DNA from: Pirellula sp.
Lineage (GTDB): Bacteria > Planctomycetota > Planctomycetia > Pirellulales > Pirellulaceae
DNA: 36,378 bases
Direction: 5' to 3'
Assembly (NCBI GenBank): GCA_021299695.1
Contig: JAJTEK010000061.1
Span: forward strand, 1 to 36,378
Shown here: piece after piece, positions 1 through 36,378 of the stretch
Position numbering within the stretch: the first letter of the stretch is position 1
How the letters are laid out: the number at the start of each line of letters is the position of its first letter
Translations under genes and position numbers: made by a program
The notes under the pieces: generated by a model
Told to the model about the DNA's origin: nothing
Seen by the model: only the letters and a program-made list of their open reading frames with translations
Databases searched by the model: none

Positions 1-3000
1 ACCGCCCCCTTGGCCTCCCATACCTGGGACACCGAACATCATGCCTGGGTTGCCCCCTGCTGCGTTGGGAAATCCCATCTGCATTCCGCCACCTGCATTC
101 CCGCCCCCAAATGCGCCTGGATTGAAATTCCTGAACGCTTGGAATGGGTTGGCTTGGGGTTGGCTGCTATTGGCAGGTGCCGAAGTTTGGGGGTTGGTCG
201 TCGAGGAGGTTCTAGCTTGAGCTCCAAAGACCGACGAGAGTGCCGATCGGACGGTGTTGGGGTTGATCCCGGCGATGGGTGCGACGACAAAACTATCCTC
301 GCTGCCCTCTGCGGTCTGATCGAGCATGGTGACGAACTCTTCGACTTGTTCAAACAATTGCTTCGGTGCAACGACGATCAATGAATTATTTTTCTTGTCG
401 CTGGTGATGGTCATCGTCGATTCTTTGAGTTCTTTGGGGGCCGCTCCACGCCGTCCTCCACCCCCTCCGCCACCGCGAAGGGCTTCGATGAACTCTTGAG
501 GGCTTGGCGGACGCTGCGCGTTTTGCGCACCGGCGGCGCCTCCGAGACGATCGGCAAACACGCTCCGCACCGTCGTTTCGACTTCAGTGACCGAGGCGTT
601 CTTCAGATAGATGATGTTTGGTGTTCCGCGGGTTTGCGGGTCGACAGGGCTGTTGTCGGTGTCGATGATCTGAATCAACTCCTCGATCAACTGCATATCG
701 AGCGGGTTGGCTTGAACCCAAAGTGCGTTGAGTCGAGGGTCCGCAGTGATTGAAACCTCCCCGCTTGAGGTCGATGTGCTGCTCGAAGCCGCCGAGCCGC
801 CTCCGCCACCCATACCCAAAAGGCTTCCTAGGAATCCGCCGCCACCGAGAACACTCGAAGCGACTGCGCCGAGCAGGCCGCCACCTCCGGACGAACCGCC
901 ACCACCGGAGGAAGCTCCGCTGAGCACGCCTCGGATGAGTTCTTCGGCTGCCAAGGCCGAGATGTGCTTGAGATAGATCACCGTCGGTTCGGAAGGCCCT
1001 GAGGCCATTTGCTCTTGGACCACACGGGAGATCTCGTCGAATTCGTTGAGCAGTTGGGGATCATCGCTCGTGACGATCAAGCCCGCAGGGCCTTGGAATA
1101 CTCGCAGTTCATTTTTCCCCCCGACCGGCTCGCCTGGGCTACTCGGTGGTTGGTCCGAAGGGCTTGGAGGCTCAGTCGGATCGACTGGATCTTGATTGAG
1201 CTTGGTGTACCGCACACTCGAGACCGACGGTACGCTATTGGGAAACTTAAGCGGCTCGTTCGATGCGGCCTTCTGGCCCGGTACCTTATCGGCACCCGGA
1301 AAAGGCTGAGCCTCTGGTTCCGCCCCAGGCTGGGCCTCTGGCTTAGGCTCGGGCTGAGCTCCAGGTTGAACCGGTCCTCGGTTGGTAGGCTGGGTGCCAC
1401 CACCAGATTCGATCTTGCGAATTCTTCCTTTTTGATTGGTCGCCTGCCAAAGCACATCGATCTGGTCGAGGAACTTGTCGGCCGATTTGCCTGAGTAAGG
1501 TAGGAATCGGGCTTTTTCGCGAAGTCCATCGAGGGTCGGGCCGGTGCTTTCGACCTTCTTGAGCAACTCTCGGACTTGAGAGACCTCCTGAGGTGTTCCT
1601 TGGACCATGATTCTCCGAGCGATGGTATCTCCATAGAAAATAGGTCCCTTGGCTGCGCCGTCTTTGTCTTTAGCGCTCGATTTCCCGAAGAACTTCTCGA
1701 GGGTCATGATCGCCGCTTGGGTGTCCATTTTCCCAAGGTCGATGACCTCGAAATCGCTGGTTTGGCCCGAGAGGGTTTCGATGATCTCTTCGATGGTCTT
1801 GTGATCGGTCGGTGTGGCCCGAGCGATGATGTTGTTGGACTTTGGGTCCAGAGCCAAGTTGATATTTGTCTGCCCGGAGAACTGCGTTTGCAGAACATCC
1901 ATCGTTGTTTGTGGGTCGGACCCCCGAATGTTGTGGCTCCGAACAGCGACTTGCTCGGCCGTCGTCGAAGAGGCCTTGCTATCGGTTTGCTCGACATCGA
2001 CTTGGGTTACAAGATCGCGAAGTTTTTGAAGCTTGTCAGGGGTTCCTGTCGCGTAGAGAGTCGTCCCGAACGCGTCGGTCGAAATGCTCAGATCCTCCGA
2101 AACGTTGGCGTTGTCCTTGAGCCCCAGAAGGGGCCTTGCAATCCCGAGAAGCTCCTCGGAACTCATGTTCTTGAGCGCGATCGCTACGATCTTGGACATC
2201 CGGCCCGCATCGGGCATCTCGGAGCGTTCGATCGTCTCGCGGATCATCCTCAACTTGCCACCCGTCTCGGTCACGAGCAACTGATTGGCAGAGGGCAACG
2301 CAACGATCGAGCCCTGTGGACCGAGCAGCGGCTTGACCTCCTTCTCGGCCTCCTCGACGCTCAGGCGTGTGAGCATGAAAACGGTTTTGCAAATCTCGAA
2401 ATCCCCGCGTGTGTCGAGGTCCTTCGAGGGTACCAACTCGGTCAACTCACGGATCAAGCCGCGGACAAGTTCTGGATCGCCCGCTCCGAGGTCGATGCAC
2501 AGCAGCGCACGCTGCTTGCGAACCAGCGTGTAGCCCCGGTTCAGCAGCACACCATTCATGATATCCATCGCTTGGGAAACACTGTAGACGCGGTAAGGAT
2601 CGCGGTAGGTGAACGTCCCAGGGGGGAAAAAATCGGTCTGAAGGCTCAATTCGGCCTCTTTAGCAAGCCATTTCAATACATCCGACCAAGGCGCCGAGTT
2701 GAAGTTCACTCGGAGTCCGAATTCCCCAGGAACCCCCGTCGGGACCGATGAGGAACTCGCCTCGCGACTGGCCATCGGAGCACCGGCGTTGGTATCACCC
2801 GGGGCCTCCTGGGCTCCTTGTGAGCTAGCCGAAGGGTTCGAGTCGCTCGCCTCGGCAGGCTTGCCCGCGATCGGTCCGATCATTCCAGCCCATTTGGTCC
2901 GCTGCTCGTCGTTGAGAACTTCATTGAGCTGTTTGGACAACTCGAAAGCCCCTTTTTCAGGGCCGAGTTGACGCATCAAGCCTCGCTTGCCCTCGACAAT

Positions 3001-3471
3001 CGTCTGTATTTTTGCCAACTGCTCTTCGTTGATCGCAAGCGACCCTGCGATTTGCGGATCGAGGGCAGCAGCCAATCCAAGCCCCTGGAGACGCAACTGC
3101 TCGGCTCGCGCTTGCTGCTGAGCGTTGAGCATCGTCATTCCTGCGATCTCGACCGAACGGAGGTTTTGACGCGCGCGCTCCTTGCGCTGGATCGGATCCT
3201 CGATGGCCCGCAACTCGGCCGCAAAATCGATCGCCTTGCCCTCATGCTGCTTGACCAAATCACGCAACTTCGTCAATTGCTCGTCGCTGAGCCCCAAGTC
3301 GGCGGCGATGTTCGGTTCGGTCAACGCAGCGAGCACCCCGACAATGTCCGGATTGCCCTCGCTGCGTCCTGTGCTCGGGGCGGCCATCGATATGGCACAC
3401 GATAGAAGTAAACTGCCGAATAGCTTGGAGTTCCGACGCAACCTAAGTGATCGGCGGTTGGTGTTTCGCAT
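1..3471 (-). CDS. Secretin-like protein with repeated N-type domains (3' end outside window)
   Basis: The frame is open for 1157 codons from ATG at 3471 to the window edge, so the C-terminus is missing. The protein starts with a basic stretch and a hydrophobic segment (about residues 17-31), a probable signal peptide. Residues about 40-185 carry two stretches of the 'LGLSDEQLTKLRDLV' / 'AINEEQLAKIQTIV' kind, resembling Spy/CpxP-like helical repeats. Residues about 245-330 look like an STN/secretin N0 domain. At least five secretin_N-like units follow (about 424-460, 510-567, 570-634, 827-937, 944-1050), each with a 'hhxLKNxS' strand and an 'NxLhVxA' strand. Between them are a Pro/Glu/Gln-rich linker (about 660-760) and Gly/Ser-rich loops (about 850-905). 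No secretin beta-barrel is seen inside the window; it may follow outside. Probable role: outer-membrane or envelope channel of type II secretion/pilus type. The family call is good; the exact role is uncertain. Confidence 0.8.
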   Translation of the reverse strand, partial: MRNTNRRSLRLRRNSKLFGSLLLSCAISMAAPSTGRSEGNPDIVGVLAALTEPNIAADLGLSDEQLTKLRDLVKQHEGKAIDFAAELRAIEDPIQRKERARQNLRSVEIAGMTMLNAQQQARAEQLRLQGLGLAAALDPQIAGSLAINEEQLAKIQTIVEGKRGLMRQLGPEKGAFELSKQLNEVLNDEQRTKWAGMIGPIAGKPAEASDSNPSASSQGAQEAPGDTNAGAPMASREASSSSVPTGVPGEFGLRVNFNSAPWSDVLKWLAKEAELSLQTDFFPPGTFTYRDPYRVYSVSQAMDIMNGVLLNRGYTLVRKQRALLCIDLGAGDPELVRGLIRELTELVPSKDLDTRGDFEICKTVFMLTRLSVEEAEKEVKPLLGPQGSIVALPSANQLLVTETGGKLRMIRETIERSEMPDAGRMSKIVAIALKNMSSEELLGIARPLLGLKDNANVSEDLSISTDAFGTTLYATGTPDKLQKLRDLVTQVDVEQTDSKASSTTAEQVAVRSHNIRGSDPQTTMDVLQTQFSGQTNINLALDPKSNNIIARATPTDHKTIEEIIETLSGQTSDFEVIDLGKMDTQAAIMTLEKFFGKSSAKDKDGAAKGPIFYGDTIARRIMVQGTPQEVSQVRELLKKVESTGPTLDGLREKARFLPYSGKSADKFLDQIDVLWQATNQKGRIRKIESGGGTQPTNRGPVQPGAQPEPKPEAQPGAEPEAQPFPGADKVPGQKAASNEPLKFPNSVPSVSSVRYTKLNQDPVDPTEPPSPSDQPPSSPGEPVGGKNELRVFQGPAGLIVTSDDPQLLNEFDEISRVVQEQMASGPSEPTVIYLKHISALAAEELIRGVLSGASSGGGGSSGGGGLLGAVASSVLGGGGFLGSLLGMGGGGGSAASSSTSTSSGEVSITADPRLNALWVQANPLDMQLIEELIQIIDTDNSPVDPQTRGTPNIIYLKNASVTEVETTVRSVFADRLGGAAGAQNAQRPPSPQEFIEALRGGGGGGGRRGAAPKELKESTMTITSDKKNNSLIVVAPKQLFEQVEEFVTMLDQTAEGSEDSFVVAPIAGINPNTVRSALSSVFGAQARTSSTTNPQTSAPANSSQPQANPFQAFRNFNPGAFGGGNAGGGMQMGFPNAAGGNPGMMFGVPGMGGQGGG

Positions 3472-3832
3472 AGTTTTCGTTGCCGCAATGGATCGCTGAG
3501 ACGTAAAGAGTTGATCGATTAAGGGGATTCTGCGGGCTGAGCTGACCCTGACTGTAGTTCAAAGTCAACAATTTCCCAGGTCTTTTGCTCGGCTAGGGAG
3601 ACATTCCAGCCCAACAAGTCCCCAAAAATGCCGGTTTTGATAGCAAATAACCTATTTGCTACCTTGCCTTGCATTCCTGCAAACCCCCTGTTTTGCCAAA
3701 GGTTTCGAGCCTCTGGGGCGCTAAAGCCGGAAAGCTTTGCGGTTTGGGAGGTTTGCATGACCGAGGCAAGCTGCCGTCCTAGAATTCGACACCCGGCTGG
3801 GAATCTTGGATTTGCAAACGTAATACTGGGCC
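3472..3832. other. 361-base intergenic region upstream of the secretin-like gene
   Basis: Both flanking genes are on the minus strand, so this should hold the 3' end signal of the response regulator transcript and the promoter of the secretin-like gene. No convincing ORF is seen: the short frames here have no recognisable domain and no ribosome binding site. The only structure I can support is the perfect inverted repeat at 3641-3661, listed separately. Confidence 0.6.
3641..3661. promoter_or_regulatory. Perfect 9-bp inverted repeat, candidate operator
   Basis: The arms TAGCAAATA and TATTTGCTA are separated by three bases (ACC). The arms are A/T-rich and no T-tract follows, so it looks more like a dimeric regulator site than a terminator. 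It lies about 170 bases upstream of the secretin-like start at 3471. The binding protein is unknown. Confidence 0.45.
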
Positions 3833-4393
3833 TCAGGGTGCCCGTTTTCGAAGTTTCCTTTGGAGAGACCTTCGATGGATCCCCAAGCGACGCGAGGCCT
3901 CAGAGATGTTGTTGCTGCAGTCGGCAAGCACGCGATGGATGTGCTCCCATTCGGCTTGTGCCAACGTCGGGACCGGTATTTCCTCGTCGGTCTCGGGCAT
4001 CTCGACCTCGGTACCCCCGCGTTTGAAGGCGTTGAGGATGTCGTCGACATCGGCCGGTTTGGGAAGAAAATTCACCGCACCGAGTTTGATCGCGTCGATG
4101 GCCGTGGCGATGCTGCCGAACCCCGATAGGATCAGCACGCGAACATCAGGCGAAATTTGCTTGATGTCCTGAATGAGGCTCAGCCCGGATCGTCCGGGCA
4201 TACGAAGGTCCACGACAGCAAGATCCGTCGGGGAGAGTTTGAACTTTTCGACCGCTTCGTCACAAGTCCCTGCCACGAGCACTCGAAATCCGCGTTCCTC
4301 AAAAGCCTCTGCAAGGCGGTCGCGAAGGATGATGCTGTCGTCGACGAGCATGATGCTCGATAGGCCCGAAAGTGCGTCTGATTCGGCCGACAT
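3833..4393 (-). CDS. RegA/ActR/PrrA-type response regulator
   Basis: 186 residues, the usual length for this family. The N-terminal receiver domain has the acidic pair D18-D19, phosphoacceptor D62 in 'VVDLRMPG', S90 in 'ILSGFGS' and K112 in 'PKPAD'. A Pro/Glu-rich linker (about 128-145) leads to a Fis-type helix-turn-helix ending 'LGIHRRSLQRKLRKRAP', the recognition helix typical of RegA/PrrA/ActR regulators. These proteins form two-component systems with RegB/PrrB kinases and control redox-responsive genes in proteobacteria. No histidine kinase gene is next to it here, so its partner is elsewhere or it is an orphan. It lies 75 bases downstream of the ABC ATPase in the same direction and could share its transcript. 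Confidence 0.88.
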   Translation of the reverse strand: MSAESDALSGLSSIMLVDDSIILRDRLAEAFEERGFRVLVAGTCDEAVEKFKLSPTDLAVVDLRMPGRSGLSLIQDIKQISPDVRVLILSGFGSIATAIDAIKLGAVNFLPKPADVDDILNAFKRGGTEVEMPETDEEIPVPTLAQAEWEHIHRVLADCSNNISEASRRLGIHRRSLQRKLRKRAP

Positions 4394-4468
4394 AGTTTTG
4401 ATTACCCGTTGGTGAATTCGAAACGATCAAGCGTCAAAGAAATCGATGAGCCAGTATTGTAATCCATC

Positions 4469-5434
4469 CTAAAGCACTTCATCAGTGCTTTGATGCTCCA
4501 TCGATCGTCGAGTTTCCTTGCTCGGGATTCCATCGGGGTGATGGTACTGATCGTACAGTCCGCGCAAACCGACGAGTTCGAGCCGGATATTTCGCAGCCC
4601 GGATTGCGAAATCCAGTTGCAATAAGCATCGATTGTGCCGGCCAGTTCGAGCGTGACGCTTTGGTTTTTGGTTTCTAGGAGCCGAATGCCACCTGGCAGA
4701 TCGTTCAAGCCAACCCCAGGGACGCCCTCGGGTCCCAGTTCGGCCCGAAGCAGGTGCGTGGTTCGAACTTCGTCGAGCCTCGCTGTTCGAACGATCTTAC
4801 CCTGCCTCAAGACCCCGACTTGGTCGCACAGACTCTCGATCTCGCTGAGGATGTGCGAGCAAAGCACTACGGTCGAACCCTGCTGATGGATCTCTTGGAT
4901 CAAGTCAATGACGGTGAAACGCACCGAGGGGTCAAGGTTTTCGGTAGGTTCATCGAGAATCATCAAGGGGCTCGGGCAGCCCAAGACGCAGCAAATCGAT
5001 AGCTTCCGGCGCATCCCGGTCGACATAAAAGCGACCCGACGCGAAAGGTCCAAGGCCAATCGATCGGCATATCGCATCGCGGCGGTTTTGCTACCTCTGG
5101 GATGCATCGAGGTAAAAAAATCGATGCAATCTCTGCCTCGCATCATCCGAAATAGCTTCGGCTCGGCAGGCAAATACCCGACGCGCTGCCGGACAAGCAA
5201 ACTCTGGGTGCAGCAGTCAAGCTCCTGGACGCTTGCGCGTCCAGAGGTCGGCTGTAGGTAGCCCAACAAGCACCGAATGAGAGTGGTTTTGCCCGATCCA
5301 TTGGGTCCAAGCAATCCGAAGATGGAGTTTTCATGAACCGTCAGGTCGCATTCGTCCAACGCCCGAAATGTCCCGTACTGCTTGGTGAGTTTGTCGACCG
5401 AAAGGATTGCAGGTTGCAGGTTCGATTGTGCCAT
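4469..5434 (-). CDS. ABC transporter ATP-binding protein (orphan, ABC-2/CcmA-like)
   Basis: 321 residues from ATG at 5434. The open frame extends upstream to 5578, but that part overlaps the divergent gene and is not ABC-like. Walker A is GPNGSGKTT, the signature is 'FMSTGMRRKL', and Walker B plus D-loop read 'LMILDEPTENLDP', with the H-loop in 'VVLCSHIL'. The layout matches ATPases of ABC-2 exporters with a C-terminal accessory region (about the last 90 residues). No permease accompanies it on this strand. The divergent Wzm-like permease already has its own ATPase. The product may work with a distant permease such as the ABC-2 protein at 22352-23248, which has no ATPase beside it; this pairing is a guess. 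Confidence 0.85.
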   Translation of the reverse strand: MAQSNLQPAILSVDKLTKQYGTFRALDECDLTVHENSIFGLLGPNGSGKTTLIRCLLGYLQPTSGRASVQELDCCTQSLLVRQRVGYLPAEPKLFRMMRGRDCIDFFTSMHPRGSKTAAMRYADRLALDLSRRVAFMSTGMRRKLSICCVLGCPSPLMILDEPTENLDPSVRFTVIDLIQEIHQQGSTVVLCSHILSEIESLCDQVGVLRQGKIVRTARLDEVRTTHLLRAELGPEGVPGVGLNDLPGGIRLLETKNQSVTLELAGTIDAYCNWISQSGLRNIRLELVGLRGLYDQYHHPDGIPSKETRRSMEHQSTDEVL

Positions 5435-5486
5435 CGGGAAAAGCCGTTTTCGATTGGAGCCGTCGGAATAGGAGCTATGATACTCC

Positions 5487-6434
5487 ATGGTCCGAGTCAG
5501 AAGACGCTCTGCTCGGCAAAGGGAACCCAAAGACGGATTATTCACCGTGAATCGAGCAACAAGTGCCAAAGCGCCCAAGGAGCAAGATTTGCGCTTTTAC
5601 GGACAACCCGATCCGCTGGGACTCAGGCAACTGAAGGAAGCCTGGGATTCGCGAGAATTGCTGCTGAGTTTTTTTCAACGCGACTTGTTGATCCGTTACA
5701 GACAAGTCTTCGTCGGAGTCCTCTGGGTTTTGATCCAACCCCTGCTCGGTACGTTGATCTTCCTGTTGCTCTTCTACTTCATGGGCGCTCAGGGGACTGC
5801 CAGTGGATCGACGACCGCATTTTGGAAGGACGCCTCGGTGATTCTCCTTGGCATGCTCCTTTGGCAATTGGTCAACAATTCCCTTCGAGACGCCACAGGT
5901 TCGCTGGTCAACTACCGTCATGTGATCACCAAGATTTATTTTCCACGCATGCTCCTACCCCTCTCGAGCTTGCTCTGCGCCCTGTTCGATTTGGCCGTCG
6001 GTGGGGTCCTGCTGATTCCGCTCGCTGCTTGGTTTGGAGAAGGCGTGCACTGGTCGACAAGTTGGGCTGGATTGCTAGCCGTCATTTGGCTGGCTCTGTT
6101 CTGCTTTGGGGCGATCCTATGGCTGAGCTCTCTGAACGCTCAGTATCGCGATGTCGGATACGTCCTACCATTCCTTATGCAAATCGGCATGTTTCTCTCG
6201 CCAGTCGTCTATGGGTTTGAACGCATCGAAAGCTCACTGAGTTACTTCTGGCAGGTCGTCTACTGCACCAATCCAGTAGCAAGCTGCATTGGGCTGGCTC
6301 GCTGGGGGCTCCTCGGATCCCCGCTCCCACCCATCCTGGGATTGGTACTCGCGGCGCTGCTGACCCTGAGCCTAGTTGTCTCCAGCTTGGTCTGGTTCCA
6401 ACGCAGCGACCAATGGATGGCAGATCGTATATGA
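5487..6434 (+). CDS. ABC-2 type polysaccharide export permease (Wzm/TagG-like)
   Basis: 315 residues from ATG at 5487. A GTG at 5547 (VNRATSAK...) is an equally likely start and would leave a 112-base divergent promoter region to the minus-strand ABC gene. After a cytoplasmic segment with 'LLLSFFQRDLLIRYRQ' there are about six hydrophobic segments, beginning 'VGVLWVLIQPLLGTLIFLLLF'; 'RDVGYVLPFLMQIGMFLSPVVYG' is also typical of the Wzm/KpsM/TagG family. These proteins form the membrane channel that exports lipid-linked O-antigen, teichoic acid or capsule. The gene overlaps the next one by ATGA at 6431-6434, indicating translational coupling with its ATPase. Confidence 0.9.
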   Translation: MVRVRRRSARQREPKDGLFTVNRATSAKAPKEQDLRFYGQPDPLGLRQLKEAWDSRELLLSFFQRDLLIRYRQVFVGVLWVLIQPLLGTLIFLLLFYFMGAQGTASGSTTAFWKDASVILLGMLLWQLVNNSLRDATGSLVNYRHVITKIYFPRMLLPLSSLLCALFDLAVGGVLLIPLAAWFGEGVHWSTSWAGLLAVIWLALFCFGAILWLSSLNAQYRDVGYVLPFLMQIGMFLSPVVYGFERIESSLSYFWQVVYCTNPVASCIGLARWGLLGSPLPPILGLVLAALLTLSLVVSSLVWFQRSDQWMADRI

Positions 6435-7753
6435 TGCCAGTTCAAAACCCCATCGATGATTCCCGCCAAAACTCGGTAGCGATCCGCCTTGAGGATGTCT
6501 CGAAACGTTTTCGCCTCGGAACCATCGGTGAACACCAACGCTTGACCGAGGCGATCTCCTCAAGGCTCAAGTCGCTCTTCAATCCCCACGCTGGAGCTTC
6601 CAATACACAGCCCAAAGACTTTTGGGCCCTGAAGAATATCTCGTTTGATATTCAACGCTCTGAAGTTGTCGGAATCATCGGCCACAACGGGGCAGGAAAA
6701 AGCACCCTGCTCAAGATCCTCTCGAGGATCGTCACCCCGAGTTCCGGTCGCGTGGGAGTCCAAGGCCGCATCGGCAGTTTGCTCGAAGTTGGCACCGGCT
6801 TCCACCCGGAATTGACCGGACGTGAAAACATCTTTCTCAACGGCGCAATCCTCGGGATGAAACGCACCGAAATTCGCAATCGCTTCGATCAAATCGTCGA
6901 GTTTGCCGAGATCGGCCCTTTCCTCGATACCCCAGTCAAACGCTACTCAAGCGGCATGACTGTCCGACTGGGTTTCTCCGTCGCTGCCCACATGGAACCC
7001 GATGTTCTGATCATCGACGAGGTCTTGAGCGTCGGCGATCAAGCTTTTCAAAACCGTTGCATGGGAAAAGCGACCGAGCTGGGCAACCAAGGCCGCGCAA
7101 TTCTAGTGGTCTCCCATAACCTTGCAGCCATCTCCAATATCTGCTCGCGCGCGATCCTGCTCGAACAAGGTTCGATCGCTCTGGATGCTTCCCCCAAAGA
7201 AACGATCCGGAAATACCTCCAGTCCATGCGCTACGATGCGGGCAGAATCCAATGGGAACCAGATCAGGCACCGGCAAGCCAGGAGGTTCGACTCCACGCG
7301 GTCTCCGTCCGCAATGCCACGAACCTATCGAGCGCCAATCAAGTCGATATCGATCAGCCGATCGTGATCGAGCTGGACTACGAGGTGCTAGTCCAGGGCG
7401 CTTTCAACACGGTCCAAATCCACCTCAAGGACGAAAACGGAGTCTTTGTCTTCTCTTCTGCCAATGCTCCATCGATGAGCCTCCAGACCGACGAGACCTT
7501 TGGAAAACCCCTCGATGTGGCTCGCTATCGAACCGAATGCACCGTTCCTGCGAACTTTCTCAACGACAGTCGGTATATCTTGAGCGTTTTCCTCGGCCCA
7601 CAGGTCGGCAAACCGACGATCCAGTGCGATTCGGTCCTGGCCTTTAGCGTCCTCGATACAGGCGCGATGCGCAAGGAATTCCTAGGCTCTTGGTACGGTC
7701 CTGTCATCCGCCCACGTCTAGCTTGGTCGAGCCGACCGATCGACTCGTATTGA
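6431..7753 (+). CDS. Wzt-like ATPase of polysaccharide export, with C-terminal carbohydrate-binding domain
   Basis: The start was chosen at ATG 6431, which overlaps the permease stop as ATGA; an in-frame ATG also exists at 6413. The 440-residue product has a nucleotide-binding domain with Walker A in 'GIIGHNGAGKSTLLKIL', signature 'YSSGMTVRLGFSVAAH' and Walker B 'VLIIDEVLSVGD'. From about residue 280 a beta-rich domain follows, matching the Wzt_C type ('VRLHAVSVRN', 'PIVIELDYEV', 'NDSRYILSVFLG'), which in O9a-type Wzt proteins recognises the chain terminus of the exported glycan. With the preceding permease it forms a complete exporter for O-antigen-like or other surface polysaccharide. No glycosyltransferases are seen nearby, so the polymer is unknown. 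Confidence 0.92.
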   Translation: MMPVQNPIDDSRQNSVAIRLEDVSKRFRLGTIGEHQRLTEAISSRLKSLFNPHAGASNTQPKDFWALKNISFDIQRSEVVGIIGHNGAGKSTLLKILSRIVTPSSGRVGVQGRIGSLLEVGTGFHPELTGRENIFLNGAILGMKRTEIRNRFDQIVEFAEIGPFLDTPVKRYSSGMTVRLGFSVAAHMEPDVLIIDEVLSVGDQAFQNRCMGKATELGNQGRAILVVSHNLAAISNICSRAILLEQGSIALDASPKETIRKYLQSMRYDAGRIQWEPDQAPASQEVRLHAVSVRNATNLSSANQVDIDQPIVIELDYEVLVQGAFNTVQIHLKDENGVFVFSSANAPSMSLQTDETFGKPLDVARYRTECTVPANFLNDSRYILSVFLGPQVGKPTIQCDSVLAFSVLDTGAMRKEFLGSWYGPVIRPRLAWSSRPIDSY

Positions 7754-7990
7754 CCGATTGCTGAGCACTTCGGTCCAATGCTTTGTTCGTACTTCTTTTC
7801 GTACTCGGACTCGATTCGATTCGACCTAGTAGAGCAATCCGGCCGATAGGTCTCTGCAATTTCCCGCATACCGACTCGATGAACCATCGGCATGGCGGCA
7901 GTTCAAACAGCCATCGACGGCTAACCCAAGCCAAAATGGCCCCACAAATTCTGCTCACGAGACAGCAGATCCGAAGCTTTATTGAGAGCT

Positions 7991-9118
7991 TTATTTAGCC
8001 GTCGTCGGCCCGTTGGCCTTCGAGGTATTATTCGATGCGTCGTTCCCCGAGGTGTTTTTGTCCGCGACATTGCTGGTCCTTGGACTGCCCGCTGTGCGAG
8101 GCTCAAGCTTGGCCGATACGACTCGGTCCTCAAGCCGCGAGGAATACTCCAAAAGACTACCCGCACCGGAAAAGGACACGACTTGGTGGTCCCATGCGAG
8201 CTCCTTGGAGATCATGCGGCCTGCGTCGATGTCGAATTGGATGATTCCGTTGCTCAATTGCTGCATGACTTGCGCTTCCTCGGTCGGATCGTTGACCGGC
8301 GAGAGCGGCTCGCTTCGTACCGAAATCGTCGCCACGCCCGCACTGACCTTGTCGAGCTTGAAGAACTCACGGAACTTGATCATCCGAGACGTTCCATCCT
8401 TGCGCTCGATGCGCAGCTCGCGAGGAATCTCCCAAGTCGCACCGACGGCAACGGGAGCTTCGGGCAAAGGCAAGGTGATGTCTCCCATTCCCATATGTGG
8501 CGGATCATTCGAATCGCTACGTGCGATGACCATCCCTCTTGCGTCGATCCGTAGCGTCGATACGACCTTGCCGATCGTATCGACAGCACCCGCAAATTGC
8601 ACCGGTATCTGCTCGCTCGGTTCCTTGGTGTTGTAGCGTATCTCTTCGTTGGTTCCGAACTGCTGGGAAAGATCGACCGCTTCGACAAGGTACTCAAAGG
8701 TGGTGGACTGCTCATCGGACTCTAGGACATACCAAGCTTTGTCGGTGATCGTTCGGCTCGAGGCGTCCTGCTGCACCGAGTTGATCCGTGTGCTGTTTTT
8801 CGATAGATGGGTCACTTCGTTGCGAAGCATCAATCCGGGTTCAAAACGGTATCGCAAAAGGTAAGTCTCAGCACCTGGGCTCGCGGGTGTTTCCTTCAAG
8901 ACCTTGGGCTCTACTTTCCGAAGTTTCGTTCCAGCTTGGGTGACTAAGATGTCGGGATCGGTATCTTGGCTAGCGGCGCTTGGGGAAATTCCAGCGGCTG
9001 GTCGGCCCTGTACCTTGCTTGGGGTTTTGCTCTGAGTCCGGCCGACTTGGGCCTGGGCACTGGTGCATGCGAAACAAAGGGCGGTAAAAAGCAGCGTGGG
9101 GATGGCAAACCGTCGCAT
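7991..9118 (-). CDS. Secreted DUF6263-like protein
   Basis: 375 residues from ATG 9118, which is preceded by a TGAGG motif; the open frame extends upstream to 9190 but lacks a signal there. The N-terminus 'MRRFAIPTLLFTALCFA' followed by a 'SAQAQ' cleavage region is a clear Sec signal peptide. The mature part is a soluble beta-rich protein with 'LLRYRFEPGLMLRNEVTHLS', 'GDITLPLPEAPVAVGATWEIP' and 'DIDAGRMISKELAWDHQVVSF'. I recognise this arrangement from planctomycete proteins of the DUF6263 kind, whose function is not known. The C-terminal 30 residues are Asn/Ser/Thr-rich and probably disordered. It stands alone between the exporter pair (convergent) and uvrB (same strand, 98 bases upstream). 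Confidence 0.8.
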   Translation of the reverse strand: MRRFAIPTLLFTALCFACTSAQAQVGRTQSKTPSKVQGRPAAGISPSAASQDTDPDILVTQAGTKLRKVEPKVLKETPASPGAETYLLRYRFEPGLMLRNEVTHLSKNSTRINSVQQDASSRTITDKAWYVLESDEQSTTFEYLVEAVDLSQQFGTNEEIRYNTKEPSEQIPVQFAGAVDTIGKVVSTLRIDARGMVIARSDSNDPPHMGMGDITLPLPEAPVAVGATWEIPRELRIERKDGTSRMIKFREFFKLDKVSAGVATISVRSEPLSPVNDPTEEAQVMQQLSNGIIQFDIDAGRMISKELAWDHQVVSFSGAGSLLEYSSRLEDRVVSAKLEPRTAGSPRTSNVADKNTSGNDASNNTSKANGPTTAK

Positions 9119-9216
9119 CGTCAAAGCCTCACAAGAGAACAAGAAAACAAGCTCCGAGGTCTGATAGCAAATCGAACCTTGGCAGGTCAAGTCCGAACGG
9201 ACTTTGTCCGATATCT

Positions 9217-11374
9217 TTAGTCGTCCTGGGTTGGCTTTCGCTTGCCTTTGCGGTCCTGATCGTCTTTTGGGGACCCGCGATCTTTGGATCGATCGCCTCG
9301 GAAGGTATTTCCGCGTTGCCTTCGGTACTTGGACGCAGGCCGTTTGGAGTTTTCCCCGGTGCTTGATCCTTGGGATCCATCTCCCCCCGAGCCGGTATCT
9401 TCGGAGTCGACGGGTTGGCCGACTCGATTTTTATTCCGTTGGATCTTGTCGCGAATCGCGGCGGCCCGTTCGAATTCCATCTCTTCGGCAGCCTCCATCA
9501 TCTCTTTCTCGAGTTCCTTGAGATACTCTTCGGTGACGATCTTCGGAGGCGCGCTTTGGAGGATCAAATCGCGTGCTTTTTTCCGGAATTTGGCGTGCTC
9601 TTGAATACTTGCCGACACACTCTTGCGAACCGTCGTTGGGGTGATGTTATTGGCTAAGTTGTATTCTTGTTGTTTTTTGCGTCGTCGGTTGGTTTCCTCG
9701 ATGGCGATTTGCATCGCTTGGGTGACTCGATCGGCATAGAGAATCACCTTCGAGTTGACGTTGCGGGCAGCGCGGCCGATGGTTTGAATCAGCGAGGTTT
9801 CGCTCCGAAGAAATCCTTCTTTGTCGGCATCGAGGATGGCAACCAGGGACACTTCGGGTAGATCGAGACCCTCGCGCAGAAGGTTCACACCGACGATCAC
9901 ATCGCAGTGGCCTTCGCGCAAATCCTTGAGCAGATCGACCCGCTCGAAGGCATCGAGTTCGCTGTGGAGCCATCGGCACTTGATGTCTTGATCGCAGAAG
10001 TAATTGGACAAGTCCTCGGCGAGTCGTTTTGTCAACGCGGTGATCAACACCCGATCGCCCAACGCGACGCGCTCTTTGATTTGTCCTAATAAGTGGTTGA
10101 TCTGGCCTTGTGCCGGGACGATCTCAATGACCGGATCGAGAAGCCCCGTCGGACGGATCACTTGTTCGACGACTTCTCCGCCGGTCTTCTCCAATTCGTA
10201 ATCCCCAGGCGTAGCCGATACATAGACGACTTGGTTGATCTTCTTTTCCCATTCGTCGAATTTCAAAGGGCGATTGTCCAGCGCGCAGGGCAGACGAAAG
10301 CCGTGATCGACAAGGCTTGTTTTTCGGTTGTGGGACTTGGGGAATCGTCACGTGGGATTCATCGACGATGACAAAGTAATCTTTAGGGAAAAAATCATGG
10401 AGGGTATCGGGAGTTGCGCCTGCCGGTTTGCCTGAAAGAGGGCGCGAGTAGTTTTCGATCCCTGGGCAATGTCCTGCGATCGAGAGCATTTCCAAGTCGT
10501 ATTTGGTGCGCGATTCGAGGCGTTGGGCCTCGAGGATCTTTCCCTCTTTCTTGAACTTGGCCAACTGCTCTTCTAACTCCTTGCGGATCACTCGAATCGC
10601 TTCAAAGATCCGTTGGTCATCGGTTACGAAATGCTTGGCCGGATAGATCATGAGGTTCTGCTCGCGCGAAAGCGCCTCGCCAGTCTCCGGCTGGATGATC
10701 GTCAACTTCTCGACTTCATTGCCCCAGAATTCCAATCGCAATGCGAAATCCTCATAAGGAGGCCAAACCTCGATGGTGTCGCCACGGATGCGGAACTTGC
10801 CCCGTTCAATGTTCGACTCGGTGCGGAAGTATTGGATGTTGATAAGCTTGAGCAGAAATTCCTCTCGGATCAATAGTTCGCCAAGATGGATGGGGATGAC
10901 CATCTTGCTGTACATCTCCGGGGAGCCCAATCCGAAAATGCAAGAGACGCTCGCGACGATGATGCAATCGCGACGTGTGATCAAGGCGCTCGTTGCTGCC
11001 AGTCGCAATCGTTCGATTTCCTCATTGATCGAGGAGTCTTTCTCGATGTAAAGATCCTTTTGCGGGATATAAGCTTCAGGTTGGTAGTAGTCGTAGTAAC
11101 TGATGAAATAGTGGACGGCGTTGCGAGGGAAGAACTCTCGGAATTCGGCGTACAATTGCGCAGCGAGCGTCTTGTTGTGGCTCAGAATCAACGTCGGCCT
11201 CTGGACCTGCTCGATGACATTGGCCATGGTAAAAGTCTTCCCAGAGCCCGTTACTCCCATGAGGACCTGCTGGGGCGTCCCGCGACGGAGCCCCCGGACC
11301 AAAGACTGGATGGCTTGGGGTTGATCCCCAGCGGGCTTGTAACTGCTCTCGAGCTCGAACGGTTTGTTGATCAT
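9217..11374 (-). pseudogene. uvrB: UvrB, excinuclease ABC subunit B, broken by an internal deletion/frameshift
   Basis: UvrB is the helicase-like damage-verification subunit of nucleotide excision repair. The first 347 codons (11374 to 10334) encode the N-terminal half: Walker A 'GVTGSGKTFTMA', the beta-hairpin region around 'YYDYYQPEAYIPQKDL', and '[13 protein letters not shown]'. The reading frame then shifts. The rest, from 10332 to 9217, continues in another frame with '[20 protein letters not shown]', '[17 protein letters not shown]', helicase motif 'QTIGRAARN' and a UVR domain. UvrB proteins normally have a short RGMYxGD-type segment exactly here. Its seven codons would be 21 bases, and one is present, so about 20 bases appear deleted. 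A charged, probably disordered tail of about 60 residues follows the UVR domain. This is either a real lesion or an assembly error. Start ATG 11374 is four bases after the ComEA-like stop. Confidence 0.88.
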
Positions 11375-11377
11375 TCG

Positions 11378-11791
11378 CTAATCGGAGTCTCTAGGCGATG
11401 ATGGATCGATGCGCAGGTACCTCGATAAAGCACGGATACGCTGCTCTTTAAAGCCGGAAATCTCGGCCAAATCGTCGAGATGGTCAAAGCCCCCACGCTC
11501 GGACCGGTGAGTCAAAATCGCCTCGATGAGTTTCGGGCCTAATCCAGGGACCAAATGCAACTCTTGGCTGGTCGCTTCGTTCAAGTCGACGGTCCAAGGT
11601 TGCATAAGTTGCACTTGCGGTGCGAGGCTCTCTGGTTGACTTCGAGAAGCCCGAAGCGAACCGGACGCAAGAGCCAACAAGGATGCTACGGCGAGCAAGC
11701 CCAATGCGCCATTGCGTGCGCTGATCGCCATCGAGACGTTCGATTCCCAATCCTCGCTTTGCATCAGACGACCATCCTTGGAGTCACTCAA
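11378..11791 (-). CDS. ComEA-like helix-hairpin-helix protein
   Basis: 137 residues. An N-terminal cytoplasmic stretch is followed by one hydrophobic segment (about residues 29-46, 'LGLLAVASLLALASGSL'), giving a membrane-anchored protein. The C-terminal half is a helix-hairpin-helix domain with 'VDLNEATSQELHLVPGLGPK' and 'FDHLDDLAEISGFKEQRI', the double HhH seen in ComEA DNA-uptake receptors and related small proteins. The position of the domain and its length fit ComEA-like proteins. Its stop lies three bases before uvrB on the same strand, so the two are probably co-transcribed. DNA binding is inferred from the fold. A role in DNA uptake is possible but not shown by the context. Internal ATGs at 11764 and 11731 are alternative starts. 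Confidence 0.8.
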   Translation of the reverse strand: MSDSKDGRLMQSEDWESNVSMAISARNGALGLLAVASLLALASGSLRASRSQPESLAPQVQLMQPWTVDLNEATSQELHLVPGLGPKLIEAILTHRSERGGFDHLDDLAEISGFKEQRIRALSRYLRIDPSSPRDSD

Positions 11792-11828
11792 TCCGTTGGT
11801 TCCTTATGCTCTGATTCGCAACCAGAGG

Positions 11829-12836
11829 CTATACCGACTTGAGTTGAGACAGAACCTCGTGAACGATCCGGTTGATGACCGAATCGCTCGCGCCAGATGA
11901 GATCTCCCGAGCAGGATTCGGCCGCGATTGCATGAAGTCGAATCCCGAGAGCATCTCTTGAAGTTTCCCTTGAGCGACATCGGCCGCCGTGGCCTGTTGC
12001 GGGGAGAGCGGTTGGCGGGATTCGCCAAGATCCCAGCCTCGGATCCTCGCACCGCGACGGAAGCCCTCAGGGAATTCCAAGGTCGAGAGCATCGCATCAA
12101 ACAATGGCAATAGCCGGTATTGCAACTGCATGGCCCGATCCCATTGCCCCGCTTTGCAGGATTCATATATCGCTCGCGTCAGCTCCGGAACCACTCCACT
12201 CGTCGCATTGGTCCCGCCGTCGCAGCCGATCATCAGCATCGGGACCAATGCCGCGTCCCAACCGGTCATGAAAAAGAAGTCCTTTCTCAATGGCCGCACC
12301 TCGGCGATCATTCGCATCATGTGCGGAATGTCGCCAGAACTGTCTTTGATGCCTACGACCCGAGGACACTCCTGCGCCAGTCGCTTGACCGTTGCCACAT
12401 CGATCGGCGAGGCGAACAAGGGAATGTTGTAAAGAGTGACGTCGACCGAGACTCGATCGGCGATCTCCTTGAAGTATGCAAAGACTCCATCGGGCGCAAG
12501 TCGGTAGTAAAAGGGCGCTACAATCGCGACGGCTCGACAACCTAAACTGCCGTACAGATCGCAAGCGCGAATCGTCTCGGACACGTTCGCTTCGGCCGCT
12601 CCTGCCAAAATCGGAACTCGTCCCTGGGTCTGGTCGACTACGATCTCGATGACCCGCCGACGCTCCTCAGGGGTAAAGCGAACGAACTCCCCTGTGCTGC
12701 CGTTGGGATAGAGTCCATGGACCCCCTTTTCGATGAGCCAATCGACGTAGCTGCGAAGCTTCTGCTCGTCGAGCCGTCCTCGGGAGTCCAAGGGGGTGAT
12801 GTTCGGGGTGAAAATACCGGAAAGTGGCTGTTTCAT
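11829..12836 (-). CDS. Dihydrodipicolinate synthase/N-acetylneuraminate lyase family protein with C-terminal helix tag
   Basis: 335 residues from ATG 12836. The TIM-barrel lyase motifs are all present: '[15 protein letters not shown]', the tyrosine in 'TLYNIPLF' and the Schiff-base lysine in '[10 protein letters not shown]'. The family catalyses pyruvate-dependent aldol reactions or related lyase/dehydratase steps. Substrate cannot be read from the motifs, so a dapA assignment is not justified. The protein is about 35 residues longer than the usual family length. The extension has a Pro/Ser/Asn linker ('[18 protein letters not shown]') and ends in an amphipathic helix '[13 protein letters not shown]', which looks like bacterial microcompartment encapsulation peptides. 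It lies 37 bases upstream of the ComEA-like gene on the same strand and may head the comEA-uvrB transcript. Confidence 0.87.
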
Positions 12837-13168
12837 GATGGTTAAGATATCACAATTGCGTAGATTTTTCCATGTGTGGGCGCGATAGTCTAGGTTTCCC
12901 CAAGCGATCTAGCTGCCGATTGCTGGCATATCGAGCCCGAGGATGTGGGAAAAAGATTCCGCAGCCCATCAAAAAGGCTACAATCGCGCCATTCGGAATT
13001 CGCTGCTCGGTAGACTTGGTACCAACTCAGCACGATACCGACTGCGCGGGATTTGCGCAGGATTCGCGCAAGACTGGAAAGTGCGACTCGAAAACGACTC
13101 GAAAGTGACTCAAAAGCGGCAGACCTATGCAGGTGTGGATCATCGGACAGACCGGAGGGGCTAGACAG
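12837..13168. other. 332-base divergent intergenic region
   Basis: It separates the minus-strand DapA-family gene from the plus-strand TolQ-like gene and should contain promoters for both. No supported ORF. It holds two sets of short direct repeats: GGATTTGCGCA/GGATTCGCGCA near 13049-13070, and the GACTCGAAA-type units at 13072-13117 listed separately. Confidence 0.6.
13072..13117 (+). repeat. Four imperfect 11-bp direct repeats, candidate regulator binding array
   Basis: Units are GACTGGAAAGT (13072), then after two bases GACTCGAAAAC (13085), GACTCGAAAGT (13096) and GACTCAAAAGC (13107). The last three are back to back, one helical turn apart, so a bound protein would sit on one face of the DNA. 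The array ends 51 bases before the TolQ-like start codon. Confidence 0.5.
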
Positions 13169-13918
13169 ATGGGGATCGATTTTTTCGATCTTCTGGTTCG
13201 CGGCGGTATCTTCATGATCCCGATCGGACTGATGAGCTTGCTGGTCGTGACGTTTGTCTTCGATCGTTGGATCGGACTTCGCCGAGGCAAATTGATTCCG
13301 TCTAAGCCTCTGAAATCACTTCGCTCGGGGCTTCAACTCGAAACGCTCGATCCGGTGGAATTGTATAGCCAATGCCGAGGTAATTCAGCCTTCGAACAGA
13401 TCGTCCAATCCGCCCTGTTACGGGCCGGCCGATCCTATGGGGAGATACAAGCGGCCGTAGGCGAGACGGTCCAACGGCAAGTCGATCGGGCTTACGCAAA
13501 CGTCCGTTGGTTGAACCTAGGGGCTGGGATCGCCCCCCTTTTAGGACTCCTAGGTACGGTCTGGGGTTTGATCCGGGCATTCCACGATACGACCAAACTC
13601 ACCGCAGGTCAGAACCGTGCCGATTTTCTGGCCGTAGGAATTTACGAAGCGCTCGTAACGACACTTGCGGGCCTGATGGTAGCCATCCCCGCGGCGGTCG
13701 CCTCGCATTATTTCGAGGGCCGAATCGGTAGGATTTTTCGCGATATCGAGGAGCAAATCGGCGTCTTGGTCCGCCGGCTCGGGGGACTCGAGGGGAAAAT
13801 TCGGACCGAGCTCATCGGCCAGGAATTGAAGACTCGGCCAATATCCAACCTTCCTCCCCCGATCTCTGCCGACAGCTCGGATCGAAGCCAAACCTCAAAT
13901 CGAATGCATGATTTGTGA
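13169..13918 (+). CDS. MotA/TolQ/ExbB proton channel family protein
   Basis: ATG 13169 was chosen because GGAGGGG lies nine bases upstream; the frame opens further upstream at 13127 without such a site. The 249-residue product has a first TM helix near residues 12-30 ('GGIFMIPIGLMSLLVVTFVF') and two more around the conserved 'LGAGIAPLLGLLGTVWGLI' and 'GIYEALVTTLAGLMVAIPAA' segments. This is the TolQ/ExbB signature region. Such proteins form the proton-conducting stator that powers envelope machinery or gliding. An ExbD/TolR partner normally follows but is absent here; the next gene is on the opposite strand. The C-terminal tail (about 30 residues) is Pro/Ser-rich. Its 3' end overlaps the convergent small membrane protein gene by 24 bases. 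Confidence 0.88.
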   Translation: MGIDFFDLLVRGGIFMIPIGLMSLLVVTFVFDRWIGLRRGKLIPSKPLKSLRSGLQLETLDPVELYSQCRGNSAFEQIVQSALLRAGRSYGEIQAAVGETVQRQVDRAYANVRWLNLGAGIAPLLGLLGTVWGLIRAFHDTTKLTAGQNRADFLAVGIYEALVTTLAGLMVAIPAAVASHYFEGRIGRIFRDIEEQIGVLVRRLGGLEGKIRTELIGQELKTRPISNLPPPISADSSDRSQTSNRMHDL

Positions 13919-14206
13919 ATAGGCCCAATAGCAAATGACCACACAAAGCCCGATGAGCATCAGCGTGTAGACTAGATTGACCAGCGACCAAATCACCTTC
14001 TCGGTCGCGTTAAACGCTGGACTGAGCCAGAGCAACGGCAGCCCCAACGCACCGGTGACCAAAAAAAGCATCGCCAGAATCACCTTGCGGTTCGACACAA
14101 GCTGCTCCCACTCGCTTCGCGGGCGACTGGTGCGCTGTGCCTTGTTGTTTTGAATCTCCGGGGCAGACTCCCCACGGTCAGTTTCCTGGATATCTTCCTT
14201 CGGCAA
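13895..14206 (-). CDS. Small two-TM membrane protein, unknown function
   Basis: 103 residues from a TTG start at 14206, with GGGAG about seven bases upstream, inside the 3' end of the metallo-hydrolase gene. I do not recognise the family. The first 40 residues are charged and hydrophilic. Two hydrophobic helices follow, at about 43-60 ('VILAMLFLVTGALGLPLLWL') and 72-97 ('LVNLVYTLMLIGLCVVICYW'), with a short tail. The gene overlaps its upstream neighbour by 29 bases, suggesting translational coupling. It also overlaps the convergent TolQ-like gene by 24 bases. The two-helix plan resembles many planctomycete small membrane proteins encoded with metallo-hydrolases, but no function follows from that. 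Confidence 0.65.
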   Translation of the reverse strand: MPKEDIQETDRGESAPEIQNNKAQRTSRPRSEWEQLVSNRKVILAMLFLVTGALGLPLLWLSPAFNATEKVIWSLVNLVYTLMLIGLCVVICYWAYSQIMHSI

Positions 14207-14923
14207 TCTCTTGCTCCCACTGTTTCATCAAAGGCCAATCGATGGCGCAAGTGCCGAAATCGGATAGATGCAAGTATCCATCGAGACGCTTGAGCACTCG
14301 GTCGATCATCGCAGGGTCCCTGCGAAAGTAAGGGCCATGGCTCGGAAGCAACCACTCGATCGATGAGTCGCGAATTCTCTCCAAAGACTTGATGAACGAG
14401 GGGATGTCACTCCCATGATGCGCATCGATCGCTCCGACTCCCTCGTCGCGATAAATGTTGTCACCGCTGAACAACAAGTTACCGAACTGGAACGCCAACT
14501 GGCTATCGGCATGACCCGGGGTCGACCAAACAACTATCTCTAATCCCCCCACTTGGATTCGGTCTCCATCCTTGACCCGATGCTCGACGCTCACCTTGGG
14601 CATCGGCTCCGGTCGCCACTTTCCAAAAGATCCGCTGCCTTTGGATGTGCCGTTACGGTGGTCTTGAGCATCTGCTTGGCCTTGGCTAACCCTTGGCAAT
14701 GATCCACATCGGCATGCGTCGCCAGCAACGTCTTGCATTTGGATAAAGGGAAATCCAAATCCCGAATCAGATCGACGATCTCGTCGACATGCTCCTCGTA
14801 CCCGATGTCGATGAGCAACCATTCGTCTCGGTCGTAGATCAGATAGAGATTGCACCCGATCAAGTGGCCGGCTTGGACATTCAATTCGATAACGTTAGGA
14901 AATATCGGTTTTCGGGTGATCAT
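14178..14923 (-). pseudogene. Metallo-beta-lactamase-fold hydrolase, split by a frameshifting deletion
   Basis: The 5' part (14923 to about 14612) reads 'GHLIGCNLYLIYDRDEWLLI', the zinc motif 'THADVDHCQGL' and 'AHPKAADLLESGD', then runs into a stop at 14591-14593. The 3' part, in another frame from about 14612 to 14178, continues with 'EPMPKVSVEHRV', 'WSTPGHADSQLAF', 'LLFSGDNIYRDEGVGAIDAH' and 'WLLPSHGPYF'. Together these are the five motifs of an MBL-fold hydrolase (HxxxDH, then H, D and H ligands). The stretch joining 'SGDR' to 'EPMPKV' seems too short, so bases are probably missing near 14605-14615 and the loss is not a multiple of three. Substrate is unknown; hydroxyacylglutathione hydrolase-like thioesterases are the nearest general type. 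Lesion versus assembly error cannot be decided here. Confidence 0.75.
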
Positions 14924-15002
14924 AGTGGATTGCAAGGAGATTGGGTTTGGACATGCTCAGAGTACCAAACCTTAGGATTTCGCTCAAGAATACAAAGGGC
15001 TC

Positions 15003-15899
15003 TCAAGCCGATTGCCACTGCCGAATGAGCTCGAAAAGCAAAATAGAGCAAGTGACCGAGGCGTTCAGGGAATCGATCTTCCCGTACATCGGGATATGAA
15101 CCGGGGTGATTTCCTCGGACTTCCAGCGGTCCTCGAGCCCGTAGGCCTCGCTTCCGATGATGATCGCCGATTTTCTGGCAAAATGAACCTGGGAATAGTC
15201 CGAACCGTTTTCAGTCCGCGCCGCATAGCAGCAGATCGAACGCTCGCCAAGCCACTTGCGCAAGTCGACTGAGCTCGACACGGCAATTGGAACGGTAAAC
15301 ATCGCGCCGAGACTCGCCCGGATCGCATTGGGATTCCAGATCTCGCTGATCGGATCGCTCACGAGCACCGCCGTCGCACCGGCCGCATCGGCCGTTCGAA
15401 GAGCGGCTCCGAGATTCCCAGGCTTTTCAAATCGATCCAGCACCAAATAAAGCTCCCGCTCCGGACCCCGGGCCGATGGACTAAGCCGATCGGACAAACT
15501 CTCCAACGAGGTCGATGGCATGAGCGCTACGGCGATCGCCTGGAGATCCCGATCCCCATACTGAAGCCTCTGCATGGGTACCTCTGTCAGTCGCGCCCAA
15601 CGGATCGCTTGATTCGAATCACCGATCGAGTCACCGTTCGAATCATGTAGGGACTCTCTGCGATCGAGTCCAGGCTCTGTTTGGGGCAAGATCTCTCGAA
15701 GTGCTCGATTCGATTCCTCCCAAGCCTTCTGGCAGATGAAGATATCCGTGCATCGAATACCGCTTCGAAGCGCGATGGCAATGTTTTTCACCCCATCGAT
15801 AAGGATTCGGCCCTCGCGCCGGCGATCCTTCGCGTCCCGCAAACTTGCCGCAAAGCGGACCCGCGGGTTGTTCGGACTGGAAATCAGTTCGCTTATCAA
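15003..15899 (-). CDS. SpoU/TrmH family RNA 2'-O-methyltransferase
   Basis: 298 residues. The SpoU knot motifs are all present: motif 1 'FEKPGNLGAALRTADAAGA', motif 2 'IIIGSEAYGL' and motif 3 'IPMYGKIDSLNASVTCSIL'. An N-terminal domain of the substrate-binding type ('ISSPNNPRVRFAASLRDAK', 'GVKNI...ALRSG') precedes the catalytic part. The family transfers a methyl group from S-adenosylmethionine to ribose 2'-OH of rRNA or tRNA; which RNA cannot be told. Residues about 75-95 contain an unusual insert with repeated 'DS.GDS' units, matching imperfect DNA repeats around 15600-15650. The gene is 59 bases upstream of the next stretch on this strand and about 95 bases downstream of tRNA-Leu. Confidence 0.9.
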   Translation of the reverse strand: MISELISSPNNPRVRFAASLRDAKDRRREGRILIDGVKNIAIALRSGIRCTDIFICQKAWEESNRALREILPQTEPGLDRRESLHDSNGDSIGDSNQAIRWARLTEVPMQRLQYGDRDLQAIAVALMPSTSLESLSDRLSPSARGPERELYLVLDRFEKPGNLGAALRTADAAGATAVLVSDPISEIWNPNAIRASLGAMFTVPIAVSSSVDLRKWLGERSICCYAARTENGSDYSQVHFARKSAIIIGSEAYGLEDRWKSEEITPVHIPMYGKIDSLNASVTCSILLFELIRQWQSA

Positions 15900-15994
15900 G
15901 TCGATTTCCGATTTGCTTCAGAGTTTCTCGCTGAAAACTGATTCTCAGGAAAATCGCCTCCCATCGAAGCATTCTCGATACAGGAGGCCTGCAG

Positions 15995-16076
15995 TGGCCA
16001 CTCGGGGAGTCGAACCCCGACGCCTTGCGGCACAAGATCCTAAGTCTTGCGTGTCTGCCAATTTCACCAAGCGGCC
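15995..16076 (-). tRNA. tRNA-Leu, anticodon UAG
   Basis: The 82-base sequence folds as a class II tRNA. The acceptor stem GGCCGCT pairs with AGTGGCC (one G-U). The anticodon arm CAAGA-CTTAGGA-TCTTG gives anticodon UAG, which reads CUN leucine codons. A long variable arm (GCCGCAAGGCG region) and the T-arm with GTTCGAC are present. The discriminator base is A, and the CCA end is not encoded (A is followed by CTGC). Confidence 0.95.
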
Positions 16077-16092
16077 ATAAATTGCGATCGTG

Positions 16093-16121
16093 ATTCTAAC
16101 CAGGACTCAACAAGATGTCGA
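16093..16121 (-). promoter_or_regulatory. Housekeeping-type promoter of tRNA-Leu
   Basis: On the minus strand TCGACA (16121-16116) and TAGAAT (16098-16093) are separated by 17 bases. Each is one mismatch from the sigma-70 consensus. The -10 box ends 16 bases before the mature tRNA, leaving a leader of about nine bases. Confidence 0.65.
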
Positions 16122-16135
16122 CGGTTCGGAAAAAA

Positions 16136-16756
16136 CTACCTAGGAATCGGTTTTCGCCACTGGGAATTGCCCTCGGCACTAGGCTCGCCCGTCGAGTCAC
16201 CGATCGACCCGCTCGATGCTGCAGGTAGTGATGTCGCGGGTAGTGATGTCGCGGGTAGTGAGGTCGCGGGTAGTGAGGTCGCGGGTAGTGACGTCGCGGG
16301 CGGTACAGCGATTGGCGGAAAAGGTATGGGGTCCTTAAACGACGATTCGAGGATCTCGGACGCTTGGACCACCCCACTGCCGACCCGATCGATCCTGGCT
16401 CCTGCCTGCGATACCCCACTGTTGATCGAATTGGCGGATTTCTCAATCGCCATGCGTGCGTTATCCGTCGCGATCCGCAAGTCGTTCTGTGCCGCAGCCA
16501 CCGCATCGGTCAATGGGCTGTTCGAATAAGCGGAAACGGATTTCGGTGCCGCTTGGCCTGCTCCAGCTCCTGCTCCTGCCCCCATCGGTGTCGAGTAGGG
16601 GGCCGTCGGAAGATTGCTCGGCGCATTCGGAGGCGGAACCCGCGTCGGTTGATTCCATGGGGTACTCATCATGGAGTTGGATTGACAACCCCAAGCGGTC
16701 GAAAAAATCGCGAGGGTCAAAAACGTCGCGAATTGCCTATTTCGTAGCGTAACCAT
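16136..16756 (-). CDS. Repeat-containing lipoprotein, unknown function
   Basis: 206 residues. The N-terminus has basic residues, a hydrophobic core 'FATFLTLAIFSTAWGC' and a lipobox-like cysteine at residue 24, so it is a probable lipoprotein. The chain is low in complexity: a Pro/Asn-rich stretch (about 33-60), an AGAGAG run (58-66), an alpha-helical central part (about 75-135, 'TDAVAAAQNDLRIATDNARM') and five tandem PATSL pentapeptides (about 152-178) before a hydrophilic tail. The central helix could form a coiled coil. No known family was recognised. The gene stands alone, divergent from the redoxin gene, with the tRNA-Leu promoter just beyond its stop. Confidence 0.75.
   Translation of the reverse strand: MVTLRNRQFATFLTLAIFSTAWGCQSNSMMSTPWNQPTRVPPPNAPSNLPTAPYSTPMGAGAGAGAGQAAPKSVSAYSNSPLTDAVAAAQNDLRIATDNARMAIEKSANSINSGVSQAGARIDRVGSGVVQASEILESSFKDPIPFPPIAVPPATSLPATSLPATSLPATSLPATSLPAASSGSIGDSTGEPSAEGNSQWRKPIPR
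16224..16298. repeat. 15-bp tandem repeat, five copies, coding for PATSL
   Basis: The unit GGTAGTGATGTCGCG starts at 16224, 16239, 16254, 16269 and 16284, with changes only in the middle positions (GATG/GAGG/GACG). On the minus strand each unit encodes one PATSL pentapeptide in the lipoprotein, so copy-number changes keep the frame. Confidence 0.9.
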
Positions 16757-17019
16757 TCTCAGACCCTTTGCGATTCAGTAGTTTTCATTCCGTGTTTTTA
16801 CCCCCCTGCATACGGACGACCTCTTCATGGAATTGGCTCATCGAGCCAAAGTCCGATACAGTACGAGACCTAAGTCTCATAATCGAATTGCATCTATCAG
16901 AGCAAGTCCGATATGTTCCTGCTGGGATTTCTGCTAAGATCCAGGTCCTTGATTGACCCAGTCTGGACCGTCTCGGTTAACGTCTGAATTTCATTTCACC
17001 TTCAAAAGGGATCACCACT

Positions 17020-17622
17020 ATGCATCGCAGATTTTGTTTGGGGCTTCTATCGGCCGCCGCCCTCGTCCTGGGGGGCTCCCAGGCCAATATGCTCAGTCGC
17101 TCCAATGCCGCCGAACTCGAAATCGGAGCCAAGGCTCCTGACTTCAAGGCCCAAGGGGTCGATGGAAAAGACATCTCCCTGGCCGATAGCAAAGGGACCA
17201 AAGCCACCGTCATCGCCTTCACCTGCAATCGATGCCCTGTGTCGATCGCCTACGAAGACCGATTCATCGATTTCCAAAAGAAATTTGCCGGCAAAGACGT
17301 CAAGTTCATCGCGATCAACGTCAACTCCTCGGAGGACCTTCAAGCCATGAAGCAACGTGTGGAGGAAAAAGGAATCAATTATCCTTACGCCTATGATAAA
17401 TCCGGTGACTCGGCCCGCGCCTTCGGCGCTCGGGTCACCCCCCACGTCTTTGTCCTCGATGGCGAAGGTAAATTGGCTTACCAAGGTGCATTCGACGATA
17501 AGCAAGACGGACCGACGACCGGCCACGTCGAAAACGCCGTCAAAGCGCTCATGCAAGGCAAACAGCCCGAAGTCAAATCGACCCGACCCTTCGGCTGTGG
17601 AATCAAGCCGAACAAAGGCTAA
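17020..17622 (+). CDS. Exported thioredoxin-fold redoxin (AhpC/TSA-like)
   Basis: 200 residues; ATG 17020 is preceded by AAGGGATC. A signal peptide ('RFCLGLLSAAALVLGG') ends near residue 30. The redoxin fold follows: 'IGAKAPDFKAQGVDGKDISL', then the active-site stretch 'AFTCNRCPVSIAYEDRFIDF', and a cis-proline in 'ARVTPHVFVLD'. The CNRC pair sits where thioredoxins have CGPC, so a dithiol/disulfide role in the envelope is likely. A C-terminal 'RPFGCGIK' adds another cysteine. The next gene, also an exported thioredoxin-like protein, begins 24 bases downstream, so the two probably form one operon for envelope redox control or cytochrome maturation. Confidence 0.9.
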   Translation: MHRRFCLGLLSAAALVLGGSQANMLSRSNAAELEIGAKAPDFKAQGVDGKDISLADSKGTKATVIAFTCNRCPVSIAYEDRFIDFQKKFAGKDVKFIAINVNSSEDLQAMKQRVEEKGINYPYAYDKSGDSARAFGARVTPHVFVLDGEGKLAYQGAFDDKQDGPTTGHVENAVKALMQGKQPEVKSTRPFGCGIKPNKG

Positions 17623-17646
17623 TCGGCTCACCCCCGAAGGTCCTCT

Positions 17647-18279
17647 ATGAAACGATTCCACCAGACCAAGGCCCTCATGGCCTTGGCTACCCTGGCAGCA
17701 ATGGGATTTGGGTTGGGCTGCGATTCAAAAACCGCAGCACCAATTCCTGTCCCAACGGATCATTCCCCTGCAAAGACCTCCTCGGCCGGCGATCGCGATT
17801 CGCAGGCGGGGTCTGGTGTCGTGCTGGTCGACGGCGGCAACCAAACGCTCGCCGATTGGATCGCCAGCCATCGTGGCAAAGTCGTGCTTGTCGACTTTTG
17901 GGCGACGTGGTGCGGCCCATGTGTCAAAGAGTTTCCGCACTTGGTCGAATTGAGCAACCAACACCGAGACGCTGGATTGGTGGTCATTTCGGTCAGTATG
18001 AACGAACCCAAGGATCGCCAGTCCGTTCTAGCTTTCTTAAATCGACAAAAAGCGGACTTCGAGAATTTGCTCCCCGAGTACGGAGCCGGCTCGAAGTTCC
18101 TCGAGGCCTTTGACCTCCGAGGCGATGTCCCTTTTTACCGGCTCTACGATTCCAAGGGTGTCTTGCGATTCTCCTTTAGCGACGATCCCTCAGGCATCGA
18201 AAATTGCGAATCGATCGATAAGATCGATTCAAGAGTCGAAGGTTTGCTCAAAGAGATAGGTCAAGAGATAGGCCAATAG
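17647..18279 (+). CDS. TlpA/ResA-like thioredoxin lipoprotein
   Basis: 210 residues. The N-terminal hydrophobic stretch 'ALATLAAMGFGLGC' ends in a lipobox cysteine (residue 25), indicating a membrane-anchored lipoprotein. A Pro/Ser/Thr linker leads to a thioredoxin domain with 'VVLVDFWATWCGPCVKEFPH' (CGPC active site) and a cis-proline region in 'DLRGDVPFYRLYDSKG'. Proteins of this type reduce disulfides of apocytochromes or other exported substrates. It follows the redoxin gene closely in the same direction. The C-terminus contains a small duplicated 'EIGQEIGQ' ending, and the gene is convergent with hemB with an 11-base gap. Confidence 0.9.
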   Translation: MKRFHQTKALMALATLAAMGFGLGCDSKTAAPIPVPTDHSPAKTSSAGDRDSQAGSGVVLVDGGNQTLADWIASHRGKVVLVDFWATWCGPCVKEFPHLVELSNQHRDAGLVVISVSMNEPKDRQSVLAFLNRQKADFENLLPEYGAGSKFLEAFDLRGDVPFYRLYDSKGVLRFSFSDDPSGIENCESIDKIDSRVEGLLKEIGQEIGQ

Positions 18280-18290
18280 CCATTTGGGCT

Positions 18291-19328
18291 CTACGGATGG
18301 CTCGCTAGCCATGAGGCGACCTGTGGGGCAAAGTAAGTCAAGATCGCATCGGCACCGGCTCTGCGGAATGCAATCATGCTTTCCATGACGCAGGCTTCCT
18401 CGTGGATCGCCGAGCCCTGCGCGGCGAACTTGAGCATCGCATACTCCCCAGAGACTTGATAGACGGCTAAAGGGATCGAGAATTGGTCATGGATTCTGCG
18501 CACGATGTCCAAATAAGGCATCCCAGGTTTGACCATAACGATGTCGGCCCCTTCTTGGATATCGAGCGCCACTTCGCGGATCGCTTCGTCGCTATTCGCT
18601 GGATCCATTTGGTAGGTCTTTTTGGAGGCACCCACGAGATTCTTTGCAGACCCGACGGCATCGCGGAACGGACCATAGAATGCCGAAGCATATTTTGCGG
18701 CATAGCTCATGAGGATCACATGCTCAAAACCCGCTTGGTCCAACGCCTTGCGAATCGCCCCGATGCGCCCGTCCATCATGTCCGAAGGAGCAATGACGGT
18801 CGCTCCTGCTTGGGCCTGTAGAACAGCTTGTTGGCACAAGACCTCCAAGGTCGGATCGTTGACAATGTAGTCATCAATCATGATTCCATCGTGACCGTGA
18901 CTGGTGTAAGGATCCAACGCTACGTCGCAAACGATCCCAAGGGAGTCTTTGCATCGTTCTCGGATCGCGCGTGTCGCGGTGCAGATCAAGTTCCCGGCCA
19001 CGAGTGCTTCGTCCCCCCGAAGGCTTTTCTTCTGAGCAGGGGTCACTGGAAAAATCGCAACGGCTCCGACGCCGAGTTCGGCGGCTCGCTCGGCGGCTCG
19101 AACCGCAAGGTCGATACTCATGCGTTCGACCCCCGGCATCGTGGCGATGGGCTCGGTACGCTCGGTTCCTTCAATAACAAAAATAGGCCAGATCAAGTTC
19201 GAGGCGTTCAGTTGGGTTTCCTGCACCATCGAGCGAACCCAGTCCCAACGCCGCATCCGTCGCAAACGTGTCTGAGGAAACCCACCCAGCGGAGATAACG
19301 GCGATAACGGAGATGATGCATGGGTCAT
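18291..19328 (-). CDS. hemB: Delta-aminolevulinic acid dehydratase (porphobilinogen synthase)
   Basis: 345 residues from ATG 19328, with GAGG about seven bases upstream; the longer open frame to 19433 adds a stretch unlike the family. The enzyme condenses two 5-aminolevulinate molecules to porphobilinogen in heme synthesis. The fold motifs are clear: 'FPQTRLRRMRRWDWVRSMV', the Schiff-base lysines in 'SYAAKYAS' and 'VMVKPGMPYLD', and the C-terminal 'VYQVSGEYAMLK'. At the metal site the sequence is 'CDVALDPYTSHGHDG', with Asp/Ala in place of the cysteine cluster of zinc enzymes, so this is the magnesium-type HemB. Its N-terminus has a small 'SPLSPLSPL' repeat. No other heme genes are adjacent, although cytochrome and SCO genes follow downstream on the other strand. 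Confidence 0.95.
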   Translation of the reverse strand: MTHASSPLSPLSPLGGFPQTRLRRMRRWDWVRSMVQETQLNASNLIWPIFVIEGTERTEPIATMPGVERMSIDLAVRAAERAAELGVGAVAIFPVTPAQKKSLRGDEALVAGNLICTATRAIRERCKDSLGIVCDVALDPYTSHGHDGIMIDDYIVNDPTLEVLCQQAVLQAQAGATVIAPSDMMDGRIGAIRKALDQAGFEHVILMSYAAKYASAFYGPFRDAVGSAKNLVGASKKTYQMDPANSDEAIREVALDIQEGADIVMVKPGMPYLDIVRRIHDQFSIPLAVYQVSGEYAMLKFAAQGSAIHEEACVMESMIAFRRAGADAILTYFAPQVASWLASHP

Positions 19329-19537
19329 AGAAGCCTCGCCATCGAGAAAAACAAAGGAAAAACTGACGAGAACCACTGAAAATTCTCTTGGGCTCTCTGT
19401 CCGTCGGGAGCCTGCGTAGCAGAATATCGACAAACAGGATAAAATAGAATCGTCAATTTGATCACCCCCCCCTCCCCTGTTCCGTGTTCCCCCTTTCCAC
19501 AGAGCCCATAGGCTCGGAACTTCGATAGGCCTTCCCC

Positions 19538-20260
19538 ATGATCCAAATCCAACGCTGCCTTACTCTCACTCTATGCTTCTCGACGGCTTGGTTCTCGAGT
19601 TCTACCGTTCCGCTAAGAGCCCAGGATTCGGACAAGCAAAAACAAAATGTTGTTGTGCGAAATGAAAACCCTGCCGCAGAGGTCCCCTCTGGCGAAGGCT
19701 GGAAATCCCTCTTCGATGGTAAAAACCTCGACGGCTGGCAACAGAAAAACGGATGGGCTGTCTACCGAATCGACGGCAATTCGATCCACGGTACCACGTC
19801 GAAGAACAGCCCAAATTCCTTCCTGTGCACGACCAAGGATTACTCGGACTTCGAACTGAAGTTCGAGGTCAAGGTTCACAACGCTCTGAATTCAGGCGTA
19901 CAAATCCGGTCCAAGAGCCTTCCCGAACGCGATAACGGTCGTGTCCATGGCCCCCAAGTCGAGATCGAAGCCTCGCCAGGGGAATCAGGATATGTCTACG
20001 GAGAAGCCACCGGACGCAATTGGATCTCCCCGACCCAACCGATCCATTCCGTCCTGAAAAATGACGATTGGAACCAGTACCACATCCGAGCCAAAGGCAA
20101 ACGGATCCAGACCTGGATCAACGGCAAGTTGATCGAAGATATCACCGATGCGCAATCCCACGACTCGGGGTTCATCGGACTTCAAGTCCATAGCATCGGA
20201 GCCGACCAAGGTCCCTTTGATGTTCGTTGGCGAAATATCGCTATCCGCGAACTCCCGTAA
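19538..20260 (+). CDS. DUF1080 family (3-keto-disaccharide hydrolase-like) exported protein
   Basis: 240 residues. A signal peptide ('LTLTLCFSTAWFSSSTVPL' then RAQ) is followed by one concanavalin-like jelly-roll domain with the DUF1080 hallmarks 'WKSLFDGKNLDGWQQKNGWA', 'DFELKFEVKV...NSGVQIRS' and 'WNQYHIRAKGKRIQTWINGK'. DUF1080 is very abundant in planctomycetes. Some members hydrolyse 3-keto-glucosides, but most are uncharacterised. The protein is exported and stands alone, with its start 209 bases from hemB on the opposite strand and the cytochrome gene 78 bases downstream. The activity is therefore a family-level guess. Confidence 0.9.
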   Translation: MIQIQRCLTLTLCFSTAWFSSSTVPLRAQDSDKQKQNVVVRNENPAAEVPSGEGWKSLFDGKNLDGWQQKNGWAVYRIDGNSIHGTTSKNSPNSFLCTTKDYSDFELKFEVKVHNALNSGVQIRSKSLPERDNGRVHGPQVEIEASPGESGYVYGEATGRNWISPTQPIHSVLKNDDWNQYHIRAKGKRIQTWINGKLIEDITDAQSHDSGFIGLQVHSIGADQGPFDVRWRNIAIRELP

Positions 20261-20338
20261 ATCACTCCCGAAAGTCGCAGCCGGCGAGTAACGCCCCGGC
20301 CGACCCCAGCACGAAATTCCACGATCTTTTTGTCTCGT

Positions 20339-21640
20339 ATGAACCGTTGCAAACTCATGAATCCTATCGGGAAAGCCTCCCTCCGATCCCACATTGCGAT
20401 CCTTATGCTCGGAGCCGGGGCTCTGGTGGTATCTCAGACAGGATGCCGTGACCAAACACCCGTTGCTAGTCACTACGAACCGAACTACCTGTTTGCCAAA
20501 GCCACCGAGATCGGGCTGAGCAAGGAGGACGGGGAACTCGATCCAACCATCCAAGACAGCCAGAATCTCTTGGTCGAGTGGTTCGGTACCATGGAGGCCC
20601 CAAAACTCCCTAGCCTTCTGAAAGAAGACGACTACGCCGATTTGATCTCCGAAGCGAATCTCAAGATCGCCGTCGGAACTCCGAAAGAACCGGGAATCTA
20701 CATTCAGCAGTGCGTATCGTGTCACGGAAGCTCGGGACAAGGACGCGGGACCAATGCGGCCAGCCAAGATCCTTACCCAAGGGACTTCCGCATGGGGGTC
20801 TTCAAGTTCAAGTCCTCCCCACGCACCGCACGACCCGTCAAAGAGGACATCGAAAAGGTTTTGCGAAACGGATTGTCCGGCTCGCAAATGCCCTTGTTCA
20901 ACCAACTCAGCGATCAGGAGATCCAAGCCCTCGTCGATTATGTGGTCTTCCTGAGCCTTCGGGGTGAATTCGAACGGAGACTCATTCAATTCTCGGCCAC
21001 CGAATGGGAAGGCGAACGCCTCTACGATCCCTCAGCGGAAAAATCTGTCCTCGAAGGACAACTTTCCAACGCCTCCGATGCGCTGACCGAAATCGCCGAC
21101 CGATGGGTCCAATCGGCCGATGCAGTCGAAGACTTTCCACGACCCTCGTTCCCGATTGTCGGTTCCGAAACCGAAGAGAACAAAGAAGAATTGATCTCCT
21201 CGATCGAGAAAGGCAAAGTTCTTTTTGCCAGCGAGATCGCTTCGTGCTCGAAATGCCACGGTGTCAACGCCGACGGTAAAGGCAACCAGTTGCCCGACTA
21301 CGACGACTGGACCAAGGACTGGACCTCCAAAATCGGGATCCAACCGACCGACAGCCAGTCGCTTTTGCCGCTGATGGCCCGCGGGGGAATGAAGCCCCTC
21401 CCTTTAAAGCCCCGCAACATCCTCGAGGGACACTTTCGCGGCGGCCGGTCTCCCGAAGACCTTTACCGTCGTATTCGCTACGGAATCGCAGGGTCACCAA
21501 TGCCAGCGGCCGCGGTGGTCGAATCCCGAGATGAACCCGGTCTGATCGACGAAGACCTTTGGCACTTGGTCAACTATGTGCTTTCGATCGCCAATGTGCC
21601 TCCGCCTCCGATGGAAACCAAAGTCGTCTCGACTCAGTAA
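20339..21640 (+). CDS. Di-heme cytochrome c lipoprotein
   Basis: 433 residues from ATG 20339 (a TTG at 20330 is also in frame). The signal sequence ends at a lipobox-like 'VVSQTGC', so the protein is probably lipid-anchored outside the cytoplasmic membrane. Two heme c sites are seen: CVSCH in the first half with 'GSSGQGRGTNA', and CSKCH in the second with 'GVNADGKGNQLPDYDDW'. Candidate axial methionines lie in 'GLSGSQMPLFNQLSDQE' and 'GIAGSPMPAAAVV'. Each half is thus a class I cytochrome domain. It likely carries electrons to a terminal oxidase. The neighbouring SCO1-like gene (23263) supports a respiratory context, although no oxidase subunits lie in the window. Confidence 0.92.
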   Translation: MNRCKLMNPIGKASLRSHIAILMLGAGALVVSQTGCRDQTPVASHYEPNYLFAKATEIGLSKEDGELDPTIQDSQNLLVEWFGTMEAPKLPSLLKEDDYADLISEANLKIAVGTPKEPGIYIQQCVSCHGSSGQGRGTNAASQDPYPRDFRMGVFKFKSSPRTARPVKEDIEKVLRNGLSGSQMPLFNQLSDQEIQALVDYVVFLSLRGEFERRLIQFSATEWEGERLYDPSAEKSVLEGQLSNASDALTEIADRWVQSADAVEDFPRPSFPIVGSETEENKEELISSIEKGKVLFASEIASCSKCHGVNADGKGNQLPDYDDWTKDWTSKIGIQPTDSQSLLPLMARGGMKPLPLKPRNILEGHFRGGRSPEDLYRRIRYGIAGSPMPAAAVVESRDEPGLIDEDLWHLVNYVLSIANVPPPPMETKVVSTQ

Positions 21641-21675
21641 GTCCCCTGAAATCCAAACCTGTATTCCCCTTTTTG

Positions 21676-22314
21676 GTGCCACGCGTGTTCGATTCCCACT
21701 CGAAATTAGCCGCCGCCAAATTAGGCGACTCCGAGGCCAAAGGGGAACTGCTCGATCGATTTCGACCCTATTTAAATGTCATCGCGCAGCGATTGCTCGA
21801 TGAGAGACTTAAAGGTCGTATGGATTCAGGCGATGTCGTCCAAGCCACCTATCTCGAAGCGTCTCGGGATTTCGGTGCCTTCCGCGGAGATTCGATCGAG
21901 TCGTTCCTGGCATGGCTTCGACACATCCTGCGCAACAACGTCGCGACGGCCCACCAAGAGCATTTGGCCACCCAAAAGCGCTCGGCAAGGCTCGAGGTGA
22001 CAATCCAACCGACGGGGAACTCCTCGTCCGACCCGCTCCAATTCGAGCAGATGATTCCTTCCGATTCGTCCTCCCCGAGCCAACGGATGATGCGAAGCGA
22101 ATCGGCCGCACTGCTTGCTGCATGCATCGAACAATTGCCCTCGACCCAACAAGATGCCATACGCATGAAGTATCTAGATGGACTGTCCATCAAAGCGATC
22201 TCCGAAAGGATGCAAAAGTCCGAAATGGCCGTCGCAGGACTCCTCAAACGAGGCCTCCAAGGCTTGCGCGAACACATGTCCCGAGCCCAAGCGGGAAACA
22301 GTTCTTTCTGGTAG
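21676..22314 (+). CDS. ECF-type RNA polymerase sigma factor
   Basis: About 212 residues from GTG 21676; GTG 21685 is equally possible and no ribosome site decides between them (the frame is open back to 21559, inside the cytochrome gene). Region 2 is 'LLDRFRPYLNVIAQRLLDE...RMDSGDVVQATYLEASRDF' followed by 'AWLRHILRNNVATAHQ'. Region 4 is 'IEQLPSTQQDAIRMKYLDGL...MQKSEMAVAGLLKRGLQGL'. The region 2 'DxxDVVQxTxL' form is typical of planctomycete ECF groups. No anti-sigma gene is adjacent. It lies between the cytochrome gene (36 bases upstream) and the ABC-2 permease (37 bases downstream), an odd place in a respiratory cluster. Confidence 0.88.
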   Translation: MPRVFDSHSKLAAAKLGDSEAKGELLDRFRPYLNVIAQRLLDERLKGRMDSGDVVQATYLEASRDFGAFRGDSIESFLAWLRHILRNNVATAHQEHLATQKRSARLEVTIQPTGNSSSDPLQFEQMIPSDSSSPSQRMMRSESAALLAACIEQLPSTQQDAIRMKYLDGLSIKAISERMQKSEMAVAGLLKRGLQGLREHMSRAQAGNSSFW

Positions 22315-22351
22315 ACACATACCTCTTTAGAATCCGACGACCCAACACCGA

Positions 22352-23248
22352 ATGGCAAACATCTCAACGAATCTCGATCTCGACTCGGCTACCCCGCTGC
22401 GGACTCCCCTACCCTTTGCGGACTCGTCTTTACCGGCCGCTTGGATGCTAGCCAAACGCGAATGGATTCGATTTTTTCGACAGCCCTTCCGGGTCATCGC
22501 TGCCTTAGGCCAACCGATCCTTTTTTGGATCCTCTTTGGTACCGGGTTTCATAGGGCCTTTCAAGGCTCCGGACCTCAGGAGAGCTACATGGGGTTTTTC
22601 ATCCCCGGTACCGCAGCCTTGATCCTACTCTTTACGGCGATCTTTTCGACCATCTCGATCATCGAGGATCGACGCGAAGGCTTCCTGCAAGGAGTCATGG
22701 TCTCGCCGGCCCGACGCTGGGGGATTGCCTTTGGCAAGTCGCTCGGTGGTGCCGCAATTGCATGGGCCCAGGCCATCTTTTTTCTCCTGCTAGCAATCGG
22801 TATCGGAATGGTCCCCTTGGGGCCAAACCTGCTGATTCTGCCAGTGTTCCTGTTCGTGGCCGCTTTGGCCTTGACCGCCATGGGGGTGTGCTTTGCTTGG
22901 CCTATGGAGAGCACCCAAGGCTATCATGCAGCGATGAACATGGTCATGCTCCCGATGTGGCTTCTGAGCGGTGCGTTCTTTCCAATCCCAGCCCAAAGCG
23001 ATGGCATGCCCATCGGACAACGGATCCTGCAACTGATGATGCAATGCAACCCCATGAGCTACATCGTCGCGGGGATCCGACACCTGTGCACCGTCCCTAG
23101 CGCGTTGGGAACCGAGAACTCAGAGGTCCGCATTGACTGGATCCCTACGATACAAGCGAGTTGGTTAGTCACGCTAGGATTCGCCTTGGCCATGGGTGCT
23201 CTTGCAACTGTGCTGGTGCACAGAAGGCAAAAAGGGGAATTGCAATAG
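22352..23248 (+). CDS. ABC-2 type transporter permease
   Basis: 298 residues with six hydrophobic segments. The N-terminal 'WMLAKREWIRFFRQPFRVI' leads into 'IAALGQPILFWILFGTGF', and 'IIEDRREGFLQGVMVSPARRW' is the amphipathic EExE-like coupling region of ABC-2 permeases of the daunorubicin/Nod/CcmB-like type. 'LPMWLLSGAFFPI...QLMMQCNPMSYIVAGIRHL' is also characteristic. No ATPase lies beside it. In respiratory gene clusters such permeases are sometimes found near SCO and cytochrome oxidase genes, which fits the downstream SCO1-like gene 14 bases away. Its substrate is unknown. Confidence 0.9.
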   Translation: MANISTNLDLDSATPLRTPLPFADSSLPAAWMLAKREWIRFFRQPFRVIAALGQPILFWILFGTGFHRAFQGSGPQESYMGFFIPGTAALILLFTAIFSTISIIEDRREGFLQGVMVSPARRWGIAFGKSLGGAAIAWAQAIFFLLLAIGIGMVPLGPNLLILPVFLFVAALALTAMGVCFAWPMESTQGYHAAMNMVMLPMWLLSGAFFPIPAQSDGMPIGQRILQLMMQCNPMSYIVAGIRHLCTVPSALGTENSEVRIDWIPTIQASWLVTLGFALAMGALATVLVHRRQKGELQ

Positions 23249-23262
23249 AGTTGAGGTAGCTT

Positions 23263-24000
23263 ATGAACCGTCGAGTTTTTCAATTGTTAATGGTAATGCT
23301 CGGGATCGTCATCGGAACGACCGCTGCGATGCTTCGGATCAAGGTAGGGCGCGTCATGTCGGGACGTGAAGCTCCCATGGCTACTTTGGCCCCAGAAGCT
23401 CCAGGTGGAGAGTTATCCCGAGAAGTATCCGGAGAAGTCACCGATGCGAAATTCGATCAAGATGCACAACCGATCAGAGACCCTGGAAATCGTCGCTCCC
23501 TGGTCGAACTCAGACAGGCCGCGATGCTCGAGCCGAACTGGACTCGATCGTTCGAGTTGACCGAACGCAGCGGCCAAAAAGTGCGATCTGAAGACTTGGT
23601 TGGACAACCCTACGTGGTTTGTTTTTTCTTTTCGACATGCCCCGGAACATGCAAAAGGCAAAGCGGTGAGATGCGACTCTTGCAGTCGAAGTTCAAAGAC
23701 AAGCCGATTAGGCTTCTGAGCATCTCGGTCGACCCGGAAGTCGATACCCCGGAGGTTCTAAGTGCTTATGCAGAGGGTTTCAATGCCGACCCCAAGCAAT
23801 GGTTGTTCTTGACTGGGGAACTTCAAAACATCATCAAGATCGGGTCGGAGATGTTTTTTTTACCTGGCGTTGAGAAGCGTGGTCACCCCGATCGCTTTTG
23901 TTTAGTCAACGCACAAGGCGAGCTCGTCGGATCCTATGTTTGGCTTGACCAAGAGGAACGCGAATTGCTAGTTCAGCACATCGAAGAGCTGCTGAAATAA
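23263..24000 (+). CDS. SCO1/SenC-like copper chaperone, membrane-anchored
   Basis: 245 residues. One N-terminal TM helix ('FQLLMVMLGIVIGTTAAML') anchors a thioredoxin-fold domain. The copper ligands are visible: CPGTC in 'CFFFSTCPGTCKRQSGEM' and the distal histidine in 'GVEKRGHPDRFCLVN'. 'IRLLSISVDPEVDTPEVLSA' is a standard SCO segment. SCO proteins deliver copper to, or reduce, the CuA site of cytochrome c oxidase subunit II. It follows the ABC-2 permease by 14 bases, and a purine-rich GAGTTGAGG lies before its ATG. The expected oxidase genes do not follow: immediately downstream are the repeat element at 24165 and the minus-strand accessory block. Confidence 0.93.
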   Translation: MNRRVFQLLMVMLGIVIGTTAAMLRIKVGRVMSGREAPMATLAPEAPGGELSREVSGEVTDAKFDQDAQPIRDPGNRRSLVELRQAAMLEPNWTRSFELTERSGQKVRSEDLVGQPYVVCFFFSTCPGTCKRQSGEMRLLQSKFKDKPIRLLSISVDPEVDTPEVLSAYAEGFNADPKQWLFLTGELQNIIKIGSEMFFLPGVEKRGHPDRFCLVNAQGELVGSYVWLDQEERELLVQHIEELLK

Positions 24001-24164
24001 GCCGCGGACGATGGTTCGTAGGGTTCGTGTAGCGGTCCGTTTGTCACTTGATTCCAGCGTTGCACAAATAACCGATCCACAAAATCAAGTCATACAACGG
24101 TCAACCCATCGACCGCGGAACGTACCACCGAGCGTGGGATGTTTGGCTTTTCGCTTCGGGTATT

Positions 24165-24240
24165 GCCCGATGAACCATCGAACCCCACCGCCCCAAAGGG
24201 GCAAAATGAGGTAGCCCCAGGGCAGAGCGAAGCACCGCCC
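24165..24240 (+). repeat. Dispersed repeat copy A, left border of the accessory block
   Basis: By hand alignment 73 of 76 bases match 35725-35800 in the same orientation. It contains two hairpins: GCCCC-AAA-GGGGC (24190-24202), and CCCAGGGC (24216-24223) with GCCCTGGG (24237-24244). It lies just past the stop of the GH13 gene, so on the minus strand it could also end that operon's transcript. The second hairpin is decayed in the other copy. Confidence 0.85.
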
Positions 24241-24270
24241 TGGGTTCGTGTGGCGGTAGGTACCGGGAAG

Positions 24271-26148
24271 TTAGCCCTGCGATAAGATCAACGCCGAGTA
24301 TTTCCCAATAGCCAAGTTGCCGTGAAATGGAAGTTCATCACGAGCTCCGAGATGTCCCTCGGTATGATACCCGGGGTGGTTGTCGAAAAGAGGTGAGTAG
24401 CCTTCCCAATCGCTATTGAAACGTATAAACCAACGCCCGCCATGCGGAAGGCCCAGGGTATAGGTTTCGTATGCGCGATTAGCGAAGTTCAGGAGCACAA
24501 CTACGTCATCACCGGGCCCCCCGTCATGCCAACGGTGGAACGCAATCACTTTGTCCGAATCATTCACGTGAAAGACATTAAGTTTTTGACCGCGAAGACC
24601 TCTTGTATTGTTGTACCAGTTTCGCCTTAATCGAATCAAATCGCGATAAAGCGTTACGATTCCCGCGTAGGTTTTGAGTTTACTCCAGTCCATGCCTTCC
24701 TTGCCGGTGAACTGTCTATATTCGAGCATTTCTTGCCCTTGGAAAAGCATTGGGATTCCGGGAGATGTCATCGTCACCACCGCTCCGAGCGTCGAGCGTT
24801 TTTGCGCAAACCAGCTGTCTGAGTTACCCGGGTGGATTGCTTCCGGAACTCTTAGGCCGCCCTCTGGACGCCCAAATACATCTCCGACTTCATCATGGCT
24901 CTCGGTGTAGATGACGCGTTGCCAAGCATTACCAAAATTATTCGAGATCGCACTGGCAACGCTTCTCATGTCCCGGTATTCGTCGTTGGGGGTAACGATT
25001 GCGGCACGCACTTTGTGAAAGAACTGATCATCCCATTGGCTGTCGAAACCGAGCCCTCCGTGGGCGGTTGTTTGTGTAACCAATGCGTTCTGTCTCATGT
25101 CTTCAGCTACAATCAATTTCCAAGGCTGATCCTGGTCGACTCGATTGTTGATTCGCTGCAGCAAGGTCCACCCACAACCACCTAGTTGTGTTGGATCGTC
25201 TGGGGGCAAGTTATCCCAGCCGCGTGAATTACGAATGTAACAAGTCATGTCCAAGCGAAGGCCATCGATCCGATACTCATGCAGCCAATACAATACGTTA
25301 TCGCAAATGAAGTCGCGCACCTCGGGACGTCCGTAGTCAGGCCTTGTTTCTCCCCAGTCCCCGGTATCCGCACGCCAGTCGTTGTAGAAGTAAATGCCTC
25401 CCAATCCGTTCTCCGACCACTCGTCAAATTGCCAAAGCGATTCGTGCAAATTGTCCGGGCCGATATGGTTGTAGACGACATCAAGAATCACAGCGATTCC
25501 CAAATCGTGCGCTTTGTCGATCAGACGCTTGAGCGCTGATGGGCCTCCGTAGGCTCGTTCAACAGAAAACAAATGCTGCGGGTTATAACCCCACGAAAGC
25601 TCACCATTAAATTCCTTGATAGGCATTATTTCAATGGCATTGATACCCAAATCTCTCAACCTGCTTAAATGACGGCACATTTCATCAATGGGGCGTAACG
25701 AAGCTCGATCATCCTGACAATCAGAAAGGTAAGAGCCAAGGTGCAGCTCGTAGATTACTAACTCATCCCATGAGGGCATGCGGTAGGAATCCGTTTGCCA
25801 ATCGAATGGCTCAGCGCAAATCAAACTGTTTTCGCCATCACCAATGCACCCTGATCGTGGATCCGACCTCCAATGAAGGGGCGATTTTGTATTGTCGCCC
25901 AAGACATAGCGATACTGATCGCCATTGCTTGCTCCCGCTACGTCTACCGACCAGTACCCATTACCTTCAGAGGCCAGCGGGTTTGCGAATACATCCCAAC
26001 CATTGAATGTTCCGGCTACGTGAACCTGGCTGGCGAACGGAGCCCAGACCCGAAACGCGACACCGCCGTCAAAAACGATTGCTCCCAAACCAGGGCGACT
26101 CGACGTGACGGGCAAGGACTTACGAATTACAGTGGTGGTACTCTTCAT
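24271..26148 (-). CDS. GH13 alpha-glucan branching enzyme-like protein with CBM48
   Basis: 625 residues. An N-terminal CBM48-like domain (about 20-85, 'VAFRVWAPFASQVHVAGTFN', 'GNGYWSVDV') precedes a GH13 barrel. Catalytic elements are intact: 'DVVYNH' (223-228), nucleophile D300 in 'DGLRLDM', acid/base E349 in 'IVAED' and H418-D419 in 'YTESHDE'. The 'SWGYNPQHLFSVERAYGG' segment and C-terminal beta domain fit GlgB and GlgB-like amylases. Such enzymes cut and re-form alpha-1,4/1,6-glucan links, here in the cytoplasm because there is no signal peptide. It is the last gene of a four-gene overlapping run; its ATG overlaps the GMC gene's stop (ATGA at 26145-26148). A housekeeping glycogen role is possible, but no glgA/glgC/glgP genes are nearby. 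Confidence 0.9.
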   Translation of the reverse strand: MKSTTTVIRKSLPVTSSRPGLGAIVFDGGVAFRVWAPFASQVHVAGTFNGWDVFANPLASEGNGYWSVDVAGASNGDQYRYVLGDNTKSPLHWRSDPRSGCIGDGENSLICAEPFDWQTDSYRMPSWDELVIYELHLGSYLSDCQDDRASLRPIDEMCRHLSRLRDLGINAIEIMPIKEFNGELSWGYNPQHLFSVERAYGGPSALKRLIDKAHDLGIAVILDVVYNHIGPDNLHESLWQFDEWSENGLGGIYFYNDWRADTGDWGETRPDYGRPEVRDFICDNVLYWLHEYRIDGLRLDMTCYIRNSRGWDNLPPDDPTQLGGCGWTLLQRINNRVDQDQPWKLIVAEDMRQNALVTQTTAHGGLGFDSQWDDQFFHKVRAAIVTPNDEYRDMRSVASAISNNFGNAWQRVIYTESHDEVGDVFGRPEGGLRVPEAIHPGNSDSWFAQKRSTLGAVVTMTSPGIPMLFQGQEMLEYRQFTGKEGMDWSKLKTYAGIVTLYRDLIRLRRNWYNNTRGLRGQKLNVFHVNDSDKVIAFHRWHDGGPGDDVVVLLNFANRAYETYTLGLPHGGRWFIRFNSDWEGYSPLFDNHPGYHTEGHLGARDELPFHGNLAIGKYSALILSQG

Positions 26149-28391
26149 TTGTTCAAGTCCTTGCGCAGATGTGCCAGATGCTTAGCAAGTCGCAAAGCGA
26201 GAGCTGCGATCGTCAGTGAGGGATTTGCCGCCGGAATGCTCGGAAATACCGACGCATCGCAACAATGAATATTGTCGTATGCGAGCAGTTTAAGATTCTC
26301 ATCAACGACGCCTGTTCCGTTGTCGCTCATTCTCATCGATCCTCCGCTGTGCTGGACACTTCCCTTATCTCCCACGTGCCATTCATCATTAAGCCATTCC
26401 GTTGAGAGACCTGTCGAAGGAACTCCGAGCGCGATGAAGATATCATTTCTTGCTTTTACTATCCGATCCAGGTACGGTTTCGCGTCATGGTTCAGCCCCA
26501 CATGGATCAACGGTTTCTTGCCCTCTCCCTGAGGTCGGATCCAGTTCCGGTCGTCCAAGGGGCTCGCAAAAATGAACTTGATGCCGACGGTCGCTTCGTT
26601 GGGTCTTACGTTCCTCCACAAATCTGGATCGCGGTGACGAACATCCCAATAGGAGCTGTTAATCAAAACCTCGATGTTAAACGGATTTTCGAGTGGGTTA
26701 GCCGGGCGAACCATGATTTTCGCGTGTCCATCGACATTTCCCAGCCATTTCAGCCTGCCAGTCGTTGGAAGTTTGGGAGTCCATTTGTTGACATAGGCGG
26801 CGTGATCGGTTAGTCCGCGTCCCATCTTTGTGTTGGGATCGGACAAGCCACTTTGAATTGCAAGACGCGGGGTTTCCACAGAACCGCAACACATGACCAG
26901 ATGGCGGGCCCTGTAAACGCATGAACGATTCGCGATCAGGTCTTGACAATGAGCTAAGACTAAGTCGCCTGCAGGCTCGATCTTGGTGGTCAGATGATGA
27001 AGGGCTAGGTCCAGGTATTGCTCTCCGGCTGGGGTGTTGTAACCCAGAGATTCCAACAGAAGATCGGACGAAGAGAAGGCACCGCACGAACGACGCACAA
27101 CGTTTTGTAATTTGCCGGTACAATCGACGTCTGGTTGATGCATCGATCTTGGAAGAATCTCAACTTTGTACGAGTTTCCAAGATCCGTTTTTAACAATTG
27201 AACAACTCGATCTTGGTACGGTCCCATGGAGACCTGCTTTGTCATCAGTTCATTAGCTTCTTTATAGACGCCCAGTTGCTCTTCGGTACCGAGCAGCGCA
27301 TCCCTAACTGAATCCGGCCAAGGGCCAGTGCGGAACTCCCAAAGTTGCATTTCTGGAATGATACCGGACCAGTAGTTGGATCGCCCACCCAAATTAAAAA
27401 TCAAGCCTCCAACAAATTCACTATCGTCAGTCGAAAAGCTACCTAGTTGATCCCTTGAAACGGGATTGAATTGGCTGCGAGGGAATTCGTTCATGTGAAC
27501 CGGGTACCCAAGTCCGCCAGCTTCCAAGACCAGGGTTGAGAGCCCCTGGTCGGATAGGGCATCGGCTAGAGTTCCGCCTGCTATTCCCGAACCCACCACG
27601 ATGACATCGTAAACTTTTTCCGCACTCGGGCGGGATCTCGGCGGCACGATCCGTTGTTCCCAAAGCGACTCTTCCGCGACCAAGTTATCGTAGGCATGAA
27701 CATAGGCACTCGGCGAAATACCAAAATCGATGTCATCGTCCCTGAGCTTCCTCTCGTTTTCGTCGAGCGAGATGTGCAGGTTTACCCCCCGTATCCGATG
27801 CTGCCGATCCAAGACAAAACTGACCTCCATTTCGGATTCGCGAAACCGCGAACGGTCCAATTCAAATACCCACTTTCCTGACCCGTTCCCGGTGGTATGA
27901 AACCTTCCGAACAGATCTCGATACCAGCCGTCGACCGGAGTGCGCAAAGTAACGAGGTGGTTGGGACGCCATCGATCGGTGGAAAATTCGATCTTGTGAG
28001 CTAAATATACATCATCGTCGGTCAGATGAATTTCCTTGTCGGTTTTAGGAATGTTTCTGTTTGCGCCTTCCATCCAAATATTCCCAAGTCGGATCTTGAA
28101 TTCAAGATCTTTGGCGTAGCCATCGCGAGAAAACTCAATCTGCCAAGATCCGTCCTCATGCCAGGCCATCGGAGCAATCTTATCCCAATCGATGCTCGTT
28201 GTGATCCCAATGGGCAAAGGTGCCGTATACTTCACTGTTTTGAAAACGACTCGAATGAGGTCTCGCGTGTCTTCCTCAGAAGCGAGGATTGCCTCGGCTT
28301 TCGTTGGGACAAAGTTAGCCTCTTTTTGAAAGCCGCTGTGGTAGAAGACATCTTCGACTGCACGATTACGGGAGGGCTTGCTGTGTTTCAT
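26145..28391 (-). CDS. GMC oxidoreductase with N-terminal starch-binding-like modules
   Basis: 748 residues. About 45-125 looks like a CBM20-type module ('GSWQIEFSRDGYAKDLEFKI' then 'WMEGANRNI', the typical 'W.xGxNR' ending), and about 140-215 a second beta domain with 'GKWVFELDRSRFRE'. The FAD domain begins at 'YDVIVVGSGIAGGTLADAL' (GSGIAG at 267-272). The C-terminal GMC signature reads 'SVQHSGGSMRMS', then 'DASVFPSIPAANPSLT', with H681 and N723 as candidate catalytic residues. GMC enzymes oxidise alcohols, usually sugars, with FAD. There is no signal peptide. The fusion to glucan-binding modules and the overlap with the GH13 gene suggest that both act on one alpha-glucan. It overlaps the upstream kinase gene by 26 bases. 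Confidence 0.88.
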   Translation of the reverse strand: MKHSKPSRNRAVEDVFYHSGFQKEANFVPTKAEAILASEEDTRDLIRVVFKTVKYTAPLPIGITTSIDWDKIAPMAWHEDGSWQIEFSRDGYAKDLEFKIRLGNIWMEGANRNIPKTDKEIHLTDDDVYLAHKIEFSTDRWRPNHLVTLRTPVDGWYRDLFGRFHTTGNGSGKWVFELDRSRFRESEMEVSFVLDRQHRIRGVNLHISLDENERKLRDDDIDFGISPSAYVHAYDNLVAEESLWEQRIVPPRSRPSAEKVYDVIVVGSGIAGGTLADALSDQGLSTLVLEAGGLGYPVHMNEFPRSQFNPVSRDQLGSFSTDDSEFVGGLIFNLGGRSNYWSGIIPEMQLWEFRTGPWPDSVRDALLGTEEQLGVYKEANELMTKQVSMGPYQDRVVQLLKTDLGNSYKVEILPRSMHQPDVDCTGKLQNVVRRSCGAFSSSDLLLESLGYNTPAGEQYLDLALHHLTTKIEPAGDLVLAHCQDLIANRSCVYRARHLVMCCGSVETPRLAIQSGLSDPNTKMGRGLTDHAAYVNKWTPKLPTTGRLKWLGNVDGHAKIMVRPANPLENPFNIEVLINSSYWDVRHRDPDLWRNVRPNEATVGIKFIFASPLDDRNWIRPQGEGKKPLIHVGLNHDAKPYLDRIVKARNDIFIALGVPSTGLSTEWLNDEWHVGDKGSVQHSGGSMRMSDNGTGVVDENLKLLAYDNIHCCDASVFPSIPAANPSLTIAALALRLAKHLAHLRKDLNK

Positions 28392-31300
28392 CGATCTTCT
28401 TTATTCCTGATTGAACAATCTTCGGGGTTGGTAGAGTCCTGCAAATTCGAAACCCGTCGGCGTCCGTCGTCTTGTCTGGAGGATTCCAGTTATGCGCGTT
28501 GAAGCCAAGTTCGCGATGGTCGTCGATGAATGTCCCTCCGCACAGCCGATGGTCCCCTAGTTTGAATGGATCTCGAAATTCATCGGTTGCAAGCTTGTCG
28601 TGACACCATTCCCACACGTTGCCATGCATGTCGAAAAGCCCATGCTCATTGGGTTTGAGCTCACCGACGCAATGCGAGCGAGAACCTGCGTTGACTTGAT
28701 ACCACGCGTACTGTGCGGCAAGTTGAGGATCCTTTCCGTATGACCAATTCGTCCGCGCAGAACCCCGACAGGCGAACTCCCACTCGGCTGCGGTAGCGAG
28801 TCGGAACCCCAAGCGATCCAACGCATCGTCTGGAACCCTCATCCCCTCGCCGTATTCGCCCAACTCATTTGGTTCATAGCACCACTGACTTTGCGGAATA
28901 CCACATTGCTTGCTTAGCCAGTTGCAGTAATCGGCCGCATCGTACCAGCTTACCATGTTGACGGGACAATTGAATTCCGGCGACTTTCGCTCATCCCATT
29001 TATGGGCCTTGCGAAATCGAACAAAGTCTTCGACCGTCACTTCCGTCGTTCCAATCGCAAACGGCCTAGGGATCGTCAAATGAATTTCGCGTCCAAGGTC
29101 ATCAGTTCGGCTGAAGTTGCCGGCAGGAAAACAAACCATGGGATCTTCGAGTGGACGATGCCGATTCGTTTCGCTGACGGGGAAATGGCTAAGCAAATCG
29201 TTCTCACCAAGGAAATTCCACGCGGATGCCCCAGGGGAGGGAGCCTCAGACGGCTCAGACGCTTTTGAAACATCGTTTGTTGGCGTTTCCCATTTTCGCA
29301 GCACCCATGAGATCGGGTGACGAACACCCGGTGATCCGTTCGAATGCCAGATCCTCATAAGCCTACGAACAGCCATTGCACGAGCACCTCTTGAACGTGA
29401 GCTACCCATGTCGCCAATGGTCAAGATGATCCCATGTAATGTGCGGGAGTCTGTGAAGGATCCCAATTGATCTACAAGCGAGTCGAAATTGATCGCGCTT
29501 TCGACCAGAAAATCGATGAGCTGCGATTGGAATGTGGGGTCTTCGGTATGTTGAAACGCGGTATCGACAGCATCCCAACGACCATAGCTTGCAAGCGCGG
29601 CTGCGGCTGCAGCTGCCCTTTTGGCTTGCTCAACAGAGCGCTCATCAGCCTTCATGGCAGAATCAAAAAGATCGATGATCGGCTGGTATCCGTTGGGAGT
29701 GGCTTGGGCCAACTCGTTGTACAAACTCGCTGGAATTCTCAGCGTCGTTCCATTCGGACTTTCAACAATCTTCGCGGCCAGTTGGGAAAGAACAGATGGT
29801 GCAACTGGCTGAACAAGCACTGCCCATTGCTTTTGTTCCGCTGGGGGCAGATCAAGCAACAACGTAGCGATGTCGTCGGCCAAGAATTGCCAGCTTCCGT
29901 CAGTCGGGAGGCGATGTGCCAAGAATATAGCGATGCGGATTCGTTCTGACGATGGCGTCTCTGAATTTTTCAAGTCCTGCCATAGCGATTCTAAATTACA
30001 TTGCGAATTGGGAACATGTCTCATCGCGGCGTTCATCAATACCAGTTCGTCAAGCGGAGCCTCACGATAGTGTCCTAAGAGCTTTGGTGAAAGCTGATAG
30101 TTCCTGCGTACCAAAGCCATCAGAGCTCGTCGTTGCGATTTCCGATCATTAGTGCTCTCGGCAACGGTCAAGATGTTTTTCAGTTGTGGATGAGACCAGC
30201 GATGACATGAATCCACTGCTTCCATCAAGTAAGAGACATCTGTGGAGGTGGAGTTTAGGAACGAATCGACAATTTTTTTGGCCCGTCCGAACTCAAGAGA
30301 TGGCATCGAAATACAGATTAATGCGATCATCAAACCGAGGCCGACGATGCCTCGGCGCAGAAAACGCCTTTGTGCGTGCCGCATCATCCGTACCTGCGAA
30401 TTCGTCCACTCCGACATAGGAATCAAAGCGCGAATCTGCAACCACTCAATCAGACGGGGTAGGTGCCTAGTATCTTCGTACTTCGACCACATGTCATTTA
30501 GGCGTCGCAGCATTTGGCGAGTTCGACCACGCCAGGTGAGCGCTTCGGTTCTTGCTAACCATTCCTGCAGCGACGGGATCAAATAGTCATGGGCCAGTTG
30601 GTAGCGACGATCTTGACCAGTTCCGTCGCTCTCATCACGTCGAATCGGATCCACAGCGGTGATCAGCTTGGTCTTTTCGTCTAGAATCTGCAGAAGCTCC
30701 TGGAATTCGGCACTCTCGAGTGGCATACCACTTGCAAGGCTGAGTTCCTTTTCTGAACGGCTTCGTCCTTTGAGTGTTGTCCTTGCCTCGCCTTGAGAGC
30801 CCGGGAGAAGCAACTGTAGTACCGCCTGGGCTGCCGTCGCATAAGAACGATGAATCACTGGCGCGGTCGGTAGGGTGAAGGTTTTTTCGAGGAACCGGAC
30901 TCCTATGCCTTCTACGCCACCGTAGAGTTCCAGTGTGCGAGGATCCCAAGTTTCATCTTTGAGAATCTCTGCAACGAATGCGATTTGAACCGGAGCGACG
31001 CGTCCGTTTTGGGAAAGCCCTTCAATCGTAGTTCCCACGAACGCGCGTTGATCTCTACTCAGCGGAGCGGGATGGGCTGGCAACGCACGATAGGCACGGC
31101 CAAATCCCTGGAGGACAATTTCTGCGTGTGAAGTTAAGAAAAGATCGATGAATACAGCATTCTCGCCGTCGGCCAACGGTATTTCAACGCTTCTCATCAG
31201 GCGAGAAGTTGCCAGCCAAAAGTCGTCACGAACGATCAACAGGGTTTGTAAGGCAACTCCATCACAATGACGCAGAGCAGAAACGAGTGGATCGGTGGGC

Positions 31301-33060
31301 GCACTGTCTGAAACACTCAACCACTGTTCCAACTGATCGATAATAACGACGAGCTTTTTCTTCTGTGGACCAATCGTATGGCGAACTCGATCGAACAACT
31401 CAGCTAGCGTCAAATCGTCAAACTCGGAACCCGAAACGATGTCGGGTAAGGTTATGTGCAAAGCATCGCGGAGGCGTGCTTCGAGATCGTGTTTTGTTGC
31501 TTCCACGACAACGACATACGTCGAAGAATCCAATCGAGGGAGAACACCGGCTTTTACGAAGGATGATTTTCCGCAGCCGCTCGGCCCATAAATTACACCT
31601 ATGGGGAACGTTGCATTCGGCTCTCTGCATAGTAGTTTGTCACAAACAAATCTGACGGTTTCAGGTACTCCGTCGGTTCCCCTGAGCCCAGGCATCAGAG
31701 CGCAGAACACTTCCGCATCCGACATTTCAAAGCTGCGAACGCCGACCGGGAATAAAGAATGCGAAACTCCATCGACTTGGTTGGTGGTTTGACATATCGC
31801 CTGAGGAATCTTGGCTCTGAGAAATTGACTCAAATCGGCGGAAAGATCTGCCGCCGTTGAATAACGGTCGGTCATTCGTTTTTGTAGACACTTCATACAG
31901 ATCCGTTCCAGTTCCGTAGGAACGGATTCGTCGATCTGTCGCAATGGTTTCGGGTCGCGGCTCTCAACTTCGTCGATCAGCTGCGACATTTCGCGACCAT
32001 GAAAAGGACGTTGACCTACCAATAGTTCGTAGAGGATCACCCCTATCGCCCAAATATCAGTGCGTCCATCGAGCCGGTGGGTTTCACCACGTAGCTGCTC
32101 CGGCGACATATAGGGTCTTGTACCAGCGCGTTGGCCCTTGCTTTGCCATTGCTGGTCGTCACGAATCGCGAGGCCGAAGTCAACCAAATATGCCCTACCC
32201 TCGCGATCAACCAAGATATTTTCTGGTTTCACATCGCGATGCACCAATCCACTCTCATGCGTATGTTGCAACCCATCAGCAATCTGGCACAGGATACTGA
32301 CGAGTGCTTGGCGATCCGAATCATTTTGCTGGGTCCAGTCGCGCAGATTTACACCATCGATCCATTGGCTGGCAACAAAACACTGCTGTTGCTTCAATTC
32401 CCCCCAGTCCACGATTGGAACAATTGTGGGGTGCCGCAACATGGATACCTTCTTGGCCTCTTCCAAGTATCGGGTAAGCGAGTCTTTCGATAATGGCTTG
32501 TCGTGCCGAGGGATCTTGATTGCAACTCGTCTTCCGTTGTCACGATGCTCGGCCAAATAGACATTAGAGAACCCACCTTGCCCAAGCTGCCGAATAATCG
32601 AGTAGTCGCCTACGTAGTTTGTGATTTTCTGGGGCGGTGTTTCGCTCGGGGCAAAGAAATCATCAAGTAGCTTGATGGGAATGGACTGGAACGACTCTGC
32701 GTAAGCGTAATCCCTAGGTAAGTCCTTGCGATTGGCATGTCTCGATTCCCTTGGAACTATTTCTAAAGCATTCTGGCACAACTGACGCAGCTCTGCCTCA
32801 TTGAGCAACCGTCGCAAGACGGCGAACCCTGGATCGACTCCCAGAGCCGATACACCACTATCCGAAATCGCATCGAGCCGACCATCCTCGCCATTTTTCT
32901 TCGAGGTAACCGCCGCCTCAAGTGTCTCGACGCATCTCAAACAGTCGGGGCATTCACACAGGTGTTCACCGATCCATTCGCAACTTGATTGGTCGATTGC
33001 TCCCCGATGAAAGTCTTTTAATTGTTGCCATGAAGGGCATGCATGGCGAGTCCTGCCCAT
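28366..33060 (-). CDS. Zinc-finger/Ser-Thr kinase/STAND NTPase/FGE-like fusion protein
   Basis: 1564 residues. Residues 8-45 look like an anti-sigma zinc finger: H33, C37 and C40 give the Hx3Cx2C pattern. A Hanks-type kinase spans about 153-415, with 'LGQGGFSNVYLAEH', K182 in VAIK, HRDVKPEN (274-281) and DFG (294-296), so it should be active. About 450-850 is an nSTAND1-type NTPase with Walker A GPSGCGKSS (492-500) and 'VVIIDQLEQW' (571-580). A TM helix follows at about 903-920, then a helical HEAT-like stretch and, at about 1305-1545, a sulfatase-modifying-factor (FGE) fold ('EVTVEDFVRF', 'LATAAEWEFACRG', 'GLFDMHGNVWEWCHD'). The FGE part lacks the paired active-site cysteines and is more likely a binding module. 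The ATG overlaps the sigma factor stop (TAATG). Probable role: signal-transducing regulator of that sigma factor. Confidence 0.9.
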   Translation of the reverse strand: MGRTRHACPSWQQLKDFHRGAIDQSSCEWIGEHLCECPDCLRCVETLEAAVTSKKNGEDGRLDAISDSGVSALGVDPGFAVLRRLLNEAELRQLCQNALEIVPRESRHANRKDLPRDYAYAESFQSIPIKLLDDFFAPSETPPQKITNYVGDYSIIRQLGQGGFSNVYLAEHRDNGRRVAIKIPRHDKPLSKDSLTRYLEEAKKVSMLRHPTIVPIVDWGELKQQQCFVASQWIDGVNLRDWTQQNDSDRQALVSILCQIADGLQHTHESGLVHRDVKPENILVDREGRAYLVDFGLAIRDDQQWQSKGQRAGTRPYMSPEQLRGETHRLDGRTDIWAIGVILYELLVGQRPFHGREMSQLIDEVESRDPKPLRQIDESVPTELERICMKCLQKRMTDRYSTAADLSADLSQFLRAKIPQAICQTTNQVDGVSHSLFPVGVRSFEMSDAEVFCALMPGLRGTDGVPETVRFVCDKLLCREPNATFPIGVIYGPSGCGKSSFVKAGVLPRLDSSTYVVVVEATKHDLEARLRDALHITLPDIVSGSEFDDLTLAELFDRVRHTIGPQKKKLVVIIDQLEQWLSVSDSAPTDPLVSALRHCDGVALQTLLIVRDDFWLATSRLMRSVEIPLADGENAVFIDLFLTSHAEIVLQGFGRAYRALPAHPAPLSRDQRAFVGTTIEGLSQNGRVAPVQIAFVAEILKDETWDPRTLELYGGVEGIGVRFLEKTFTLPTAPVIHRSYATAAQAVLQLLLPGSQGEARTTLKGRSRSEKELSLASGMPLESAEFQELLQILDEKTKLITAVDPIRRDESDGTGQDRRYQLAHDYLIPSLQEWLARTEALTWRGRTRQMLRRLNDMWSKYEDTRHLPRLIEWLQIRALIPMSEWTNSQVRMMRHAQRRFLRRGIVGLGLMIALICISMPSLEFGRAKKIVDSFLNSTSTDVSYLMEAVDSCHRWSHPQLKNILTVAESTNDRKSQRRALMALVRRNYQLSPKLLGHYREAPLDELVLMNAAMRHVPNSQCNLESLWQDLKNSETPSSERIRIAIFLAHRLPTDGSWQFLADDIATLLLDLPPAEQKQWAVLVQPVAPSVLSQLAAKIVESPNGTTLRIPASLYNELAQATPNGYQPIIDLFDSAMKADERSVEQAKRAAAAAAALASYGRWDAVDTAFQHTEDPTFQSQLIDFLVESAINFDSLVDQLGSFTDSRTLHGIILTIGDMGSSRSRGARAMAVRRLMRIWHSNGSPGVRHPISWVLRKWETPTNDVSKASEPSEAPSPGASAWNFLGENDLLSHFPVSETNRHRPLEDPMVCFPAGNFSRTDDLGREIHLTIPRPFAIGTTEVTVEDFVRFRKAHKWDERKSPEFNCPVNMVSWYDAADYCNWLSKQCGIPQSQWCYEPNELGEYGEGMRVPDDALDRLGFRLATAAEWEFACRGSARTNWSYGKDPQLAAQYAWYQVNAGSRSHCVGELKPNEHGLFDMHGNVWEWCHDKLATDEFRDPFKLGDHRLCGGTFIDDHRELGFNAHNWNPPDKTTDADGFRICRTLPTPKIVQSGIKKIDETQQALP

Positions 33061-33692
33061 TACATGCTCTCCTTGGCTTCGGGAAACATATTGCGAAGCT
33101 GTCCAAGAACACGTGATTTGATGACGTAAACATGAGCCCGCTCTAAACCATTCAGGTCAGCAACCTCGGAAGCTGATTTTTCTTCGACCGCTAGCTGCCA
33201 GAAAACCGTCCAGTGGATCGGCTGAATATGCTCCTTTGCGTAGTTCAACACCTGAACAAGGAAGCTTTTTTCTGTTGCATCATTTCCTTGGATGGATTCA
33301 TCAGATTCGGGAAAATCCTTGATTTTGTCGAGCCATTCGCTGCCGCCGGCTGCTTGGGGCTGTGCGTTCATCTTGGACCAATGGTCTCGAATCTTGTTTT
33401 CAGTGATTGAGCGGATCCAACCACGCAAAGTTCCTCCAGGCGATTTGCGATCAAATCGTTGGAGATTTCTTGATACGGCAATAAACACCTCCTGCCCCAC
33501 GTCGCGGGCCGTTTCGGCGTCCAATCCTCTCATACGGCACCAACTATATACCAATGGAGCATGAAATTCCACGAGAAGTCTCCATGAGTCTTCATCTTGT
33601 CTACATGCTCGCTCAAGCAAACTCGTAGCAATCGAGCTCATGGTTTCTTCAATCGGATCACTATTGTCTTCTTCAATCATTAACGATTCCAT
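33060..33692 (-). CDS. ECF sigma factor of the kinase-linked type
   Basis: 210 residues from ATG 33692; ATG 33680 (MIEEDNSDP) has a better-placed GGAA and may be the true start. Region 2 is 'LVEFHAPLVYSWCRMRGLDA' and 'ARDVGQEVFIAVSRNLQRFD', with 'RGWIRSITENKIRDHW' as region 2.4 and 'FWQLAVEEKSASEVADL...VYVIKSRVLGQLR' as region 4. Its stop codon overlaps the start of the zinc-finger/kinase gene by one base (TAATG), so both are made together. ECF factors encoded next to kinases are a known planctomycete group (STK types described by comparative genomics). It heads the four-gene operon and probably drives its own transcription and possibly that of the divergent protease gene. Confidence 0.9.
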   Translation of the reverse strand: MESLMIEEDNSDPIEETMSSIATSLLERACRQDEDSWRLLVEFHAPLVYSWCRMRGLDAETARDVGQEVFIAVSRNLQRFDRKSPGGTLRGWIRSITENKIRDHWSKMNAQPQAAGGSEWLDKIKDFPESDESIQGNDATEKSFLVQVLNYAKEHIQPIHWTVFWQLAVEEKSASEVADLNGLERAHVYVIKSRVLGQLRNMFPEAKESM

Positions 33693-33963
33693 CTAACAAG
33701 CCAAAGCACTAACCGTTCCGATTTTTCTGTACATGGGGCTCGTTCGCCCGAGAGTTGTAGTTTAGCAAACCTATAAGTTGGATTCCCGCGCTTTTCAGAA
33801 AAAAATTCATTTGGTTTTTGTGACTCAGAGTCGGCTTTGCGATCTTCACGCTGGCCGCTCTGACCGCCGAGCATGAGCCAAAACTCGACGCCGGAAATTT
33901 TTTGTTAGACCCCAGCGTTAATCCTCGTGTGGTTGGATTTCAAAACAATTTTTTGGAGAGAGA
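33693..33963. other. Divergent intergenic region at the centre of the accessory block
   Basis: It separates the ECF-led operon from the protease gene. It is A/T-rich in parts (an A7 run near 33800 and T-runs near 33900) and contains an 11-base dyad GACTC-A-GAGTC at 33822-33832. Promoters for both directions should be here, but I cannot place an ECF-type pair with confidence. Confidence 0.5.
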
Positions 33964-33966
33964 ATG

Positions 33967-35172
33967 ATGAGCGTCGGTGAAAACGGATTTGGAGAAAATG
34001 CGGAAATGAGTGCTAGTTCCGCAGACGATACTGGCAACTTTGATTTACCACCGAGTGGGCAAGCGAGTAGTTCCAATTCTGGCTTCGATTTGCCGCCCGG
34101 ACAAGGTGGCGACGGAAGTTATGAAGTTGGTGCGAGCATCGAATCAAGCGTCTCGGCTCAACTGCTTGAGTGCAAGAAGCAGATTGAACAAAAACTTGTC
34201 GAGGCCGCGTCCTCCAATGCCATGTCGATCGCACGGATGAGAAATGTGGACAGTGCTGGTGTCCAGGGCGTCGGAATCTCGGCGTCGAGTTCCATCCCCG
34301 GTGGCGAGGCAAGTTTGATTGTCTACGTCGAAAGCAGCGCGGATGTCGAGCAAGTTCGCCGTGAGATCGTTGATATTATGGGCGTGCGAGCAGCGTCTAG
34401 CGATTCGCTTCCAGTGGAGGTAGAAGTCACCGGGCCAATCACCGCCTACACGACCAATCAATCGAAATTTCGGCCCGCCCCAGGCGGTGCATCGGGCGGC
34501 CATTTCCAGATCACGGCTGGCACAATCGGCGGTTGGGCTCGCGGTAGAGGCGACGATCGCAGACGCCGTCTGTTGATGCTTTCTAACAATCATGTGTTGG
34601 CCAACTCCAACGCAGGCAAGTTCGGCGATCCCATCATCCAGCCGGGACGTTTGGATGGCGGCCTGAACCCGGCCGATCAGATCGCCATACTGGAACGGTT
34701 TGTACCGATCAACTTTGCAGCAGGCTCCACCAACTTTGTCGATTGCGCAACAGGATGGTGTTGGCCGGATCGGGTTCGTCGCGACCACGTGCATCACAGC
34801 GGGAGCGCGACGGCCAAGTTTTTCCGGATCGGAAATGCGCCAATCGAACCAGTGGCCAATATGCTCGTAGGCAAGACCGGCCGGACGACAGATTTGACTC
34901 AGGGAACGGTTCGTGCGACAGGTGTAACGGTAAACGTCGACTTCGGTTCGGCTGGAGTGGCAACATTCATTGACCAATTCTCGGTCCGATCCACAACCTC
35001 TGGAACGTTCTCCGCGCCTGGTGATTCAGGTTCCATCGTTTGGGCAGTCCGTCAGGGCTTGCCGCCTGTCGGTTTGCTGTTTGCCGGTGGTGGTGGAACT
35101 ACGTTCTGCAATCGGATCACACGAGTGTATGCAGCACTGCAAATTGACCCTTTTGAGCTGCCATTGATCTAG
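33967..35172 (+). CDS. Cytosolic trypsin-like serine protease with N-terminal alpha/beta domain
   Basis: 401 residues from ATG 33967, preceded by GGAGAG; another ATG lies directly before it. There is no signal peptide. The first 55 residues are Ser/Gly-rich and contain two FDLPP motifs. Residues about 60-160 form a small alpha/beta domain ('GVQGVGISASSS', 'ASLIVYVESSADVEQVRREI', 'LPVEVEVTGPITAY'). The protease domain shows 'MLSNNHVLANSNAGKFGDPI' (H209), 'STNFVDCATGW' (D259) and 'FSAPGDSGSIVW' (S354), the His-Asp-Ser triad of chymotrypsin-fold enzymes. The layout resembles bacterial and plant NAL1-like proteases. It is divergent from the sigma/kinase operon, the usual position for an effector or a regulatory target; this role is inferred. 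Confidence 0.87.
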   Translation: MSVGENGFGENAEMSASSADDTGNFDLPPSGQASSSNSGFDLPPGQGGDGSYEVGASIESSVSAQLLECKKQIEQKLVEAASSNAMSIARMRNVDSAGVQGVGISASSSIPGGEASLIVYVESSADVEQVRREIVDIMGVRAASSDSLPVEVEVTGPITAYTTNQSKFRPAPGGASGGHFQITAGTIGGWARGRGDDRRRRLLMLSNNHVLANSNAGKFGDPIIQPGRLDGGLNPADQIAILERFVPINFAAGSTNFVDCATGWCWPDRVRRDHVHHSGSATAKFFRIGNAPIEPVANMLVGKTGRTTDLTQGTVRATGVTVNVDFGSAGVATFIDQFSVRSTTSGTFSAPGDSGSIVWAVRQGLPPVGLLFAGGGGTTFCNRITRVYAALQIDPFELPLI

Positions 35173-35191
35173 TCAGCGAAACTTGACAACC

Positions 35192-35226
35192 GCCCGGCCA
35201 GTGCGACCCATCTCCATTGGCCGGGC
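35192..35226 (+). terminator. Strong hairpin after the protease gene
   Basis: A 12-bp stem GCCCGGCCAGTG/CATTGGCCGGGC (one G-U) with an 11-base loop starts 20 bases after the protease stop. No T-tract follows, so it may stop transcription inefficiently or act as an RNA-stabilising hairpin. It suggests the small downstream gene can be expressed separately. Confidence 0.55.
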
Positions 35227-35340
35227 TCGTCTCGGTAATCAGTACATTGACTTTCGACCCATTTTTCCTCAAAATTGGAAAATGTCACAGATCAAAAAAA
35301 TAAGCCTCGCATCATGACGCCCATTGACCAGGAGAATCAC

Positions 35341-35604
35341 ATGAGTGAAAACGCAGAGATGTCCTATGAGCCCTCCGACGACAATCAGTTTGTTTTTGGT
35401 GGAATTAAAGGTGCATTTGCAAAAGCTCAATCGCAATTGCTAAGCCAACCAGGTGTTAATGGCCTAGGCATGACAAAAACACCCACTGGGCAAGACGTGA
35501 TCGTCGTGTATGTAAAGAACGCACTTGTTATCGAAAAACTGCCGCCAAACATCGAAGGTTTCTCTGTGGTAGGCGAGGTTACGGGCGATATCCGTGCTCT
35601 GTAA
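35341..35604 (+). CDS. Small protein repeating the protease's N-terminal domain
   Basis: 87 residues from ATG 35341, where AGGAG lies about seven bases upstream; the frame is open further upstream without such a site. The start 'MSENAEMSYEPSDDN' resembles 'GENAEMSASSADD' at the protease N-terminus. The rest ('GVNGLGMTKTPTGQDVIVVY', 'EKLPPNIEGFSVVGEVTG') aligns by eye with the protease's alpha/beta domain (GVQGVGIS, LIVYV, LPVEVEVTG). It is therefore a stand-alone copy of that domain, without protease residues. It could act in trans on the protease as inhibitor, adaptor or decoy, or assemble with it. A possible TTGACT box (35247-35252) lies upstream, with a poor -10. Confidence 0.78.
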   Translation: MSENAEMSYEPSDDNQFVFGGIKGAFAKAQSQLLSQPGVNGLGMTKTPTGQDVIVVYVKNALVIEKLPPNIEGFSVVGEVTGDIRAL

Positions 35605-35724
35605 ATCGAACCCGTGGCGTAAGCCCTGGGCTATCACCTTGCAATCCGTTGTGGAAAAAGACCACTAAATCGCGTACATGAGTTATCATGCCCCTCCCTG
35701 TTTTGGCAAACGACCCTTGGGGAC

Positions 35725-35800
35725 GCCCGATCAACCATCGAACCCCACCGCCCCAAAGGGGCAAAATGAGGTAGCCCAAGGGCTGAGCGAAGCACCGCCC
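35725..35800 (+). repeat. Dispersed repeat copy B, right border of the accessory block
   Basis: Same orientation as 24165-24240 with three differences in 76 bases. The GCCCC-AAA-GGGGC hairpin is kept. In the second hairpin region the left arm has changed to AGCCCAAGGGCT, so the long stem of copy A cannot form. Confidence 0.85.
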
Positions 35801-35860
35801 AGAGTCGGGAAAGAAAAAAAGGTCACCCAAATTGGCTACGCGACGCTGATGGTTATTGGT

Positions 35861-35929
35861 CTGAATCGCTGATGGTACTAAGCCCGGAGGAATGGAACAC
35901 CCTCTGCCGAGGTCGAAGGCCCCGGTGGT
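35861..35929 (+). repeat. 69-base dispersed repeat, copy 1
   Basis: About 60 of 69 bases match 36310-36378 in the same orientation; the last 45 bases, ending in CGAAGGCCCCGGTGGT, are best conserved. No coding potential is seen. Confidence 0.75.
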
Positions 35930-36171
35930 AGTGCAAAGTAAAGTCCGAGAGGCCCGGAGGGCCGACACACTGGATTGAAAAAAACCGGTGGGATCCCCCG
36001 GGCCAATCATGCGTGGTTGGGTTCCAATCGAGGTGCATAATTGGGGCGGTGCTGAGTACTGGCCATGCCCGCGGCTTGCGCTCATGCGGCGCATGGATCG
36101 CCTGCGGCGGTTGACGGATCACGGTGCGCGTCGGTTTTGAGTAGGAAAGTAGGTGGTCTCAGCACCGCTGC

Positions 36172-36193
36172 GTGCGGGCTCGGAGGCCCGCAC
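36172..36193. repeat. REP-like hairpin
   Basis: Arms GTGCGGGC (36172-36179) and GCCCGCAC (36186-36193) form an 8-bp perfect stem with a six-base loop. A related GGCCC-GGA-GGGCC-like motif occurs near 35950. These look like short interspersed palindromes. Confidence 0.6.
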
Positions 36194-36309
36194 TACGCGA
36201 GGAAGGAGCAACAGTAAGCAGGAGGAGAGCAGCCGAGGGATTGAGGATAATCGCCTGAGGCAAACTTTCGCTCGGGGGTAATGGGCTTCCTGTCGCTTGC
36301 CGTATTCCT

Positions 36310-36378
36310 CCGAATCGCTAATTGTTATAAGCCCGGAGCGCTGGAACACCCTCTGCCGGGGTCGAAGGCCCCGGTGGT
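36310..36378 (+). repeat. 69-base dispersed repeat, copy 2 (reaches the window edge)
   Basis: Matches 35861-35929 in about 60 of 69 bases and may continue beyond the window. The spacing between copy starts is 449 bases. Confidence 0.75.

Follow-up and report, generated by a model that had tools for sequence, protein, structure and literature searches.

Planctomycete examples of ECF sigma factors paired with a kinase are listed for groups ECF59, ECF61, ECF62, and ECF217 in the pertinent part of PMC8999054. Review text on ECF-kinase pairs explains them by phosphorylation of the sigma factor itself, because an anti-sigma gene is usually not co-expressed. EcfP carries STTA in place of the DAED motif in region 2.2, and phosphorylation restores the charge, as passages of PMC8999054 and PMC8103513 describe. 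Two other ECF sigma factors are freed when PknB phosphorylates, in trans, their zinc anti-sigma factors (same part of PMC8999054). Class I anti-sigma domains are helical folds with an Hx3Cx2C motif across helices 2 and 3, according to the relevant text of PMC7406223. In a survey of planctomycete kinases, FGE is the third most abundant associated domain, and in single-TM kinases it is mostly periplasmic; that survey's section on associated domains makes no mention of an anti-sigma-like domain or nSTAND1 combined with a kinase (PMC11032199). Here, we describe a locus whose kinase, we propose, is fused to an anti-sigma domain rather than lacking one.

The sigma factor and its receptor

The window, i.e., the whole 36,378-nucleotide stretch analysed here, encodes an ECF sigma factor followed by a large receptor and two enzymes (Table 1). 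The sigma factor matches TIGR02937 with 62.9 bits (cut-off 42.9) over residues 37–202, placing regions 2 and 4 within about 200 residues as in ECF proteins; of the separate Pfam models, region 2 matched (39.9 bits) and region 4 did not. Its ortholog in genome G014 is 95% identical. The sigma stop and the receptor start overlap by a single base (TAATG), as had been noted earlier from the sequence.

Table 1. Features of the sigma/receptor locus in the window
Feature	Coordinates	Strand	Basis
ECF sigma factor, 210 aa	33060..33692	(-)	ORF list, TIGR02937, Pfam, G014 ortholog
Receptor gene, 1564 residues	28366..33060	(-)	ORF list
Zinc anti-sigma-like domain, class I, residues 1-60, ligands C8/H33/C37/C40	32881..33060	(-)	Motif, model, fold search
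Ser/Thr kinase, residues 146-417, K182, HRD and DFG motifs	31810..32625	(-)	Pfam, sequence
nSTAND1 NTPase, residues 431-850, Walker A GPSGCGKSS	30511..31770	(-)	Pfam, sequence
Single TM helix, residues 904-922	30295..30351	(-)	Hydropathy
HEAT-like helical solenoid, residues 926-1290, predicted periplasmic	29191..30285	(-)	Model; Pfam HEAT_2 under cut-off
FGE/C-type-lectin-like domain, residues 1301-1545, without catalytic cysteines	28426..29160	(-)	Pfam, fold search
GMC oxidoreductase, 748 aa, 26-nt overlap with receptor gene	26145..28391	(-)	ORF list, Pfam, homolog search
GH13/CBM48 alpha-glucan branching-enzyme-like, 625 aa, 4-nt overlap with GMC gene	24271..26148	(-)	ORF list, Pfam

Upstream of the sigma gene, GGGTCTAAC at 33904–33912 (-) occurs once in the window, where 0.12 occurrences are expected, and the same sequence is found twice upstream of the sigma gene at locus L154. 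No two-block motif was common to at least four of the eight upstream regions of sigma genes searched, the ortholog excluded. The upstream region is shared with a divergent gene at 33964–35172 (+), which has a weak Nal1_C (trypsin-like) match under the Pfam cut-off and a neighbour counterpart in G014 that is 93% identical; a shorter ORF following it, from 35275 to the contig end, looks similar by eye. A second sigma factor in the window, at 21640–22314 (+), matches Sigma70 region 4 above the cut-off and region 2 just below it, and resembles the family of the first only weakly.

The receptor joins zinc, kinase, STAND, TM, and FGE modules in one polypeptide, as Pfam, hydropathy, and structure modelling confirm. 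These are the five parts that an earlier note had read from the sequence; a sixth, the helical solenoid between the TM helix and the FGE domain, had been overlooked. Pfam matched Pkinase (168.1 bits, residues 153–403), nSTAND1 (62.9 bits, cut-off 27.1, alongside the Walker A motif), and FGE-sulfatase (121.8 bits, residues 1307–1540), while zf-HC2 stayed below its cut-off (14.9 against 22.2 bits). H33, C37, C40, and K182 lie where the earlier note had placed them, and with K182, HRD, and DFG intact, the kinase appears active, as it had supposed.

The complete zinc motif is C8-x24-H33-x3-C37-x2-C40; C8, the fourth ligand, had escaped the earlier reading. An alignment of 11 N-termini, chosen for carrying the motif, shows all four residues in every row. 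A structure model of residues 1–100 (mean pLDDT 68, block means 84–90 over residues 11–50) bears out the expected zinc-finger fold: it shows an anti-sigma-type arrangement of three confident helices, with H33, C37, and C40 across helices 2 and 3 (24–36 and 38–55), which together with the upstream ligand is the pattern of class I. In VIA-align, the top eight entries were all anti-sigma domains (ChrR 8.7, RsiW 6.4, MucA 6.2, RslA 6.2, down to DdvA 3.7), with unrelated chains beginning at 3.2; Foldseek also placed anti-sigma families first, yet at E 0.16 or worse. As predicted, the fold of the modelled residues is nearest to those of ChrR and RsiW. No title or abstract start in our literature set names an anti-sigma/kinase fusion; two papers outside that set, the main ECF reclassification and an earlier one on planctomycete ECFs, may mention it.

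The receptor contains one clearly hydrophobic helix, with a mean Kyte-Doolittle value of 2.16. In kinase-STAND-FGE proteins, the most hydrophobic stretch within the 160 residues after the STAND domain lies at +49 to +62 in 41 of 41, has a net positive N side in all 41, and exceeds 1.6 Kyte-Doolittle in 38. This constancy supports a predicted topology with a cytoplasmic N-terminus and with the solenoid and FGE domain outside, where the earlier note had also put the latter.

Pairing with the sigma family and ancestry

The ECF sigma factors nearest to that of the window, hereafter window-family sigmas, were counted in pairs at E 1e-30 or better, leaving the near-duplicate loci L029, L136, L111, and L104 out of pair counts and trees. 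The fetched loci hold 40 such sigmas, 38 of them with a kinase in the stretch (window and ortholog excluded). Among the first 18 partner kinases inspected, ortholog included, 15 carry Hx3Cx2C; over the 38, the pattern [CH]x23-26-Hx3Cx2C occurs in 35 and, for that reason, is not there by chance. The three kinases lacking it would suit a zinc domain that is a structural relic or a tether for the kinase, with the sigma factor controlled elsewhere, but its retention in the other 35 makes this very improbable, as does the fact that the domain tracks the sigma family and not the STAND-kinase body. The tree set includes 46 kinase-STAND proteins, of which three carry Hx3Cx2C, all beside a window-family sigma; the other 43 have neither the motif nor a strong window-family sigma in the fetched stretches.

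We also compared zinc-domain matches in six genomes with the 53 strong sigma rows and 16 of the weaker ones. A sigma match lies within 1 kb of 44 of the 53 zinc-domain matches (40 strong, 4 weaker; for the strong ones, chance predicts 0.2 of 48) and nine have none nearby, in a count that is not blind because both profiles were built from rows of such pairs. Seen from the sigma side, a zinc domain lies within 1 kb of 40 of the 53 strong window-family sigmas and no domain match is near the other 13. The motif-bearing kinases end in WD40 (L038), LRR (L033, L047), or FGE (L031, L034, L040, L044) domains. Over 33 pairs, the Mantel correlation of the sigma factor is 0.81 with the zinc domain and 0.89 with the kinase, values that do not distinguish which of the two contacts the sigma factor. 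At L086, L088, L106, and L112, a sigma-like ORF of a different ECF type lies directly upstream of a kinase-STAND-FGE gene without the zinc motif, a second kind of STAND-kinase/ECF pairing.

A sigma gene with a zinc-kinase-STAND-FGE gene was found in the window, in G014, at L154 (Pirellulaceae PL25a, at a position matching G422), and at L192 (G413); these four also gave the strongest sigma matches among 241 genomes of the family, the next being 2e-49. In the kinase tree (81 rows, leaving out identical stretches and those under 230 aa), the three sigma/zinc/STAND lineages form one clade (support 98, starred), which falls on the side of the STAND-kinases (support 88, not starred). Five of the 29 zinc-kinases share that side, and the remaining 24 stand apart from it. 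The three lineages form one clade in the sigma tree as well (33 rows; 100/95, starred), and its sister (96/83, starred) comprises the sigmas of these five zinc-kinases, STAND-less zinc-kinase-FGE proteins from the same genus. The sigma tree came from a careful search, the kinase, STAND, and FGE trees from quick ones. For the FGE ends, a one-clade grouping of the three lineages was rejected (p-AU 0.034), and the window FGE groups with those of receptors adjoining GMC genes (support 90, not starred); the STAND tree rejects neither grouping of the window (AU 0.61 and 0.23). The L192 receptor has no solenoid match and carries a BTRD1 repeat ahead of its FGE. Single clades for kinase and sigma, together with FGE ends that are not one clade, suggest that the sigma/zinc/STAND-kinase front end arose once and that the sensing end was exchanged later.

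The sensing end and the downstream enzymes

The earlier note had considered an FGE ending uncommon and WD40 or TPR repeats the norm for STAND-kinase proteins. When residues 418–925 only, i.e., without the FGE domain, were searched against the 396 genomes of the order, with at most three candidates scored per genome, 74 of them had a match at E 1e-25 or better. We read 41 loci: the ortholog and 40 fetched from the matches listed, mostly the best. FGE follows STAND in 36, one of which (L123) is cut at both ends with no kinase visible, and two of the five FGE-less loci run off the contig. With this count and the third rank of FGE in the kinase survey, the claim of rarity fails, and the STAND-kinase-FGE body is common. 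As to the supposed WD40/TPR norm, the 41 loci were checked for FGE and solenoid; WD40 or LRR repeats do form the C-terminus of some STAND-less kinases next to window-family sigmas. The idea of an all-in-one receptor thus holds for modules and predicted topology and gives way on the rarity of its ending. The unusual part of the receptor is its front end, the anti-sigma-like zinc domain, and not the FGE ending.

The FGE domain has the known FGE fold and lacks counterparts of the catalytic cysteines, human C336 and C341. Entries in the fold search have titles naming C336S and C341S mutants. When the stretch after CGGTF was aligned by eye with what we take to be the human FGE motif letters, no cysteine stood at the matching places. 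Against the ortholog, FGE is the fastest-diverging module (85.7% identity; kinase, STAND, and solenoid 95–96%), and divergence climbs toward the end at 28366–28560. The raised divergence includes synonymous changes and so fits local recombination at the FGE end. Variation driven by a DGR was considered and rejected: substitutions relative to the ortholog show no adenine bias, and the last 800 bases match only a 74-base stretch of 73% identity elsewhere in their own genome. That genome has one reverse transcriptase elsewhere, whose sequence was inspected. The ortholog receptor ends 14 codons earlier; that of the window reads on into the start of the GMC gene.

The sigma/receptor pair is real, and the two downstream genes, GMC and GH13, had been missed in the earlier note. 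All four genes also occur in one genome of the same genus. A search for GMC homologs, with at most two candidates scored per genome, found them at E 1e-60 or better in 8 of 396 genomes. A scan of named genomes yielded 45 GMC loci. The six best-scoring (L136–L141, all planctomycete records, L136 being the ortholog's) all adjoin a kinase-STAND-solenoid-FGE gene, and four have a GH13 gene; at L153 and L154, kinase-STAND-FGE genes lie within about 2.3 kb of GMC. No kinase-STAND gene was detected at the remaining 37 loci, some of them short, including planctomycete L145 and L147, and L192 has no GMC match within its 16 kb. In the window, G014, and L154, which have the sigma gene, the receptor and GMC genes point the same way; they are divergent or convergent at L137–L141, where no sigma gene is matched. 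This orientation agrees with an operon controlled by its own sigma factor, with L153 (co-directional, yet no sigma match) as the exception. GMC and the branching-enzyme-like GH13 form a conserved enzyme pair. A GMC-GH13 tandem is also present in four cyanobacterial loci (L165, L169, L173, L176). Residues 1–255 of the GMC protein have no significant Pfam domain, and their aromatic motifs are conserved across homologs.

The fast divergence of FGE would also suit a conflict or immunity receptor whose FGE domain senses an invader, whose STAND domain oligomerises, and whose effectors are GMC and GH13 or the kinase, with the sigma factor only tuning expression. nSTAND1 with a C-terminal FGE-type CLec domain is known in putative conflict systems (passages of PMC10907252), ECF genes occur in some conflict-system neighbourhoods (passages of PMC8195603), and the L137–L141 receptors adjoin GMC without a sigma match. 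We nevertheless consider this reading improbable: the systems named in the relevant source text come with adaptors, peptidases, and nucleases, and the like, whereas Pfam matched no such domain in the products of the receptor, GMC, and GH13 genes; there is no DGR sign; and GMC and GH13 look metabolic. The weak trypsin-like match of the divergent neighbour is the exception among these domain types. For the ternary conflict systems with STAND proteins, the general Pfam models gave no match to an effector-associated or death-like adaptor domain.

A possible switch in cis and its relation to known systems

We favour a receptor with one membrane span that retains the sigma factor encoded beside it until phosphorylation in cis frees it, a model to which, taken whole, we give an even chance; release by PknB in trans is its precedent. 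Sigma binding, STAND assembly, the phosphorylation target, the ligand, and autoregulation are the steps we infer. At rest, the cytoplasmic zinc domain would bind the ECF sigma factor encoded upstream, as ChrR, RsiW, and RslA bind theirs. Ligand binding by the periplasmic solenoid and FGE domain would be signalled through the TM helix to the STAND NTPase, whose ATP-dependent assembly may bring kinase domains together. The kinase would then phosphorylate the zinc domain it carries, the linker, or perhaps the sigma factor; once released, the sigma could drive transcription of the operon that encodes it, with the GMC and GH13 genes among its members.

Direct activation of the sigma factor, as in EcfP/PknT, would assign the zinc domain a different role: a docking site for a weak sigma that the kinase activates in or near region 2.2. 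As a rule, ECF sigma factors with an STPK gene as neighbour are predicted to work like EcfP (passages of PMC8103513 and PMC8999054), an STPK gene is adjacent here, and the DAED site of the window sigma, TARD, has a Thr and one acidic residue left. However, the site is not replaced by uncharged residues in the window sigma or in that of L154 (DTLD), and both of its ends are acidic in 15 of 19 relatives (DAxD in 11 of 19), so the EcfP mechanism lacks its defining feature. EcfP is phosphorylated at the third position of this site, where the window sigma has Arg and that of L154 has Leu. The zinc domain is conserved, and its modelled fold is anti-sigma-like. We regard direct activation as unlikely. 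The broader form of the cis-release model, in which window-family ECF-kinase pairs generally have their anti-sigma domain built in and form a modular switch (WD40, LRR, FGE, or STAND plus FGE) whose sigma is freed by zinc-domain phosphorylation, is tentative, and we place it somewhat short of even.

If true, a kinase with its own anti-sigma domain would make the puzzle of ECF-kinase pairs directly testable, and one lineage would have connected many sensors, an NLR-like STAND module among them, to transcription through a single inhibitory domain. The sigma/receptor pairing recurs in many relatives and suggests a possible working principle for a class of bacterial switches that is poorly understood.

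Like the ECF/STPK groups (ECF43, ECF59, ECF61, ECF62, ECF217, ECF283), the locus has an ECF gene beside a Ser/Thr kinase gene; in contrast to them, its kinase adds a fused anti-sigma-like domain, STAND, solenoid, and FGE, and the window-family sigmas partly keep the acidic residues of the DAED site. Treponema denticola variable protein 1 shares the FGE/CLec fold, whereas the window FGE shows no sign of a DGR. With the planctomycete single-TM FGE kinases, the receptor has in common a cytoplasmic kinase, one TM helix, and an outside FGE domain, to which it adds the anti-sigma-like domain and nSTAND1. With the class I zinc anti-sigma factors ChrR, RsiW, and RslA, it shares the predicted helical fold and Hx3Cx2C across helices 2 and 3, but here the domain sits N-terminal to a kinase and a STAND NTPase in a 1564-residue receptor.
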